A stretch of 64,000 bases of DNA from Halobacteriales archaeon QH_7_65_31 (GTDB lineage Archaea > Halobacteriota > Halobacteria > Halobacteriales > Haloarculaceae): assembly GCA_003021785.1 (NCBI GenBank), contig PXQU01000008.1, forward strand, positions 1 to 64,000. Direction: 5' to 3'. This document shows, piece by piece, positions 1 through 64,000 of this stretch. The notes beneath the pieces were generated by a model. The model made no database searches. It was not told the DNA's origin and saw only the letters and a program-made list of their open reading frames with translations. The position numbers and the translations under genes were made by a program. How positions within the stretch are numbered: position 1 is the stretch's first letter; every line of letters starts with the position of its first letter.

Positions 1-111
1 GTCGAGCCGGATGAAATGCGGCGCGTAGACGATGGCGTCCAGCCCGCGCTGTTTCGCCCGACGCACGACGCGCTCGTCTAAGATCTTCACGTGGGGATCG
101 ACCCGGAACAC
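1..111 (-). CDS. PHP-domain protein, N-terminal part (cut by window edge)
   Basis: Only the first 37 codons are present; the gene runs off the left edge. Reading leftward from a GTG at 111, the protein begins with VDPHVKILDE and continues with RAKQRGLDAIVYAPHF. This is the start of the haloarchaeal PHP-domain family of metal-dependent phosphoesterases, in which the first D-x-H pair binds metal. The GTG start is chosen because the family normally begins at this Met/Val-Phe-Arg-Val-Asp position and because upstream codons do not resemble the family. The substrate is unknown. It is divergent from the zinc-finger gene at 199, with a short shared upstream region. Confidence 0.65.
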   Translation of the reverse strand, partial: MFRVDPHVKILDERVVRRAKQRGLDAIVYAPHFIRLD

Positions 112-198
112 AGCCGATAGTGGAGCGAGCCCGGCTTATCGGTTTCCGTCGACGGCGTATCCCGAACGTATAAATGCGATCGGGAGGAGACTCGTCGT

Positions 199-510
199 AT
201 GTGGTCGTGTGCAATCGACGGCTGTGGCACGGAGACAGAGCGTGTCGAAGACCTCGTCGTCCATCAGGCACAAGACCACGAGCGCGTCCAGTGTCCGGTG
301 TGTGCGACGGTCCTTCCGGACGGCTACTTCGCCATCAAACACACCTTCGAAGAGCACAGCCGGACGGACTTCATGCGGGCGTACGACGCCAACTCGAAGG
401 ACATCCGCCAGCGTGAGTCAGTCATCGAGGCAGTCGAGTCCCGCGCCGACATCGAAGAGGTGCTCTCGCGGCTCGACGCCGACGCTCAGCCCACCGAGTC
501 ACGCGCCTGA
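199..510 (+). CDS. Small tandem C2H2 zinc-finger protein (DUF7565-like)
   Basis: The protein has 103 residues. The N-terminal half shows two metal-binding modules of matching spacing: C4-x4-C9-x12-H22-x4-H27 and C32-x2-C35-x12-H48-x4-H53. The C-terminal half is acidic and predicted helical. This matches a haloarchaeal family I recall as DUF7565; its function is not known. Two C2H2-like fingers suggest binding of nucleic acid or protein, which is inference. It stands alone between a divergent PHP gene and a convergent hydrolase gene. A TATA-like TATAAA lies at 169-174, about 27 nt before the ATG, which suggests a leaderless transcript. Confidence 0.7.
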   Translation: MWSCAIDGCGTETERVEDLVVHQAQDHERVQCPVCATVLPDGYFAIKHTFEEHSRTDFMRAYDANSKDIRQRESVIEAVESRADIEEVLSRLDADAQPTESRA

Positions 511-572
511 GACCGTCCGCGCGGCGAGCGGACGCGGTCGATAATCGCCCGCCGTCGGTATGCACGTCGCGG

Positions 573-1886
573 TCAGCCGTCCTCGCCGGCTGGTCGCGTC
601 GGCGTCGTCTCGCGCACGAACAGCAGGCTATCGAACGCGGTCGGAAGCTCACGGCGCTCGTTATGCGCATCGACGCCGTCGGTATCCGGGTCGTCGGGCC
701 CGTCCGGCCCGTAGTAGACTGCCCCGAGCTTCCGCTTGAATCGCGGTCTGGCGAGCCACGCTCTGAGGTCACCTTGTCCGGTGAGCGGGAGATGAAGTAG
801 GTCGTCCCCCGTCGAAGCGAACGCGCGCGTGATCGAGTCACGAGGCGGCTCGTCGAGCGACCACGTGGCCAGCCGGCTGTCGTCACTCAGTCCCGGCCCG
901 ATGGCGCGGAACGAGCCGCCGCGGAAATCGACGCCGACTGCGTGGTAGTCGTCGCCGTACCGCTCGTCGAGATAGCTTCCGAGGGCCGGGGCCGGACCGG
1001 TCCGTGCCCCGCAGTTGTCCGTCCGACACAGGTGGCTGTCGTGTGCCAACAGCACCGCCCGGTCGGCGTCCTCGTGTCTCAGCAGCCACGCGACGTTATC
1101 GGCCATCGCCTCGTCGCGGACCACCATCGATGCCTGTACCCCGTCCGTCTCACGAGCGATTCGCCGTCGCCGGACCTGTGCTATCACCCGAAGACAGCGC
1201 CCGACTCGCGTCACTCGCTGCTCGCTCGTCTCCGCTCTCCACGCGTCTGCTCGGGCGTCGAACGCGCGGGTGAGCCGGTCGAGCAGGCGGTCGGTCGCAG
1301 CCGGATCGTGCGCGCTCATATGCTGGTCGGTGGTGTCGCCCTCGTCGTCGGCCGCCGCGAGATCGGACGCGAGCTCACCGCGCAACTCGGGTGCGACCGC
1401 GGTGAGGAGGTCGTCGAGTCGCGCGACCGCTCCGTGGGTGTACTGTGCGTCGATACCGTGGAACCGGACACGGTCGTCGATCGGTCTCCCCTCGTTGAAC
1501 TCCCGGAGCCAGTCGAGGAGCGCGACCATCGACTCGGTCGTGTATATCCAGAAGTTCGTCGCGTCCAGCAGTGCGACCGGGTCGCCCTCGCCACGGAGCA
1601 CGTAGTCGTTCACGGCGAACGTCTCGGGAAGATTCGCTTCGAGCGCGACCACTCGGAGCCCCCGTCGTTCAACGAGCCCGCGAATCAGTCGGTGTCTGAG
1701 CCGGTGGAACTCCCTCGTGCCGTGCGTCGATTCACCGAGACCGACGATGCGCGCGTCGGCGAGTGTATCGAGAACCGGCTCAGTGTCTGTGAGCGGTGCG
1801 TACGGATCGGTCGTCGTCAGTTCGGTCGCACGGTCGGTGAGTGCGGCCGTCGGTGCATCTGTCGTGTCTGTCGAATCGTCGTGCAT
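573..1886 (-). CDS. Erythromycin esterase family hydrolase
   Basis: This 437-residue protein belongs to the EreA/EreB/EreC-like superfamily. The diagnostic motif GLGESTHGTREF is at residues 49-60, giving the conserved Glu52 and His55. Further family motifs follow: ALEANLPE, FHGIDAQ and an LLAHDSHLCR segment with a conserved His late in the protein. In bacteria the family includes macrolide esterases, but most archaeal members have no known substrate, so resistance should not be assumed. There is no signal peptide, so it is probably cytoplasmic. The acidic, Thr-rich first 30 residues are a haloarchaeal-style extension. It stands alone, with no obvious operon partner. Confidence 0.85.
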   Translation of the reverse strand: MHDDSTDTTDAPTAALTDRATELTTTDPYAPLTDTEPVLDTLADARIVGLGESTHGTREFHRLRHRLIRGLVERRGLRVVALEANLPETFAVNDYVLRGEGDPVALLDATNFWIYTTESMVALLDWLREFNEGRPIDDRVRFHGIDAQYTHGAVARLDDLLTAVAPELRGELASDLAAADDEGDTTDQHMSAHDPAATDRLLDRLTRAFDARADAWRAETSEQRVTRVGRCLRVIAQVRRRRIARETDGVQASMVVRDEAMADNVAWLLRHEDADRAVLLAHDSHLCRTDNCGARTGPAPALGSYLDERYGDDYHAVGVDFRGGSFRAIGPGLSDDSRLATWSLDEPPRDSITRAFASTGDDLLHLPLTGQGDLRAWLARPRFKRKLGAVYYGPDGPDDPDTDGVDAHNERRELPTAFDSLLFVRETTPTRPAGEDG

Positions 1887-2113
1887 TCGTTGCTGTCGTG
1901 TCGCTGTCGCTGTCGCTCGCAGTCGGTGCTGGCCGCGATGGCCCCGCCCGCAGCTGCACTCAGCAACGAATCTGCTTCATCGGTCACGGATCGATCACAC
2001 TCGATAATAGCTCTTCGGGACGATCTGGGCCACTCGTCGGAATTTCAGCGTTGATACCGCTCCACCGGAGAGCGTCGTATCGGAGAACGAACCAGTACCG
2101 ACCGAACGAGCGC

Positions 2114-2551
2114 CTATCGCTCCTCGGAGTCGAGCACGCGAATCTGGTCGCCACGCACCGTCACCGGGATCGGAACGGTCGCCTCGTGTAGCTCGACGGT
2201 GACCTGATCTTTCCCCTCGTCGATGCGCTGGACCTGTGCCTTCTCGCCCTTGAACGGGCCGGCGACGAGTTCGACGATGTCGCTCTCGGCGATTCCCTCC
2301 ACGTCCGGCTTGGGCGAGAGGAAATGCTCCACCTCGGCGATACCGGACTCGCCCGGGACGACGCCCCGCGAGTGCGGAATCTCGTCGAGGATGCGCTCGA
2401 AGACGGAGCTGTCGTCGGCCTCGACCATCACGTAGGAGGTGAGCGAGTCGGGCGCGAGCGCGGCGTGGATCGACTCCTCTTCCTTGCTCATGATCATGTC
2501 CGCGACGGTCCGCTCCTGTGAGGCGGTAGTCTTGACGGCGAAGATCCCCAT
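2114..2551 (-). CDS. spt5: Transcription elongation factor Spt5 (NusG-like)
   Basis: The 145-residue protein is the archaeal Spt5/NusG homologue. With Spt4 it clamps RNA polymerase on DNA and promotes processive elongation. The NGN domain covers about residues 1-85 (starts [13 protein letters not shown]), and a KOW domain follows ([14 protein letters not shown]). I chose the ATG at 2551 because it begins the NGN domain; a longer in-frame reading would run through secE. The start overlaps the secE stop by one base (TGATG), so the two are translationally coupled. The secE-spt5 pairing is a conserved archaeal arrangement. Length and domain order are normal. Confidence 0.97.
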
Positions 2552-2727
2552 CAGAGACCCGCCCCCGGAACGAACGACATGAGGAGGAAGATGACGAAGC
2601 CGAGCAGGCCGACCAGTGCGACGCCGGCTCCCGCGATCAGCGCGACGCGGGAGAACTCCTCCCACGACGGGGTGCTCGCGAGCTTCAACACCCGCACGTA
2701 GCTGTTCAGATCGAAAGGTACGTCCAT
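2551..2727 (-). CDS. secE: Preprotein translocase subunit SecE
   Basis: This 58-residue protein is the SecE/Sec61-gamma subunit of the SecYEG channel. It begins [16 protein letters not shown] and has an amphipathic N-terminal helix containing the typical PSWEEF segment. One C-terminal transmembrane helix spans about residues 30-53. It ends with PGAGL, and its TGA overlaps the ATG of spt5. A TATA element lies 25 nt before the ATG, so the secE-spt5 pair probably has its own leaderless promoter independent of ftsZ1 upstream. The short length is normal for archaeal SecE. Confidence 0.95.
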
Positions 2728-2748
2728 ACGCGCAGTTCCGTGGCCGGC

Positions 2749-2756
2749 TTTCTATA
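2749..2756 (-). promoter_or_regulatory. TATA element of secE-spt5
   Basis: On the minus strand the sequence reads TATAGAAA, centred about 25 nt before the secE ATG at 2727. This spacing fits the common haloarchaeal leaderless transcript, where transcription starts at or next to the start codon. It lies in the 72 bp gap after ftsZ1. Confidence 0.55.
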
Positions 2757-2799
2757 CCTGTTGGTCTCCGCCGTCGTTCGACCGCAGTGCGCGAGGGTA

Positions 2800-4041
2800 T
2801 CAGTCGATGAACTCGGTCTCCTCGTCGTTGGTCGTGCGCTCGCCAGCCTGCTCGGCCGCCGAGCGGTCGCCCGCACGGCGGCCACCCGCGCCGATATCAC
2901 GCTGGCTGGCCTGCTCGCGCTCGGCCTCGGTCTTGCCGTAGATCTGTGGTGACTCGACGCCGGTGACGACGATCATCGTCTCCATCTTCCCCTCAAACTC
3001 GTTGTTGACGGACGCGCCCCAGATGATGCGTGCGTCGGGGTCGATGCGGTCGTATATCTCCTCGACGACGCCTTCCGCCTCGTCGATCGACATATCGGAA
3101 CCGCCGACGACGTTGACGAGTGCGGAGTTCGCGCCGTCGAACTCCACGTCCAGCAGCGGCGACCGCAGCGCCGACCGGATCGAGTCCTGCGCTTTGTTCT
3201 CCGAATCGGACTCGCCCACCCCGATCATCGCGACACCGCCGTTCTCCATGATCGTCTTCACGTCGGCGAAGTCGACGTTGACCAGCCCGGGCTTCGTGAT
3301 GAGCTCGGTCATCCCCTTCACCGAGCGCATCAGCACGCGGTCGCAGATCTTGAACGCGTCCTGCAGCGGGAGGTTCGGTGCGAAATCCAGCAGTCGATCG
3401 TTCGGAATGACGATGACTGTGTCCGAGACGGCGCGCAGCCGCTCCAGTCCGGCGTCGGCGTTCGCGCGCCGGCGTTCACCCTCCGCCGTGAACGGGACCG
3501 TCACGATGGAGATGGTGAGCGCGTCCTGCTCCTGTGCGGCCTGTGCGACGACCGGCGCGGAGCCGGTCCCCGTCCCGCCGCCGAGACCGGCGGTGATGAA
3601 CACCATATCCGAGCTGTCGATCGACGCCTGAATGTCCTCGATGTTCTCCTGTGCCGCCTCCTCACCGATTCGGGGGACCGAGCCAGCGCCGCGTCCGCCC
3701 GTGCGCTGGCGACCCATCAGGATCTTCGTGTCGGCTTCGACCTCGGTCGCGAGATGCTGTGCGTCCGTGTTGGCGGCCACCAGCTTCGCGCCGTGGATCC
3801 CCTCCTCTGCTATCCGGGTGACGGTGTTGCCCCCCGCGCCGCCACAGCCGACGACGGTGATCTTCGTCTCTAAGTCCTTGACGACACTCGCCAGCTCGTC
3901 GTCGGTCATGGTCCCCGACGCGCTCGGGGACTCCTCGGTCTCGACCGCCGCCGACTCCGCCCGATCCGTCGGCTGAGTCGGCTGGGTCGATTCGTCCGTC
4001 TCTTCGGCTTCGTCGATGGCGTCGTCGATGATAGAATCCAT
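2800..4041 (-). CDS. ftsZ1: Cell division protein FtsZ (FtsZ1 type)
   Basis: The 413-residue tubulin-family GTPase polymerises at midcell. A long acidic N-terminal extension (about residues 1-55) precedes the GTPase core. The core has GCGGAGGN near 65-72, the tubulin signature GGGTGTG at 154-160, and the T7 loop N-x-D-x-x-D (N255, D257, D260) needed for GTP hydrolysis. An acidic C-terminal tail follows. The start [14 protein letters not shown] and the position next to secE-spt5 match haloarchaeal FtsZ1, which in Haloferax volcanii acts with FtsZ2 in division. A TATA-like ATACAATAC on the minus strand lies about 25-35 nt before the ATG. A second tubulin-family gene of the CetZ type lies near 49 kb. 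Confidence 0.95.
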
Positions 4042-4446
4042 TATGTGCCTGTTTGCGGCATGTAGGTATTGTATCTTTCCCTGCCTCGGTTCGAGCAGCG
4101 GTGGTTCTGTGTCGTCGGTGTCTCTCGGCTATCACCGGCGATAAACTACATAGCGCGATATCAAACGCACCAATATCCGATCACCGACGATCGCTGTTCG
4201 CGATCCGACTGCTGCCCGAGCACGCCAAGATTAACTGTGTGGCCAGACAGCATCGAGTATGAGCTGGCGAGCAATCGTGTTCGACCCGCTCGCGCCGCCC
4301 GCCAGCCAGCTGGCCGGATAGCCGCAGCACTCGTCTCGTTTTCGATTATCGGCTATCCGCACGCGAATGACGCTTCACCACCGACCGCATCTGCGGTCAC
4401 TCGACCACTCGTATCGCTCGATACCCACACACCGACGGGGGTCGCG
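4042..4446. other. Intergenic region between ftsZ1 and the MFS gene
   Basis: This 405 bp stretch separates two divergent genes. The left end holds the ftsZ1 promoter (TATA-like box on the minus strand near 4067-4075). The rest shows no convincing gene or RNA. A 20-codon reading frame starts at 4259 but has no supporting feature. A reading frame in phase with the MFS gene extends leftward to 4069, but its codons do not resemble a protein family. Confidence 0.5.
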
Positions 4447-5727
4447 ATGAGCGACGGCTCCGTCTGGCGGAATCGGAGCTTCGTCGCCTTCCTCGCCGGC
4501 CAGTTCGCGACGAACGCCGGCGACAGCCTCTACACCGTCGCACTGCTGTGGCTCACGCTTCAGCTCACCGGCTCGTCGACTGTCGTCGGAGCCGTCAACG
4601 CCATCCTCCTGTTGCCGTGGCTGTTGCAGGCGCTCGCGGGACCGCTCGTCGACCGTCTGTCGTTGCGCCCGCTGCTCGTCGGCTCACAGCTCGTACAGGG
4701 CGCGGGCGTCCTCGTCCTTCCGCTCGCGTACGCGACTGGCCGGCTCACCGTCGGCGTCATCGTCGCGGTCGCGACGCTGCTGATGCTCGCGTCGCTCGTC
4801 ATGACACCGATGGAGTCGGCGCTGCTCCCGCGTATCGTCGCTGACGACCGGCTCTCTCAAGCGAACTCCGCGCTCGCGACGGTCACCCTCGGACTGGACA
4901 TGGTGTTCGACGCGCTCGGCGGGGCGTTCATCGCCCTGTTCGGGGCGACGGCGCTGTTCGTCTTCGACGCCGGCACGTTCCTTCTCGCGGCCCTCCTGTT
5001 CGCCACCGTCGCTATCGGGCCGCTTCCAACGGCATCGAGCGACGAGACCAGCCCGAACCGCCCACTGTTACGCGCGTATCTCGCCGATCTCCGCGTCGGC
5101 GTCGACGCGCTCCGCGGGACGGCGTTCGTCGAACTGACCGCCCTGACCGCGCTGGCGAACTTCACGACCGGTGTGACGCTCGCCGTTCTCCCGGCGTTCG
5201 GGGCCGGGTTCGACGGGACACAGCTGTACGGGTTCGCCCTCGACGGGGCGATTCTCTACGGCGCGATGCTCGGCGCGCTCGGTAGCGGCCGGCTCCTCGG
5301 CTCTGTGCTCGGCCCGCGATTCGAGACGATGCCGTACGGGCGATTCTCCGTCGTCGGCAACGCGGTCAGCGGCGTCGCGTGGCTCGTGTCTGTCCTCGTT
5401 CCCGGGCCAGCCCTCACGGTCGCTCTGTTCGGCGTGGCGTGGATCCCGGTCGGGATCAGCGGCGTGCTCTCCTCGACGCTCCGTCAGCAGCTGTTCCCGA
5501 CCGAACAGCTCGGGCGCGTCTCGGCGGTGAAGGGGACCGCGTCGGGCGCGACCCTCCCGCTCGGCTCGCTCGTCGGCGGGGCCGTCGGAAGCGCGCTCGG
5601 GATCGAGGTGACGCTCGCGCTCGCTGCGCTCGGCTTCGGGCTTGCAGCACCATACGTCGCGCTCCGTGGTCCGTTGCGACGGCTTCCGTCCGTCTCGGAC
5701 GCCGAGCCGGCGGATTTCGGCCTGTAG
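4447..5727 (+). CDS. MFS transporter
   Basis: The 426-residue protein is a polytopic membrane protein of the major facilitator superfamily with about 12 predicted helices. The first begins at FVAFLAGQFATNAGDSLY, the style of the enterobactin-exporter/macrolide-efflux branch of MFS. A loop with acidic residues follows the second helix pair (LAGPLVDRLSLRP), the usual MFS motif-A region. The ATG at 4447 is chosen because it sits immediately before the first membrane helix; the in-frame upstream stretch is not family-like. The substrate cannot be predicted. It is convergent with dtdA, 11 bp away. Confidence 0.85.
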   Translation: MSDGSVWRNRSFVAFLAGQFATNAGDSLYTVALLWLTLQLTGSSTVVGAVNAILLLPWLLQALAGPLVDRLSLRPLLVGSQLVQGAGVLVLPLAYATGRLTVGVIVAVATLLMLASLVMTPMESALLPRIVADDRLSQANSALATVTLGLDMVFDALGGAFIALFGATALFVFDAGTFLLAALLFATVAIGPLPTASSDETSPNRPLLRAYLADLRVGVDALRGTAFVELTALTALANFTTGVTLAVLPAFGAGFDGTQLYGFALDGAILYGAMLGALGSGRLLGSVLGPRFETMPYGRFSVVGNAVSGVAWLVSVLVPGPALTVALFGVAWIPVGISGVLSSTLRQQLFPTEQLGRVSAVKGTASGATLPLGSLVGGAVGSALGIEVTLALAALGFGLAAPYVALRGPLRRLPSVSDAEPADFGL

Positions 5728-5738
5728 TCGCGCCCCGG

Positions 5739-7064
5739 TTACTCTATCGGGAACCGCTCCGTTCGGGTCTCGTGGACGACCTCCGGCTCGATGGTTCGGC
5801 CGTCCACCTCGACCGACTCGCCGGCGGCGAGCGCCCCGAACGCCGGTCCCTCGCCGACACCGAGGGTCGCGGCCTTCTCGGGGCTGAACTGCTCGTCTCG
5901 TGCGATGACGGCACGCTCCTTCACCTCGACCGTCTCGTAGCTCGATTCCAGTACCTCGGCGAGCGCGGCGACGACCCGATCGAACCTCGACTCGTCCGTG
6001 AGTCCCATCTGTCCGGTCGGACGCGTCCCGCCCTGTTCGGTCTCGTACGCGAGGGCGTGTGAGCCGACGGCCGCGCGTGCGGCGTCGGTGTCGATGTTCG
6101 CCGCCTCCTCTGTCAGCGTCTCTGGGAGCGCTCGCACGACGAACTCCCCCTCGTACGCCGTCGCCGGCGCGCCGAACCGCAGCCCGTCCGCGACGGTCGT
6201 CATCGCCGATTCGATCGCCTCGACGGTCGCCAGCGGCACGCCGTCGGTCGTCTGCGTGAACGTCTCGCTCACGACGCGGTAGCCGAGCGACTCGATGACC
6301 TCACACACCACCGGGTACTCGCCCTCGACGACGGCGTGGCGTGCTCCCGACCGCTCGAAGGCCGCCCGTATCACGTCGGTCGCCTCCCGCGGGTGGGCCA
6401 TCTCGGCGAGCGACCAGTCGACGAGCATGTGTCCCGGCGACCAGTCCGTCTCCCGCGCGATGCGCTCGAAGCGCGGGACGTAGTGACCCCCACCGATACC
6501 GACGAACGGCCGCTGTGACGCCGGCGGCTCCCGGCAGTCGAGGATCGCCCGCGCGACCGCCCGCGCGCCTGCGGAGTCGTTCCACTCCGTCTCACTGCTC
6601 CCGAGTTCGACGAACAGCGACGGGCAGTCGATGTCCGTCGGCCCGTGGTGGGTACACTCGATGGCCGTCCCGTACCCATCGGGCGCGTGTCGCTCAAAGG
6701 CGTCGAGCAGTGCCCCCAGCGAGTCGGGAGCAGCGCCGGCAAAGCTGGCGTCACTGCCGCCGTGTTCGGCCGGCCCGGCGTTGCCCGTCGGATGTGCCGT
6801 CAACAGCGGGCCGGTGTCGCCGGCGTGGCGGCTGGCGACGAACAGCCGGTCTGGATCGTCGAACGCCGACGCGAGGCCCGTCGCGTTGATATGGAGCGCG
6901 TCGAACGTCCGGAGTTCGATCCCGTCGCTGCGATACACCGTCCCGCCGCCCGCGCCGTCGGGCCGATCCGTGTCCTCGTGTTCGGTCCACGAGCCGAGCG
7001 CGAGCAGCTGCTCGCCGATCCGTTCCGAGGCGCTGTCCGCACGCGAGACGACGACTGCGAGCAT
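5739..7064 (-). CDS. dtdA: D-aminoacyl-tRNA deacylase (DTD2/GEK1 type)
   Basis: This 441-residue protein is the archaeal/plant-type D-aminoacyl-tRNA deacylase, which hydrolyses D-amino acids from mischarged tRNA. Family motifs include MLAVVVSRADSASE at the start, ECTHHGPTDIDCPSLFVELGS in the middle (residues about 155-175) and VGIGGGHYVPRF, all with conserved His residues. The ATG at 7064 begins the family N-terminus; an upstream in-frame extension overlaps the neighbouring permease and is rejected. Archaeal DtdA is usually near 270-300 residues. The extra C-terminal 150 residues here are common in haloarchaea. It is co-directional with the ABC operon upstream but separated by 76 bp. Confidence 0.9.
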   Translation of the reverse strand: MLAVVVSRADSASERIGEQLLALGSWTEHEDTDRPDGAGGGTVYRSDGIELRTFDALHINATGLASAFDDPDRLFVASRHAGDTGPLLTAHPTGNAGPAEHGGSDASFAGAAPDSLGALLDAFERHAPDGYGTAIECTHHGPTDIDCPSLFVELGSSETEWNDSAGARAVARAILDCREPPASQRPFVGIGGGHYVPRFERIARETDWSPGHMLVDWSLAEMAHPREATDVIRAAFERSGARHAVVEGEYPVVCEVIESLGYRVVSETFTQTTDGVPLATVEAIESAMTTVADGLRFGAPATAYEGEFVVRALPETLTEEAANIDTDAARAAVGSHALAYETEQGGTRPTGQMGLTDESRFDRVVAALAEVLESSYETVEVKERAVIARDEQFSPEKAATLGVGEGPAFGALAAGESVEVDGRTIEPEVVHETRTERFPIE

Positions 7065-7140
7065 ACGCTCACCTTCGCCGCCGCGAGTAACTGTGTTCCG
7101 TTCCGACGCCCGCCTCTGGTGGCCGCCCTGTGCTCCGAAC

Positions 7141-8308
7141 TCAGCCGCGGAGCGATTCGACCGGCGGCTCCCACGCCGCGCGGTAGGCCGGGTAGAGTCC
7201 GCCGACGAGTGCGATGAGTATCCCGAAGCCGAGTGCGCCGACGGCGACGACGCCGTTCGTCGGAACGAGCACGGCAGCCAGCGGGAGTCTGGTCCCCAGC
7301 GCGACCCCGACGACGACGGTCGTCCCCAAGAGCGCTCCGAGCGCCCCGCCGCCGACGCCGAGCAGCGTCGTCTCGACGAGCAGCGTCCGAAGCACCTCGT
7401 CGCGGTGGATCCCGACGGCCCGGAGGACACCGATCTCACCGCGGCGCTCGGAGACCGTCATCAGCATGACGTTGAAGATGGAGACGCCGGCGACGATCAG
7501 CGAAATGCCGGCGATCGCGAGCAGAAACCCGTTCAACAGCGCGAAGAACTCGGTGATCCGAGAGAGCACGCTCGTCAGCGAGAGCACGGAGACCCGCTCC
7601 TCGCGGCCGTTCAGCCGCTCGCGGACGCCGGCAGCGATCGCGCGGGCGTCGTCGGCGGAGTCGGCCTGCACGACCACCTGCGTGTAGTCGTCGTCGACGA
7701 ACTCCCCCGGCGGGAGCACGACCGCCGATCCCGGTCGAATCGGCGAAAAGGTTCCCTCGGAGTCGATGACGGCGAGGACGCGGTAGCGGTTCGTCTCGAT
7801 CTCGACGGTCGAGCCGACCCGAGCGCCCAGCTCCGCGGCGAGGTCGTCCCCGATGACGGCCCCCTGTCGAAGCGAGTCGGGGACCCCCTCGACGCTGAAC
7901 AGCGAGCCGGGCCGGGTCGTCCCGTAGAGCTGGCCGAACGACTGGCCGTCGGGACCGGTGACGCTCGCGCCGCCGGACTTCAGCGGGATGACCGTCCCGC
8001 CGCCGGCAGCGGCCTGTCGTATCGTCTGGATCTCCCGCTGATCGAGGTTCTCTCCGCCGTCACCGGGCGTGATGATGACCTGATTCCCCAGCCCGCCGAG
8101 TTCAGATAATGCGGCAGTCTGGAGGGCCGTCCCGAGCATCCCGAGCGTGACGACCGCGAAGACGCCGATGACGATACCGAGCATCGCGAGCCCGGCGCGG
8201 AGCCGCTGGCGCGAGAGGTTCCGGACGGCGAGCGAGGCCGCGGGAAACCGGTCGGACAGCCGGGCGACCAGCGTCGACTCGTCGGTCGTCACGGGCGTTC
8301 CGCCAGTC

Positions 8309-8316
<8 letters not shown>
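7141..8316 (-). CDS. ABC transporter permease (MacB/FtsX type)
   Basis: The 391-residue membrane protein has the MacB-like layout. It has one transmembrane helix at about residues 40-65 and a large extracellular MacB-type core domain. Three C-terminal helices form the FtsX domain, with the segments AGISLIVAGVSIFNVMLMTVSERRGEIGVLRAVG and ALVGGLYPAYRAAW (each only partly conserved in the family). Its ATG overlaps the stop of the ATPase gene by 8 bp, so the two are translationally coupled. MacB-type systems are often mechanotransducers or export lipoproteins and peptides rather than classic importers. The adjacent secreted CARDB-like protein is the likely partner. Confidence 0.9.
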
Positions 8317-9021
<705 letters not shown>

Positions 9022-9025
<4 letters not shown>

Positions 9026-10587
9026 CGGTAGCGGCCGGAGCTGAACGCGACCAGCGGCGCGGTGACCAGCAGCCACACGCCGACGGCGATGGCCGTAACC
9101 GCGTTTCCGGTGAGCACGCCTCCGTCACTGCCGTCGTCGCTGACCGGTGCAGCCACCTCGACCGTCGTCGTCCGGCGCTCGCCGGCGGTCGTGTACCGTA
9201 TCTCGATCGGAACGCTGGTGACGTTCGCCGTATCGACCCTCGCGGTCAGCTCGAACGGGGCGAACTCGCTGGGACCGACGGTTCCGAGGAACTGGTCTCG
9301 ACCGGGGTACGCGGGCGCTGCGTAGCTCCCCTCGCCGACGCCGATGACGACCCCGCTGACCTCGCCGTCGCCGACGTTCCCGAGGTTTCCGGAGAGCTGG
9401 AGCCGCTCGTCCTCGATACTGAGACTCAGCCCGGTGACCGACACCGCGCCCGTCGGCCGTTCGAGGTCGTACCGCTGTGTGGTCTCGCCGCGCTCGCCGT
9501 CGATCTCGTACGTCGCGGTGAACCGGAGCGCGGAACTGTCGACGGCGGAGAGATCGACCGTCACGCCCGCCGACGAGCCGGGCGCGATACTGTCGGCGAC
9601 GGCGGTCCGGCCGACGTCGGTCGCGACGCTCCCGTTCGGCAGACGCGGGACGAGCACCACGTCCTCGATCGCCGCGTTGCCGAAGTTCGTCACCGTCACG
9701 CTCGCCGGACCGCCCCGTTGGCCGGCGTCGTCACCGTCGGAGGACTGGAGCGTACTCCCGCCGCCGAGCGCGCCGGCGATCCCGCCGACTCCACCGACGT
9801 CACCGCCCGCGGGCTGCTGGTCGGTCGTCGCTCGACCGACGCGGACTCCCACGTCCTCTCGCAGCGGCTCGACCGACACCGAGCGCGTCACCGTCTCCGT
9901 TGCTCGCGAGCCGACGGCGGTCGTGTACGTGACTTCGGCCGTGAGATCACGCACGCCGTCGCTCTGCGGATCGAGGCTGAAGTTCAGCGTCTGGACCGCT
10001 CCCGCGGCCAGCGTCGGCACTGTCCGCCGGGTTCGTTCCCCATCCACGTCGACGAACGCGACGGTGATGTCCCGAAGCGGTGCTGTCGTCGGGTTCGAGA
10101 GCGTCACGGCGGCAGCGGAGTCCACCCCTTCCACGAGTCCGTCCACGTCGGTCTCGATCTGCGGCGCGCCGGACTCGACGGCTATCGACAGCGGTCGGCT
10201 GACGGTCGTTCGCTCGCCGTCGTCGTCGGAGACGGTCGCGCGCACGGTGACCTCCCGCGTCCCGCGCTCTTGGAACGTGACCGTCACCGGGACCGAGAGG
10301 GTCTCACCGGGCGAGAGCGAGCCGAGGTCCGTCGCGGTCCCGAGCCGGTCGCCGTTCTCGTCGACGACCTCGACGCGTTCGAGCGTCGCTGCGGAGCTAC
10401 TTCCCGCGGAGAGCCGGACCGTCGCGTCGATCGTCGTCGGTGCGCCGGCCGCCGGGGCTGTCGGTGAGACAGTCGCGTCGGTGATTGTCACTCGGTTATC
10501 TGGAATCGTCCCACCGGCGAAGCCGGGGGCAGCCGCGACGAAGAGCAAGCCAGCGAGCACGAGGGCTGTGCCACGAGCGTGAGCCAT
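9022..10587 (-). CDS. Secreted CARDB/COG1361-like surface protein, partner of ABC operon
   Basis: The 521-residue protein has a cleavable signal peptide (residues about 1-25, ending APGFAGG) and one C-terminal transmembrane helix (about 495-515) followed by a short basic tail. The body is a series of beta-sandwich repeats of the CARDB / S-layer-like COG1361 type. Repeated motifs such as LGSLSPGETLSVPVTV, VTNFGNAAIEDV and GNVGDGEVSGV mark each repeat. A Gly-rich linker lies near residue 255. It sits on the outer surface. It is first in an operon with an ATPase and a MacB-type permease, so it may be the extracellular component or cargo-binding part of that system (inference). Confidence 0.8.
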
Positions 10588-10694
10588 TGGTTGCCGCGGG
10601 TACGGGCTGGACGGCTATGAGTCCTTTCGCGCTCGCGGGTGTTCGAGACCGCTCTCCGTTCGCATCCGAGGGAGCGAGGTGTCCGATGGAGCCG

Positions 10695-11510
10695 CTACGT
10701 GTCGGCGATGTCCACGACCTCATAGCTGAGGTTCTGCTCCCGGAGCTTGTCGGTGTGTGTCGAGAGCAGGTCCGTCGACGACACCAGCAGTATGTCGAGT
10801 CCCTTCGCTGCCGCCTCCCGGACGGCCGACGGGGTTCCGAAGCGGATGTCGGGCGCGATCTCCGCCGCCTCCGCGACGGCGATGGCCTCGACCCCGTTCA
10901 CCGCGATCAGATCGTGTCGCTCGGCTATCTCAGCGACCCGCCGCGAGTCCACCGCTGCACTTCCGCCGTCCTGAACCTGTGGCACTGACACGGCCGTCAC
11001 CGAACCCAGCTCGTAGTTGAGGACCCCGTCGAAGTCCGTGATTCCGACGTCCTGTCCTTTCCTCGCATCCGTCACCGCGACTGCAGTCGCCGTTCCGGTC
11101 GCTCCGGACACGGCTCGCAACACGCCGTCCTGCATCGACAGCGATACCGTCTCTCCCTCCTCGATCGCCGTCGTCGCGATCGCGGTCTCGATCTCGACCT
11201 GTCCGATGACGTCCTCAGAGACGTGCTCGATGAACTGACGAAGCTCGTCGGTCTGTGAGATCAGCCAGTCGACGCCTTCCTTCGTCACCTCGTACCGCCC
11301 GCGACCGTGTTTGTTGACGTACTCGTGTTCGATCAGGTCTTGGAGGTAATCGCTGACGGCCTGTGCGGTAACGCCGATCGCGTCGGCTATCTCCTGTTGG
11401 TTCACGGCGGGCTGTCGTTCCGCGATCTGAACGAGAATCTGATATCTGGTGGCGTTCCGTTTGCTCCGGAGGACGCCGGATTCCTCGGAATCACCCGCGT
11501 TCTTCGCCAT
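10695..11510 (-). CDS. Winged-helix transcriptional regulator (DUF7839-like)
   Basis: This 271-residue protein begins with an N-terminal MarR/ArsR-type winged helix. The recognition region is NQQEIADAIGVTAQAVSDYLQDL (helix-turn-helix, about residues 37-58), and the wing is HGRGRYEVTKEG. The C-terminal 170 residues are a conserved archaeal ligand-like domain with GITDFDG and ending VVDIADT. The family is widespread in haloarchaea and I recall it as DUF7839; the signal it senses is unknown. A perfect 13 bp palindrome lies 24 bp upstream of the ATG, suggesting self-regulation. Confidence 0.8.
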   Translation of the reverse strand: MAKNAGDSEESGVLRSKRNATRYQILVQIAERQPAVNQQEIADAIGVTAQAVSDYLQDLIEHEYVNKHGRGRYEVTKEGVDWLISQTDELRQFIEHVSEDVIGQVEIETAIATTAIEEGETVSLSMQDGVLRAVSGATGTATAVAVTDARKGQDVGITDFDGVLNYELGSVTAVSVPQVQDGGSAAVDSRRVAEIAERHDLIAVNGVEAIAVAEAAEIAPDIRFGTPSAVREAAAKGLDILLVSSTDLLSTHTDKLREQNLSYEVVDIADT

Positions 11511-11533
11511 TACACCGGGTTCGGGCGAAAAAG

Positions 11534-11546
11534 CAAAGTGACTTTG
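11534..11546. promoter_or_regulatory. Perfect palindrome CAAAGT-G-ACTTTG, probable operator
   Basis: A 13 bp perfect inverted repeat sits 24-36 bp before the start codon of the winged-helix gene at 11510. That is the position of the TATA/BRE region of a leaderless promoter. Binding there would block the promoter, so autorepression is the simplest reading (inference). Confidence 0.5.
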
Positions 11547-11871
11547 GGTTACCTCGCCTGCGGTCGGACACGACGCACGCTCACACAGTATTGCAGTCGC
11601 GTTGAGGTGCTACCGTACTACTTCGCGATGTGAGAGCCGAGCCGACCGAGGGAGCCGCCCTTCTCACTGTCACACAACAAGATCGCGAACTCCTCAGATT
11701 AATCAGAGAGCACGTCTGCCACAGCGGCTCCCGTCTACTGACCGATGCCGTTCCAGCGGTTCTCGGTTCGCGCCCGGTCCAGAGCCGAAACGACCGAAAA
11801 TACGCGGTACAGATCCGCTGAGCTCGCTGTGGTCTCAGTCGGTTTCTCCGATTTGCTATCGTCGCATACAG

Positions 11872-11877
11872 TTTATA
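11872..11877 (+). promoter_or_regulatory. TATA element upstream of DUF5788 gene
   Basis: TTTATA within GTTTATACC lies 50 nt before the ATG at 11927. Transcription would then start near 11900 with a leader of about 25 nt, which is not leaderless. Confidence 0.4.
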
Positions 11878-11926
11878 CCTACCGACGCCGGGCGTATTTT
11901 GTTCACCGAGGGCGTCCACACGAGTA

Positions 11927-12373
11927 ATGAAGGAGTACGAGCGCGAGATACTGCTCGAACGGATCGGGCGCGAGAGTGCCACCGTCGGCGCGTCGATCCC
12001 GGATCAGATCGACGTACAGGGTGAACGGCTCGATCTCCAGTCGTTCGTCTTCGAGATCAAACGCCGCGAGACGATACCGAGCGGCGAGCGTGAACGGGTG
12101 GAGCGCGCGAAGAAGAACCTCCGCCGCGAGCGACTCCAGCGCAAACAGCGTATCGAGGGCGAAACGGACGAGCAGCTCACCTTCGAGACCGGCGAGCGAC
12201 TGGCCGAGGCCATCATCGGTATCGATCGCGCGCTCGCGGCACTGGAGTCGCTCCGTCCGACGGACATCGAGGGGGAACGCGACCGACAGGAGACCGCCGA
12301 CACGAAACGCTGGCTCGACTTCCTGAAGCAGGCGCTCGGACACGAGGACAGCTCACAGCTGGGTGGCCGATGA
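11927..12373 (+). CDS. DUF5788 family protein
   Basis: The 148-residue protein is charged and helical throughout and belongs to the haloarchaeal DUF5788 family. It starts MKEYEREILLERIGRE. A run of Arg/Lys-rich helix follows (residues about 55-85). There are no cysteines, membrane segments or catalytic motifs. Its function is unknown. Its stop codon overlaps the ATG of polX (ATGA), and the polX-DUF5788 pairing suggests a link to DNA repair, which is inference only. Confidence 0.75.
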   Translation: MKEYEREILLERIGRESATVGASIPDQIDVQGERLDLQSFVFEIKRRETIPSGERERVERAKKNLRRERLQRKQRIEGETDEQLTFETGERLAEAIIGIDRALAALESLRPTDIEGERDRQETADTKRWLDFLKQALGHEDSSQLGGR

Positions 12374-14106
12374 GCCGGAACGCTGCCGTCGCCGACCGGC
12401 TCGACGAGATGGCCGACCGGCTCGAAGCGACCGACGTCGCGTACAAGCCTCGCGCCTACCGACAGGCCGCCGACAACATCCGCGGCCACACCGTCGCCGT
12501 CGAGACGCTCGCTGAGGACGGCGTCGACGGAGTCAAACAGATCGACCGCGTCGGCGACGCCATCGCACAGAAGGTGATCGAGTATCTCGACACCGGACGG
12601 ATCGAGGAGTTAGAAGAGCTCCGCGAGGAGCTTCCGGTCGATATCGAGGCGATCACACGCGTCGCAGGCATCGGCCCGAAGACCGCCGCCGATCTCTACG
12701 AGGCGCTCGGCATCGAGGATCTGGACGATCTCGAAGCCGCGGCCGAAGCCGGTGAGATCCAGACGGTGAAGGGGTTCGGCGCGACGACGGAACAGAACAT
12801 CCTCGACGGCATCGACTTCGCCCGCGAGAGCCACCAGCGCGAGCTACTCGGTGACGCGCGGCCGCTCGCCGACCGGCTTCTCGGCTCGCTTCGCGAGTTC
12901 GACGTCGTCGACGCCGCCGACACCGCCGGCTCGCTCCGACGCTGGCGGCCCACCGTTGGCGACGTCGACCTGCTCGCGGCCAGCGACGACAGCGAGACGG
13001 TCGTCGAGCAGTTCACCGACCTTGACGGTGAGATCATCGAGGCCGGCACGTCGAAAGCGAGCCTCCGCGTCGACGGACTGCGCGTCGATCTCCGCGTCGT
13101 CGCCACCGAGGAATGGGGGAGTGCGCTTCAGTATTTCACCGGCAGCCGCGACCACAACATCGTGGTCCGGAATCGCGCGCTCGACACGGGGCTGAAGGTG
13201 AACGAGTACGGTATCTTCGACGTGGCCGACGTCGACGATCCCGACGCCGGCCAGTGCGTCGGAAGCAGGGTCGCCGGCGAGACGGAGCGCTCGATGTACG
13301 AGTCGCTCGGACTCGATCACGTCCCCCCGGAGCTTCGCGAGGACCACGGCGAGATCGACGCCGCGGCCGCCGGTGATCTCCCGACGCTCATCGAGGAGGG
13401 CGAGCTTCGCGGTGACCTCCACCTCCACACCGACGCGTCCGACGGACAGAACTCCGTCGCCGAGCTGATCGCCGCCGCCGAGGCGTTCGGCTACGAGTAT
13501 CTCGCCGTCACCGATCACGCGACTGGTTCGGGGATGGTCGGCGGCGTCGGCGTCGATGACGACGACCTCCTCGCTCTCGCCGAGACGGTCCGGGACGCGG
13601 CACGCGACACCGACCTCCGCGTGTTCACCGGCGTCGAAGCGAACATCGGCGAGGACGGCTCCGTCAGCGTCGACGACGACGTGCTCGCCGAGCTGGACTG
13701 CGTCGTCGCCTCGCCACACGCTGCCCTCGATGGTGATGGAACCGAGCGGCTCGTCGCCGCCGTCGAACACCCCGAGGTGAACGTCCTCGGCCACCCGACC
13801 GGGCGACTGTTGAACCGACGCTCTGGTCTCGACATCGACATGGAGCGACTCGCCGAGACTGCCGTCGCCAACGACACCGCACTCGAAATTAACGCGAACC
13901 CGAGCCGGCTCGATCTCCGCGGCGACTACGTCAAGCAGGCCGTCGAAATCGGCGCGACGCTCGCCATCGACACCGACGCCCATCAACCGTCGAGTCTAGA
14001 TCTTGCCCGGTTCGGCGTCCACACCGCCCGTCGCGGCTGGGCGGAAGCCGACGACGTGCTCAATACGCGTGACGCCGACGGAGTGGCCGACTTTCTCGAC
14101 GTATGA
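12370..14106 (+). CDS. polX: DNA polymerase/3'-5' exonuclease PolX
   Basis: The 578-residue protein is a family-X repair polymerase fused to a PHP phosphoesterase. An N-terminal helix-hairpin-helix region includes VAGIGPKTA at about 98-106. The palm has the catalytic Asp pair GDVD (D198 and D200) and the third Asp at about 240 (LRVDLRV). The C-terminal PHP domain starts with HLHTDASDG at 351-359 and ends with the metal-binding DTDAHQP. PolX fills short gaps in base excision repair, and the PHP domain gives 3'-end processing. The gene is in an operon: four-base overlaps join it to DUF5788 before it and to the Mut7-C gene after it. Confidence 0.95.
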   Translation: MSRNAAVADRLDEMADRLEATDVAYKPRAYRQAADNIRGHTVAVETLAEDGVDGVKQIDRVGDAIAQKVIEYLDTGRIEELEELREELPVDIEAITRVAGIGPKTAADLYEALGIEDLDDLEAAAEAGEIQTVKGFGATTEQNILDGIDFARESHQRELLGDARPLADRLLGSLREFDVVDAADTAGSLRRWRPTVGDVDLLAASDDSETVVEQFTDLDGEIIEAGTSKASLRVDGLRVDLRVVATEEWGSALQYFTGSRDHNIVVRNRALDTGLKVNEYGIFDVADVDDPDAGQCVGSRVAGETERSMYESLGLDHVPPELREDHGEIDAAAAGDLPTLIEEGELRGDLHLHTDASDGQNSVAELIAAAEAFGYEYLAVTDHATGSGMVGGVGVDDDDLLALAETVRDAARDTDLRVFTGVEANIGEDGSVSVDDDVLAELDCVVASPHAALDGDGTERLVAAVEHPEVNVLGHPTGRLLNRRSGLDIDMERLAETAVANDTALEINANPSRLDLRGDYVKQAVEIGATLAIDTDAHQPSSLDLARFGVHTARRGWAEADDVLNTRDADGVADFLDV

Positions 14107-14564
14107 GCGAGCGCACAGATGGGCCGTTCCTGCTCGACGTGATGTGTGGGAAGCTGGCCACGATGCTCCGCTTCTGTGGCTACGACGCCGCTTACGCCCG
14201 CGACCGGGGCGTACAGGACGACGACGCGCTGCTCGAACTCTCCTGCACCGAGAACCGAACGCTCGTCACGCGCGACGTGGCACTGGCCGACCGCACCGAC
14301 GACGCCGTTTGCCTCACTGAGCGCGACACCGACGATCAGCTGCGCGAGCTCGCCGCTAAAGGAGTGGAGATCTCGCTCGATCCGGAGCCGGACCACTGTG
14401 GTGACTGTAACGGTCCCGTCGAATCGGTCGAACCGGGTGAACCGACGCCCGACTACGCTCCGTCGACCGAGGCGTTCGATATCTGGCGCTGTCGAGAGTG
14501 CGGACAGCACTTCTGGAAGGGATCACACTGGACAGCGGTGCGAGACCGACTCGCGAGGATCTAG
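14103..14564 (+). CDS. Mut7-C RNase domain protein
   Basis: This 153-residue protein has a PIN-like Mut7-C ribonuclease domain at its N-terminus. It shows the conserved DVMCGKLATMLRFCGYD segment with an acidic residue, and LVTRDVALADR. A C-terminal zinc ribbon follows, with CGDCN at about 100-104 and CRECGQHFW at about 137-145. Such proteins are predicted RNases. The start overlaps the polX stop by four bases. It ends in a CTAG whose other strand is the stop of the convergent gene. The repair/RNA-processing operon context is seen in several haloarchaea. Confidence 0.88.
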   Translation: MSERTDGPFLLDVMCGKLATMLRFCGYDAAYARDRGVQDDDALLELSCTENRTLVTRDVALADRTDDAVCLTERDTDDQLRELAAKGVEISLDPEPDHCGDCNGPVESVEPGEPTPDYAPSTEAFDIWRCRECGQHFWKGSHWTAVRDRLARI

Positions 14565-15460
14565 CGTTCGGGGGTCCACTGCTCGCAGGCGTCCATGTCG
14601 TCCATGATCTCCTCGTGGAGCCCGCAGTACGGCTGGAGTCCGTCGTCCGTCCGGACGTACTTGAACTCCGAGCAGTTCCCGCAGTAGCGGTCACCGACCC
14701 CTGACTCCCGATCCGATGTGGACAGCCGATCGACCTCGGCGGTCGGATCAGGAGACGACCCGCCCACTTCGCGTATCCGCTCGGTCGTAGCTCCGCCGTC
14801 GGAGCCGAGGACCTGCCCGCCGCCGGAGTTCGGTCTCGACGTACCCGTCGATCCGTCGGGGCCGTTGGTCTGCGTCTCGGCGTTGCCGTCGGGGGTCCCA
14901 CCGAGCAGACCGATACCACCGAGCCCCTCTCGGAGCCGATCGTTGGACACCTCGACGACGCGCGTCTCCCCCTCGCGGGTCACCTCCAGCCGGACGGTCC
15001 CGCCGGGATCGTTGCGCGCCTTGAAGTTCGCGACCGCGACGAAAAGGCTCCAGAACGTCGTGATGACGCCGACGAAGTACACCGCCGTCACGGGGAGCGT
15101 GTAGTCGGGCGTCATCCCGAACCAGTTGTCGGGGTAGACGCTGACGAACATCACGACACCGACGACGGCGATCGCCGCGCCGACCCAGCTGGCGACCTGC
15201 ACCGTTCGGGTCGCCTTCGGAAGCACGGTCATCGCGCCGAGGAAGATCGCGGGCAGTCCGAGTCCGGCGAACACGCCCGCGAGCGTCCGCGTCGCCACCA
15301 CGTCGAACCCCGCGACGCCGCCGCCACCGGAGGAGGTCCCGAGCACGATCCCGATAACCGTGCACACGGCCCCGGCGGCGAACAGGCCGAGACCGGCGTA
15401 GAGCCGCTGTCGCCCCGGACCGCTCGCCCCACCGTCGTACACGTCAGCGAGGCTGGTCAT
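14561..15460 (-). CDS. DUF7139-like membrane protein with C-terminal zinc-ribbon-like tail
   Basis: The 299-residue protein has four predicted transmembrane helices in its first 165 residues (GLFAAGAVCTVIGIVLG, VFAGLGLPAIFLGAMTVLP, GAAIAVVGVVMFVSVYP, VTAVYFVGVITTFWSLFVAV). A Gly/Ser/Pro-rich linker follows. The tail ends in a Cys/His cluster CGNC-x15-CGLH-x8-C that could bind zinc. The start at 15460 is the ATG just before the first helix; the long in-frame upstream extension is antisense to the nucleotidyltransferase gene and rejected. I recall it as DUF7139; function unknown. The stop shares CTAG with the Mut7-C gene. Confidence 0.78.
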   Translation of the reverse strand: MTSLADVYDGGASGPGRQRLYAGLGLFAAGAVCTVIGIVLGTSSGGGGVAGFDVVATRTLAGVFAGLGLPAIFLGAMTVLPKATRTVQVASWVGAAIAVVGVVMFVSVYPDNWFGMTPDYTLPVTAVYFVGVITTFWSLFVAVANFKARNDPGGTVRLEVTREGETRVVEVSNDRLREGLGGIGLLGGTPDGNAETQTNGPDGSTGTSRPNSGGGQVLGSDGGATTERIREVGGSSPDPTAEVDRLSTSDRESGVGDRYCGNCSEFKYVRTDDGLQPYCGLHEEIMDDMDACEQWTPER

Positions 15461-15565
15461 ACCGGTAGTTTCGTACCGACTCGTAAAAAACCGTGTCAGA
15501 CGCTCGGCATACGAGCGCCACCGTATGAAAAAGCCCTTGATAGTCGCCAGCGGAGCATACTGGAT

Positions 15566-16531
15566 ATGAAAGCAGTCGTCCTCGCCGGCGGATACGCGAC
15601 TCGCCTCTGGCCCATCACCAGACACCGTCCGAAGATGCTCCTCCCCATCGGTGAGACGACCGTCATCGACCGCGTCTTCGCGGAGCTGGAAGCCGACGAC
15701 CGCATCGACGAGGTGTTCGTCTCCACGAACGAGGCGTTCGCCGGCGAGTTCGAGGCGTATCTCGCCGACGCCGACTTCGAGAAGCCGACCCTCTCGGTCG
15801 AGGACACCACCGGTGAGTCGGAGAAGTTCGGCGTCGTCGGCGCGCTCGGCCAGCTCGTCGACAGAGAGGAGATCGCCGACGATCTCGTCGTCGTCGCCGG
15901 TGACAATCTCATCGGCTTCGACGTCGCTGATTTCCTCGACGCGTTCGAATCCCACGACAGCCCGACGCTCGCTGCCTACGATGTTGGCGCTCGCGACAAA
16001 GCGACCGCGTACGGCGTCATCGACATCGAAGACGACCGCGTCGTCGACTTCGAGGAGAAACCCACCGACCCGCCGAGCTCGCTCGTCTCCATCGCCTGCT
16101 ACGCTTTCCCGCAGGAGAGCCTCCGCTTCGAGGAGTATCTCGCCGACGGCAACAACCCCGACGAGCCGGGCTGGTTCATCCAGTGGCTCGTCGAACACGA
16201 CGAGGTGTACGCGTTCCCGTTCGACGAGGCGTGGTTCGATATCGGCACGCCGGAGTCGTATCTCGCGGCCGTCGGGTGGGCGCTCGACGGCGACTCGCTC
16301 GTCAGCGACGACGCCGTCGTCATCGACTCCGAGATCGGCGAGAACGTCCACGTGATGGCCGGCGCACGCGTCGTCGACTCCACGCTCTCGGACACCGTCG
16401 TCTTCGGGAACGCTACCGTCCTCGACTGCGAGATCCACGACTCCATCATCGACGAGGAGACGAAGATAGAGGATATTGACCTCGCTGGCGCGCTCATCGG
16501 CGCGCACTCGCAGCTGGGACACGGCACGTAG
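15566..16531 (+). CDS. Sugar-phosphate nucleotidyltransferase
   Basis: The 321-residue enzyme transfers a nucleotide from an NTP to a sugar-1-phosphate. The N-terminal Rossmann-like domain has the signature LAGGYATRLWPITRHRPK at residues 6-23 and the metal-binding VVVAGDN near residue 115. The C-terminal third has short left-handed beta-helix-like repeats (VIDSEIGENVHVMAG, VVDSTLSDTVVFGN). The closest group is the glucose-1-phosphate thymidylyl/uridylyltransferase family used for glycan or cell-surface precursors; the sugar and nucleotide cannot be told from sequence. It stands alone and divergent from DUF7139. Confidence 0.88.
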   Translation: MKAVVLAGGYATRLWPITRHRPKMLLPIGETTVIDRVFAELEADDRIDEVFVSTNEAFAGEFEAYLADADFEKPTLSVEDTTGESEKFGVVGALGQLVDREEIADDLVVVAGDNLIGFDVADFLDAFESHDSPTLAAYDVGARDKATAYGVIDIEDDRVVDFEEKPTDPPSSLVSIACYAFPQESLRFEEYLADGNNPDEPGWFIQWLVEHDEVYAFPFDEAWFDIGTPESYLAAVGWALDGDSLVSDDAVVIDSEIGENVHVMAGARVVDSTLSDTVVFGNATVLDCEIHDSIIDEETKIEDIDLAGALIGAHSQLGHGT

Positions 16532-16544
16532 TCGCCCCGGAACG

Positions 16545-17261
16545 TCACTCCAACTGCGCGTCCGTAATCTCGACGTGACCCCTGTCGCCTTCCCACGCGG
16601 TCTCGTACCCCAGCTCGACCCGTCGGTCCATATGCGGCCCGTCGACGACGAACGTCTCGAACTCCCCGCCCTCGCCGAGGAGATGGACGCCGTACTCCTC
16701 GTTGAGTGCTTCGAGCTCGGCGATCGCGTCCCGGTCGAGGGTGCGTCCGAGCCACGATTCGTCGAGTCCGTACGCCGCCACCTGAATGACGACGATCTCG
16801 AAGCCGGCGTCGAGCATCGCGTCGGCGAGCGCGCGCGGCTCCTCCCGCCAGAGCGGCGCGAACAGCTCGGCGTCGAGCCGGTCACACATCGCCTGAATGC
16901 GTGTGGTCTGGTACTCGCTTTCAACTGCGCCGGCGGTCACACCGCCGATTCCGTCCCACTCGTCGGCCAGCGTCCCGAGCGCCTGCTCTAAGGGTTCGAG
17001 CTCGGCGTCGCCCCGCTCGCCCGAGTCGACGACACTGTCTGTCTCGAAATCTCCCGGCTCCACCTCCAGCAGATCGATCCCGATCGACTCGGCGGCGAGT
17101 CGCGCGAGCCGCGTCGCCGGGGTGTGGTACATATACGAGTCGCCGTCCGGGTGGACGGTGACGAGCCGTTCGACCGGACGGTCGGCTTCGAGGGCACGGT
17201 ACAGCGCCCACGACGAGTCCTTTCCGCCCGAGAAGAGACTCACCCACGGTGTGTCGCTCAT
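16545..17261 (-). CDS. Dph6-like ATP-PP-loop amidase (diphthine-ammonia ligase family)
   Basis: This 238-residue protein belongs to the N-type ATP pyrophosphatase family of Dph6/MJ0570. The PP-loop SLFSGGKDSSWAL is at residues 9-21. The family motifs EYQTTRIQAMCDRL, PLWRE and LLGEGGEFETFVVDGP follow. Dph6 amidates diphthine on elongation factor 2, the last step of diphthamide synthesis; archaeal members are assumed to do the same. The ATG at 17261 begins MSDTPWVS; an upstream in-frame extension of 17 residues overlaps the next gene and is rejected. It is co-directional with the DUF373 gene, which ends 31 bp away. Confidence 0.85.
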   Translation of the reverse strand: MSDTPWVSLFSGGKDSSWALYRALEADRPVERLVTVHPDGDSYMYHTPATRLARLAAESIGIDLLEVEPGDFETDSVVDSGERGDAELEPLEQALGTLADEWDGIGGVTAGAVESEYQTTRIQAMCDRLDAELFAPLWREEPRALADAMLDAGFEIVVIQVAAYGLDESWLGRTLDRDAIAELEALNEEYGVHLLGEGGEFETFVVDGPHMDRRVELGYETAWEGDRGHVEITDAQLE

Positions 17262-17292
17262 ACCAACAGATACCGCCCTCGGTGCTTCACAC

Positions 17293-18408
17293 TCACGGAC
17301 TCGACAGCTCACCGAGCGTCTCGCGATCGTTCATGTAGCTGACGAAGGCGATACCACAGACCGAGACGGCGAGACTGGCGGCGACGAACAGCGCCAGCCG
17401 CTCCAGCGTCGCCAGCTGAAACGCAGTGACGGAGATGGGACCGGCAGAGAGCGCCGGGACCGACGCCGGGCCGAGCACGTCGCCGCGTTCGAGGAAGTAG
17501 CCCGCGAACCCCCGGACCACGAGTCCGACCGCCACCACGCCGAAGGGGAGATTCAACAGCGCGGATCGAACCGACTCGTCTCCGAGCAGTCCGTCCGCGA
17601 GCCGTCCCGTCGACGCTGCGAGCGCCGCCGTCGCCAGCCACGGTACGGCGGTGTAGACGAACTCCATCACCGCGAGGAACGGATCGTCCATCCCGGTAGC
17701 GGGGATCACGCCGACGAACGCACCGATGAGCGTCAGCCCCGCCGCCACGACGTAGGTGACGAGCGACACCTGCCCGGAGTAGAACGCTTCGCGGATCTGT
17801 CCCGGTAGCGCACTCGCCAGCTCGTCGAGTCCCAAGCCCTTGTAGAGGAGGAACAGACCGAGCGCGGCGACGACGATGGCGACCGCGACCGTCGGCGACG
17901 CCGCGAGCAGGAGGAGTATCGGGAACGCCAGCAGCGTCGCACCCAGCGGGACGAGCACCGTCGACCGGAGCTCCTCGTCGGCGAGAAACTGCTTGAGCAC
18001 GTAGTAGGTCGATTCGATGTCGTGGCTCTGTTGCACGACGACGCGGTCGACGGCGTCGACGCGGAGCCGTGACTCCACGATGTGGACGAGCCGCTCGGCC
18101 TCCGCGCTCGCGACGACGACCACGGCCGAGTCGGGATCGACCCGCTCGATAATGCTGTCGAGTCCGACGGCCACGGCCCGGTCGGCGCTCACCGCGTCAC
18201 CGCCGCCGGAAATGACGGCCACCTCGGCGTCTTCGTCCTCGTCGCGGAGGTCACGGGTCACTTTCAGCGCCTCCAGCGTCGAGTTCACTCGCGAGTCACC
18301 GGGATCCTCGATACCGATGTCGGTGACGAGTGCGCGGACGGCCTCCCACCCGACGACGGGTTCGTCGGTCAACCCCGCACGGTCGACGCACACGACGAGC
18401 GTAGTCAC
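17293..18408 (-). CDS. DUF373 family membrane protein
   Basis: The 371-residue archaeal protein has a soluble N-terminal domain (about 1-145) with an alternating beta/alpha pattern (LVVCVDRAGL, EVAVISGGGDAVSADRAV). A membrane domain with six or seven helices follows (residues about 150-360). DUF373 is widely conserved in archaea with no known function. No catalytic residues are evident. It is upstream of the Dph6-like gene and downstream of sppA on the same strand; spacing of 31 and 38 bp suggests a possible operon. Confidence 0.85.
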   Translation of the reverse strand: MTTLVVCVDRAGLTDEPVVGWEAVRALVTDIGIEDPGDSRVNSTLEALKVTRDLRDEDEDAEVAVISGGGDAVSADRAVAVGLDSIIERVDPDSAVVVVASAEAERLVHIVESRLRVDAVDRVVVQQSHDIESTYYVLKQFLADEELRSTVLVPLGATLLAFPILLLLAASPTVAVAIVVAALGLFLLYKGLGLDELASALPGQIREAFYSGQVSLVTYVVAAGLTLIGAFVGVIPATGMDDPFLAVMEFVYTAVPWLATAALAASTGRLADGLLGDESVRSALLNLPFGVVAVGLVVRGFAGYFLERGDVLGPASVPALSAGPISVTAFQLATLERLALFVAASLAVSVCGIAFVSYMNDRETLGELSSP

Positions 18409-18446
18409 GTTCCGTTGGACGCTACGGCTCCTGAAAAGTCTTCAGC

Positions 18447-19442
18447 CTACCGCCGGAACCGGAACTCGGCGTCTCCGTCCACGCTGTCGGTCACACCTCG
18501 ACCGAACGCGTACGCCATCGCCGAGGCTCCGCCCCGGACCGCCGCCAGCGGCCCGCGTGCCGGCTCGAACTCCTCGACCGTCACCTCGCCGAGCTCCGAT
18601 TCGAGACGGCGCTTCACGTCTCGGCGCGTCCCGATCTCGTCCACCAGCCCCAGCTCTGCCGCCTCCGGGCCGAGATACACCTTCGCCTCTGTCGATCGAA
18701 CGAACTCCGGATCGAGATCACGGCCCTCGGCCACCACGTCGACGAACTCGTCGTAGCTGCTGTCGATCAGCCCCTGTAGGTACTCGCGCTCCTCGTCGGT
18801 CGTCTCCGCGAAGGGGACACCGGCCTCCTTGTAGTCGCCGGCGGTGAACTGCTCGTACTCCACGCCGACGGTGTCGAGCAGCTCCGTCGCCGTGAACCGC
18901 GAGCCGCGGACGCCGATCGAGCCGACGACGCTCCCCGTGCGCGCCCATAGCTCGTCACAGGCGCTCGCGATCCAGTAGCCGCCGGACGCGCAGGTGTCGG
19001 TCGCGTAGGCGATCGTCGGGCCGTCGAACCGCTCGACGGCCAGCCGGATGTCGTCGCTCGGCACGATCGCCCCGCCCGGGGTGTTCAGCTTCACGAGCAG
19101 TGCCTCGACGTCTCCGTCCTCGTCGGCTCGATCGATCTGCTCGGCGATCTCGTCCGCGCCCGGGGTCGTCGGCGAGCTCGGCACGGAGCCGCCGTCGCCG
19201 TCGCGCGTGATCGGTCCCTCGACCGTCACTTCGGCGACGTTGTAGGTGGTAAACGTCGCCCCGGCGACGTTGGTGGCGATCCGGAGCACGACCCCCGTCG
19301 TCGCCAGCAGCAGCAGCACGCCGAGCAGGTCCGCGAGTGTCCGCGGGAACTGCACGAACAGCACCCAGCCGGCGACAGCACCGACGACGAGCGCGACTCC
19401 GAGCAGTGCCCCCTGAGCGAGGGTCTCCGTCGTGTCGTTCAT
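18447..19442 (-). CDS. sppA: Signal peptide peptidase SppA (S49)
   Basis: This 331-residue membrane-bound serine peptidase degrades cleaved signal peptides. Two N-terminal transmembrane helices cover about residues 10-55. The Ser nucleophile is S153 in CASGGYW, and the general-base Lys is K205 in GDYKEAG. Archaeal SppA works as a Ser-Lys dyad in a single-domain form, and the length here agrees. The active site faces outward if the second helix is the anchor. It is first of a possible sppA-DUF373-dph6-like group read leftward. Confidence 0.93.
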   Translation of the reverse strand: MNDTTETLAQGALLGVALVVGAVAGWVLFVQFPRTLADLLGVLLLLATTGVVLRIATNVAGATFTTYNVAEVTVEGPITRDGDGGSVPSSPTTPGADEIAEQIDRADEDGDVEALLVKLNTPGGAIVPSDDIRLAVERFDGPTIAYATDTCASGGYWIASACDELWARTGSVVGSIGVRGSRFTATELLDTVGVEYEQFTAGDYKEAGVPFAETTDEEREYLQGLIDSSYDEFVDVVAEGRDLDPEFVRSTEAKVYLGPEAAELGLVDEIGTRRDVKRRLESELGEVTVEEFEPARGPLAAVRGGASAMAYAFGRGVTDSVDGDAEFRFRR

Positions 19443-19594
19443 ATCTCCGGGTCGGGACGGCGGGCGATAAAGCCGGTGGCGCTGTCGGGAGAGCTTCCAC
19501 GAGTGTTCGCGCCGTCAAGCGCGCACATCGCAGACGGGTTTCTGCCCGACTGCGTACGCCGAACGGGCGTGAAGAAAGCGTGAACCCCGGTATC

Positions 19595-20485
19595 TCAGAG
19601 CAGACCGGTCTTCTGTAGCTTCATCAGGTCCTCGGTGTCGAGCGTCTCGCCGTTCTGGAAGGCCTCGTAGATCTCCTCGGCCTCCTCGCGGGCCTCCTCC
19701 TCTTTGGCCTCGCGGGCTTCCTGCTTCTCGTCTTCCTCCTCCTCGTCGAGCTCGCGGAGCCGCTTCTGGACGCGGACGAAGTCGTCGTGGTGCTGGTCTG
19801 CGGCCTCCTGTGCGTCGACGAACTTCTCGTGCCACTCGTCGGCGTCGTCGCGGATCTCGTCGGCCTCGCGGTAGGCCTCGATCATCTGGTTGTGATGCTC
19901 CTGTGCGTCGTCGGCCAGCTCGGTCACCTGCTGGTGGTGTTCGGACGCCTCGGCGCGGACCTCTTGGGCTTTCTCCTTGACCGCTTCGAGATCGCCGGAC
20001 TGGTCGAGCTTCTCCTTCCGCTCGGCGAGCTGTTCGCGCTTCTCTTCGATCTCCTCGATGAGCTCGCGCTCGTCCTCGGTGGAGAGCACCTCGGTCTGCT
20101 GTTTGAACTCCAGATCCTCGATCTCGCTTTCGAGGTCGTCGACGGATTTCCCCTCGGAGAGCTCGAGGTCCTCCTTCCGGTCGTCGACCTTGTCGAACAG
20201 CTCGTTGGCCTTGGCGTTCAGCTCGTTGCGCTTCTCTTTGTGCTCTTGGACCTGTTCGTTGAGGTCGTCGCGCTGCTCGCGGTGTTCCTGTGCTTCGTCG
20301 ACCTTCTCGCGGGTCTCGGCGTTCAGCTCGTCGCGCTTGGAGGCGCGCTCGGACGCGAGCTGATTCAGGTCGTTGCGCCGATCGCGCAGCTGACCGGCCT
20401 TCTTGATGAGCTGTCCCTTGTTGTTCGTCTCCAGTTCGTCGTCTGTGAGGTCTACGTTGTCGCTGCTTTCGATACTGTCACTCAT
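19595..20485 (-). CDS. Long coiled-coil protein (COG1340/DUF7121-like)
   Basis: The 296-residue protein is almost entirely coiled coil from about residue 25 to 260, with heptads rich in Glu, Lys, Arg and Gln (for example LRDRRNDLNQLASER and LEFKQQTEVLSTEDEREL). It has no membrane segment. The C-terminal 35 residues carry a separate EEIYEAFQNGE...DLMKLQKTGLL patch. It matches the archaeal COG1340 coiled-coil family, which I recall as DUF7121 in haloarchaea; function unknown. The ATG at 20485 is preferred, but an in-frame ATG at 20503 cannot be excluded. Confidence 0.8.
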   Translation of the reverse strand: MSDSIESSDNVDLTDDELETNNKGQLIKKAGQLRDRRNDLNQLASERASKRDELNAETREKVDEAQEHREQRDDLNEQVQEHKEKRNELNAKANELFDKVDDRKEDLELSEGKSVDDLESEIEDLEFKQQTEVLSTEDERELIEEIEEKREQLAERKEKLDQSGDLEAVKEKAQEVRAEASEHHQQVTELADDAQEHHNQMIEAYREADEIRDDADEWHEKFVDAQEAADQHHDDFVRVQKRLRELDEEEEDEKQEAREAKEEEAREEAEEIYEAFQNGETLDTEDLMKLQKTGLL

Positions 20486-20725
20486 AGTTGTACTCGATGC
20501 CATTACCGCTCCGGGTACAGCGCCAGCTACTGAAAAACGAGCAACCACGGACAAGTTCATTCCCTGTCATGCTGGTTGGCTGGCGATGCTTGAACGCCGG
20601 ATGCGTTCTGGTAATGCTCTATTGCTCGCACTGGTATATAAGTATTTCCCACCCGCCGACGGCTGAAACGGCCTCACACACCCGCCAACGACCGCGTGAG
20701 AGGATACCACACGGCTCCGTGACGG

Positions 20726-20731
20726 TATAAA
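20726..20731 (+). promoter_or_regulatory. TATA element of the DUF371 gene
   Basis: TATAAA within GACGGTATAAACG lies 49 nt before the ATG at 20780. This implies a short leader that contains the CCGCCG-AGA-CGGCGG hairpin at 20735-20749. Confidence 0.45.
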
Positions 20732-20734
20732 CGA

Positions 20735-20749
20735 CCGCCGAGACGGCGG
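20735..20749. repeat. GC hairpin in the DUF371 leader
   Basis: CCGCCG and CGGCGG pair around a three-base AGA loop. The text that follows (GGCTGAAGTCGCCGGCTCCCC) has the look of the GC-rich palindromic ends of IS200/IS605-type elements in haloarchaea, but no transposase remains. It may be a relic or simply a leader hairpin. Confidence 0.3.
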
Positions 20750-20779
20750 GCTGAAGTCGCCGGCTCCCCAGCAGGCGGT

Positions 20780-21199
20780 ATGTCCCCGACACAGACAGTT
20801 CGCGCACGCGGGCACGAACACGTCACCGCCGAACACGCGAGCACTTGGGAGCTCACGAGCGACGACTGGCTCACGCCCGCCGGCGACTGCATCCTCGCCG
20901 TCGAGGCCGACACGACGCCTGCCGAGTTCGATCCCGGGTTCGTCGAGCGGTGTCAGTCGCACGACGCGACTGTCGAAGCGACGCTTCGGGCCGGAGGCCA
21001 CGAACAGGTCGTGACGGGAAGCGGCCATCCGAATCTCACCTTCGAGAGCGATCGGAGTCTGGTCGCACGCACCAGCGCGTACGTCGACGACCGGACCGTG
21101 ATGGTGAACGCCGACACCGCCGCTGTCGGGTTCGGTTCCAATATCGTCGCCGCGCTCGTCGATGGCGACGAACTGGAGTGCGTGTTTCGCGTTCGCTAA
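20780..21199 (+). CDS. DUF371 family protein
   Basis: This 139-residue protein belongs to the archaeal DUF371 family. Family motifs include GHEHVTAEHASTWELT at residues 11-26, GDCILAV, and GHPNLTFES followed by RTSAYVDDRT. No metal or nucleotide motif is clear. The family is widespread in Euryarchaeota and of unknown function. It is convergent with the aCPSF1 gene; only 35 bp separate the two stops, so the two transcripts probably share a terminator region. Confidence 0.85.
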   Translation: MSPTQTVRARGHEHVTAEHASTWELTSDDWLTPAGDCILAVEADTTPAEFDPGFVERCQSHDATVEATLRAGGHEQVVTGSGHPNLTFESDRSLVARTSAYVDDRTVMVNADTAAVGFGSNIVAALVDGDELECVFRVR

Positions 21200-21234
21200 A
21201 CGGACGGTTCTCCTGTATAAACCCGCGCGGCTCT

Positions 21235-23151
21235 CTACGTGAACCGGAACGTCTCCAGATTCTTCGGGGCGAACGTGCGCATATTGTACTCGTGGTACAG
21301 CGCGCTGGAGAAGTCCTGCACGGACGACTCGTCGCCGTGGACACACAACACCCGTTCCGGGCGCGGATTCATCGTCTTGACGAAGTTCTCTAACCCCTGT
21401 CGGTCGGCGTGACCCGAGAACCCGTCGACCGTCTCCACGTCCATGTTCAGGGTGAGATTCCCGGAGCGACGGCTGTCGTTCATCGGGATCTCGTCCCAGC
21501 CGTTCTGGATGCGGCGACCGAGGGTCCCCTGTGCCTGATAGCCGACGAACACGAGCCGGTTGTCCGGGTCGGGACCGAAGTGGTGAAGCCACGACATGAT
21601 CGGCCCGCCGGTGACCATCCCCGAGGTCGAGAGGACGATACACGGCTCGCCGTCGGCGACCTCCTGACGCTCCTCCTCGCCGCCGTCGATGTGGTTGAAC
21701 TGCTCGGCGAGGAACGGGTTCTCGTCGTCGTGGAAGATGCGGTCGCGCAGGTCGTCGCGCAGATACTCGGGATAGGTGGTGTGGATGGCCGTCGCCTCCC
21801 AGATCATCCCGTCGAGGTGGACCGGCATCTCCGGAATGTCGCCCTCCCGCATCGCCTCCTCCAAGACGAGCATGATCTCCTGTGAGCGACCGACCGCGAA
21901 CGCCGGAATGACGACCTTCCCGTCCCGCTCGTACGCCTCGTTGATGACCTTCTTCAGTCGGCGCTCGGAGTCCTCCTGATCGGTCTGGTAGTCGTTTCTT
22001 CCCCCGTAGGTGGACTCCATGACGAGCGTCTCCACGCGCGGGAACTCGTTGACCGCGCCGTTGAACAGCCGGGTGTCGTCGTAGTGGATGTCACCCGAAA
22101 AGGCGACGTTGTAGAGCCCGTCACCGATGTGGAAGTGGCTCACCGCGGAGCCGAGGATGTGGCCGGCGTTGTGCATCGTCAGCTTCACGTCCGGTGCGAT
22201 ATCCGTTACGTCGCCGTACTCGATGGGAACGGCGTGTTTGATCGCCTCGCGAACCTGCCGTGACTCGTACGGCGGCGAGCGGCCCTCCTTGGACGCCACG
22301 TCGAGATAATCCAGCGTGAGCAGTCCCATCAGATCGCGCGTCGGTTCCGTGCAGTAGATCGGCCCGTCGTAGCCGTACTTGAACAGTAACGGAATGAGGG
22401 CGGAGTGATCGAGGTGGGCGTGGGTGAGGACGACCGCGTCGATGGTGTTCGCGCCCGCACCGAGCGCCTCGGGCACTTGGAGATACGGAACCTCGCCCTC
22501 CGCGCCGGGCTTGTCACCGCAGTCGACGAGGATGCGCGTCTCCGGGGTCGAGATGATGAAGCTCGCGCGACCGACCTCGCGACAGCAGCCGAGCGTCGTG
22601 ATCCGGACCCACTCGTCGTCGGACATCTCCTCGCGGTGGATCTGGCGACCGACGCGTTCGAGGATGTCCCGGCGCTCGTCGCGCTCCTGTTTGAGGAAGT
22701 TCCGAACGTTCGAGACGGTCGAAGATTCGATGGGTGGCGTCCGAACAACCTCCGGCGTCCAGCCGACCTCCTGTGTTATCTCGCGCAGGGTGGAGCCGTG
22801 GCGACCGATGACCATCCCCGGCTTCTCGGCCTCGATGAATATCTCGCCCGTGTCGGTGTGGAAATCCAGATCGGTGACGCCGGCGTCGTCGGGGATGATA
22901 TCACGCACCGTCCCTTCGGCCTCGCGCGGGTGCGAGAGCACGTCGGGATCGGGTCGGACGCTGATCCGCTTGCGAAGCTGGGAGGCGAGCCGCCGGACGA
23001 GATCGCCGTCGCTGGCGAACTCCTTCGGGTCGCGCGTGTACACGACGAGTTCTGGCCCCTCGTAGGTCACGTCCGAGATGCTGATACCGGAGGGGACCTC
23101 GTCTTCGATCTCTGCTTGTAGGTCGTCGAGTTGCCGCTCTACTGAGCTCAT
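21235..23151 (-). CDS. aCPSF1: aCPSF1 beta-CASP ribonuclease (transcription termination factor)
   Basis: The 638-residue protein is the archaeal CPSF73-like nuclease aCPSF1 (FttA), which cleaves nascent RNA at U-rich sites to terminate transcription. Two KH domains cover about residues 1-145, with the loop VIGRHGS near 114-120. The metallo-beta-lactamase domain has HAHLDH at 244-249. The beta-CASP insert follows. The C-terminal HGDESS supplies the last metal His. I chose the ATG at 23151, the family start MSSVERQLDD; a 33-residue in-frame extension upstream is not family-like. Length and motifs are complete. Confidence 0.97.
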   Translation of the reverse strand: MSSVERQLDDLQAEIEDEVPSGISISDVTYEGPELVVYTRDPKEFASDGDLVRRLASQLRKRISVRPDPDVLSHPREAEGTVRDIIPDDAGVTDLDFHTDTGEIFIEAEKPGMVIGRHGSTLREITQEVGWTPEVVRTPPIESSTVSNVRNFLKQERDERRDILERVGRQIHREEMSDDEWVRITTLGCCREVGRASFIISTPETRILVDCGDKPGAEGEVPYLQVPEALGAGANTIDAVVLTHAHLDHSALIPLLFKYGYDGPIYCTEPTRDLMGLLTLDYLDVASKEGRSPPYESRQVREAIKHAVPIEYGDVTDIAPDVKLTMHNAGHILGSAVSHFHIGDGLYNVAFSGDIHYDDTRLFNGAVNEFPRVETLVMESTYGGRNDYQTDQEDSERRLKKVINEAYERDGKVVIPAFAVGRSQEIMLVLEEAMREGDIPEMPVHLDGMIWEATAIHTTYPEYLRDDLRDRIFHDDENPFLAEQFNHIDGGEEERQEVADGEPCIVLSTSGMVTGGPIMSWLHHFGPDPDNRLVFVGYQAQGTLGRRIQNGWDEIPMNDSRRSGNLTLNMDVETVDGFSGHADRQGLENFVKTMNPRPERVLCVHGDESSVQDFSSALYHEYNMRTFAPKNLETFRFT

Positions 23152-23384
23152 AGGTAGTGGATGGGGTCCGGTGCGCGCAGCGGCGCTGTCCCTGCTGCGT
23201 CGGCCGCCGCCGCGCTTGTGTACGTAATCGTCATACGGTTTCTCAGTCACTCGCGGTGAGTACGGGACACTGGACCGGAAAACCCGCTTATCTCGGTGTA
23301 GGATCCCATCCGCATAAAAGACTTCCCAAAGCGGGGATCGCCGGCGACAGGAAGGTTTCTAACGTCCCCCTCACACAGTCCGGT

Positions 23385-24077
23385 ATGTCGTTCCTCGCGG
23401 ATCTCCGGTCGGGCGCGCGCGACACCGCGCCCGTCGTCCTCGGTATCATTCCGTTCGGACTGGTCGCCGGGGCGGCCGCCGTCGAAGCCGGTCTCACCGG
23501 GGGGCAGGCGCTCGGTCTCTCGGTCGTCGTCTTCGCCGGGGCGTCACAGCTCGCCGCGATCGACCTGCTCGGCGACGGTGCGCCGCTCGCCGTCGTCGTC
23601 GGGACGGTCCTCGTGATCAATCTGCGGATGATGATGTACTCCGCCTCGCTCGCACCGCATCTCGACCGCGCCGCCCGCCGCTGGAAGGCGCTCGGTGCGT
23701 ATCTCCTCACCGATCAGGCGTACGCCCTCTCGATCGCGACGTTCCGTCGCTCCGACACCGCCGGCATCGGCTACTATCTCGGAACCGCCGCCCCGCTGTG
23801 GATCGTCTGGCAGCTGTGTACTGTCCTTGGCGTCGTCCTCGGGGCACGAGTTCCGCCGTGGCTCCCGCTCGATTTCGCGCTGCCGCTGGTCTTTCTCGCG
23901 CTCCTCGTGCCGGCCATCGAGGGACCGGCGACGGGGCTGGCAGCACTCGTCGGGGGCACGTTCACGACCCTCGCCGTCGGGCTTCCGTACGAGCTCGCAC
24001 TCCCGGTCGGGGCCGTCGCCGGTGTGGTCGCGGGGGTCGTGACCGACACTCTCACCGGCGGGGAGGTGTCGGCGTGA
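23385..24077 (+). CDS. azlC: AzlC family branched-chain amino-acid exporter, large subunit
   Basis: The 230-residue membrane protein belongs to the AzlC family, the large subunit of a two-part amino-acid efflux permease. Characteristic segments are GIIPFGLVAGAAAVEAGLT, VVFAGASQLAA, INLRMMMYSASLAPHL and LLTDQAYALS. About six or seven transmembrane helices are predicted. The ATG at 23385 begins MSFLADLRSGARDTAP, the family start. The next gene, azlD, overlaps by four bases (GTGA). AzlCD pairs export branched-chain amino acids in bacteria; the same role here is likely but untested. Confidence 0.9.
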   Translation: MSFLADLRSGARDTAPVVLGIIPFGLVAGAAAVEAGLTGGQALGLSVVVFAGASQLAAIDLLGDGAPLAVVVGTVLVINLRMMMYSASLAPHLDRAARRWKALGAYLLTDQAYALSIATFRRSDTAGIGYYLGTAAPLWIVWQLCTVLGVVLGARVPPWLPLDFALPLVFLALLVPAIEGPATGLAALVGGTFTTLAVGLPYELALPVGAVAGVVAGVVTDTLTGGEVSA

Positions 24078-24436
24078 CGGCCCCGAACGCGACGATCTGG
24101 CTCGCGATCCTGCTCGGCGGTGTCGGTACGTACGCGATCCGTAGCTCGTTCATCATGCTGTACGGGCGGCTCGAACTCCCCGCGAGCGTCGAGCACGCGC
24201 TGCGGTTCGTCCCTGCGGCTGTCCTCGCGGCGCTCGTCGTTCCGGAGCTTGCACAGGTGGACGGGACCCCTGTCGTTCAGTCGGGCCTCTCATCGGTCGA
24301 GGCCGTTCAGACACTGCTCATGAGCGATCGCGTGCTCGCGGGTGCACTCGCGGCCGTCGCCGCCTACTACACCGAGGACGTGCTCGTCACCATCGTCGTC
24401 GGGATGGGGACGCTCCTCGCGCTCGGGGCGGTGTAG
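24074..24436 (+). CDS. azlD: AzlD family amino-acid exporter, small subunit
   Basis: This 120-residue membrane protein is the AzlD partner of AzlC, with four predicted helices. The family motif GTYAIRSSFIMLYGRLELP is at about residues 18-36, and RFVPAAVLAALVVPEL follows. It starts with GTG at 24074, overlapping the azlC stop. An in-frame reading that extends further upstream lies within azlC and is rejected. Together with AzlC it forms a complete two-gene transporter operon. Confidence 0.9.
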   Translation: MTAPNATIWLAILLGGVGTYAIRSSFIMLYGRLELPASVEHALRFVPAAVLAALVVPELAQVDGTPVVQSGLSSVEAVQTLLMSDRVLAGALAAVAAYYTEDVLVTIVVGMGTLLALGAV

Positions 24437-24472
24437 CGGAGCGCCTTTCTGCCCCCGTGACCCGATACCGGC

Positions 24473-24703
24473 ATGGGTCTCCGTGCACGGCTCCGCGCGC
24501 CGCTGCAGGCGCGCCGGCGCGTCGTCGTCAAGACCGCCTGCTACCGGCTCGTCATGGTGTGTGTCTCCGTCGCCGTCGCGTATCTCGTCGTCGGTGACGC
24601 GGCCGACGCCCTCTCAATCGGTCTCGTGACGAACCTCGTCAAGACGCTGACCTACTACGGCTACGAGCGGCTCTGGGACCGTATCGTCTGGGGAACCCGC
24701 TGA
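24473..24703 (+). CDS. DUF2061 family small membrane protein
   Basis: The 76-residue protein has a basic N-terminus and two predicted transmembrane helices. The family motif VVKTACYRLVMVCVSVAVAYLV is at about residues 18-39, and LVKTLTYYGYERLWDRIVWG is near the end. DUF2061 proteins are small predicted membrane proteins of unknown function found in bacteria and archaea. It lies 36 bp after azlD on the same strand and may be cotranscribed. Confidence 0.85.
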   Translation: MGLRARLRAPLQARRRVVVKTACYRLVMVCVSVAVAYLVVGDAADALSIGLVTNLVKTLTYYGYERLWDRIVWGTR

Positions 24704-24755
24704 GCCGGTCGACGGAAACGACCGCGCTTAAGCGACCGCCCGGCCACGATAGCGT

Positions 24756-26234
24756 ATGAGCGACGCCGACGAAGCCGACGAGGGAAGCGAGCAGTCACTC
24801 GGCATCACGAAACGGAAGGAGTACGAAACCGGTGAGTGGTACGCCGAGGTCGTCCAGAAGGCCGATCTCGCGGACTACGCCCCGACGGGCGGATTCATCG
24901 TCGTGAAGCCGCGCGGCTACACGCTGTGGGAGCAGGTTCAGGCGCGTCTCGACGGCTGGTTTGACGCGACGGGCGTCGAGAACGCCTACTTCCCGATGAT
25001 GATCCCCGAGTCGTATCTCGAACGCGAGTCCGACATCGTCGAGGGGTTCGATCCCGAGGTGGCGTGGGTCACCCACGGCGGCCACGAGGAGCTGGAAGAG
25101 CGGCTCGCGATTCGCCCCACCTCCGAATCCATCATCACACCGTATATGGCCGAGTGGACCCGCTCACACCGCGATCTGCCGTTACGTCTCAACCAGTGGT
25201 GTTCGGTCGTGCGCTGGGAGGCGACGGACACCAAGCCGTTCTTCCGCACCAAGGAGTTCCTCTGGCAGGAGGGCCACACCGCCCACGAGAGCGAGGCGGA
25301 GGCGTGGGCGGAGACGATGACCCGGCTCGAACAGTACAGCCGCCTCTACGAGGACGTGCTCGCGATGCCGACCACCCTCGGCCGTAAACCCGACCACGAC
25401 AAGTTCCCCGGCGGCGAGACCACCACGACGGTCGAGGCGCTCATGCCCGACGGGAAATCGCTCCAAGCGGGGACGAGCCACTATCTCGGGACGGGATTCG
25501 CCGACGCCTACGACCTGACGTATCGCGACGAGAACGAGGACGAACAGGTGTGTCACACCACCTCGTGGGGGCTGTCGTGGCGCGCGCTCGGCGGACTCAT
25601 CATGACCCACTCCGACGATCAGGGACTCGTCTTACCCCCGACGATCGCCCCCGAGCAGGTCGTCATCGTCCCCATCTGGCAGGCGGAGAGCCGCGAGGCG
25701 GTGCTCGATTACTGTGAACAGCTCTACGCGGAGCTCGACGCCGCCGGCGTTCGGACCGTCCTCGACGACCGCGACGAGCGGAATCCGGGCTTCAAGTTCA
25801 ACGAGTGGGAGCTGAAGGGGACGCCCCTCCGCATCGAGATCGGACCCAACGAGGTACGCGACGAGGAGATCACCCTCGTCCACCGACCAGACGGCGAGAC
25901 GGAGACCGCGGCCCGCGACGACCTTGTCGATGCGACCGAGGACGCCCTCGATACGGTGTACGCGAAGCTGTACGCCGACGCCGAGGAGAATCTCGAAGCG
26001 AACATCCGTGAGGCCCACGGACGGAGTGAGATCCTCGGCACGCTCGGTCAGCACGGCGGCTACGTCAAAACCGGCTGGTGTGGCGACGAGGCGTGTGAGA
26101 CCGAGATCAAAGACCAGATCGCCGCGGAGATCGTCATGCTCCCGCTGGAGGCGGACACCGAGCCGGTCCACGACAGCTGTGGCGTCTGTGGCGATCCGGC
26201 GGCGGAGACGGCCTTCTTCGCGAAGAACTACTAA
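24756..26234 (+). CDS. proS: Prolyl-tRNA synthetase (archaeal/eukaryotic type)
   Basis: The 492-residue enzyme charges tRNA-Pro. It is the short archaeal/eukaryotic type without the bacterial editing insert. It shows the class II motifs: the TSESIITPY motif, RLNQWCSVVRWE as motif 2 and GLSWRALGGLIMTHSDD as motif 3. The anticodon-binding domain starts near residue 295 (VVIVPIWQ). The C-terminal zinc-binding-like domain carries CGDEAC and CGVCGD and ends in the conserved Tyr. A structured repeat element begins just after the stop codon. Confidence 0.97.
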   Translation: MSDADEADEGSEQSLGITKRKEYETGEWYAEVVQKADLADYAPTGGFIVVKPRGYTLWEQVQARLDGWFDATGVENAYFPMMIPESYLERESDIVEGFDPEVAWVTHGGHEELEERLAIRPTSESIITPYMAEWTRSHRDLPLRLNQWCSVVRWEATDTKPFFRTKEFLWQEGHTAHESEAEAWAETMTRLEQYSRLYEDVLAMPTTLGRKPDHDKFPGGETTTTVEALMPDGKSLQAGTSHYLGTGFADAYDLTYRDENEDEQVCHTTSWGLSWRALGGLIMTHSDDQGLVLPPTIAPEQVVIVPIWQAESREAVLDYCEQLYAELDAAGVRTVLDDRDERNPGFKFNEWELKGTPLRIEIGPNEVRDEEITLVHRPDGETETAARDDLVDATEDALDTVYAKLYADAEENLEANIREAHGRSEILGTLGQHGGYVKTGWCGDEACETEIKDQIAAEIVMLPLEADTEPVHDSCGVCGDPAAETAFFAKNY

Positions 26235-26237
26235 CAC

Positions 26238-26390
26238 GCACGTTTTTGCCAACTCGGGCTTCCTCGCGCGCCTTCGGCGCGCTGTGGGAGCCACTCGTGG
26301 CAAAAACCTGCACTAAAAAACCGCAGCCGAGCCTCCCTGCGGTCGGCTCGGTGAAACGCCGCGCTCGCGCTGCTCGCGCGGCGTACGATT
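26238..26390 (+). repeat. Structured dispersed element, copy A (after proS)
   Basis: About 150 bp immediately after proS align with a second copy after dnaJ at 41061-41207. Inverted repeats: GTTTTTGCCA (26242-26251) with TGGCAAAAAC (26298-26307); GCGCGCC with GGCGCGC (26266-26272/26276-26282); CCGAGCC with GGCTCGG (26327-26333/26345-26351); ACGCCGCG with CGCGGCGT (26356-26363/26377-26384). The T5 tracts at both ends could end transcription on either strand. No protein-coding sense is seen on the plus strand. Conserved unpaired segments include GGGCTTCCT, TGTGGGAGCCACTC and CGGTGAAAC. Confidence 0.7.
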
Positions 26391-26491
26391 CGGTGGCGGC
26401 TCGGTTCTCGTCGAAACGTATCGGTTCGATTCTCCTCGACTGTCTTTCTCAGCGATTCCATCCTTCTGGGGACAATCGGACTGTGCAACGC

Positions 26492-26497
26492 TTATAT
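26492..26497 (+). promoter_or_regulatory. TATA element for the small membrane gene
   Basis: TTATAT within GCTTATATCAC lies 24-29 nt before the ATG at 26521, the spacing of a leaderless haloarchaeal promoter. It follows the structured element, so the two small membrane genes form their own unit apart from proS. Confidence 0.55.
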
Positions 26498-26520
26498 CAC
26501 TGTTTCCCCTTACTACGCGT

Positions 26521-26748
26521 ATGTTGAACCAACTCGGATCGATGAATCAGGAGACGAAGATTGAGTATGGACTGATGGTGATGGCAGCGGCCCTCGCGAT
26601 CGGGGCCGGCTTCGCTCCGATCGACCGTGAGGCAAGCGTCCTGTTCGCAGCGGTGTTCCTGGGTATCTCTGCCGGGCTGTGGCTCTCGCACCTGCTGACG
26701 ATGCTCCACACGGCCGTGGAGCAGAACAACCTGAGCACCGATGGCTGA
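26521..26748 (+). CDS. Small two-helix membrane protein
   Basis: This 75-residue protein has two predicted transmembrane helices: EYGLMVMAAALAIGAGFAP at about residues 15-33 and VLFAAVFLGISAGLWLSHLL at 40-59. I do not recognise the family. Its stop overlaps the start of the next gene by eight bases, so the two are translationally coupled and probably form one complex. Confidence 0.75.
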   Translation: MLNQLGSMNQETKIEYGLMVMAAALAIGAGFAPIDREASVLFAAVFLGISAGLWLSHLLTMLHTAVEQNNLSTDG

Positions 26749-27607
26749 CGACAGCGCGACCGAGCAGGCGGGCGGCGAGGAGTTCGGCAACTTCGCCAGT
26801 TTCATGCTCGTCGCGGGGATGGTCACTGCGATCTTCGTCGCGGCGTTTCTCACTGCTTTTCCCGGGCGGATCGGTCGCTACTTCGGCGGCATCACGATCG
26901 CGATCGCGCTCATCACCTTCGTCGTCGGGCTGACGCTGGATCTGCTCGGCTTCTTCGGTAACGAGTCGTCGCTGACCCGCGAGGAGGAGCCGATCCCGTT
27001 CGCGGAGTCCGAGGAGTACCAGCGGGTTCGCGACCGACCGAACGAGCCGTTACCGAGCCGGATCAACTTCAGCGAGGAGATGACCGAACTGAAGTCCTAC
27101 TTCGACGGTGACGTGCCCAAGCCCGCACAGTCGTTCTTCATCGAGTACGAACAGCTCAAGTCCAGCACCGACCGACGGAAGACACAGGCCAGCAGCGTTC
27201 GATCGGCGCTCAACCCCCTCATCACGGTCGTTGACGACGACGACCTCCGAGACGACCTCGAACGGATGGGCGACGAGCTGCTCGCGTATATCGAGTCGGG
27301 ACCGGCCGACAACGTCGCCGTCACGTCGATGACACTGTCTCGCGACGGCGACGAGCGGACCGTCACCGAGACGCAGGGGGAGAAAGCACAGCTCTCCGCG
27401 ACGCTCCACAACCACGGAGAACCGGTCGATATCGAGGTAATAGCCCGATTCAGCGGCTCTAACGGGTCGAAGCTTCAGGACACCTCACTCCCGGTCGGCC
27501 AGCTCCCCACGGAGGGACGCACGCAGATCGACACCGACGTCCTCGTCCCGTCGGCAGCGACCGACGTTCAGCTATCGGTGGTCGACGCGTCAGAGGCCGC
27601 CGGGTAG
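26741..27607 (+). CDS. Membrane protein with soluble C-terminal domain, partner of the small membrane protein
   Basis: The 288-residue protein has two N-terminal transmembrane helices (SFMLVAGMVTAIFVAAFLTAFP and GGITIAIALITFVVGLTLDLLG, residues about 20-75). A helical domain follows, with FFIEYEQLKSSTDRRKTQ near 130-147 and LITVVDDDDLRDDLERMGDEL. The C-terminal 90 residues look like a beta-sandwich of the CARDB type (ATLHNHGEPVDIEVIARF). I do not recognise the family. It overlaps the preceding small membrane gene by eight bases. Confidence 0.75.
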   Translation: MADDSATEQAGGEEFGNFASFMLVAGMVTAIFVAAFLTAFPGRIGRYFGGITIAIALITFVVGLTLDLLGFFGNESSLTREEEPIPFAESEEYQRVRDRPNEPLPSRINFSEEMTELKSYFDGDVPKPAQSFFIEYEQLKSSTDRRKTQASSVRSALNPLITVVDDDDLRDDLERMGDELLAYIESGPADNVAVTSMTLSRDGDERTVTETQGEKAQLSATLHNHGEPVDIEVIARFSGSNGSKLQDTSLPVGQLPTEGRTQIDTDVLVPSAATDVQLSVVDASEAAG

Positions 27608-27717
27608 TCCACTCGCTTGACGCGCATCCCGACATCTCTTTTCGTTTGACTGTCCGTTTCTCGGCTGCTTCCAGTGAATGGTCTAAACAGGCTCCTATCG
27701 GTGAGTAGCGCCGTGGA

Positions 27718-27743
27718 TGTCCCGTCAGTTTGTATAAGGGACA
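27718..27743. promoter_or_regulatory. Inverted repeat over a TATA-like box upstream of gltB
   Basis: TGTCCC at 27718-27723 and GGGACA at 27738-27743 flank a GTATAA box in a 206 bp gap before gltB. The arrangement could be a regulatory site for nitrogen control (inference). The predicted start of transcription would leave a leader of about 60 nt. Confidence 0.3.
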
Positions 27744-27813
27744 TGATACGGGTACAATGCACACTTACATGGTCGGCGGAACAGGGATAAGGCACAATCG
27801 GTTAGTAGTGGTA

Positions 27814-30800
27814 ATGCCTGACAACGCACACGGAGAGCCGACGCAGCTCCTCGCTACCCCCGACGAGCCGCGTTCGAACTGCGGGGTCGGAGTCGTCTTC
27901 GACCTCGACGGCGAGCCGAGCCACCAGCCGATAGCCGAGGGGCTGGAGCTGCTCGGCAACCTCGAACACCGCGGCACGACCGGCGCTGATCCGAACACCG
28001 GTGACGGCGCGGGGATTCTCCTGCAGATCCCCGACCGGTTCTACCGCGATGAACTCGATGTCTCTCTGCCTCCTGCCCGCGAGTACGCCGTCGGCACTGT
28101 GTTTCTCCCTCCCGACGAGGCCGCCGCCGGCGACCTTCGTGAGCTGGTCGACGAGGTGTTTGCCGAGCACGGCCTCGACGTGCTGACGTGGCGCACAGTC
28201 GAGACGAACAACGAGGAACTTGGCCAGACTGCCCTCGACTCGGAGCCGCGCATCGAGCAGGTGTTTCTCGCCCCCGCCGGCGATCCCGACGGCGAGCGGT
28301 TCGACCGCCGACTGTATCAGGCGCGCCGCGCCGTCGAGCGCCGTATCGAGGACCGTCGCCCGCCGGGCGGTCAGCGATTCTACGTCTGCTCGCTCGACCG
28401 CAAGACCGTCGTCTACAAGGGGCTGCTCACCGCCGAACAGCTCCCCGACTACTTCCCCGAGCTCGCGGACGAGCGCGTCGCCTCGACGTTCGCGATGGTC
28501 CACGCCCGCTTCTCGACGAACACGCTCGGCGCGTGGCATCTCGCACACCCGTACCGGAACGTCATCCACAACGGGGAGTTCAACACGATCAAAGGGAACG
28601 TCAACTGGATGCGGGCCCGCGAGACGGATCTCGAACACGCCGATCTCGACGTCGAGGCGATCACGCCGATCATCGACGATCCCGAGCAGTCCGACACCGC
28701 GAGCGTCGATAACGCGCTCGAACTACTGATGCACGGGGGGCGTGATCTCCCGCACGCGCTCCGAATGCTGATTCCGGAGGCGTGGCGCGGCGAGGCGAAC
28801 CGGATCTCCGACGAGCGCCGAGCGTTCTACGACTACCACGCCTCGCTCGTCGAGCCGTGGGACGGGCCCGCGCTCGTCTGTGCCACCGACGGTGATCGCG
28901 TCGGGGCCGTGCTCGACCGCAACGGGTTGCGTCCGTGTCGGTACGACGTTCGGAAAGACGACACCCTCGTGATGGCGAGTGAGGCCGGCGCACTCGCGAC
29001 CGATCCCGCCGACATCCGCGAGCGAGGCCGGCTCTCGCCCGGACAGCTGTTTCTCGTCGATCCCGAGGAGGGTCGTATCGTTCCCGACGACGAGGTGTTC
29101 GATTCGCTCACCGACCCGAAGTACGAGGCGTGGGTCAGCGACCAACAGCTCCCGCTCGACGCGCTGGCCGATCACGACACCCACGAGTCGCGCGTCGGTG
29201 ACGAGCTTCGGACGCGGCAGGCGCTGTTCGGCTACACCCGCGATCAGCTGGACGAGATGCTCGAACCGATGGGCCGCGATGGGAAAGACCCCGTCGGCTC
29301 GATGGGCGACGACACGCCGCTGTCGGTGCTCTCGGAGTTCAACCGTCCGCTGTTCACCTACTTCAAACAGCTGTTCGCGCAGGTGTCGAACCCGCCGCTG
29401 GATTACATCCGCGAGGAGCTGGTCACGTCGATGGAGACGCGACTCGGCAATCAGCGGAACCTCCTCGCCGAGACGCCCGCGCACGCGAACCAGCTCGTCG
29501 CCGAATCGCCCGTCCTGACGAACGGGGAACTCGACGCGATCGCGTCACTCGACGGGAGCGAAGACGTGAACGGACTCTCCGCGACGACGCTGGATGCCAC
29601 CTTCGACACCGACGGCGATCTCGAAGGCGCGGTCCGACAGCTCCGCATGGATGCGACGATTGCCGCGACCGACCACGACGTGCTCGTCATCTCCGACCGC
29701 GCGGCGGGCGACGAGCGACTGCCGATCCCGGCGCTGCTCGCCGTCGGCGGCGTCCACCATCATCTCGTCCGCAACGGGCTTCGCAACCGCGTCGAGCTCG
29801 TCCTCGAATCCGGCGATCCGCGCGAGGTCCACCACGTCGCCGCCTGTATCGGCTACGGGGCCGGTGCAGTGAACCCGTATCTCGCCTACGAGTCCGTTAC
29901 CGACATCGTCGCCGGCCCGGACGGAGCCGACGAGCGCGAGGCGCTCGCGAGCTACGTCCACGCGCTCGAAGACGGCATTCGAAAGACGATGGCGAAGATG
30001 GGTATCTCGACCGTCGAGAGCTATCAGGGCGCACAGATCTTCGAGGCGGTCGGGCTTGACTCGGCGTTCGTCGCCGAGTACTTCGAGGGGACCCCCGCCC
30101 GCACCGAGGGGATCGGTCTCGACGATGTCGAGCGTGATCTCCGGGAGCGCCACGCCATCGCGTTCGATGACGGCGACCCGGAGCTCGAACATCAGGGGGA
30201 GTACGATCACCGCTCGTCGGGGATGTTCCACGAGTGGAACCCCTCGACCGTCGGGACGCTCCAACAGGCGGCTCGGTCGGGCGACTACGAGCAGTATCTG
30301 GAGTTCGCCGAGCAGATGAACGACCAGCGCGACCAGCTTCAGACGCTTCGGGGACTGCTCGAACTCAACTCCGACCGTGCGCCCGTCGCTATCGACGACG
30401 TGGAGCCGGTCGCGTCGGTCGTCGAGCGGTTCACCACCGCACCGATGTCGCTCGGCTCGCTCTCGCCGGAGGCGCACGAGAACAACGCCATGGCGATGAA
30501 CCGGCTCGGCGGCAAATCCGGCACTGGTGAGGGTGGTGAGCCGCCCGAGCGGTTCGACACCGAGAAGGAGTCCGCAGTCAAGCAGGTCGCCTCCGGGCGG
30601 TTCGGCGTCACCTCCGAGTATCTCGCCAACGCCGACGAGATACAGATCAAGATGGCACAAGGCTCTAAACCCGGTGAAGGGGGCCATCTGCCGGGCGAGA
30701 AGGTGAACGAGATGATCGCGCACGTCCGGTTCTCGACCCCGGGTGTCGGTCTCATCTCGCCCCCACCGCTGCACGATATCTACTCCATCGAGGACCTCAA

Positions 30801-32355
30801 ACAGCTGATTCACGACCTGAAGGCCGCGAATCCGGAGGCGAAAGTAAACGTGAAGCTCGTCGCCGAGGCCGGTATCGGGACCATCGCCGCCGGTGTCGCA
30901 AAGGCGAACGCGGACGCGGTCCACATCTCCGGACACTCCGGCGGAACGGGGGCGTCCCCGCGCACGAGCATCAAGAACGCCGGCCTGCCGTGGGAGCTCG
31001 GCCTGTCGGAGGCGAACCAGATGCTCCGGGCGACGGACCTCCGCTCGCGTATCCGCGTCAGCACCGACGGCGGGCTCAAGACCGGGCGCGACGTCGCCGT
31101 CGCGGCGCTGCTCGGCGCGGAGGAGTACGTCTTCGGCACTGCGCCGCTCGTCACCTCCGGCTGTGTGATGGCCCGGCAGTGTCACGAGAACACCTGCCCG
31201 GTCGGCGTCGCTACCCAGCGGGGCGTCCTCCGGGATCGGTTCCCCGGCCAGCCCGACCACGTCATCAACTACATGACGTTCATCGCACAGGAGCTGCGCG
31301 AGCTGATGGCCGAGCTGGGCTTCGAGACGGTCGAGGAGATGGTGGGCCACGCCGAGTATCTCCACCAGCGCGAGGACGTGACACACGAGAAGGCCCGGAA
31401 GCTCGACCTCTCGGCGGTGATCGCCGACCAGCCGGGCGCGGCGCGCACCAAGACGGAGCCACAGACCCACGAGATCGCCGACGCGCTCGACTGGGAGCTG
31501 CTCGACGAGGCGACCGCCGCCATCGAAGACGGCGAGCCGGTCCATCTCGACCGCGAGATATCGAACCACCACCGCGCCGTCGGCGCGACGCTCTCGAACC
31601 GCATCTCCACCGTCCACGGCGGCGATGGACTCGCGGACGGGACGATTCGCATCGACTTCACCGGCACTGCCGGTCAGAGCTTCGGCGCGTTTCTCGCCTC
31701 CGGAGTGACGATGCAGCTCACCGGTTCCGGTAACGACTACGTCGGCAAGGGGCTCTCCGGCGGGCGTCTCATCATCAACACCCCCGACGTGGCGACGTAC
31801 GAGCCGGAGCAGAACATCATCATCGGCAACGTCGCCCTCTACGGCGCGACGCGGGGAGAGGCGTACGTCAACGGGATGGCAGGCGAGCGGTTCGCCGTCC
31901 GCAACTCCGGCGTCAAGACGGTCGTCGAGTCGGTCGGCGACCACGGCTGTGAGTATATGACCGGCGGCGTCGTCGTCGTGCTCGGCGAGACGGGCAAGAA
32001 CTTCGCGGCCGGAATGAGCGGCGGCGTCGCGTACGTCCTCGACCGCGAGGGCGAGTTCGAACGGCGGGTGAACCGCGGGATGGTCACCGTCGATCGCGAG
32101 CTGGACGAGACCGACCGCGCGATAGTGCGGCGGCTCGTCGAGAACCACGTCGCGTACACCGACTCCGACCGCGGCCAGTTCGTCCTCGACAACTGGGAGT
32201 CGGCGCTGGACCACATCGTGAAGGTGATGCCGGACGCCTACGCCCGCGTGCTCGCAGACGGGGCCGACGACGTGCGCGAGGAGCTACCCGACCACCCGGA
32301 CGCCGCTACACGCGCGAGCGACGGGGAGTCCGGCTTCGCGGCCGGCGACGACTGA
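27814..32355 (+). CDS. gltB: Glutamate synthase large subunit
   Basis: The 1513-residue protein converts glutamine and 2-oxoglutarate into two glutamates. The N-terminal class II glutaminase begins at Cys23 (SNCGVGVV), the expected N-terminal nucleophile after removal of a short leader. The FMN/synthase domain lies between about residues 830 and 1200. The 3Fe-4S cluster cysteines are C1117, C1123 and C1128, with the classic C-x5-C-x4-C spacing. The C-terminal GXGXG beta-helix domain covers about 1230-1480. I chose the ATG at 27814 because upstream in-frame codons are not family-like and the leader is already sufficient. No gltD is nearby, which favours a ferredoxin-dependent enzyme (inference). 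Confidence 0.95.
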   Translation: MPDNAHGEPTQLLATPDEPRSNCGVGVVFDLDGEPSHQPIAEGLELLGNLEHRGTTGADPNTGDGAGILLQIPDRFYRDELDVSLPPAREYAVGTVFLPPDEAAAGDLRELVDEVFAEHGLDVLTWRTVETNNEELGQTALDSEPRIEQVFLAPAGDPDGERFDRRLYQARRAVERRIEDRRPPGGQRFYVCSLDRKTVVYKGLLTAEQLPDYFPELADERVASTFAMVHARFSTNTLGAWHLAHPYRNVIHNGEFNTIKGNVNWMRARETDLEHADLDVEAITPIIDDPEQSDTASVDNALELLMHGGRDLPHALRMLIPEAWRGEANRISDERRAFYDYHASLVEPWDGPALVCATDGDRVGAVLDRNGLRPCRYDVRKDDTLVMASEAGALATDPADIRERGRLSPGQLFLVDPEEGRIVPDDEVFDSLTDPKYEAWVSDQQLPLDALADHDTHESRVGDELRTRQALFGYTRDQLDEMLEPMGRDGKDPVGSMGDDTPLSVLSEFNRPLFTYFKQLFAQVSNPPLDYIREELVTSMETRLGNQRNLLAETPAHANQLVAESPVLTNGELDAIASLDGSEDVNGLSATTLDATFDTDGDLEGAVRQLRMDATIAATDHDVLVISDRAAGDERLPIPALLAVGGVHHHLVRNGLRNRVELVLESGDPREVHHVAACIGYGAGAVNPYLAYESVTDIVAGPDGADEREALASYVHALEDGIRKTMAKMGISTVESYQGAQIFEAVGLDSAFVAEYFEGTPARTEGIGLDDVERDLRERHAIAFDDGDPELEHQGEYDHRSSGMFHEWNPSTVGTLQQAARSGDYEQYLEFAEQMNDQRDQLQTLRGLLELNSDRAPVAIDDVEPVASVVERFTTAPMSLGSLSPEAHENNAMAMNRLGGKSGTGEGGEPPERFDTEKESAVKQVASGRFGVTSEYLANADEIQIKMAQGSKPGEGGHLPGEKVNEMIAHVRFSTPGVGLISPPPLHDIYSIEDLKQLIHDLKAANPEAKVNVKLVAEAGIGTIAAGVAKANADAVHISGHSGGTGASPRTSIKNAGLPWELGLSEANQMLRATDLRSRIRVSTDGGLKTGRDVAVAALLGAEEYVFGTAPLVTSGCVMARQCHENTCPVGVATQRGVLRDRFPGQPDHVINYMTFIAQELRELMAELGFETVEEMVGHAEYLHQREDVTHEKARKLDLSAVIADQPGAARTKTEPQTHEIADALDWELLDEATAAIEDGEPVHLDREISNHHRAVGATLSNRISTVHGGDGLADGTIRIDFTGTAGQSFGAFLASGVTMQLTGSGNDYVGKGLSGGRLIINTPDVATYEPEQNIIIGNVALYGATRGEAYVNGMAGERFAVRNSGVKTVVESVGDHGCEYMTGGVVVVLGETGKNFAAGMSGGVAYVLDREGEFERRVNRGMVTVDRELDETDRAIVRRLVENHVAYTDSDRGQFVLDNWESALDHIVKVMPDAYARVLADGADDVREELPDHPDAATRASDGESGFAAGDD

Positions 32356-32392
32356 ACAGAACAGTTATCAGATCGCCGCTACTGATTCAGTC

Positions 32393-32566
32393 GTGGTTTC
32401 GAGCGACACGCGGCGGTCGATCCTGTTCGCGCTCACCGCGACCGGGCTGTGGGTCGTCGCCGGCCAGCTAACCGACAGCGCCCCGATTCAGTGGGGGATA
32501 CTCGTCGGTGTCGGCGTTATTCTCCCGACCGTGCTCGCCGAGCGCGACCGTGACGGCCGAGACTGA
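32393..32566 (+). CDS. Small two-helix membrane protein (57 residues)
   Basis: A GTG-initiated frame gives 57 residues with two hydrophobic segments, ILFALTATGLWVVAGQL (10-26) and WGILVGVGVILPTVLA (34-49), and a charged C-terminus RDRDGRD. Codon choice is strongly GC-ending like real genes here. It lies between gltB and the epimerase gene, 37 bp after the gltB stop. I do not recognise the family; such tiny membrane proteins are common in haloarchaea. Confidence 0.6.
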   Translation: MVSSDTRRSILFALTATGLWVVAGQLTDSAPIQWGILVGVGVILPTVLAERDRDGRD

Positions 32567-32598
32567 ACTGTTTTCACACGTCCACACGCAGAGGGGGT

Positions 32599-33591
32599 AT
32601 GACAGCGACAGCACTCGTCATCGGCGGAACGCGATTCATCGGCCGCCACACGGTGAGCGAACTGCTCGACAGCGAGTACGACGTGACGGTGTTCAACCGC
32701 GGCAACCACGAGAACCCGTTCAGCGACCACCCGGACGTGACCCACGTCGAGGGGGACCGCACCGAAGACGGCGAGCTTCGGCTCGCCGCCGAGCGAGCCG
32801 ATCCGGACATCGTCATCGACTGCGTCGCCTACTACCCGCGTGACGTGCGGGTCGCGACGGACATCTTCGCCGACGTGGACGCGTACGTTTACATTTCTTC
32901 GGGGGCGAGCTACGCCGCGAACCGGGTTCCGAAACGCGAGGACGAAACCAGACTCCACGACTGCACGACCGAGCAGGCGACCGACGACAGCCACGACAGC
33001 TACGGCCCGCGCAAGGCCGAATGCGACCGCGCCATCGCCACTGCCGCAGACGAGGGGGTCAATGCGATGGCCGTCCGTCCGCCCGTCGTCTACGGGCCAC
33101 ACGACTACACCGAGCGGTTCGACTACTGGATCGACAGGGTCGAACGCCACGACGAGATCGTCGTTCCCGGCGATGGGACGAACCTCTGGCATCTCGTCTA
33201 CGTCGAGGACGTGGCGAGCGCGCTCCGGATCGTCGCCGAGGAAGGGGAGGCCGGCGAGGCGTACAACATCGGTGACGGCCACGCCCCCATCCTGCGCGAG
33301 TGGGTCGAGCGCATCGCCGACGCCTGCGACACGGCGGTCGAGCCGGTGTTCGCCGGCTCGCGAGAGCTCGGCGCGGCCGGCATCGACCTGACGGATTTCC
33401 CGCTGTACATCGAGTACCCGCATCTGCTCGACACGTCGAAGATCCGCGAGCTGGGCTGGGAGCCGACGCCGCTGGAGGAGACGGTCGCCGCGACGGTCGA
33501 AGCACACCGCGACTCCGACCGCACGGGGAGAGAGAACGGCCCCGACCGGGAGGCCGAGGAGCGCGTGCTCTCCGTGTTAGAGACGTTCTGA
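32599..33591 (+). CDS. NAD-dependent epimerase/dehydratase family protein
   Basis: This 330-residue protein is an extended short-chain dehydrogenase. The Rossmann dinucleotide-binding motif VIGGTRFIGRHT (GGxxFxG) is at residues 7-18. The active-site Tyr-Lys equivalent is SYGPRKAECDRA (YxxxK). VRPPVVYGPHDYTERF and HLVYVEDVASAL are typical of sugar-epimerase and RNA-binding CSP41-like branches. The substrate cannot be assigned. It stands 32 bp after the small membrane gene and 61 bp before egsA on the same strand. Confidence 0.85.
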   Translation: MTATALVIGGTRFIGRHTVSELLDSEYDVTVFNRGNHENPFSDHPDVTHVEGDRTEDGELRLAAERADPDIVIDCVAYYPRDVRVATDIFADVDAYVYISSGASYAANRVPKREDETRLHDCTTEQATDDSHDSYGPRKAECDRAIATAADEGVNAMAVRPPVVYGPHDYTERFDYWIDRVERHDEIVVPGDGTNLWHLVYVEDVASALRIVAEEGEAGEAYNIGDGHAPILREWVERIADACDTAVEPVFAGSRELGAAGIDLTDFPLYIEYPHLLDTSKIRELGWEPTPLEETVAATVEAHRDSDRTGRENGPDREAEERVLSVLETF

Positions 33592-33652
33592 CCGACGCGG
33601 TCCCGGAACCGGTTCGGACAACCGTTTTGGTCAGTGGCCGCGAGTCGGGGGT

Positions 33653-34711
33653 ATGTTCGAGAAATCGACGTGGATCAAGCTCCCCCGGAGCGTCGTCGTC
33701 GGACACGGCACGCTCGATCGCGTGGCCGATGCCGTCGCCGATCTCCATCTCACGGGGCGACCGCTCGTCGTCACGTCGCCGACGCCGAACGACATTGCCG
33801 GTGAGCGACTCCGCGACGGACTGGCCGGTATCGGTCCCGCGCCTGTCGTGGTCGTCGTCGAGCAGGCGACGTTCGGGACGGTCGAGCGGGTCATCGAGAC
33901 GGCCCGCGCGGAGGAGGCGGCGTATCTCGTCGGTCTCGGCGGTGGGAAACCCATCGACATCGCGAAGATGGCCGCCGACGAACTCAGCGCCGGCTTCGTC
34001 AGCGTGCCGACGACGGCCAGCCACGACGGTATCGTCTCCGGACGCGGCTCCGTCCCCGAGGGGAATACGCGCCACTCGGTCGCGGCCGACCCACCCTTGG
34101 CCGTCATCGCCGACACCGAACTCATCGCGAACGCGCCGTGGCGGCTGACGACCGCGGGCTGTGCGGATATCATCTCCAACTACACCGCGGTCAAGGACTG
34201 GCAGCTGGCGAACCGGCTGAAGAACGTCGAGTACAGCGAGTACGCGGGCGAGCTCTCCCAGCTGACCGCGGAGATGCTCGTCTCGCGCGCTGACTCCGTC
34301 AAGCGAGAGCTGGAGGAGTCGGCGTGGCTCGTCACGAAGGCGCTCGTCTCGTCGGGCGTGGCGATGTCGATTGCCGACTCCTCGCGGCCTGCCTCAGGGG
34401 CGGAGCATCTCATCAGCCACCAGCTCGACCGGCTCGCGCCCGACGCGGCGCTTCACGGGCATCAGGTCGGCGTCGCGAGCATCGTCACGGAGTATCTCCA
34501 CTCCGGGGACGACGGTGACTGGACGCAGGTTCGCGACGCGCTCGCGAGCATCGACGCCCCCGTGACGACGGCCGAACTCGGGATCGACGGCGAGCAGTTC
34601 ATCGAGGCGGTCACGTCTGCCCACGAGATACGCGACCGCTACACGATCTTGGGCGACGGGATGAGCGAAGGGGCGGCAATCGAAGCCGCGACGGTGACGG
34701 ACGTGCTCTAG
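33653..34711 (+). CDS. egsA: sn-Glycerol-1-phosphate dehydrogenase
   Basis: The 352-residue enzyme makes sn-glycerol-1-phosphate from dihydroxyacetone phosphate, setting the stereochemistry of archaeal membrane lipids. The dinucleotide motif GLGGGKPIDIAKM is at about residues 94-106. The conserved VPTTASHDGIVSG block is at 118-130. The predicted zinc ligands are D172, H252 and H268 (in CADII, EHLISH and HGHQVG). The length is normal. Its stop is within a CTAG that also contains, on the other strand, the stop of the convergent Nudix-like gene. Confidence 0.96.
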   Translation: MFEKSTWIKLPRSVVVGHGTLDRVADAVADLHLTGRPLVVTSPTPNDIAGERLRDGLAGIGPAPVVVVVEQATFGTVERVIETARAEEAAYLVGLGGGKPIDIAKMAADELSAGFVSVPTTASHDGIVSGRGSVPEGNTRHSVAADPPLAVIADTELIANAPWRLTTAGCADIISNYTAVKDWQLANRLKNVEYSEYAGELSQLTAEMLVSRADSVKRELEESAWLVTKALVSSGVAMSIADSSRPASGAEHLISHQLDRLAPDAALHGHQVGVASIVTEYLHSGDDGDWTQVRDALASIDAPVTTAELGIDGEQFIEAVTSAHEIRDRYTILGDGMSEGAAIEAATVTDVL

Positions 34712-35148
34712 GACTCACGCCACGCGGCCGGCGGACGCGGCTCGCCCCGCTCCGGGGCGGCGAGAAAGCGTAACTGGAGCTGGTACGCCTCGTCGCCGCT
34801 GGCCGCACAGCCGACGGCGACGATGGCGGCCTCGTCGAGCGACACGATATCCGGGACGACGCCGGTTCGTCGGGCGACCGTCTCGCGGATCGTCTCGCTC
34901 AGCGACTGGCCCGTCGAGACGGTCGTACTCGGTGGCTGCCAGCCGCCCGGCCCGTCGACGAGGAGCCGGTCGCCGGTCTCGTTTTCGACGCGTATCTCCG
35001 CGAGCACGGTCTCCTCGTCGTCGACGATCTCGGCGAACTCCGCGGGCGAGACGGTGACGGTCGTCTGCCGGATGTCGAAGCCGTCGTAGCTCCCACGTAG
35101 CTGCGCGAGCCGAGCGGTCACCCGCTCGCGCGCAGTCGCCTCTGGCAT
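34708..35148 (-). CDS. Nudix-fold protein lacking the catalytic Nudix box
   Basis: The 146-residue protein has a Nudix-like fold pattern: VLAEIRVENETGDRLLVDGPGGWQPP, then a helix STGQSLSETIRETVARRTGV in the place of the Nudix box, then a beta-rich end. The usual Nudix residues G-x5-E-x7-REx2EE are replaced (the Glu positions are Q, T and Arg-Arg), so it should not hydrolyse nucleoside diphosphates. It may be a regulatory or structural member. It ends in the CTAG shared with egsA. Related proteins occur in other haloarchaea under the Nudix name. Confidence 0.65.
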   Translation of the reverse strand: MPEATARERVTARLAQLRGSYDGFDIRQTTVTVSPAEFAEIVDDEETVLAEIRVENETGDRLLVDGPGGWQPPSTTVSTGQSLSETIRETVARRTGVVPDIVSLDEAAIVAVGCAASGDEAYQLQLRFLAAPERGEPRPPAAWRES

Positions 35149-35200
35149 ACAGACGCAAGTCGGGGCGATCTCATAAAACCCGCTGTCTGTTCACGTCGGC

Positions 35201-36970
35201 TCAGACGTGCTCCGCGAGGAAATCCACGATCCCCGAGTAGGCCTCGATGCGGTTCTCCCGCTTCGCGAAGCCGTGGCCCTCGTCCTCGAAGATCAGCTTC
35301 TCGACGGGAACGTGTTCGCTCGCCTTCTCAGCGATCTGCTCGGCCTCACCGACCGGGACGCGGGGATCGTTCGCGCCGTGGAGCACCATCAGCGGGGCGC
35401 GGATCTCGTCGGCGCGGTTCAGCGGCGAGATGGATTCGAGGAACTCCCGATCCTCGGCGAGCGAGCCGTACTCGGCCTCACGAAGCTCTCGTCGCCACTC
35501 GCCCGTGTTCTCTAAGAACGTGACGAAGGAGGCGATCCCGACGATATCGACGCCGGCGGCCCACAGCTCGGGATACTCCGTGAGACAGGCGAGACACATG
35601 AAGCCGCCGTAGGAGCCACCCATCACGACGAGTCGGTCGTCGTCCACCGCCGGCGTGGCCTCCAGCCACTCGACGCCGGCGCGGATATCGCGCACGGAGT
35701 TCATGCGCTTTTCGACATCGTCGAGGTGGGTGTACGCCTTCCCGTAGCCGGTGGAGCCGCGCACGTTCGGCTCGAAGTAGCCGTACCCCTGCGCGAGGAA
35801 GTACTGCTTCACGGCCGAGAAAGAGGGGCGACGCTGGCTCTCCGGCCCGCCGTGGATGTCCACGATCACCGGCGCGGGCGACTCCTCGTCGGGGAGGGTG
35901 ACGTAGGCGGGGATCTCGCGGTCGTCGAACGTCTCGTACCGGATCAGCTCCGACGACTGGAACGCCTCGCGGGACAGGCCGGCAACCGAGGCGTCCGTCC
36001 AGCGGACGGTCTCGCCGCCGACGGTCGCGACCCGGACGTTCGTGTTATCAGTATCGCTGGTGGCGGTGACGGCGAACCGGTCGGCGCCGTCGAAGAAGCA
36101 GACGCCGCCGGCGACGCCGTCGAAGGAGACGGTGTCGCGCTCGGTGAGCTCACCGCCGTCGAGATCGCCGACGGTGAGATCGGTGTAGCCGTCGGCGTTG
36201 CGCGAGTAGACGACGCGACCGGTGTCCTCGTCGACGGCGACCCCGTCGATGTTCCACTCGTCGTCGCTGCGCACGTAGCTCATCTCACCGTCGGTCGTGA
36301 GCCGCGCCAGCGCGAGCCGGTCCCGACCCTCGTCGGAGACGAGATAGATCTCGCCCGCGGGGCCCCATTCGAGTCCGGTGTAGCGCACCGAGCCCTCGTG
36401 GGGCGTGAGATGGGTTCGCTCGCCGGAGTCGATATCGAGCGCGTACACGTCGTGATCGAACGAGGAGTGTGCCTTGTGCAACAGCAGCGTCTCGTCGTCG
36501 GGCGACCAGCCGGCCAGCGAGAGCCAGCCGTCCCCCTCGAAGACGAGATCGGCATCTGCTCCCGTCGCGTCGCGGTTCTGCACGTACACGTCGAAGACGG
36601 CCTCGTCTCGCCGGTTCGAGGCGAAGGCGAACTGCGAGCCGTCGCTGTTCCACCCGCCCCACCGGTGTTTCGCCTCGGGCATATCGGTCCACTCCGTGAC
36701 GTGCCCGTCGGGATCGAGCCGGTAGAGCTGGGCGCGTTCGTTGCCGCCCTCGTCCATCCCGAACGCGAGCGTCTCGCCGTCGGGTTCGAACTCGGCGAAC
36801 GTGACCCTGTCCTCGAAGAAGGTACGCTGGACGGGCCACCCTCCGGCGTCGGTCATCGTCCATAGCTGGCCGGTTCCGGTCGTGTCGAGCAGGAATGCGA
36901 GCGTTCCGTCTGCGGAGACGGAGGCGGCGACCGCGCTCCTGACGTTGAGATACTGTTCGATGTCGCGCAT
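35201..36970 (-). CDS. S9 family prolyl oligopeptidase-like peptidase
   Basis: This 589-residue serine peptidase has an N-terminal seven-bladed beta-propeller (about 1-340) and a C-terminal alpha/beta hydrolase. The nucleophile is S453 in GGSYGGF. The Asp and His of the triad are D535 (HGANDPRVP) and H566 (DEGHGFAK). The family includes dipeptidyl and acylaminoacyl peptidases that act on small peptides. There is no signal peptide, so it is probably cytoplasmic. It is divergent from grpE. Confidence 0.92.
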   Translation of the reverse strand: MRDIEQYLNVRSAVAASVSADGTLAFLLDTTGTGQLWTMTDAGGWPVQRTFFEDRVTFAEFEPDGETLAFGMDEGGNERAQLYRLDPDGHVTEWTDMPEAKHRWGGWNSDGSQFAFASNRRDEAVFDVYVQNRDATGADADLVFEGDGWLSLAGWSPDDETLLLHKAHSSFDHDVYALDIDSGERTHLTPHEGSVRYTGLEWGPAGEIYLVSDEGRDRLALARLTTDGEMSYVRSDDEWNIDGVAVDEDTGRVVYSRNADGYTDLTVGDLDGGELTERDTVSFDGVAGGVCFFDGADRFAVTATSDTDNTNVRVATVGGETVRWTDASVAGLSREAFQSSELIRYETFDDREIPAYVTLPDEESPAPVIVDIHGGPESQRRPSFSAVKQYFLAQGYGYFEPNVRGSTGYGKAYTHLDDVEKRMNSVRDIRAGVEWLEATPAVDDDRLVVMGGSYGGFMCLACLTEYPELWAAGVDIVGIASFVTFLENTGEWRRELREAEYGSLAEDREFLESISPLNRADEIRAPLMVLHGANDPRVPVGEAEQIAEKASEHVPVEKLIFEDEGHGFAKRENRIEAYSGIVDFLAEHV

Positions 36971-37012
36971 ACGGTCGTGTGTGAGCCGTGCCGTATCACT
37001 GTTTCTACATCC

Positions 37013-37018
37013 TTATAC
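37013..37018 (+). promoter_or_regulatory. TATA element of grpE
   Basis: TTATAC within CCTTATACCCG lies 23-28 nt before the grpE ATG at 37041, giving a leaderless transcript. The S9 peptidase promoter faces the other way in the same 70 bp gap. Confidence 0.5.
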
Positions 37019-37040
37019 CCGCGGCTCCCCTCCGACTGGT

Positions 37041-37601
37041 ATGAGCGACGAGCAGGCGACCACGGAGATTCCAGAGCCAGACGCCGATCTCGTGGCCCGT
37101 ATCGACGAGGCGTCGCCCGAACAGACCGCCCGGGAGATCGCCACGTTGCGCGAACGCCTCGAACAGCTGGAGTCCGAGCTGGCCGAGAGCCAGACGGCAC
37201 GCGAGGAGCTGGAGTCGAAGCTCACGCGCAAGCAGGCGGACTTCCAGAACTTCAAGAAACGCCAGCAGAAGCGGACCCAGCAGGTCCGCGAGCGCGCGAC
37301 GGAGGACCTCGTCGAACGGCTCGTCGGCGTGCGTGACAATCTGGTCCGCGCGCTCGACGAGGAGGGCGAGATTCGCGACGGCGTTGAGACGACGCTCCGG
37401 CAGTTCGACGAGGTGCTCGACGCCGAGAACGTGGCCCCCATCGAACCCGAGGTCGGAGCCGAACTCGACCCGCAGCGACACGAGGTACTGATGGCCGTCG
37501 AGAGCGACGCCCCGGAGGGGACGGTCGCTGACCTCCACCGCCCCGGCTACGAGATGGCCGATACGGTGTTGCGTCCGGCACAGGTCACCGTTGCCGAGTG
37601 A
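37041..37601 (+). CDS. grpE: Nucleotide exchange factor GrpE
   Basis: The 186-residue cofactor releases ADP from DnaK. A long coiled-coil helix covers about residues 40-85 (REIATLRERLEQLESELAES). The GrpE signature runs from ADFQNFKKRQQKR near 70 to the C-terminal ELDPQRHEVLMAVESDAPEGTVADLHRPGYEM. The ATG at 37041 begins MSDEQATTEI; a longer in-frame reading is antisense to the S9 gene. It is the first gene of the grpE-dnaK-dnaJ set, with a separate promoter before dnaK. Confidence 0.95.
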   Translation: MSDEQATTEIPEPDADLVARIDEASPEQTAREIATLRERLEQLESELAESQTAREELESKLTRKQADFQNFKKRQQKRTQQVRERATEDLVERLVGVRDNLVRALDEEGEIRDGVETTLRQFDEVLDAENVAPIEPEVGAELDPQRHEVLMAVESDAPEGTVADLHRPGYEMADTVLRPAQVTVAE

Positions 37602-37758
37602 TCGGCCAGTTCGGAAGATGTCCCCAAGCGCGCGCCCCGCCCTGTCACGGAGTAGATTAGCGGTTCTGTTTATACGTGTCGGTCGATTACGTTCGGCGAT
37701 CGAAAACCGCCTGCAGACGCTCCCACGTGTCTGTCCGTGTGTCGCTTCATCACGCAAC

Positions 37759-37764
37759 TTTTAA
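37759..37764 (+). promoter_or_regulatory. TATA element of dnaK
   Basis: TTTTAA within AACTTTTAATCGG lies 27-32 nt before the dnaK ATG at 37791. DnaK thus has its own leaderless promoter inside the chaperone cluster, which fits heat-shock control. I could not identify a specific heat-shock element. Confidence 0.5.
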
Positions 37765-37790
37765 TCGGTTTAACGCGGTAACGAGGGGTA

Positions 37791-39695
37791 ATGACGAGCA
37801 ACAAGATCCTCGGTATCGACCTCGGAACCACGAACTCCGCGTTCGCGGTGATGGAGGGGAGCGACCCTGAGATCATCGTCAACGGCGAAGGCGACCGTAC
37901 GACGCCGTCGGTCGTCGCGTTCACCGACGACGACGAGCGACTCGTCGGCAAGCCGGCGAAGAATCAGGGCGTCCAGAACCCGGAGCGCACGATCTCCTCG
38001 ATCAAGCGCCACATGGGCGATGAGGAGTACACCGTCGATATCGACGACGAGGAGTACACGCCGGAGCAGATCTCGGCGATGACCCTCCAGAAGATCAAAC
38101 GGGACGCCGAGGAGTATCTCGGCGACGACATCGAGAAGGCGGTCATCACCGTGCCGGCGTACTTCAACGACAAGCAGCGTCAGGCGACGAAAGACGCCGG
38201 CGAGATCGCCGGCTTCGAGGTGGAGCGTATCGTCAACGAGCCGACCGCGGCCGCGATGGCGTACGGTCTCGACGACGAGACCGACCAGTCGGTGCTCGTC
38301 TACGATCTCGGTGGCGGCACGTTCGACGTGTCCGTGCTCGATCTCGGCGGCGGCGTCTACGAGGTCGTCGCCACGAACGGTGACAACAGCCTCGGCGGTG
38401 ACGACTGGGACGAGGCGATCATCGAGCATCTCGCCGACGAGTTCGAGAGCGAGCACGGGATCGACCTGCGCGAGGACAGACAGGCGCTCCAGCGGCTCAC
38501 CGAAGCGGCCGAAGAGGCGAAGGTGGAGCTGTCCAGCCGGAAGGAGACCACGGTCACGCTCCCGTTCATCGCGGCTGACGACTCGGGACCGATGGATCTC
38601 GAACAGACGATCACCCGCGCGAAGTTCGAGTCGCTCACGACTGACCTCATCGACCGAACCGTCGAGCCGACACAGCAGGCGCTGTCTGATGCTGGCTACG
38701 ACGCCTCCGACATCGACGAAGTCATCCTCGTCGGCGGCTCGACCCGGATGCCACAGGTTCAGGAGAAGGTCGAGGAGACCATCGGCCAGACGCCGAAGAA
38801 GAACGTCAACCCCGACGAGGCGGTCGCGCTCGGCGCGGCGATTCAGGGCGGTGTGCTCTCGGGCGACGTGGACGATATCGTACTGCTCGACGTGACGCCG
38901 CTCTCGCTCGGGATCGAGGTGAAGGGCGGGCTGTTCGAGCGGCTCATTGAGAAGAACACTACCATCCCGACCGAGGAGTCGAAGATCTTCACTACCGCCG
39001 CCGCCAACCAGACGCAGGTGCAGATTCGCGTCTTCCAAGGTGAGCGTGAAATCGCCGAGGAGAACGAGCTGCTCGGCGCGTTCCAGCTGACCGGCATCCC
39101 GCCGGCCCCGGCCGGCACGCCCCAGATCGAGGTGACGTTCAACATCGACGAGAACGGTCTCGTCAACGTCGCCGCCGAGGACAAAGGCTCCGGCAACAAG
39201 GAGGACATCACCATCGAGGGCGGCGTCGGCCTGTCGGACGAGGAGATCGAGGAGATGCAGGAGGAAGCCGAGGCCCACGCCGAGGAGGACGAACAGCGCC
39301 GCGAGCGCATCGAGGCGCGCAACGACGCCGAGAGCGCGGTCCAGCGCGCCGAGAGCCTGCTCGAAGAGAACGAGGAGGAGCTCGACGCCGACATCACCGA
39401 CGACATCCGCGACGCCATCGAGGACGTGGAAGCCGTGCTCGAAGACGAGGACGCAACGACCGAGGAGCTTCAGAACGCGACCGAGGAGCTGAGCGACGAG
39501 CTTCAGGAGATCGGCAAGCAGATGTACCAGCAGCAGGCCGGTGAGCAGGCTGCCGGCGGCGCTGGCGGCATGGGTGGCATGGGCGGTATGGGCGGCGCCG
39601 GTCCCGGCGGCATGGGGCCGGACGGCGAACCAGAGGGCGACGGCGAGTTCGTTGACGCCGACTTCGAAGATGTAGACGACGAGGACGAGGAGTAA
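37791..39695 (+). CDS. dnaK: Molecular chaperone DnaK (Hsp70)
   Basis: The 634-residue Hsp70 has the N-terminal ATPase motifs GIDLGTTNS (8-16), [19 protein letters not shown] (about 170-188) and [11 protein letters not shown]. The substrate-binding domain follows, and the tail is Gly/Met-rich ([11 protein letters not shown]) ending in an acidic segment. It folds proteins with GrpE and DnaJ. All catalytic motifs are intact. A double hairpin follows the stop at 39737-39775. The downstream dnaJ is broken in this sequence. Confidence 0.98.
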
Positions 39696-39736
39696 CACGA
39701 CGAAAGCGACGAGAACAGCGAGTAAGTCGGTTTCAT

Positions 39737-39775
39737 CAGCCCGTCAGACGTAGTCTGACGACCAACCCCGGGCTG
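39737..39775. terminator. Nested hairpin between dnaK and dnaJ
   Basis: An outer stem pairs CAGCCC (39737-39742) with GGGCTG (39770-39775). Inside it, GTCAGAC (39743-39749) pairs with GTCTGAC (39753-39759) around GTA. It follows dnaK by about 40 bp. It may mark the 3' end or control read-through into dnaJ; archaeal termination depends mainly on T-tracts, and none follows directly, so termination is uncertain. Confidence 0.4.
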
Positions 39776-39922
39776 ACTCCCGCTTTTCGAGCCATCACAA
39801 CGGTGAACTGCCGCGGTTTCGACGTTCGTGTATGAGCCGAACGTACGACGAGCCTCGACAGTTGGCGCACCCGCGCCCAGAGACCCGTTCCTTTCAAACG
39901 TCTCGGTGAGTTACGACAGATA

Positions 39923-41061
39923 ATGAGTCAGGACTTCTACGACGTGCTCGGGGTGTCACGCGACGCCGACGAGGACGATATCAAGCAGGCGTACCGCGAG
40001 AAGGCCCGCGAGTACCACCCCGACGTGTCGGACGATCCGAACGCCGAAGAGAAGTTCAAGAAAGCGAAGAAGGCGAAGGAGGTGCTCACCGACGAGGAGC
40101 AGCGCCGGATGTACGACCAGATGGGCCACGAGCGCGCGGCGCGACCGACAGTGGCGGTGGCATGGGCGGGATGGGTGGCATGGGCGGACAGGGTAACCCG
40201 TTCGGTGGCGGCGGTGGCGGCATGGGCGACCTCTTCGACCAGTTCTTCGGCGGTGGCGGCGGTGGCCAGCAGAACGGGCCGCGACAGGGTCAGGATCTCC
40301 GCACCCGGATGAGTATCTCGCTGGAGGCCGCCTACGAGGGTATCACGCGGGAGTTCACCGTCACCCGCCCGGAGGCGTGTCCCGACTGCGACGGCGACGG
40401 TCACCCGCCCGACGCCGACGCGCAGACCTGCCCGGAGTGTAACGGACAGGGCCAGACCACCCGGGTCCAGCAGACGCCGCTCGGTCGAGTCCAGCAGCGC
40501 CAGACCTGCCCCCGCTGTGAGGGCGACGGCACGCTCTACTCCGAGACGTGTTCGACCTGCGGCGGGAACGGTCGCGTCCAGCGCGAGGCCACGCTACAGG
40601 TAGATGTTCCTGCCGGGATTCGCGACGGCCAGACGCTCCGGATGAGCAGCGAGGGTGCGCCCGGCGAGAACGGCGGTCGTAAAGGTGACCTGCTCATCGA
40701 GGTCGGCATCGACTCGCACCCGGACTTCGAGCGCGACGGCGACGACCTGCACTACGACGCCGCGGTCTCGTTCCCGAAGGCGGTGTTCGGCGCGAGCATC
40801 GAGATTCCGACTCTCGACGGTCCGGTCGAGATGGATATCGACTCCGGCACGCAGTCGGGCGAGCGGTTCCGACTCAAAGGGAAGGGGATGCCGCGACTGC
40901 GCGGGCGCGGCAGCGGCGACATGTACGTCACCGTGCAGGTCGTGACACCGACTGATCTCGACAGTGAACAGCGGGAGGCGCTCGAACAGTTTGCCGAGGC
41001 CGGCGGCGAGGAGGTCGAGGTAGAAGAGGGCTTCTTCGAGAAGATCAAGCGATCCTTCTGA
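39923..41061 (+). pseudogene. dnaJ: dnaJ with a frame disruption after the J domain
   Basis: The co-chaperone DnaJ is present in two frames. The first frame (from 39923) gives an intact J domain with the HPD motif (EYHPDVSDD) up to MYDQMGHER. The second frame (from about 40132, ATG at 40162) gives the G/F region, four zinc motifs (CPDCDGDG, CPECNGQG, CPRCEGDG, CSTCGGNG) and the C-terminal domain to KIKRSF. At the join the usual residues FEQAEKRGG are missing: roughly 19 bases are lost compared with related genes, so the frames do not agree. This may be a true mutation or a sequence error. Without repair the cell would make a J-domain fragment only. Confidence 0.9.
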
Positions 41062-41207
41062 CGCACCTTTTTGCTGTTCGGGCTTCCTCGGCGCGGCTTC
41101 GCCGCGCCTGTGGGAGCCACTCACAGCAAAAATCTGCTCCAAAAAGCCGCAGCCGTGGCTCGCTTCGCTCGCCACGGTGAAACCCCTCACTTCGTTCGGC
41201 GTATGAT
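41061..41207 (+). repeat. Structured dispersed element, copy B (after dnaJ)
   Basis: This is the second copy of the element found after proS. Pairings: TTTTTGCTGT (41068-41077) with ACAGCAAAAA (41123-41132); GGCGCGGC with GCCGCGCC (41090-41097/41101-41108) around TTC; CCGTGGC with GCCACGG (41153-41159/41171-41177). The stem sequences differ from copy A but still pair fully, which is covariation. Unpaired segments GGGCTTCCT, TGTGGGAGCCACTC and CGGTGAAAC are identical. The element starts right at the dnaJ stop, as copy A starts next to the proS stop. Confidence 0.7.
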
Positions 41208-41278
41208 TTCTCCATTCGTTTGACTCGCCTCCTCCTCGCTAACACACCCCTTTTGCCGGCTCCAGTCCAACTCCGCGT

Positions 41279-42004
41279 ATGTCCGAGCAGTTCCAGACCC
41301 TCGCGGACGTGCTCGCGCGCGACCGTCGCAGCGATCGGCTCGCTCACCGCCACGGTCCGTCCGGTCGAAGCTACGACTACCGACGGCTCCTGACGACGGC
41401 GTGGAAATCTGGGCTGTTCTTCCGCAACGAGGGCGTCCGCGGCGGGATGGTCGTCGCTATCGCGGGTGACTCGATCCCCGAGACGGTTCTCTCGTTTCTC
41501 GGCGCGGGCCTGCTCGGGGCGACCGTCGAGTTCGAACCGGACACGCTCACCGAGGGGACGACGGCACTCGTCGCGCCGACCGACCGACTCAACGAGTTCG
41601 AGACCCCCCCGGGCACGCGGCTGGTCGGATACGGTACGGAGCCGGACGACCCCGCCGTCGCCTACTGGGAACGCGACGTGTGGAGCGAGAACCCGACGCT
41701 CCCGCCGGATCCGGTCGCGCCCGACGATCCACTACTCCGGGCCGGAGACGCCACCTACAGCCACGCCGAAATACTCGATTCGGCGGTCGCGATCGCGACC
41801 GAGCACGGTCTCGAACCGGGCGACGAGGTGGTGATCCGTTCGCCGCTCACCGATCCCGATGCTGTCGTCGGGCTGCTCGTCCCGCTCGTCGCCCGGGCGA
41901 CGCTCACCGTTCCCGCTGCCGAGACTACCGGTACGCTCGGGATCGGCGCGGGACCAGACGACGCGACCGTTGAATCGGTCGACAGGTTGAGACAGCGGCC
42001 GTAG
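41279..42004 (+). CDS. AMP-binding (ANL) fold pseudoenzyme
   Basis: The 241-residue protein resembles the N-terminal part of acyl-CoA/acetyl-CoA synthetases: LADVLARDRRSDRLAHRHG, YDYRRLLTTAWKSGLFFRNEGVRGG and IAGDSIPETVLSFLGAGLLGATVEF. The ATP-binding P-loop (SSGTTGxPKG) is absent; the chain instead continues into a TYSHAEILDSAVAIATEHGLEPGD block typical of the region after the P-loop. It also lacks the C-terminal domain. It therefore cannot activate acids and may act as a regulator or scaffold (inference). It is convergent with acs. Confidence 0.7.
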   Translation: MSEQFQTLADVLARDRRSDRLAHRHGPSGRSYDYRRLLTTAWKSGLFFRNEGVRGGMVVAIAGDSIPETVLSFLGAGLLGATVEFEPDTLTEGTTALVAPTDRLNEFETPPGTRLVGYGTEPDDPAVAYWERDVWSENPTLPPDPVAPDDPLLRAGDATYSHAEILDSAVAIATEHGLEPGDEVVIRSPLTDPDAVVGLLVPLVARATLTVPAAETTGTLGIGAGPDDATVESVDRLRQRP

Positions 42005-42130
42005 CTTCGCGACGGCGAGGCGCGACGGCCAGACCGTCACGTCCGGCCGTCCTGTCGCTGTCAGAGTTCGCTTGAACTGACTGACTCGATCGGGCGACGT
42101 GCCCGACGTGAAACTCGTTGTTCGTCTCTC

Positions 42131-44137
42131 CTACCGGGCGTCCTCCAGCCCGTCCAGCGCTTCGGGGTTCTCGATCGAGGACATGTCGCCGAGGTCCTCG
42201 TCGGTGTAGGTCGCCTGTACCGCCCGACGGATGATCTTCCCCGACTGCGTCTTCGGGAACTCGTCCACGAACAGCACCTCGCGGGGACGGAACGGCTTCC
42301 CCAGCTCCGCCCCGACGAGCGCGCGGATCTCCCCGCGCAGCGCGTCCGTCTCCTCGATGTCCGCCTCCGTGATGACGTAAAGGACAACCGCCGTCCCGGT
42401 CGTGTCGTCCGGAACGCCGACGGCGGCCGCCTGATTGACGGCCTCGTGGTCGATGGCCGCGCCCTCGACCTCGGCGGGACCGACCTTTCGCCCGGCGACG
42501 TTGAGCACGTCGTCCGCCCGCCCGTGGAGGAACCAGAAGCCGTCCGTATCCTGTTGGGCCCAGTCGCCGTGGTCCCACATATCTCCGAATCGCGACCAGT
42601 ACTCGTCGAGATAGCGCTCGTCGCCCGACCACAGCGATTTCGTCATCGAGGGACACGAATCCGTCGCGACGAGATAGCCGCGCTCGTGGTCGTCTGCGAC
42701 GGACTCGCCCGTCGCGTCCACGATGTCGATCGCCATTCCCAGCCCGGGTTTGCCGAGTGTGCACGGCTTCTGGTCCGAGATGGGAAGCGGCATCAGGAAC
42801 GAGCCACAGATTTCGGTTCCGCCGGAGATGTTGACGATAGGCGTGTCTCCGCCGCCCACGTTCTCGTAGAACCACTGCCAGGACTCGGGGTCCCACGGCT
42901 CGCCCGTCGAGCCGAGCAGCCGGAGCGAGGAGAGATCGTGGCCGTCGAGCCACTCGTCGCCCTGCTTGCGGAGCGCCCGGATCGCCGTCGGCGAGATGCC
43001 GAACTGGGTGATGTCGTGACGGTCGATCAGCTTCCAGAAGCGATCCGGCTGCGGGTAGTCCGGTGCGCCCTCGTACATGAACATCGTCCCGCCGAAGGTG
43101 TGCGTCCCGATGAGCGTCCACGGGCCCATCATCCAGCCGATATCGCTCACCCAGAAGAAGCGGTCGCTCGGCTTCAGATCGAAGCCGAAGTACAGCTCCT
43201 TCGCGCACTGGAGCTGTGCGCCCGCCTGCGTGTGGACGATCCCCTTCGGCCGGCCGGTCGTTCCCGAGGAGTAGAGCAGCATCGACTCCGCGCTCGCATC
43301 GAGTGTCCGGGTCTCGAACGTGTCGTCCCGCGTCTCGATGGCCTCCGTCCAGAACAGGTCACGGTTGCCGGTCATCGGCGGCTCCGTGTCGTCGAAGCGG
43401 CGGTAGACGACGACGCTGGACACGTCGGTTTCGGCCTGTTCGATGGCCGCGTCGGCGCTGTCCTTCAGCTCGATGCGCGAGCCACGCCGGGAGAATCCGT
43501 CGGCGGTGAACAGCACGTCCACCTCGGGGTCCTCCAGCCGGGTCGCGGTCGCGTCGACACCGAAGCCGGAGAAGATGGGGACGGCGACCGCGCCGAGCTT
43601 GAAACAGCCGTAGAGAATGGCGATGACCTCGGGCGTCATCGGCATGTAGAGCGCGACGGTGTCGCCCTGCTCGACGCCGACGCCGTCGAGATAGTTCGCC
43701 ACCTGATTCGAGCGCCGGTGCAGCTCGTGGTACGTCAGCTCGCGGGTCGCTCCTTCCTCGCCCTCCCAGATACAGGCGGCTTTGTTCCGTCGTTCGCTGT
43801 CGCGGGCCGCGTGGCGATCGACCGTGTTGTGGGCGATGTTCAGCTCCCCACCCGGATACCAGTCGGCGAACTGCGGGCCGTCGCTGTCGTCGCGTGTCGC
43901 GTCGGGCTCGCGCTGCCAGTCGATGCCGAGATAGTCGGGAAGCTCGCCCCAGAACCACTCGACGCCGCTGTCTGGCTCACCTGGCACGTCGGTCGTCGTG
44001 CGCTCGATCAGCTCGTCGTAGTCGTCGATACCGTACGTCTGCATGAACTCGTAGACGTTCGTCGATTCCACGAACGCGTCGCTCGGCTCGTGGACGACGG
44101 TGTCGAGGTCGGCTACGGTCGCCTCATCACTGCTCAT
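42131..44137 (-). CDS. acs: Acetate-CoA ligase (acetyl-CoA synthetase)
   Basis: This 668-residue enzyme makes acetyl-CoA from acetate, ATP and CoA. It has the P-loop YSSGTTGRPKGI, the aromatic-rich FFWVSDIGWMMGPW block, the ISGGTEICGS motif, and the C-terminal acyl-adenylate Lys K634 in PKTQSGK, which is a known acetylation site in the family. The ATG at 44137 begins MSSDEATVADLD; the long in-frame upstream extension is antisense to gatB. It is divergent from gatB and convergent with the ANL-like pseudoenzyme. Confidence 0.95.
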   Translation of the reverse strand: MSSDEATVADLDTVVHEPSDAFVESTNVYEFMQTYGIDDYDELIERTTTDVPGEPDSGVEWFWGELPDYLGIDWQREPDATRDDSDGPQFADWYPGGELNIAHNTVDRHAARDSERRNKAACIWEGEEGATRELTYHELHRRSNQVANYLDGVGVEQGDTVALYMPMTPEVIAILYGCFKLGAVAVPIFSGFGVDATATRLEDPEVDVLFTADGFSRRGSRIELKDSADAAIEQAETDVSSVVVYRRFDDTEPPMTGNRDLFWTEAIETRDDTFETRTLDASAESMLLYSSGTTGRPKGIVHTQAGAQLQCAKELYFGFDLKPSDRFFWVSDIGWMMGPWTLIGTHTFGGTMFMYEGAPDYPQPDRFWKLIDRHDITQFGISPTAIRALRKQGDEWLDGHDLSSLRLLGSTGEPWDPESWQWFYENVGGGDTPIVNISGGTEICGSFLMPLPISDQKPCTLGKPGLGMAIDIVDATGESVADDHERGYLVATDSCPSMTKSLWSGDERYLDEYWSRFGDMWDHGDWAQQDTDGFWFLHGRADDVLNVAGRKVGPAEVEGAAIDHEAVNQAAAVGVPDDTTGTAVVLYVITEADIEETDALRGEIRALVGAELGKPFRPREVLFVDEFPKTQSGKIIRRAVQATYTDEDLGDMSSIENPEALDGLEDAR

Positions 44138-44227
44138 ACACGGGTATCCGTGCCCCCGGAGATAATGCTTCCCCGTCGCGGCGACGGCTCCGTTATGCTT
44201 TACTCGCCGGCCCCGAACCCTGTTGTA

Positions 44228-45712
44228 ATGACCGCACAGACCGCCCAACAGGAGCTTTCGGCCGCTATCGGGCTGGAGGTCCACGTGCAGCTGGAGACGG
44301 CGACGAAGATCTTCTGTGGCTGTTCGACCGACGCCGCCGACGGTGAGGAGCCGAACAGCCGGACCTGTCCGACCTGTCTCGGCCTGCCGGGCGCGCTCCC
44401 CGTCCTCAACGAGGGGGCCGTCGAGGCCGCCGTCAAGATCGGCAAGGCCATCGACGCCGACATCCCCGAGGAGACCCGCTTCCACCGGAAGAACTACTTC
44501 TACCCCGATCTGCCGAAGGATTTCCAGATCACCCAGTACGACGCGCCGATCTGTGCTGACGGGACGCTTCCGTTCCGCGTCGACGGCGAGGAGCGCGCCG
44601 TCACCATCGAGCGCGCTCACCTCGAAGAGGACCCCGGCAGCCTCCAGCACGCCGGCGGCTCCATCGACAGCGCCGACTACACGCTCGTCGATTACAACCG
44701 CGCGGGCACACCGCTGATGGAGATCGTCACCGCACCGGAGTTCCGGGGCGCGGCGGAGGTCCGGTCGTTCCTCGCGAAGCTGGAGGAGGTGCTGGAGTAT
44801 CTCGGCGTCTTCGACTCGACGCGCGACGGCTCGCTGCGTATCGACGCGAACCTCTCTATCGTCGAGCGCGAGCGGATCGACGACGACGGCTCCATCCCGA
44901 CCGAGACGCTGGAGGCGGCCAACCGCACCGAGGTGAAGAACATCTCCTCGCACAAGGGAGCCGAGCAGGCGCTCGCCTACGAGGAGACGCGCCAGAAGAA
45001 CGCCGTTCGCCGTGGTCGAGAGATCGAACAGGAGACGCGTCACTGGGACGAGTCGCGGGGGATCACCGTCTCCATGCGCTCGAAGGAGGAGGAGAAGGAT
45101 TACCGCTACTTCCGCGAGGCCGACCTGCCGCCGCTGCGGGTAGCCGGCTGGAAAGACGAGATCGCGATTCCGGAGCTGCCGGACGCGCGCCGCGACCGCT
45201 TCCAGCGCGAGTATGACCTCTCGGCAGAAGCCGCCGCGAAGCTCACCTCACAGAAGGCCGTCGCTGATCTGTTCGAGGATGTCGCCGCCCGGTTCGATGC
45301 CGGTCTCGCGTCGACGTGGGTCGCGGACAACCTCCTCGGTGAGCTGAACTACCGCGACATGACGATCGCCGACGTGAGCGACCGTATCGGCGAGTTCGAA
45401 CGGCTCATCGCTCTGGTCGCCGACGAGGAGATCACGACGAAAAACGCCGAGGAGACGGTCCTCCGACGGATGCTCGACGACGGGCTCGATCCCGACTCTG
45501 TCGTCGAACGAGAGGACCTCGGCAAGACCGACGGCGATGCCGTCGTCGCCGCGGTCCGGGAGGCGATCGAGGAGAACCCCGACGCCGTGGCCGACTACGA
45601 GGCCGGCGACGACGGCGCGATCAACTTCCTCGTCGGACAGGTGATGGGGAAGACCGGCGGCTCTGCTGACCCCGGAACGGTCAACGAGCTGCTGCGCGAG
45701 GAGCTGGCGTAG
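44228..45712 (+). CDS. gatB: Glutamyl/aspartyl-tRNA amidotransferase subunit B
   Basis: The 494-residue GatB kinase subunit activates Glu- or Asp-tRNA for amidation with GatA and GatC. It has the family start GLEVHVQLETATKIFCGC with conserved cysteines (also CPTCLGLPGALP) that bind zinc, and the motif HRKNYFYPDLPKDFQITQYD. The C-terminal YqeY-like tail is present. The ATG at 44228 is chosen; an in-frame reading further upstream is antisense to acs. gatA and gatC are not in the window. The stop abuts the stop of the small gene at 45713. Confidence 0.97.
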   Translation: MTAQTAQQELSAAIGLEVHVQLETATKIFCGCSTDAADGEEPNSRTCPTCLGLPGALPVLNEGAVEAAVKIGKAIDADIPEETRFHRKNYFYPDLPKDFQITQYDAPICADGTLPFRVDGEERAVTIERAHLEEDPGSLQHAGGSIDSADYTLVDYNRAGTPLMEIVTAPEFRGAAEVRSFLAKLEEVLEYLGVFDSTRDGSLRIDANLSIVERERIDDDGSIPTETLEAANRTEVKNISSHKGAEQALAYEETRQKNAVRRGREIEQETRHWDESRGITVSMRSKEEEKDYRYFREADLPPLRVAGWKDEIAIPELPDARRDRFQREYDLSAEAAAKLTSQKAVADLFEDVAARFDAGLASTWVADNLLGELNYRDMTIADVSDRIGEFERLIALVADEEITTKNAEETVLRRMLDDGLDPDSVVEREDLGKTDGDAVVAAVREAIEENPDAVADYEAGDDGAINFLVGQVMGKTGGSADPGTVNELLREELA

Positions 45713-45994
45713 TCACTTGAGGCCCCACGGCAACTCTCCGCCGTGGTCTCTGATATACTGCTTTGCCGCCTCGATGCTGCTCAGCCTGACGTTGTCTCGG
45801 CTCCCACCATACCTCTCAAGCGGCGCTTCTGGATCAGTCATCATCTCACGAAGTAACTCCTCTGCTCGGCCCTGTTCGCTCGTTGCGACCCAGTTCTTCA
45901 CCGTATCTACCTGCTTCTTGTGGCTTCCGACAACCTTCTTACGGGCCAGCTTCTGTACAATTTTTACCCGCAGTTGCTCGTCGTCAGCTGTCAT
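45713..45994 (-). CDS. Small helical protein of unknown function
   Basis: The 93-residue protein is basic at the start and helical, with IVQKLARKKVVGSHKKQVDTV and WVATSEQGRAEELLREMMTDP. I do not recognise the family. The ATG at 45994 is chosen because the codons before it are AT-rich, non-coding-like promoter sequence. It stands divergent to the wHTH gene, with an AT-rich shared gap carrying a palindrome and a direct repeat. It may be the target or partner of that regulator (inference). Confidence 0.65.
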   Translation of the reverse strand: MTADDEQLRVKIVQKLARKKVVGSHKKQVDTVKNWVATSEQGRAEELLREMMTDPEAPLERYGGSRDNVRLSSIEAAKQYIRDHGGELPWGLK

Positions 45995-46026
45995 TATTCG
46001 ATAGTTTAGACAGGAATATAAAATAC

Positions 46027-46056
46027 TGTTGGGTTGAAACCACAAATTGTTGGGTT
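46027..46056. promoter_or_regulatory. Direct repeat TGTTGGGTT x2, 21 bp apart, near the 45994 promoter
   Basis: TGTTGGGTT occurs at 46027-46035 and 46048-46056, two DNA turns apart. On the minus strand these lie just upstream of a TTTTATA-type TATA box for the gene starting at 45994. They are likely activator- or repressor-binding sites. Confidence 0.4.
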
Positions 46057-46068
46057 CAGCCATCTTCC

Positions 46069-46092
46069 AAGTGTTGCAAAACCACAACACTT
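46069..46092. promoter_or_regulatory. Palindromic operator AAGTGTTG-N8-CAACACTT
   Basis: A perfect 8-8-8 inverted repeat lies in the 161 bp gap between two divergent genes, one of them a wHTH regulator. Its size fits a dimeric winged-helix protein covering two major-groove faces. Self-regulation by the wHTH product is the likely reading. Confidence 0.55.
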
Positions 46093-46155
46093 ACGAATAA
46101 ACACCTACGACTGTGTATTGTATCAGTTCCACAGCCGTTTTCAAATCGACACACT

Positions 46156-46485
46156 ATGAGTTCACTTCCAGAGCAGGAACGTCCTGATGAATCAGCAGCC
46201 GACGACACCGTACTCACTGACGTGCTCGGTGGACACGGGAAAGTCAAGATTCTCGTCGCGCTACTGAGTGAGAACGACCGGGACCTGAACGCGACGGAGA
46301 TTTCTCGGCTCGCGGATATCGACCGAACGACGTTCTACGAGCATATTGGTGATCTTCGCGAGTACGGGCTCGTTATCGAGACACGCACTGTCGGCAACAG
46401 CCAGATGTACCGTATCAACCGCGACAGCCCTGCAGCCGAGGATCTCGCCTCTATGGAATGGAGTCTTCTCGACGCAATCGAGTAA
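46156..46485 (+). CDS. Winged helix-turn-helix regulator
   Basis: This 109-residue protein is a single winged helix. LGGHGKVKILVALLSEN is the first helix, LNATEISRLADIDRTTFYEHIGDL is the HTH (about 44-67), and LVIETRTVGNSQMYRIN is the wing. It resembles small haloarchaeal regulators of the ArsR/plasmid type. The ATG at 46156 is chosen; upstream in-frame codons run through AT-rich promoter sequence. The palindromic operator 64 bp upstream is the probable site of self-control. Codon use is less GC-biased than its neighbours, which hints at recent acquisition. Confidence 0.8.
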   Translation: MSSLPEQERPDESAADDTVLTDVLGGHGKVKILVALLSENDRDLNATEISRLADIDRTTFYEHIGDLREYGLVIETRTVGNSQMYRINRDSPAAEDLASMEWSLLDAIE

Positions 46486-47076
46486 CTACCGATCCGGTGG
46501 CGTCAACGTCAGCCCGAAGTCGATGCCACCGTCACGCGCGTCGGGATCGTACCGCAACAGGAGCGCGAGCAGCCCGACCGCGAGTAGTTCGAGTCCGACG
46601 GCGACGACGCCCAACAGCGTCCGAACCGACCCCTGTCCGCTGGTCGCACTCCGAAACGTCTCGGCAACAGGGTCGATGATGTGGGCGAGCACGACGGCGA
46701 TGATCCCACCGCTGTCATGGCTACCTGTCGGTGGAGCCTCGGTCGTGAGCGCGAAGCCGTGGTTCAGGACGGTGTGCCAGCCGAGCCAGCCGAGCAGGTA
46801 GACGCCCATCGCGATGATCCCGAGCTGGTAGGCCGTCCGTCGGTCGATACTGCCACGGCCGGCGAGCACCAGCCCGGCGAGAATCGCGATACCGGAGGGG
46901 ACGAACAACAAGGGCCGCGGTCGCCGCGTCGCGTACTCCCCGAGATACTGGCCGACGAGTCCGTTCACCGCGAGCGAGACCAGCACCTCCAGCCCGACGA
47001 CGACGTGGACGACGGCGACGATCCCGACCACCTGTACCGTCGCGAACTGGAGCAGCCGAACGGTCCGCTCGTTCAT
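46486..47076 (-). CDS. Multi-pass membrane protein of unknown function
   Basis: The 196-residue protein has about five predicted transmembrane helices (VQVVGIVAVVHVVVGLEVLVSLAV, LLFVPSGIAILAGLVLAG, QLGIIAMGVYLLGWLGWHTVL, GGIIAVVLAHIIDPVAETF, GVVAVGLELLAVGLLALLLRY). It has no recognisable active-site motif. The ATG at 47076 begins MNERTVRLLQFATV; the longer in-frame reading upstream is antisense to the phosphodiesterase gene and rejected. The stop abuts the wHTH stop, so the two are convergent. Confidence 0.75.
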   Translation of the reverse strand: MNERTVRLLQFATVQVVGIVAVVHVVVGLEVLVSLAVNGLVGQYLGEYATRRPRPLLFVPSGIAILAGLVLAGRGSIDRRTAYQLGIIAMGVYLLGWLGWHTVLNHGFALTTEAPPTGSHDSGGIIAVVLAHIIDPVAETFRSATSGQGSVRTLLGVVAVGLELLAVGLLALLLRYDPDARDGGIDFGLTLTPPDR

Positions 47077-47514
47077 ACCGGCGTCTCGGGACACATCGAC
47101 AAGAGCAGCGCGATTCGCGGCTCCTTCGGCGGTTCCGACCGCTCGCCGCGCGGGATACTCCACGCCCCGCGTCCGGTCCATACGCCGCGGTAATCCCGTC
47201 CCGACGGCGAATTTATCATGATTATGGATGGGTTTAATCGGGCAGAAGCCGTATCGTGAGACATGAGTTCGAAACAGGGTGCGACGTTCGGAATCCGACA
47301 TCTGACCGTCGTCCCGCACAACGCGGGACGGCTGCACGCGAGACGCGAGTCGGCCGTCGAACAGGGACCGACCCGATACGACGACTGAACGACCCGGAAC
47401 ATCGAGTGCTCTGTCGGGATCGATCGGGGCGCGTCGCCGCTGCCGCGATCGGTGACAGCCGGCCGGCTTTCGTGTGAAACGAAACTTCTTGTGAGTAGAG
47501 CGTGGAGCCGGGGC
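47077..47514. other. Intergenic region with a possible small gene
   Basis: This 438 bp gap lies between the divergent membrane-protein and phosphodiesterase genes. The only item with support is a 41-residue reading frame at 47263-47388 with a TATA box at 47233-47238. The rest shows no gene, repeat or RNA that I can name. Confidence 0.5.
47263..47388 (+). CDS. Possible 41-residue protein
   Basis: The frame starts with ATG at 47263 (MSSKQGATFGIRHLTVVPHN...) and ends at TGA 47388. TTTAAT at 47233-47238 lies 25-30 nt upstream, a leaderless-promoter spacing. Third positions are about 70% G/C, lower than in the strong genes around it. I do not recognise the product. The call rests on promoter spacing and codon use only. 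Confidence 0.3.
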   Translation: MSSKQGATFGIRHLTVVPHNAGRLHARRESAVEQGPTRYDD

Positions 47515-48858
47515 ATGGGATTGTTCGATCGACTGCGCGGTGGCGATGGTCCGCGCGTCGCCTTTTTTGGTATCGACGGCGTACCGTACAGTCTCGTCGC
47601 CGATAACCCCGACCGGTTTCCGAACCTGACCGCTCTCGCGAACGACGGCGCTGGCGGCGCGATGGACTCTATCGTTCCCCCGGAGTCGTCGGCCTGCTGG
47701 CCGTCGCTCACGACGGGCGTCAACCCGGGGGCGACGGGCGTGTACGGCTTCCAAGACCGCGAGGTGGGGAGCTACGACACCTACGTTCCGATGGGCCGCG
47801 ACGTGCAGGCGACCCGCGTCTGGGACCGTGTCACCGACGCTGGCCGCGACGCGACTGTAATGAACGTCCCCGTGACGTTCCCGCCACAGCGTAACGTCCA
47901 GCGGATGGTCTCGGGCTTCCTCTCGCCGGGTGTCGAGAAGGCCGCCTACCCGGACGAGCTGCGCGACGACCTCCAAAGCTCCGCGTACCGCATCGACACG
48001 AACGCGAAGCTCGGCCATCAGGACGACAAGACCGAGTTCATCGAGAACGCCCACGAGACACTCGACGCGCGCTACGAGGCGTTCTCGGACTACGTCGGGA
48101 AGGACGACTGGGACCTCTTTTTCGGCGTGTTCATGACGACCGACCGGGTCAACCACTTCCTCTTCGGCGACTACAGACACGACGGCGAGTACAAGTCGGA
48201 GTTCTTGGAGTTTTACGAGCAGGTCGACGCGTATCTCGGCGAGCTGCGCGAACAGCTCCCGGAGGACGTGACGATGATCGTCGCCAGCGACCACGGGTTC
48301 ACCGCCGAACAGTACGAGGTGAATCTCAACGCGTGGCTCGAATCGGAGGGATGGCTCTCCTATCAGACGGACGACCACGACTCCCTGACCGATCTCGCGG
48401 AGGAGACCCGCGCCTACTCGTTCATCCCTGGGCGGCTGTATCTGAACTTGGAGAGGCGCGAACCGCGCGGCTCCGTGCCCGAGTCCGAGTACGAGGACGT
48501 GCGTGCGGAGCTGAAGGCGGCTATCGAGGGGTTAGCGGGACCGACCGGCGAGCCGGTCGCCGAGCGCGTCGTCGCGAAGGAGACGGCGTATCACGGCCCG
48601 CACGACGACATCGCGCCCGACCTGACCGTAATCCCCACCCACGGCTACGACCTGAAGGCCGGCTTCGCCGGCAGCGACGAGGTGTTCACGACGGGTCCCC
48701 GCAACGGGATGCACTCCTTCGAGAACGCCTGTCTGTTCGTCGACGACGATCGCGCTCGGATCGACGACGTGGACCTGTTCGATATCACGCCGACCATCCT
48801 CGATCTCCTCGAACTGGAGACCGACCGGACGGAACTCGACGGCGCGTCGCTGGTCTGA
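47515..48858 (+). CDS. Alkaline-phosphatase-superfamily phosphodiesterase/nucleotide pyrophosphatase-like protein
   Basis: The 447-residue protein belongs to the alkaline-phosphatase superfamily. FFGIDGVPYSLV at residues about 18-29 provides the first metal Asp, and the nucleophile region is SSACWPSLTTGVNPG. Metal-binding VASDHGF is near residue 263. GPRNGMHSFENACLF and TPTILDLL complete the family pattern, as in type I phosphodiesterases and archaeal AP-like proteins. There is no signal peptide. The ATG at 47515 begins MGLFDRLRGG; a 21-residue in-frame extension upstream is unsupported. The substrate is unknown. Confidence 0.85.
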   Translation: MGLFDRLRGGDGPRVAFFGIDGVPYSLVADNPDRFPNLTALANDGAGGAMDSIVPPESSACWPSLTTGVNPGATGVYGFQDREVGSYDTYVPMGRDVQATRVWDRVTDAGRDATVMNVPVTFPPQRNVQRMVSGFLSPGVEKAAYPDELRDDLQSSAYRIDTNAKLGHQDDKTEFIENAHETLDARYEAFSDYVGKDDWDLFFGVFMTTDRVNHFLFGDYRHDGEYKSEFLEFYEQVDAYLGELREQLPEDVTMIVASDHGFTAEQYEVNLNAWLESEGWLSYQTDDHDSLTDLAEETRAYSFIPGRLYLNLERREPRGSVPESEYEDVRAELKAAIEGLAGPTGEPVAERVVAKETAYHGPHDDIAPDLTVIPTHGYDLKAGFAGSDEVFTTGPRNGMHSFENACLFVDDDRARIDDVDLFDITPTILDLLELETDRTELDGASLV

Positions 48859-48891
48859 CGCGGTCGAACGGTACTCGTCGGCTCCGCCGGA

Positions 48892-49968
48892 TCAGAACAG
48901 CCCGTCCAGCTCGTCGCTCACCAGCGACTCCGTCGCGTCCGACTGCTCTTCGGGCTCGTCGCTCGCCGCGCTCGCTCTCTCGAAGAACTCCTGAATCCGT
49001 GGTGATCGCTCGACGCCGCCGAGCAGGACGAGCGCGGCCAGTCGCTCGGAGTCGAGCGGGTAATCTCCCCCGCGCACCTGCATCGAGTCGAGCTCCGTCT
49101 CCAGCCAGCTTCGGGCTGACTCGACCCCCTTGCGGCTGATACGGTCGGTCTCGCCGGCGACGATGAGGAGCCCGCTCTCGGCCGTCGTCGCGTCGGGGAG
49201 ACTCGTCCCCGTCAGGAGGGCGTTGCGCGTGACGGAGGTGATCGTGTTGAGGTTCGCGTCGGCGTCGGGACTGCTCTCCGCCGACGCGTATCCGATGGCA
49301 GCGAGCGTCCCCGCTCGAAGCGTGTTGATGACCTCGGAGCTATCGACCACGGACTCGGCGGTGGCGGTTCCGGGCTCGATCTCACCGGCCGCGAGCAGCA
49401 GTCCGACCCGCTGGGCGATGTTCTCGTTGATGCTCGCGTACCCCTCGTCCATCGACTCGCCGCTCTGTCGCCACGCGTCGTTGTCGACGAGCAGGGTCGC
49501 GTCGGTCTCCCTCGCCAGCGTCTTCAGCGACCGACCGGCGTTGCGCTGGTACAGCGCCCCCTCGTCGCGTCCCGGAAGCACACCGAGCACGTAGACGGGC
49601 ACGTCGTAGACGCGCTTGAGTTCGTGTGCGAGGACCGGTGCGCCGCCGGAGCCGGTTCCGCCGCCGAGCCCAGCGGTGATGAGGATGGCTTCACACGCAG
49701 AGCCGACGCGACCGGCGATCGCATCGAGCACCTCGTTGGCGTCGTCCTGTACGACCGTCGCGCCGAGCTCGTTGTCGCCGCCGACGCCGTGACCGTTGAC
49801 CCGATCCGCGCCGACCAGATGCGTGTCCAGATCGAGCGAGGAGAGATCTGCACGCGCGCTGTTGATAGCGAGCGAGCCGACGACGCTATCGGTCGCGAGC
49901 GGATCGCGTCCGATCGCTTCGGCCAACTTGCCGCCGGCCTGACCGACGCCGATGAGTGCGACTCTCAT
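48892..49968 (-). CDS. cetZ: CetZ-family tubulin-like protein
   Basis: This 358-residue protein is a CetZ tubulin-superfamily GTPase, specific to archaea and linked in haloarchaea to cell shape and motility. The N-terminal GVGQAGGK is at 7-14, the nucleotide signature GGGTGSG at 102-108, and the T7-like end of the N-domain VVDSSEVINTL follows. The GHGVGGDNELGA motif separates CetZ from FtsZ. A short acidic C-tail is present. Similarity in the 'DNDAWRQSGES' and 'INENIAQRVG' segments supports CetZ; I cannot tell CetZ2 from other paralogues with certainty. It is divergent from the DUF7504/CHAT operon. Confidence 0.9.
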   Translation of the reverse strand: MRVALIGVGQAGGKLAEAIGRDPLATDSVVGSLAINSARADLSSLDLDTHLVGADRVNGHGVGGDNELGATVVQDDANEVLDAIAGRVGSACEAILITAGLGGGTGSGGAPVLAHELKRVYDVPVYVLGVLPGRDEGALYQRNAGRSLKTLARETDATLLVDNDAWRQSGESMDEGYASINENIAQRVGLLLAAGEIEPGTATAESVVDSSEVINTLRAGTLAAIGYASAESSPDADANLNTITSVTRNALLTGTSLPDATTAESGLLIVAGETDRISRKGVESARSWLETELDSMQVRGGDYPLDSERLAALVLLGGVERSPRIQEFFERASAASDEPEEQSDATESLVSDELDGLF

Positions 49969-50101
49969 GTGATATGCTCGACTGGTCGGCTAATCAGTGT
50001 TGTCCCGATGCGTCGCGCGCCCGTCCGGGCCGGGGTGTTCCCACCGGCCCGCTCCACGCGTATGTCTCGGCTACGTCCGTCTCGGGAGGACTCCCCCGGT
50101 G

Positions 50102-50107
50102 TATATG
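50102..50107 (+). promoter_or_regulatory. TATA element of the DUF7504/CHAT operon
   Basis: TATATG within GTATATGTAT lies 27-32 nt before the ATG at 50134, giving a leaderless start. It is the only clear promoter for the two-gene operon. Confidence 0.5.
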
Positions 50108-50133
50108 TATCGGGCGTCGTTACTGTTAGCAAT

Positions 50134-50880
50134 ATGGCCGAGTTTCGTTCGCTGGATCTCGACGAGCCTCCCGACGGCATCGACGCGTACATCGATGCGC
50201 TGAACCGACAGGGCGGGAGCATCCTCACGACGGGGGGCCTGTCACCACGCGTCGTGGCCGACGTCTCACGGGAGCTGTTCGGCTCGGTCGGCATCGCCGA
50301 CGGAACGCCGCTGCGCCGGCGTATCATCCTCCAGACGCACACGACGATCCCCGCCGAGCGGTATCTCCCCGACGGGGTCGAGACGGGGTCACCGCTCGCG
50401 AAGGCGATCACCGTTCCGGGGGCAGACCGGACCAGCGTGGATCTACAGCAGAGCAGCGACACCAGTCCCTTCGCGCCGGATCGTCTCTCCTCCGGGTTTC
50501 CCGACGAACTCGAACAGACGCTCACGGCGGTCTCTGCTGCGATCACCGAGCTACTCGACCCTGTCGAGAACCCCGAACCCGGGGAGATTCGGCTCGTCTC
50601 TACCGATATCGCGCCGCTGTTACGGCGATTTGACGTTACTGCCGTCGAGACGTTCATCGAGCGGCTCACGGCGCTCGTCCGACAGCACCGCGGGTTGGCT
50701 TTCGTCTTCTTGGTCACCCCGAGCCGGTGGAACTGGAAGGAGAACATCGTCCCCCACATGGAAGGAGAACTGGAGGTGTTCGCGCTGAAGGGCGGCGAAA
50801 CGCACATGAAGTGGCAGTTCCCCGACGAGACGGTCTCCGGCGTCGGATCGATCCAGCCGTGGAGGGCGATGAACGAGTGA
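50134..50880 (+). CDS. DUF7504-like RecA-fold protein without Walker A
   Basis: The 248-residue protein resembles the haloarchaeal DUF7504 group, a degenerate RecA/KaiC-like fold. Where a P-loop should be there is GGSILTTGGLSPRVV, with no GKT/S. The sequence then shows VRLVSTDIAPLLRRFDV and LAFVFLVTPSRWNW in the positions of RecA strands. ATP binding is therefore unlikely. The next gene, a CHAT-domain protein, overlaps it by four bases (GTGA), so the two products are made together. This tight coupling suggests a regulator or sensor for the protease (inference). Confidence 0.6.
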   Translation: MAEFRSLDLDEPPDGIDAYIDALNRQGGSILTTGGLSPRVVADVSRELFGSVGIADGTPLRRRIILQTHTTIPAERYLPDGVETGSPLAKAITVPGADRTSVDLQQSSDTSPFAPDRLSSGFPDELEQTLTAVSAAITELLDPVENPEPGEIRLVSTDIAPLLRRFDVTAVETFIERLTALVRQHRGLAFVFLVTPSRWNWKENIVPHMEGELEVFALKGGETHMKWQFPDETVSGVGSIQPWRAMNE

Positions 50881-53180
50881 CTACCGGACGGCAGAACGCT
50901 GCTGTCGCAGGCGGGAACCCCATCAGCTGGACGGTCGAGAACGACGGCAGCCGGCTTCGGGTCGTCGACAGTATCGAGCGTCGGCAGCTCACGTTCACCC
51001 CCGAAGAGGGCGGGCGGCTCTCGGTCGCAGACGTGGCCCGCGAGTGGTTCGTCCCGGTGGACCGAGCGGCGACGCTCGGCGTCTCCACGCTGTGGCTCCC
51101 GACGACGTGGGACGTCTTCCTGCGAGCGCCGGACGGGACACTGCTTGCGGATATTCCCGCCGGAGAGACCGGCGCGGTGACCGACAAGGCAGTCGCGGAG
51201 GTCACCACCGCCCCGATAAAGATCTACTTCGCGAGCCGCGGCGGGCTTCGCGTCTCGACGGTCGACGGGCAGACGCGGCTCGAAGGAGTCGGGGGCACGC
51301 CGCTCGTCCTTGGGGCCCGCTCACCGCACGAACAGCCCGCCCGAACGATCACCGTTCCGCCGACGCCGGAGGGGTATATGCGCGGCGTCTCGGAGTTCGG
51401 AGCCGCGCTCAAGACGGCGTCTCCGGAACGGACCTTTCCGACGCTCCGCGGCTATCCCCCCGAGATACAGATCGGATCGGAGCTCGACATTCCACAGGGG
51501 CCACAGCGGCCCGAGACGGGCGTCACCCTCCGACTTCCACGCACCGTCGAGACCGTGTTCGCGGCCGCGCCGCTCGCGTACTTCCTCGGCGCGGAGATCG
51601 AACCCGGACGGCCCCCGCGGCTCGAACTGGACGGCGACCGGACCGTCCCGATCGATTCGTTCGGAGCGACGACCCCAGAGGCGCTCCACCGGCTACTCGT
51701 CCACACGTTCACGTTAGACTGTGTCGCTCGGACGGAAGGGCAGTATCCGATGGAGCTGTCGGCCCGACGAACGATCGAGGCGGCCGGGGTACGGCTGGAC
51801 TGGGAAGCGATCTACGAGAAGCCGCTCGCCGACCGGCTCGCCGCCTTCCTCTCGGTCGATCTGCAGACGGTCGAAGCCGCCGCCCCCGACTGGCGACTCA
51901 CCGCAGATATCCCTGAAACGGACGATAGCGGGCCGCTTCTCCCACACCTCGCGAACGAACTGGCCGACATCCGCACGTATCCGGCAGACCACTACCCGTC
52001 CGAATCGCGGGAGCGGGCCTCGACCGGACAGCCGTCCGTCTCCGAGCAGGTGAACGACGCGACCGACACGCTCCTGCGAGGGGCCGACCCTCGTCCACCG
52101 GGAGGGGAATCGGGAGCGGTCAACGACCGGGTCCCGCGGTCTGTCGAGGACGCTTCCGCGACGCCCGACGTGTTCCGGATCCGTCGCGCGGATTCGATCC
52201 TGCAGGTGTACGCCGGGAACGGCGTTCCGATCGGAGCGAACAAGATCACGGAGGAGTCGTATCTCCGCCATCTCTCCGAGACGCCCGACGAGACCGCGGC
52301 CCTGCGGGTCGTCGTGGTCTGCAACGATACGGAGATGCTGGCCGAGGCGAGCGTCGAGGAGATCTACTCGTCTGCGCCGCTGCTCAGCGTGACCGGCGAG
52401 CTGCGGACCAACCTCACCGTCGATTCGCTCCGCGATCTCCTTCAGTCGGATATCGACCTGATCCACTACATCGGCCACGTCTCCGAACGCGGTCTCAGCT
52501 GTGCGGACGGCCATCTCGACATCGGCGATCTGGACGCCGTCTCGGCCCAGCTGTTCATCCTCAACGGCTGTCGGTCGTTCAGACAGGGCGAGAAGCTGGT
52601 GGAGAACGGCGCGCTCGCCGGCGTGGGAACGCTTCAGAACGTGAACAATCAGGTCGCGACCGAGATGGGCAAGAAGATCGCACAGCTCCTCCAGCACGGG
52701 TGGCCCCTCGCCGGGGCATTATCACTGCTCCGGTTCGATGCGATCGCCGGACAGGAGTACACCGTCCTCGGGGACGGGACCGCCGAGCTCGTGAGCGCGG
52801 ACAGCGGCGTTCCCGCCTGCTGTCTCGTCGAGCCGACCCCCGACGGGGAGTACCGTGTCAGCATAGACACGTATCTCACTCGGGTCCGTCATCTCGGGAC
52901 CATCTTCCGACCGTCGTTCGGAGAGGATGACGTCTACCACCTCGCGGGCGGAGAGGTCTCGCAGTGGGTCGCCGACGAGACCGAGCTCCGTGAGCTGTTC
53001 GAGCGCGAGAACGCCCCTGTACAGCTTCGCCGGGAGCGGTCCAGTACGAAGCTCTCTCTGCGATGGTCTCACGACTTGGCTGAAGACATGAGCCCACTAT
53101 CTGATGGACTCACTGAGCGTATGAGTCCGTCTTCGCCACTGAGCGACAGTTCATCGAAAGAAACTACCGAAACTGACTAA
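50877..53180 (+). CDS. CHAT-domain (caspase-like) protease
   Basis: This 767-residue protein starts with GTG at 50877. The C-terminal part contains a CHAT/caspase-like core: IDLIHYIGHVSERG, with H530 and the likely catalytic H534, and FILNGCRSF, with C565 as nucleophile. This is followed by the GVGTLQNVNNQVATEMGKKIAQLL segment. The N-terminal 400 residues have beta-rich blocks and no recognised domain; a Ser/Pro/Glu-rich linker lies near residues 395-430. The C-terminus is Ser-rich. CHAT proteases act in caspase-like cell-death and defence systems in bacteria and in type III-E CRISPR. Here the partners are a DUF7504-like protein and a nearby hydrophobic peptide. Confidence 0.8.
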   Translation: MTTGRQNAAVAGGNPISWTVENDGSRLRVVDSIERRQLTFTPEEGGRLSVADVAREWFVPVDRAATLGVSTLWLPTTWDVFLRAPDGTLLADIPAGETGAVTDKAVAEVTTAPIKIYFASRGGLRVSTVDGQTRLEGVGGTPLVLGARSPHEQPARTITVPPTPEGYMRGVSEFGAALKTASPERTFPTLRGYPPEIQIGSELDIPQGPQRPETGVTLRLPRTVETVFAAAPLAYFLGAEIEPGRPPRLELDGDRTVPIDSFGATTPEALHRLLVHTFTLDCVARTEGQYPMELSARRTIEAAGVRLDWEAIYEKPLADRLAAFLSVDLQTVEAAAPDWRLTADIPETDDSGPLLPHLANELADIRTYPADHYPSESRERASTGQPSVSEQVNDATDTLLRGADPRPPGGESGAVNDRVPRSVEDASATPDVFRIRRADSILQVYAGNGVPIGANKITEESYLRHLSETPDETAALRVVVVCNDTEMLAEASVEEIYSSAPLLSVTGELRTNLTVDSLRDLLQSDIDLIHYIGHVSERGLSCADGHLDIGDLDAVSAQLFILNGCRSFRQGEKLVENGALAGVGTLQNVNNQVATEMGKKIAQLLQHGWPLAGALSLLRFDAIAGQEYTVLGDGTAELVSADSGVPACCLVEPTPDGEYRVSIDTYLTRVRHLGTIFRPSFGEDDVYHLAGGEVSQWVADETELRELFERENAPVQLRRERSSTKLSLRWSHDLAEDMSPLSDGLTERMSPSSPLSDSSSKETTETD

Positions 53181-53182
53181 GA

Positions 53183-53317
53183 TTACGGGCCTGAGACAGC
53201 AGAGCCGAGGGGTGCAGTGGCCGACATCGTCTGTGTCAACAGCAGTACTGCTGTGAACAGGACGCCGGCGAATTTCGGCTCCGATGCAACAAAGGACGCG
53301 ACTGGATTGTCGTCCAT
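53183..53317 (-). CDS. 44-residue hydrophobic peptide (DUF7503-like)
   Basis: The ATG at 53317 gives MDDNPVASFVASEPKF, then a hydrophobic helix FAGVLFTAVLLLTQ (about residues 16-29) and a small-residue tail MSATAPLGSAVSGP. It resembles the haloarchaeal DUF7503 group, small peptides with an acidic start, one hydrophobic helix and a Gly/Pro end. TTATAA lies 20-25 nt before the ATG on the minus strand (leaderless). It is convergent with the CHAT gene (stops 2 bp apart) and divergent from the pilus operon. Its size and position suggest a secreted or membrane peptide linked to the protease (inference). Confidence 0.65.
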   Translation of the reverse strand: MDDNPVASFVASEPKFAGVLFTAVLLLTQTMSATAPLGSAVSGP

Positions 53318-53336
53318 ATCCCCGCCTGATAGCGAG

Positions 53337-53342
53337 TTATAA
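53337..53342 (-). promoter_or_regulatory. TATA element of the 44-residue peptide gene
   Basis: TTATAA (its own reverse complement) lies 20-25 nt before the ATG at 53317. The 60 bp beyond it are the most AT-rich stretch of this part of the window. Confidence 0.5.
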
Positions 53343-53418
53343 TCAATCCTCGAATTTCAAAATAACTATATACGATAAGTAAAATTCCGTAGCAACAAAA
53401 TATCCGATCGGCTGGCAA

Positions 53419-53436
53419 GCGTTCAAATACGAACGC
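53419..53436. promoter_or_regulatory. Inverted repeat over the promoter of the pilus/T2SS operon
   Basis: GCGTTC (53419-53424) and GAACGC (53431-53436) flank AAATAC. The TATA-like TTCAAATA at 53422-53429 lies inside it, 23-30 nt before the first ATG at 53452. A regulator bound here would block the promoter. Confidence 0.45.
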
Positions 53437-53451
53437 GCGGCCACCACCGGC

Positions 53452-53799
53452 ATGGACGAGGACACCATCGATGCGCGGCTCGCGGCCGTCGAGCGAACGC
53501 TCACCGACTCCGAGACCGCGCCGGCGTCGCTCGCCGACGAGGCGACCCTCCAGCGGCGACTCACTGATGTCGAGTCAAAAATCGACGCGCTGGAGACGCG
53601 ACTCGCCGACACGGAAGGGGAACTGACAGCAGTCCGGGCACACGTCGGTGACGCACGACGCGTCGACGCGGAGACCGAACGAATCGCCGAGCGCGCGCTC
53701 GCGCTCGCTCGCGAGACGGACACAGATGACGAGACACCGACCCGGACTATGTCGGTGCTGTCGCGACTGTTCGCGCGGCTTCGCGCCCTGACGCCGTGA
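53452..53799 (+). CDS. Coiled-coil protein (DUF7310-like), first gene of the pilus/T2SS operon
   Basis: The 115-residue protein is a single long coiled coil (about residues 5-95: LAAVERTLTDSE, LQRRLTDVESKIDALETRLADTEGELTAVRAHVG). It has no membrane segment. It fits the small coiled-coil family I recall as DUF7310, which precedes T2SS-like ATPases in haloarchaea. Its stop overlaps the next start (GTGA). It may be a cytoplasmic adaptor of the ATPase (inference). Confidence 0.65.
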   Translation: MDEDTIDARLAAVERTLTDSETAPASLADEATLQRRLTDVESKIDALETRLADTEGELTAVRAHVGDARRVDAETERIAERALALARETDTDDETPTRTMSVLSRLFARLRALTP

Positions 53800-54230
53800 T
53801 TATCCGGCTCGTCGTGGCGGTACTGCTCACCGCTGCGCTCCTCGGCGTCGGGCTACCGGCCGCCGAGACCGCCCAATCAGAGCGAGCCGCGACCCTCGCG
53901 CGGGACGAGCTGACCGAGCTCCGCGAGACGCTGGCCCGATTCGAAACGCGCAACGACGCCACCCGACCGGGGCTACCGGGTGCGACCCGCCTGTACACGC
54001 TCCGTGTTCCGGCGGGAGTAACTGTTCGACTTGGTGTCGGTCCCCGAAACGAGTCGATACAGTGGAGCCGCGGAGAACGCCGCGGACGGGTCGAGACCGA
54101 CCTCCCGCTGGCGGATACGCTCAGACTCACCGGCGGAACACATCGGCTGCGGCTCCGCCTCGTCCGAGTGGACGGGGAGCCGCGGATCCGCGTCCGGAGA
54201 TTCAAGTCGGATCCCGCGACCACCGGCTGA
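53796..54230 (+). CDS. DUF7311-like membrane-anchored protein
   Basis: This 144-residue protein begins with a hydrophobic helix (IIRLVVAVLLTAALLGVGLPAAETA). A basic/acidic beta-rich domain follows (RLYTLRVPAGVTVRLGVGP, THRLRLRLVRVDGEPRIRVRRF). It starts with GTG at 53796, overlapping the coiled-coil gene, and is followed after one base by the ATPase start. It is probably an outward-facing anchored subunit of the machine. I recall the family as DUF7311. Confidence 0.65.
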   Translation: MIIRLVVAVLLTAALLGVGLPAAETAQSERAATLARDELTELRETLARFETRNDATRPGLPGATRLYTLRVPAGVTVRLGVGPRNESIQWSRGERRGRVETDLPLADTLRLTGGTHRLRLRLVRVDGEPRIRVRRFKSDPATTG

Positions 54231-54231
54231 T

Positions 54232-55992
54232 GTGTTCAGGTCCAGTGACGCAGAGGAGGTCTGTGGCTGTGAGCCACGCTTCGTCGACGACACGCTCCGT
54301 CTCGACGCGGACGAGTGCCCAGAGGAGGGTGAGCTGGCAACGGCTCCCGACTGCCGTGCGACCGCTATCGACGCGCTCCGTGACCGAGATGCCGATCTCG
54401 TTACTGTCCACGCCGCCGGGCTGGAACGTCGGTACGAGAACGCCACCCCGCTGCTCGTCGCAGCCGGACGCTTCGCCGCCCGGGCGGCGTTTCACGACGA
54501 GCCGCTGGCGGACCGCGCGCTGACCGATCCGCTCGACGCTGCGCGGCTGGCCGCTGGTCGTGCCGGTCCCGTCTCGCGTCTCGCCGTCGAAACGGGCCTC
54601 GTCGAGTGTGCGACTGCGGCCGACTCGTACGAGACGCTGTTCCGGCCACAGGTCGCGCCGGCGATCGCGACCGAGCGGGTCGTGCCGCGCCCGCCGCCGA
54701 ACGGGCGGCTCACCGATCGGTACGAGCTCGACACCGACGCGACCGTCAGCGTGTACGACTCGCCCGACGAGGCGCTTCGAACGTACCATCTCACGCCGGT
54801 CGAGCTCACGCTCGACGCGTCAGCGACGGCGACGCTCGATGCGGCCGCCGACCGACTCGTCGCGGACGCACTTGAGGGCCAGCGCGCGGCCGACCGCGCC
54901 GTCCGAGCGGTCGCGACCGACGAGACGCCGGTCGAGACGCTCACCGCCGTCCTCGACAAGCACACTCGCGGACTGGGCGCACTCTCTGACGTGTTCGCCG
55001 ACGCCGCCGTCTCGGACGTGTTCGCGTCCGCCCCTGTCGGCGCGTCACCGGTTCGAATCGAACACGAGGGACGGACCGTCCGTTCGAACGTCTTCCTCAC
55101 GACACAGAGCACGGACGCCCTCGCCTCGCGGTTTCGCCGCGAGAGCGGGCGAGCGTTCTCCCGCGCGAGCCCGACGCTCGACGCCTCCCTCTCCGTCGCC
55201 GGGCGCTCGGTTCGCGTCGCCGGCGTCACCGACCCCGTGAGCGACGGCACGGGGTTCACCTTCCGTGCGGACAGCCGCGATCGGTTTCGACTCGCCGACC
55301 TCGTCGCGAACGAGACCGTCTCGCCGGCGGTCGCCGGACTGCTCTCGGTCGCCGTCGAGCGGAGCGCGTCGATACTCGTCGCCGGCGGACGCGGCGTCGG
55401 CAAGACGACGCTGCTCGGTGCGTTACTCGGTGAACTCGACGCCGGGACGCGAACGGTCGTCGTCGAGGACACCCCCGAACTTCCGGTCGAATCGCTCCGC
55501 GCTGCGGGGTGGGACTGTCAACGGCTCCGCGTCGAGCGCGACGGCGACGGGATGGGACCGACCGAGGCGCTTCGCACCGCCCTCCGTCTCGGGGAGGGAG
55601 CCATCGCCGTCGGTGAGGTACGCGGTGAGGAGGCCGTCGCACTGTACGAAGCAATGCGCGTCGGCGCCGACGGGACGACGCTCGGGACGATCCACGGTGA
55701 GAGCCCGGAGACGGTTCGCGAACGCGTCACGACCGATCTCGGGGTCGCTCCGACCGCCTTCGCGGACACCGATCTCGTGGTGACGCTCGACCGAACCGAC
55801 GGTCGTCGCGTCACCGATCTCTCGGAGGTGGTCGGCCGTGACGCTCCGGCGTTCGCCACGCTGTTCGATCCCGCGGCGACCGGCCGAATCGACCGCGGTA
55901 ACAGCGCCGTCGTCGCCTCGCTCGCCCGCCCCGACGAGACGTACAGCGACGTACGCGAGCGCATCGAGCGTCGCGCAGCGACGTTCCGATGA
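54232..55992 (+). CDS. T2SS/archaeal pilus ATPase (GspE/FlaI-like)
   Basis: The 586-residue secretion ATPase has an N-terminal domain with a Cys cluster (CGCEPRF, ECPEE, PDCRA) that could bind metal. The motor domain has Walker A GGRGVGKTTLLG (K391), VVVEDTPELP as Asp box, GEGAIAVGEVRGEEAVALYEAMRVG as Walker B region, and the His box TIHGES. It powers assembly of pilus-like fibres with the membrane protein encoded next. The GTG at 54232 is preferred because it follows the previous stop by one base; a longer in-frame reading overlaps that gene. Confidence 0.9.
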   Translation: MFRSSDAEEVCGCEPRFVDDTLRLDADECPEEGELATAPDCRATAIDALRDRDADLVTVHAAGLERRYENATPLLVAAGRFAARAAFHDEPLADRALTDPLDAARLAAGRAGPVSRLAVETGLVECATAADSYETLFRPQVAPAIATERVVPRPPPNGRLTDRYELDTDATVSVYDSPDEALRTYHLTPVELTLDASATATLDAAADRLVADALEGQRAADRAVRAVATDETPVETLTAVLDKHTRGLGALSDVFADAAVSDVFASAPVGASPVRIEHEGRTVRSNVFLTTQSTDALASRFRRESGRAFSRASPTLDASLSVAGRSVRVAGVTDPVSDGTGFTFRADSRDRFRLADLVANETVSPAVAGLLSVAVERSASILVAGGRGVGKTTLLGALLGELDAGTRTVVVEDTPELPVESLRAAGWDCQRLRVERDGDGMGPTEALRTALRLGEGAIAVGEVRGEEAVALYEAMRVGADGTTLGTIHGESPETVRERVTTDLGVAPTAFADTDLVVTLDRTDGRRVTDLSEVVGRDAPAFATLFDPAATGRIDRGNSAVVASLARPDETYSDVRERIERRAATFR

Positions 55993-57552
55993 CGCCGCTC
56001 CTCTCGCGGCTGGCGGCACTCTCGCCGCGGACGTTCGAGTCGGACGACGAGCTATCGAACGATCTCGAACTGCTCGGCATCGACTGTGCGGTCGGGACTT
56101 GGCGACAGGCCGGCGACGGACTGGCGGTGCTCTCGGCTACAGTCGGACTCGCAGTGACACCGCTCGTGACTGGGGTAGCGCGCTCGATCGTTCTCGCCGC
56201 GACGTTGCTCCTCGCCGCCGGAACCGTCGAAGGGACCGTCCGCGTCCCGCGGCTATTGGCCGCGATCGTCAGACGTCGCGCGCTCGGCGGTGCGCCGTGG
56301 CTGGTCTGTCGGGCGGCGATGCGACTCCGCGTAACGCCGACGCTGGAGGCGGCGGCTGTCGCCGCCACCGATTCGAGCACGGTCCTCGGTCGTGATCTCG
56401 CGGCCTCGGTTCGACGCGGCCGTGCGACCGGGGCCGCCGGCTTCGATGCGTTCCTGACGCGGTGGGGTGAGTTCTCCCCGCTCCGACGCGGGGTTCGGCT
56501 CCTCGCTGACGCGAGTCGGACCGATGCCGCCGACCGCCCGCAGGCGATCGATCGCGCCCTCGATGCCGTTCTCGACGGCGTGCGCGAGCGGGCCGCTGAC
56601 GACGCTGCCGAGCTGCGCGGCCCGGTCACGGCGGTGTACGCCTTCGGCGTCCTCCTCCCGCTCGCGTTCGTCGCCGCGCTGCCGGCTGCCAGCGTCGCCG
56701 GGCTACCGGTCTCGGTTCCGGCTATCGTCCTCGTCTACGATATCGTGCTTCCGGTCGGCCTGCTCGCAGCGGGGCTCCGTCGCCGCGTCGATCGCGCTCC
56801 CGTCGTGGACACCGCCGTTCGCCGCTGTCGGCTTCGGTCTCGGCGCGATGCTCACCGTCCAGTACCGTCCGTACCGACGGCTCCGGGCGGAGACCGATAC
56901 GCTCGATGCCGGCCTTCCGGACGTGCTCTACGGCGTCGGTCGGCGGGTCCGCGACGGCGATCCGGTCGAACGAGCGATCGACGCGACGGCCGAGACCCTC
57001 GACTCACCGGCGAGCGTGCTCTTCGATCGGGCGAACGAGCAAGGGGCCGCCCTCGGTGTCGGTATCGAGACGGCGCTGTGTGGGGATCGTAGCCCGCTGG
57101 CGAGCGTGCCGAGCCGTCGCGTCGACGACGTCGCCCGGCTGTTCGTCGACGCCGCGCGCGCCGGCCAGCCGGCCGGCCCCTCGCTCGTCGCGGCCGGTGA
57201 GTATCTCGGGGCCCTCGCTCGCCTCGAAACGGAGACCAGACGATCGATTCGTCACGCCACGGGGACGATGGGCAACACCGCGGTGCTGTTCGGTCCTCTC
57301 GTCGGCGGTGTCACCGTCGCGCTGGCCGGACGAGTCGGTGGCTCGAAGCTCGGTGAGGCGATTCCACAGACCGGTCTCGCGCTCGCCGTCGGCGTCTACG
57401 TCCTCCTGCTCGCGGTCGTGTTGACGGCGCTCGCGACCGGGTTGGCGCGCGGCTTCGACCGCTCCGTCGTCGGCTATCGGGTCGGGCTGGCGCTGCTTGC
57501 CGCGACGGCGACGTATCTCGCTGCGATCGTCGCGGGCGGTCTCCTCGTCTGA
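55989..57552 (+). pseudogene. T2SS-F/TadC-like membrane protein gene with a one-base frame shift
   Basis: The gene encodes a GspF/TadC-like membrane platform in two frames. Frame one from the ATG at 55989 (MTPLLSRLAALSP) gives the first GspF domain and helices to LPVGLLAAG near 56770. Frame two then gives SVAASIALPSWTPPF, the second GspF domain (LDAGLPDVLYGVGRRV) and helices to the stop at 57552. A G4 run at 56771-56774 explains it: with three Gs the protein reads LLAAGSVAASIALP without break, about 520 residues. This is either a true single-base expansion or a sequence error. The start overlaps the ATPase stop (ATGA). Confidence 0.9.
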
Positions 57553-57562
57553 CCGGCGCAGG

Positions 57563-57569
57563 TTTATAT
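57563..57569 (+). promoter_or_regulatory. Internal TATA element before the DUF7283 gene
   Basis: TTTATAT within GGTTTATATCGG lies 24-30 nt before the ATG at 57593. It is a leaderless-type promoter inside the operon, so the pseudopilin half can be expressed apart from the ATPase half. Confidence 0.55.
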
Positions 57570-57592
57570 CGGAAGCCGGGACCAGCCGACCC

Positions 57593-58054
57593 ATGTTCAG
57601 TACGACAGAGGGGTGGTACAGCTGGATCGGCGTTTCGCTCGCAGCGGCTGGACTGCTCGCCGTCGTTCTCGGTCTCCCGACAGCGCCACCGCCGGACGCG
57701 CGAGCGGTCGCGACCGTCGTCGACGGAACTGCCGGCAGCGACTACGCCGGACAGACGACCGTCGAGATCGACGCGACGCGACTCCGCCTCACGACGCGAG
57801 GCGTGACGCTGGAGACGGCACAGGGGACGACCCACGCTGGCTTCGACGCCGGTCCGGTCGTTCCGGTGCGGGAGGGACCGCTGCTGGCCGTCCTCGACGG
57901 GAGCGACCCTCGACGGGTGTTCGCCGACAGCACGAGCTTCAGGCGGGCCGTCGAGCGGGCGCGCGCCCGACAGCCGACGTGGCGGCCCGCCCCGGAGACG
58001 CTCCGTGCCCGCCAGCTAACGTGGGGTGAGACGCGTGTCACGCTCGTCGGATAG
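57593..58054 (+). CDS. DUF7283-like secreted pilus-operon protein
   Basis: The 153-residue protein has an N-terminal hydrophobic helix (WIGVSLAAAGLLAVVLGLP, about 11-29) and a beta-rich extracellular domain (TTVEIDATRLRLTTRG). The ATG at 57593 follows an internal promoter; upstream in-frame codons belong to the T2SS-F gene. It fits the haloarchaeal DUF7283 group, found only next to T2SS-like genes. It is probably an extracellular or pseudopilin-like subunit. Confidence 0.65.
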   Translation: MFSTTEGWYSWIGVSLAAAGLLAVVLGLPTAPPPDARAVATVVDGTAGSDYAGQTTVEIDATRLRLTTRGVTLETAQGTTHAGFDAGPVVPVREGPLLAVLDGSDPRRVFADSTSFRRAVERARARQPTWRPAPETLRARQLTWGETRVTLVG

Positions 58055-58406
58055 GGCACAGACCGATCCACTGGTCGCGCTCGTGGCCGTCGCAGCCGTC
58101 GGTCTCGCGCTCTCGGCGTACGGCGGGCTGCTCGGTGACGTCCTCGCGCCGACCGTACCGTCGCCGGCATCGACGCTCGACTCGGTGATCGATGAGCTCG
58201 CACCCGCCGGTGTCGTCGCTCCCTCTCGACTCGATGGCCTCTCCGTCGACGATACGACGCACGTCTCGCTCGCCGTCGGCGGAGCGTCTTGGGCCGCCGG
58301 GCCGACGCCACCAGCGACCGAGACGCGAACGATTCGCCAGCGCGTCCCGATCCGCCGAGCGAACGGGACCGTCGACGCCGGTCGAATCCGGGTGACCGTC
58401 TGGTGA
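58035..58406 (+). CDS. DUF7285-like pseudopilin
   Basis: This protein of 123 residues has a prepilin-like start: SRSSDRAQTDP then the hydrophobic helix LVALVAVAAVGLALSAYG. A short outer domain follows. The GTG at 58035 is preferred because a GGTGAG ribosome-binding site sits 5 nt before it; the GTG at 58026 is an alternative start. The basic-residue/hydrophobic start resembles class III signal peptides cut by PibD. It overlaps the preceding gene and is overlapped by the next (GTGA). Confidence 0.65.
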   Translation: MSRSSDRAQTDPLVALVAVAAVGLALSAYGGLLGDVLAPTVPSPASTLDSVIDELAPAGVVAPSRLDGLSVDDTTHVSLAVGGASWAAGPTPPATETRTIRQRVPIRRANGTVDAGRIRVTVW

Positions 58407-59245
58407 GCCGCGGGCTCTCGACGACGGCCGACGTACTCGTCTTCCTCGTGCTCGTCTCTGCGGCCGCGGCGACCCTCGCACTGCCGACCGGGTCGGCTCC
58501 CTCGGCGGATGCAGACGCCGCGGCGACGATCGTCGAGCGAACGACCGCCGACGTCGACTACCGGCTCGTCGCTCCCGACGACGACCGGTTTCCGAGTTCC
58601 GTCGGCTTCGAGCGCCGAACCAGTGGCCGGCTGGCTGCGCTCCTCGCTCAAAGCGCCGTCCGGAACACAACGATCGACGGTCGGCAGTTGACGCGCGTGA
58701 GCGATGCGTACGAGCGGCAGGTGGCTGCAGCCGTCTCGAACGCCACCGGTCCGCGAACGCAGATGGTGGCTCGCTGGCAGCCGTTCGACGGCTCGGCTGT
58801 CAGCGGTCGCGCAGTCGCCGGGCCGACACCGCCTGCTGACGCCGTCGTCGCCAGTCAGCTCCGAACCGTTCGGGCCGGTGGTGAGCCACAAGCCCGGGCA
58901 CAGCGTGCGGCCGAGGCGTCCGGCTACGCCGGCGTGGCGGCCGTCGCCGCCGCTCTCACCGTCGAGCGACTGTGGCCGGCGACGGGGATGCGGAGCGCGC
59001 TCGCCGCCGACTATCCGACCGACAGGCTCGCCGCGGTGCGGTACGAGGCGGCCGGTCGGCGGCTCGATCTGTCCGTCGACGCACCGCTTGACGCCCGGAA
59101 CGTGACCGAGCTGAACGCCCGGCTTCACGCGGCTCTCCAGCGACGGTACGAGCGCCGGCTTCGAACGCGGTTCGATTCGCCGGCAGCGGCGGCCCGAGCG
59201 ATCCGTCCCGGTGTCCGACTGGTCGTTCGGCGGTGGTCGGTATGA
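58403..59245 (+). CDS. DUF7284-like pseudopilin-type protein
   Basis: The 280-residue protein starts SRGLSTTADVLVFLVLVSAAAATLALP, that is, Arg-Gly followed by a long hydrophobic stretch, as in archaeal prepilins. A large outer domain follows (RLVAPDDDRFPSSVGFERR, VERLWPATGMRSALAADYP). The GTG at 58403 overlaps the preceding stop by four bases, and its own stop overlaps the next ATG. It matches haloarchaeal DUF7284. Confidence 0.65.
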   Translation: MSRGLSTTADVLVFLVLVSAAAATLALPTGSAPSADADAAATIVERTTADVDYRLVAPDDDRFPSSVGFERRTSGRLAALLAQSAVRNTTIDGRQLTRVSDAYERQVAAAVSNATGPRTQMVARWQPFDGSAVSGRAVAGPTPPADAVVASQLRTVRAGGEPQARAQRAAEASGYAGVAAVAAALTVERLWPATGMRSALAADYPTDRLAAVRYEAAGRRLDLSVDAPLDARNVTELNARLHAALQRRYERRLRTRFDSPAAAARAIRPGVRLVVRRWSV

Positions 59246-62196
59246 ACGAGCGGGGTCGCGTCCCGTTCGCACTGCTCGGGGTGTTGCTGCTCGTTGGAAG
59301 CGCGAGTATCACCGCGGGTCTCGGCGGCGTCGCTCCGATGCGCAAACCGGCGACGGAGACGGCCTTCGAGCAGACGCGAACCGCCCTCGGTGGGGTCATC
59401 CGTGATGCCACTCGCACGGCTGCGAAGCGTGCAGCAGCACACCCCGTCGTCGCGCCGGCAGACACGACGGTCGGACGCGCGCTCGCCGCGACCGACGACC
59501 CGTTTCGGGCCTCGCTCGAACTCCGGACGTATCTCGCGGTTCGTGACCGACTCACCGCGACGACCGAACGCGGCGTGACGGTCGAGCCGAGCCTTCCGGC
59601 ACTCCGTGATGCGGGAGGACTGACCGCTGCACTCGACCGCACCACCGTCGAGCCGGTCGGACGTAACGACACCGCCGTCCGGGTGACCGTATCGAACGTC
59701 ACGCTCACCGCGACCCGTGACGGCCGTCCCGTCGAGACGCACGTCGTCTCACCGACGGTAACCGTCGCGACGCCCGTCATCGCGCTTCACGAACGGACGG
59801 CGACCTACCAGCGACGCCTCGACGGCGGCCCGACGGAGACCGGGCTCGCACGCCGGGCGACCGCGCGGCTGTACGGACTCGCGTGGGCGCGCGGCCTCAC
59901 CCAGTACGGTGGTGGCCCGATAGCGAACGTCGTCTCGAACCGGCATATCGCCGTTGCGACGAATCACGCGCTCCTCGCTCAGCAGCGAGCGACGTTCGGT
60001 GCGGTCGACGACGCCGGTCGGCGTGCGGTTCGGGTCGCCGGCGCTCGGGCCGCTGGGACGGATATCTTGGCCGCGGCGGGCCAGTCTGGCCAGCAGATAC
60101 AGCAGCTCCTCGACAGAGTCGATGCTGCGACTCCGGGGTCGACGCTTGATCCGATAGCGGCGGCGAATCCATCTGCCACGCCGGAATCGACACTGAGTAT
60201 CTCGATCGACACCGCCGCGAGGACGGCCTTCGAGGACATCACCGGTGGGGAACTCACCGAGACGCTCGCCGCGGCGTATCGGGTCGCGGTCGAGCGCAGA
60301 GTCACGATCACCGATCGCGAGACCACCACCACCGGTCAGGCGCGTCCGCCCGGAGACAACTGGACCCTCGTCGGAACGAGCCAAACCAGCGAGACGACAG
60401 TGACGGACGCAGAGCCGACGGCGTCCGGGGCGACTGCGCCGTGGCATCAGCTCGACGAGCGGGGTCGACACGTCACCGAGACCACGCGTACCGAGCACCG
60501 CTGGCGGCGCGGTCGCTCGGTTCGAACGACCGTCGAAACAACGACAGCGCGCCGTCACGTCACGATTCAGCTGGTCGGCCGGCACGACGGCGGCGACGCA
60601 CCGACAGCGCCGATACGGTCGGTTCACGAGCAGGGCGGGGCACTCGACGGACCGAACCTCGCCGCGACGACCGACCGAGCCAGCGCTCGACTGCTCGGCA
60701 GTCCCGGCGCGGTCGATACGGTCGCACGCCGGGCGACGAGCGACGAGACGACCCGCGTAACGGTTCACGGTGAACAGCCGCCGACACTCCGCGAGTGGGT
60801 GTATCGCGATCTCGTCCGACTGCGCGAGCGGGTGCGGAACGTCTCGATAACAGTCGAACGCGGCGCGCTCGGCACGTATCAGGTAAATCCGAGTAACCGG
60901 CTCGCTACGGTGCTCCGGGAGCGACGCACGCAACTGATCGATCCGCCCGCCCGCTACGACGGCGTTGCTGACAGGGCACGCGTCGCAGCTCGTGGCGCGT
61001 ATCTCGATGCGGTCGTCGCGCGATTAGAGCGCCGAGCGAGCGACAGAGCCGGCGTGAAACGGCGCCTCGCCGAACTGCTCGCGGAGCGGGGGCTGAGCCT
61101 CGACCGACTGTGCGCGATCATGACCGCGCGCTCGCGAGTCACGACCGCGACCAGTCGTCCGATCACCGGTGTCGGCGGGCCGTACACGCTCGATGTCGAG
61201 GGAGCGCCTGCGTATCTCACGCTCGCATCGGTGAACCGAACGGAAACGGACTCGCTGCGAGCAGGGACGATACGCCCACTCGCCGCCCGCAACACGAACC
61301 TGTTCACCGCCCCGTACGGCGATGTCGCCGACGGACTCGTCGGGAGGCTGTTCGGCTCAGATCGCGTCCGACTCCGCTCCGGTGCGAACGCGCTCGCTGC
61401 CAGCGACGCGCTCGACGGCGATCTCGCCACCCGACGGACACTCGAAACCGCTGTCGACGCCGCGGTGTCCAGACGACGGCGGGGGATGCGCCGCGTGCTC
61501 AGGCGTGCCGATATCGGTGACACACGCACTGACCGTCGGCAGCTCGTCACAGCCGGACTCGGAGCGTGGACCACGACCGCGACACGAGCGCTCGCCCTGA
61601 CCGACGATCGTGCGGCAGACGCCGTCGCGGCCGTCGCGGTCCGGCGGTATCCCGACTCGTTCGACGGACCGGTCGACCGCGACGAACTCCGACGCTCGCT
61701 TCGCGCCGCGGCGGAAGACGGTCCCGGCGTTCCGGAGTCCTCCGTGACTCCCCACGTCGAGCGGACGAAACGGGCCGTCCGTGAACTGACTGCTTGGGGC
61801 GTCGAGCGGGCGATGAATCGGACGACAGCCGCTGCCCGAAAGCGGCTCGAATCACGAGTTGGGAAGCTAGCAGCCGTACCGAGCGGGCTCCCGATCACGC
61901 CGATCCCGTCACAGTGGTACGCGACGGTGAACGTCTGGGACGTCGAAGCGCGCGGCCGCTACGACCGCTTCACCGTCAGCGCCCGCGACGGCGGTCCCGG
62001 TCGACGACTCACCTATGTCCGCGACGGTCGACCTGTCCGCATCGACTGGGACGGCGACGGACGCGCGGAACGCGCCGGAACGGCGACGCGGGTGAAGTTC
62101 CAGTACCGGACGGCCGTCGTGGTGGTCGTTCCACCGGGGGGACAGGGCGTCGGTGACGTCGACGGTAACGCCGACGAACGCTCCGCAGGCTGGTGA
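59242..62196 (+). CDS. DUF7286-like giant pilus-operon protein
   Basis: This 984-residue protein begins MNERGRVPFALLGVLLLVGSAS, again Arg-Gly before a hydrophobic helix. The remaining 950 residues are a large outer-facing region with many Arg/Asp-rich stretches and repeats of DRTTVE/TTVETTT style. The end carries VEARGRYDRFTVSARDGGP and ends near FQYRTAVVVVVPPGG, a possible C-terminal hydrophobic segment. Its size resembles large minor pilins such as GspK. The ATG at 59242 overlaps the previous stop; the GTG at 59233 is less likely. It matches haloarchaeal DUF7286. Confidence 0.65.
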   Translation: MNERGRVPFALLGVLLLVGSASITAGLGGVAPMRKPATETAFEQTRTALGGVIRDATRTAAKRAAAHPVVAPADTTVGRALAATDDPFRASLELRTYLAVRDRLTATTERGVTVEPSLPALRDAGGLTAALDRTTVEPVGRNDTAVRVTVSNVTLTATRDGRPVETHVVSPTVTVATPVIALHERTATYQRRLDGGPTETGLARRATARLYGLAWARGLTQYGGGPIANVVSNRHIAVATNHALLAQQRATFGAVDDAGRRAVRVAGARAAGTDILAAAGQSGQQIQQLLDRVDAATPGSTLDPIAAANPSATPESTLSISIDTAARTAFEDITGGELTETLAAAYRVAVERRVTITDRETTTTGQARPPGDNWTLVGTSQTSETTVTDAEPTASGATAPWHQLDERGRHVTETTRTEHRWRRGRSVRTTVETTTARRHVTIQLVGRHDGGDAPTAPIRSVHEQGGALDGPNLAATTDRASARLLGSPGAVDTVARRATSDETTRVTVHGEQPPTLREWVYRDLVRLRERVRNVSITVERGALGTYQVNPSNRLATVLRERRTQLIDPPARYDGVADRARVAARGAYLDAVVARLERRASDRAGVKRRLAELLAERGLSLDRLCAIMTARSRVTTATSRPITGVGGPYTLDVEGAPAYLTLASVNRTETDSLRAGTIRPLAARNTNLFTAPYGDVADGLVGRLFGSDRVRLRSGANALAASDALDGDLATRRTLETAVDAAVSRRRRGMRRVLRRADIGDTRTDRRQLVTAGLGAWTTTATRALALTDDRAADAVAAVAVRRYPDSFDGPVDRDELRRSLRAAAEDGPGVPESSVTPHVERTKRAVRELTAWGVERAMNRTTAAARKRLESRVGKLAAVPSGLPITPIPSQWYATVNVWDVEARGRYDRFTVSARDGGPGRRLTYVRDGRPVRIDWDGDGRAERAGTATRVKFQYRTAVVVVVPPGGQGVGDVDGNADERSAGW

Positions 62197-62344
62197 TCGG
62201 CGAGCGGCCGCTGGTGACTGCGTAGCGCGTCGGTGTCTCCCGCAGACACGCGCGACTGAGAGCAAGGAATCCTTCGCCGAAGCGGTCCTGCACACGTCGT
62301 GACGGAACTCGAAGGCATTTAGCCGTCGACCGCAAAGCCGGCCT

Positions 62345-62770
62345 ATGCTCCACGATCTCGTCGCGGATCCGGGCGCACAGTCCGGGCCGGAACTGCACGA
62401 CGCGATGACCGACGAACTCGCCGCCGGCGTCAGTACCGTCGGCATCGAGACAGTCATCGACGAGACCGACGTGTCAGAGTCGACGGTACGCGACCTCGCC
62501 GCCGGTGACCAGCCCGAGCTCACCATCGAGGAGGCCGCCGCCGTCCTCGCAGTCGTCGAGGACGACGACGCCGACGATATCGTCGCGCTCTCGCGTGACG
62601 CCATCATGATGGGGATGTCACAGGCCGTCCTCGACGTAGAGGCGCTGGCCGCCGACGCCGGCGACGGTCTCGAACCGCGCGAGGTGCAGTCGAAGATCGA
62701 GGGCCGGTTTCCGATGACGCTGCGCGAGTTCGCGCTGTTTCACGCGACGATTCAGGCGCAGACGGTCTGA
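62345..62770 (+). CDS. DUF5791 family protein
   Basis: The 141-residue acidic protein belongs to the haloarchaeal DUF5791 family. It is helical with an HTH-like middle (VIDETDVSESTVRDLAAGDQPELTIEEAAAVLAV, about 39-72) and an end REVQSKIEGRFPMTLREFALFHATIQ. The function is unknown; the HTH-like pattern suggests nucleic-acid or protein contact. It stands after the pilus operon (148 bp gap) and before the epimerase. Confidence 0.78.
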   Translation: MLHDLVADPGAQSGPELHDAMTDELAAGVSTVGIETVIDETDVSESTVRDLAAGDQPELTIEEAAAVLAVVEDDDADDIVALSRDAIMMGMSQAVLDVEALAADAGDGLEPREVQSKIEGRFPMTLREFALFHATIQAQTV

Positions 62771-62839
62771 GTCCCGGGATCGACCGGTGGCTGTGACGCC
62801 ACGACACGAATAAACCAGCGCCGATCAAAGGGTACGCAG

Positions 62840-63721
62840 ATGCGAATCGGAATCTTGGGCTGTGGCTACGTCGGACTCGAACTCGCCCGCCGGCTCACGT
62901 CTGCCCACGAGGTGGTCGGCGTCCGGCGATCGAATCTCTCGGCGGTCGAAGAGACGGGGGCGACGGCGATCGAGGCCGACGTGACCGACGCCGCTTCGCT
63001 CGCGGCGGTCCCCGACGTAGATTGGCTCGTCTTCGCCGCCTCCTCCGGCGGGCGCGGAGCCGACGCTGCTCGCGAGGTGTACGTCGACGGACTGGAGACG
63101 GCTATCGACGCCTTCGCCGGCCGCGAGTCGCCACCGGAGCGACTCGTCTACACCTCCTCGACGGGCGTCTACGGCGATCACGACGGGGGGTGGGTTGACG
63201 AGACCACCGCTATCGATCCGACGACGGAGAAGACGACCGTGCTCGCGGAGGCCGAGCGGATCGCGACCGAGTACGCCGCCGAGCGCGGTATCGACGGCAC
63301 GGTCGCCCGGTTCGCCGGTCTCTACGGACCGGACCGCTACCGACTCGACCGCTACTTGGACGGGCCCGTGACGGCGGGCTATCTGAACATGGTCCACCGG
63401 GACGACGCGGCGGGCGCGGTGGCGCATCTCCTCGGTGGCGTCGAGCCGTCGGTCGTCAACGTGGTCGACGACGAGCCGGTTTCGAAACACGCGTTCGCCG
63501 ACTGGCTGGCCGACGAGTGCGGCGTCGATCGCCCCGACAAACGGACGAAACGGGAGCGGCTCGCTGCGGGCGATCTCTCCGAGCCGGCCGAGCGACGGAT
63601 TCTCACCAGCAAGCGCGTCAGCAACGACCGGCTCCACGAGGTGGGGTACGAGCTGACGGCTCCGACCTATCGCGAAGGGTATCGGGCCGCCGTGGAAGCG
63701 TACCGGCGCGAGTCGGCGTAG
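62840..63721 (+). CDS. SDR-family NAD(P)-dependent epimerase/dehydratase
   Basis: This 293-residue protein is a short-chain dehydrogenase of the YeeZ/epimerase type. The Rossmann motif GILGCGYVGLELARRL is at residues 4-19. YTSSTGVYGDHDGGWVDE carries the conserved Ser-Thr-Tyr region. FAGLYGPDRYRLDRYL and NMVHRDDAAGAVAHLL complete the family pattern. The typical Tyr-x3-Lys is not clear, so catalysis is uncertain. The substrate is unknown. Confidence 0.85.
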   Translation: MRIGILGCGYVGLELARRLTSAHEVVGVRRSNLSAVEETGATAIEADVTDAASLAAVPDVDWLVFAASSGGRGADAAREVYVDGLETAIDAFAGRESPPERLVYTSSTGVYGDHDGGWVDETTAIDPTTEKTTVLAEAERIATEYAAERGIDGTVARFAGLYGPDRYRLDRYLDGPVTAGYLNMVHRDDAAGAVAHLLGGVEPSVVNVVDDEPVSKHAFADWLADECGVDRPDKRTKRERLAAGDLSEPAERRILTSKRVSNDRLHEVGYELTAPTYREGYRAAVEAYRRESA

Positions 63722-63832
63722 CCGGTGTGAGCGTCGAGAACATACTCTCACAGCAGGTTATTTTACCGGCAACGGTGAGAGTCAGCCGCTACGTGAGATT
63801 GCGTACTGTCTATCCCCCGAGTGAGAAGGTGG

Positions 63833-64000
63833 TCAGATATACCCCTCAATATCTACGGACACTTCTTCGGGGACCGCTTCGTCTCGGTCGGTAACTCTGA
63901 CGAGTAACGAGTGGGTCCGTAGATCGTCTGGGCCACTTCTCGGGGAGTCGATCGAAACGTCGAGACGAAGCCCGTGCTCTCGTCGAGAGATCGCATCTAA
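63833..64000 (-). CDS. C-terminal end of an unidentified gene (cut by window edge)
   Basis: The last 55 codons of a minus-strand gene enter from the right edge and stop at 63833. The tail reads LDVSIDSPRSGPDD ... LLVRVTDRDEAVPEEVSVDIEGYI, a beta-rich acidic pattern with haloarchaeal codon use. I do not recognise the family. The stop faces the epimerase gene (convergent). Confidence 0.5.
   Translation of the reverse strand, partial: LDAISRREHGLRLDVSIDSPRSGPDDLRTHSLLVRVTDRDEAVPEEVSVDIEGYI

What the first reader, a model, noticed from the sequence alone, without database searches (positions are those of the whole stretch)
50134..53317. DUF7504-like protein + CHAT protease + 44-residue hydrophobic peptide: a candidate effector module
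A RecA-fold-like protein that lacks a P-loop is translationally coupled (GTGA) to a 767-residue CHAT protease with His534/Cys565 in the expected order. A tiny hydrophobic peptide gene lies convergent at its 3' end. CHAT proteases in bacteria act in caspase-like defence and cell-death circuits, where they often process a small membrane-active or pore-forming partner. The gene set fits sensor + protease + membrane peptide, though the role is not established for haloarchaea.
Basis: partly seen in the sequence, partly recalled or inferred. Interest (0 to 1): 0.75.

Follow-up and report, generated by a model that had tools for sequence, protein, structure and literature searches.

The report
Haloarchaeal caspase-like protease plus membrane micropeptide
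Almost every haloarchaeon carries a caspase/separase-like protease gene whose end abuts, head to head, a gene for a tiny membrane peptide; this undescribed pair probably works as one unit and gives a first gene candidate for the unexplained caspase-like activity of these archaea.

Summary
Three genes are present: DUF7504 (50134-50880 +), a CHAT-type protease (50877-53180 +, joined by GTGA) and a convergent 44-aa DUF7503 peptide (53183-53317 -). A predicted structure (pLDDT 88) matches separase and gingipain R. His534 and Cys565 are invariant in 75 of 75 homologues, although Pfam's CHAT model falls below its cut-off. The protease-peptide pair is conserved across Halobacteria. Of 112 protease genes, 100 have the peptide at the 3' end, all convergent, 81 within 10 bp or overlapping. 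Of 30 loci chosen by the peptide alone, 30 have the protease. The family is in 271 of 292 genomes, the peptide in 252; none of 20 protease-less genomes has it. The peptide is under coding selection, has its own promoter, and keeps a P-[KR] site, a hydrophobic span and a C-terminal Gly-Pro. DUF7504 is a KaiC-like fold without P-loop, beside the protease in about half the loci. Most likely the peptide is the protease's dedicated substrate or partner; cleavage, toxicity and any defence or death role are inferred. Near-universality and lack of defence neighbours argue against a typical anti-phage module. Undescribed in the papers searched.

The parts
50134..50880 (+). DUF7504 protein, 248 aa; KaiC/RecA-like fold without P-loop; putative signal adaptor
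   Evidence: Pfam PF24336 E=1.7e-16; AF2 pLDDT 83.8; Foldseek KaiC E=6e-8; no Walker A in 58 relatives
50877..53180 (+). CHAT/separase-type cysteine protease, 767 aa; N-terminal beta-rich domain (about 16-160), alpha/beta domain (about 160-372), disordered linker (378-426), caspase-like domain (about 440-650) and C-terminal part (about 650-750)
   Evidence: AF2 pLDDT 87.8; Foldseek separase 5fby E=2.6e-6, gingipain R 4ief/1cvr; 75-sequence alignment
50877..50880 (+). GTGA overlap of the DUF7504 stop (TGA) and the protease start (GTG)
   Evidence: sequence
52476..52478 (+). codon of catalytic His534 (HYIGH motif)
   Evidence: invariant 75/75
52569..52571 (+). codon of catalytic Cys565 (LNGCRS motif)
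   Evidence: invariant 75/75
53183..53317 (-). DUF7503 micropeptide, 44 aa: N-terminal part, P-K site, hydrophobic span, uncharged tail ending in Gly-Pro; convergent with the protease, 2 bp between stops
   Evidence: PF24335 E=1.2e-12; conservation in 94 peptides; convergent in 100/100 loci
53318..53360 (-). A+T-rich upstream region of the peptide gene with a TATA-like TTATAA at about 53337-53342
   Evidence: sequence; in 94 homologous upstream regions A+T is mostly 0.7-0.94 at -47 to -28, falling to about 0.3 at -22 to -17

Best explanation
The locus encodes a haloarchaeal protease-micropeptide pair. The protease is a cytosolic clan CD (CHAT/separase-like) cysteine peptidase. DUF7503 is a single-span membrane peptide made from its own promoter, and is the protease's dedicated partner, most likely its substrate: a stress signal, in some loci relayed by the KaiC-like DUF7504 protein, activates the protease, which cuts the short cytosolic N-terminal part next to the invariant Pro-[Lys/Arg] at the membrane border and so changes the activity of the membrane-embedded remainder (release, oligomerisation or degradation). 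SHOWN: the protease fold (by prediction) and intact dyad, the class-wide convergent pairing, coding selection and the conserved features of the peptide. INFERRED: membrane topology, that the protease acts on the peptide, the cut site, DUF7504 as relay, and the physiological outcome (stress response or regulated membrane damage rather than a typical phage-defence island).
For: Forward test: 100 of 112 full-length protease genes have DUF7503 within 400 bp of the 3' end, 100/100 convergent, 32 overlapping and 49 within 10 bp. Reverse test: 30/30 loci chosen by peptide score alone carry the protease, convergent. Co-occurrence: protease 271/292, peptide 252/292 genomes; none of the 20 listed protease-less genomes has a peptide over the cut-off, Fisher p=7e-20, not corrected for phylogeny. 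Catalytic H and C invariant 75/75. Fold: AF2 pLDDT 87.8; nearest solved structures separase and gingipain R. Peptide: P-[KR] in 94/94, F in 94/94, C-terminal GP in 90/94, no charged residue after the P-[KR] site in 71 of 92 matching peptides, pN/pS 0.35 with third-position excess; own A+T-rich promoter region at a fixed distance. [quoted passage not shown] Csx30, gasdermin (PMC9729208; PMC10028731).
Against: No cleavage data. The P-[KR] site may simply be a positive-inside topology signal. The paralogue in the window's own genome (61% identical, dyad intact, L010 5926-8199) has no peptide and no DUF7504 beside it, and 12 of 112 loci have no recognisable peptide. Residue covariation between peptide and protease domain was not specific: a DUF7504 control gave the same enrichment. 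DUF7504 is adjacent in only about half of the loci.
Confidence: 0.45

Rival explanations
1. The peptide is not cut: it is a membrane anchor or inhibitor (securin-like or antitoxin-like) that holds the protease at the membrane or keeps it inactive until a signal arrives; the protease acts on other substrates.
For: Obligatory pairing; the hydrophobic span and the C-terminal GP are more conserved than a mere cleavage linker would need; proteases without a local peptide keep the dyad, so they have other substrates.
Against: Free-standing intact paralogues show that the protease is tolerated without a linked peptide; published CHAT partners encoded next door are substrates.
Confidence: 0.27
2. The peptide is an exported signal: the hydrophobic part is a signal sequence cut at the conserved [AV]-A-[AG] and an 8-10-residue uncharged peptide ending in Gly-Pro is released as a pheromone, with the protease in its processing or response.
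For: Helix-breaking G followed by [AV]-A-[AG] at a fixed place, then a variable uncharged tail ending in GP in 90/94.
Against: The supposed leader is the most conserved part and the supposed mature peptide the least, the reverse of what peptide pheromones would suggest; no receptor or exporter recurs in the neighbourhood.
Confidence: 0.12
3. The pair is the source of housekeeping caspase-like activity: the protease family, not a death switch, produces the high basal caspase-like activity reported in Haloferax volcanii, and the peptide merely localises it.
For: Caspase-like activity of H. volcanii has no assigned gene in that paper and was proposed to be housekeeping (PMC3615174); this is a caspase-fold family in 271/292 haloarchaeal genomes; H. 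volcanii has DUF7503 and DUF7504.
Against: The reported activity cuts after Asp (LEVD), whereas separase and gingipain R cut after Arg; the S1 pocket of this family was not resolved here; the activity was reported as widespread among Archaea while this family is nearly limited to Halobacteria within its phylum.
Confidence: 0.1
4. No functional link: the two genes are neighbours by common descent and the overlap serves only compactness or antisense regulation at the 3' ends.
For: Both are inherited in Halobacteria; tight 3' overlap means the transcripts are complementary at their ends.
Against: The pairing survives while the rest of the neighbourhood varies: apart from DUF7504 no other gene family recurs in more than about a quarter of 80 loci; the peptide was never found without the protease; loci occur on plasmids as well as chromosomes.
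Confidence: 0.06

Closest known systems
TPR-CHAT protease Csx29 with Csx30 (type III-E CRISPR, Craspase)
   Same: CHAT-type protease with His/Cys dyad, separase-like fold, partner encoded next door (PMC9729208, PMC10028731)
   Different: No TPR repeats recognised, no CRISPR genes; partner is a 44-aa hydrophobic peptide, not a 565-aa soluble protein; the N-terminal half here is a beta-rich plus alpha/beta region
Bacterial gasdermin with CHAT/caspase-like protease (anti-phage cell death; own knowledge, and cited in PMC9729208)
   Same: Protease plus membrane-acting neighbour
   Different: Gasdermin is a much larger pore-former with a C-terminal inhibitory tail cut off by the protease (own knowledge); here the partner is a single span with no such domain, and the pair is near-universal rather than patchy
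Eukaryotic separase and gingipain R (clan CD)
   Same: Closest solved structures to the model
   Different: Only part of the protein matches (TM-score normalised by the target 0.30-0.45); other domains, substrates and context differ
KaiC / RecA-superfamily ATPases (for DUF7504)
   Same: Fold and weak sequence similarity
   Different: Walker A absent in all 58 relatives tested

Membership tests
CHAT / clan CD (caspase-fold) cysteine peptidases | Caspase-haemoglobinase fold with His after one core strand and Cys after the next | tested here: met
   AF2 model: strand 528-532 then H534, strand 559-563 then C565; Foldseek separase E=2.6e-6, gingipain R E=6e-6
CHAT / clan CD (caspase-fold) cysteine peptidases | Catalytic His and Cys conserved across the family | tested here: met
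   75/75; 118/119 with the relatives outside Halobacteria included
CHAT / clan CD (caspase-fold) cysteine peptidases | Match to the curated Pfam CHAT model above its cut-off | tested here: not met
   20.3 of 24 bits; 3 of 20 relatives match at all at E<=0.1. Hence filed as clan CD, CHAT-like, not as a Pfam CHAT member proper
CHAT / clan CD (caspase-fold) cysteine peptidases | Proteolytic activity and P1 specificity | not testable with these tools
   needs biochemistry; S1 pocket not resolved
DUF7503 (PF24335) | Pfam match above cut-off | tested here: met
   47.6 vs 27 bits
DUF7504 (PF24336) | Pfam match above cut-off | tested here: met
   61.7 vs 27 bits
KaiC/RecA ATPases (DUF7504) | Walker A P-loop | tested here: not met
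   0 of 58 sequences
Known anti-phage defence systems | Match to PADLOC models | tested here: not met
   (one member with a single weak JetD hit, E=0.03)
Known anti-phage defence systems | Patchy distribution in defence islands | tested here: not met
   271/292 genomes; no recurrent defence family recognised among neighbour clusters; neighbours were not scanned with PADLOC
Gasdermin-type or Craspase-type protease-substrate pairs | Partner cleaved by the protease | not testable with these tools
   needs cleavage assay
Toxin-antitoxin pairs | One gene toxic, the other neutralising | not testable with these tools
   no toxicity data

The most novel reading that the evidence does not exclude
Haloarchaea possess a near-universal, undescribed caspase/separase-like protease switch that acts on a dedicated 44-aa membrane micropeptide encoded head-to-head with it: an archaeal counterpart of protease-gated membrane effectors, and the genetic basis of the archaeal caspase-like stress response.
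Probability: 0.25. Interest if true: 0.88.

Novelty: new variant of a known kind. Interest (0 to 1): 0.65.

Why it matters
Archaea were described as lacking clear caspase homologues while haloarchaea show strong caspase-like activity with no known gene (PMC3615174). A caspase-fold family present in 93% of the haloarchaeal genomes sampled, with an invariant dyad and a micropeptide partner, makes that question directly testable in Haloferax volcanii. It is also an unusually clear case of a class-wide conserved convergent gene pair with touching or overlapping 3' ends.

Tried and rejected
(1) Covariation of peptide and protease residues: the top columns fell in the protease domain (26 of 50), but a DUF7504 control gave the same enrichment and independent-pair tests had too few changes; judged uninformative. 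(2) N-terminal domain as a second, degenerate caspase domain: hhalign probability under 1%. (3) Viral or phage copies as decoys: none found. (4) PDB sequence search for the protease: none; only the fold search worked. (5) Literature on DUF7503/DUF7504 or haloarchaeal CHAT: none in the library. (7) A downstream 137-aa family (8 loci) was seen but is too rare to be part of the module. (8) The TGA reported inside the paralogue at C16:304925-307126 does not break the gene: the ORF L010 5926-8199 of 757 aa is intact.

Full report
WHAT IS THERE. DUF7504 (50134-50880 +) ends in TGA that overlaps the GTG of the protease (50877-53180 +). The DUF7503 gene (53183-53317 -) meets the protease head-on with 2 bp between the stop codons. 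Pfam confirms DUF7504 and DUF7503 above cut-off; the CHAT model scores 20.3 bits against a cut-off of 24, and of 20 relatives only 3 match at all. The CHAT label therefore needed independent support.

THE PROTEASE. In an alignment of 75 diverse family members His534 and Cys565 are invariant, as are H530, G533, F560, L562, N563 and S567, i.e. the motifs H[YF][IV]GH and LN[AG]CxS. The predicted structure has mean pLDDT 87.8 and pTM 0.89. Strand 528-532 is followed by His534 and strand 559-563 by Cys565, the order of the caspase fold. The best solved matches are separase (5fby, E=2.6e-6), gingipain R (4ief, 1cvr) and separase-securin complexes. Bacterial TPR-CHAT is itself described as separase-like (PMC9729208). 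So it is a clan CD, CHAT/separase-type peptidase. The N-terminal part (beta-rich about 16-160, alpha/beta about 160-372) is very conserved but was not recognised; it is not a second caspase domain by profile comparison.

THE PAIRING. Two tests that select loci independently agree. Starting from the protease, 100 of 112 full-length genes in 109 loci have a DUF7503 peptide within 400 bp of the 3' end, all 100 convergent, 32 with overlapping ends (short overlaps read TTAG, TTAA, CTAG or CTAA) and 49 with gaps of 0-10 bp. Starting from the peptide, all 30 best loci have the protease at the peptide's 3' end, convergent. Over 292 genomes of the class, 271 have the protease and 252 the peptide, 250 of them over the curated cut-off. 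None of the 20 listed protease-less genomes has a peptide over the cut-off (Fisher p=7e-20, not corrected for phylogeny). Apart from DUF7504 no other neighbouring family recurs in more than about a quarter of 80 named loci. Outside Halobacteria, among 247 genomes drawn from the phylum, only four genomes of one other family have distant relatives, without the peptide, one of them with both catalytic residues lost. Some protease genes stand alone, including a 61%-identical paralogue in the window's own genome (L010 5926-8199) with an intact dyad, so the protease can exist without a local peptide, but the peptide was not found without the protease.

THE PEPTIDE. Ninety-four distinct peptides share [YF]-L-x-x-[HN]-P-[RK]-x-x-G-[VA]-L-F-T-x-x-L-L-L-[ST]-Q-A-G-x-[AV]-A-[AG] (majority residues) and a short tail ending in Gly-Pro (90/94). 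The window's copy is divergent (EPK for HPR, QTM for QAG). Pairwise codon comparison gives pN/pS 0.35 with differences concentrated at third positions, so it behaves as a translated, selected gene. Upstream of its ATG the 94 loci share a sharply A+T-rich block (mostly 0.7-0.94 A+T at -47 to -28) with TATA-like hexamers clustered near -35 to -33, falling to about 0.3 A+T at -22 to -17; the gene very likely has its own promoter. The composition fits a single membrane span with the N-terminus inside, but topology was not tested.

DUF7504. The model (pLDDT 83.8) is KaiC/RecA-like (Foldseek E=6e-8; profile E=8e-4) without Walker A in all 58 relatives. It is a family of 1-15 paralogues in all 97 genomes tested, beside the protease in 57 of the 100 paired plus 5 of the unpaired loci counted together as 62 of 112 within 1 kb: 38 upstream in the same direction, 19 downstream, 5 upstream on the other strand; 57 of the 100 loci that have the peptide also have it (the search profile was home-made, so this is a lower bound). 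In the window's genome another copy directly follows a HalX response regulator (L013). A role as signalling adaptor is plausible, not shown.

MECHANISM. CHAT proteases commonly act on proteins encoded next door (PMC9729208; Csx29-Csx30 in PMC10028731). By that rule the invariant partner is the substrate. The invariant Pro-[Lys/Arg] at the edge of the span is a natural cut site for a clan CD enzyme whose nearest structural relatives cut after Arg, but it can equally be a topology signal, and the S1 pocket was not resolved; published TPR-CHAT differs from separase at its P1-binding residue. Anchor/inhibitor and exported-signal readings remain open. The near-universal distribution, absence from PADLOC, and absence of phage or viral copies speak against a conventional defence island; a conserved stress function is more likely. 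Haloferax volcanii, which carries DUF7503 and DUF7504, has strong caspase-like activity without an assigned gene in the 2012 paper (PMC3615174); whether this family accounts for it is untested, and the Asp preference reported there is an argument against.

NOVELTY. No paper in the library mentions DUF7503 or DUF7504, nor a CHAT domain together with haloarchaea or Haloferax; the library lacks most subscription journals. Public plasmid records call most of the proteases 'hypothetical protein', one 'caspase family protein' and one 'CHAT domain-containing protein'. I rate it a new variant of a known kind (protease plus neighbouring partner), with unusually strong comparative evidence for the pair and weak evidence for the outcome.

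Noticed in passing
L010:5926-8199 (G000:C16:304925-307126): A 61%-identical paralogue of the protease in the same genome, dyad intact, without peptide or DUF7504 beside it.
   Followed up: partly
L011:5113-7029 (G000:C16:339115-340845): A distant third copy with intact dyad between a TbsP-like regulator gene and a serine hydroxymethyltransferase gene, without DUF7503.
   Followed up: partly
L105 and L141 (Haladaptatus): Tandem duplications of the protease gene (about 10-12 kb and 12.2-14.3 kb) where no peptide was recognised.
   Followed up: no
L166-L169 (G299, G308, G317, G326): Distant homologues in one other archaeal family of the same phylum; one (L168) has Arg/Asp in place of the catalytic His/Cys, a probable dead enzyme.
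   Followed up: partly
L013:3398-4788: A DUF7504 gene overlapping the end of a HalX response-regulator gene, suggesting that DUF7504 proteins serve several signalling systems.
   Followed up: no
window 53452-55992: DUF7310, DUF7311 and a type II/IV secretion-system ATPase (T2SSE) form a gene run just downstream of the module.
   Followed up: no
window 48892-49968: A CetZ tubulin-like gene lies divergent to the module just upstream.
   Followed up: no
window 50877-53180 and relatives: The haloarchaeal protease family falls under the Pfam CHAT cut-off and the members tested have no NCBIfam match, so annotation pipelines largely call it hypothetical.
   Followed up: yes
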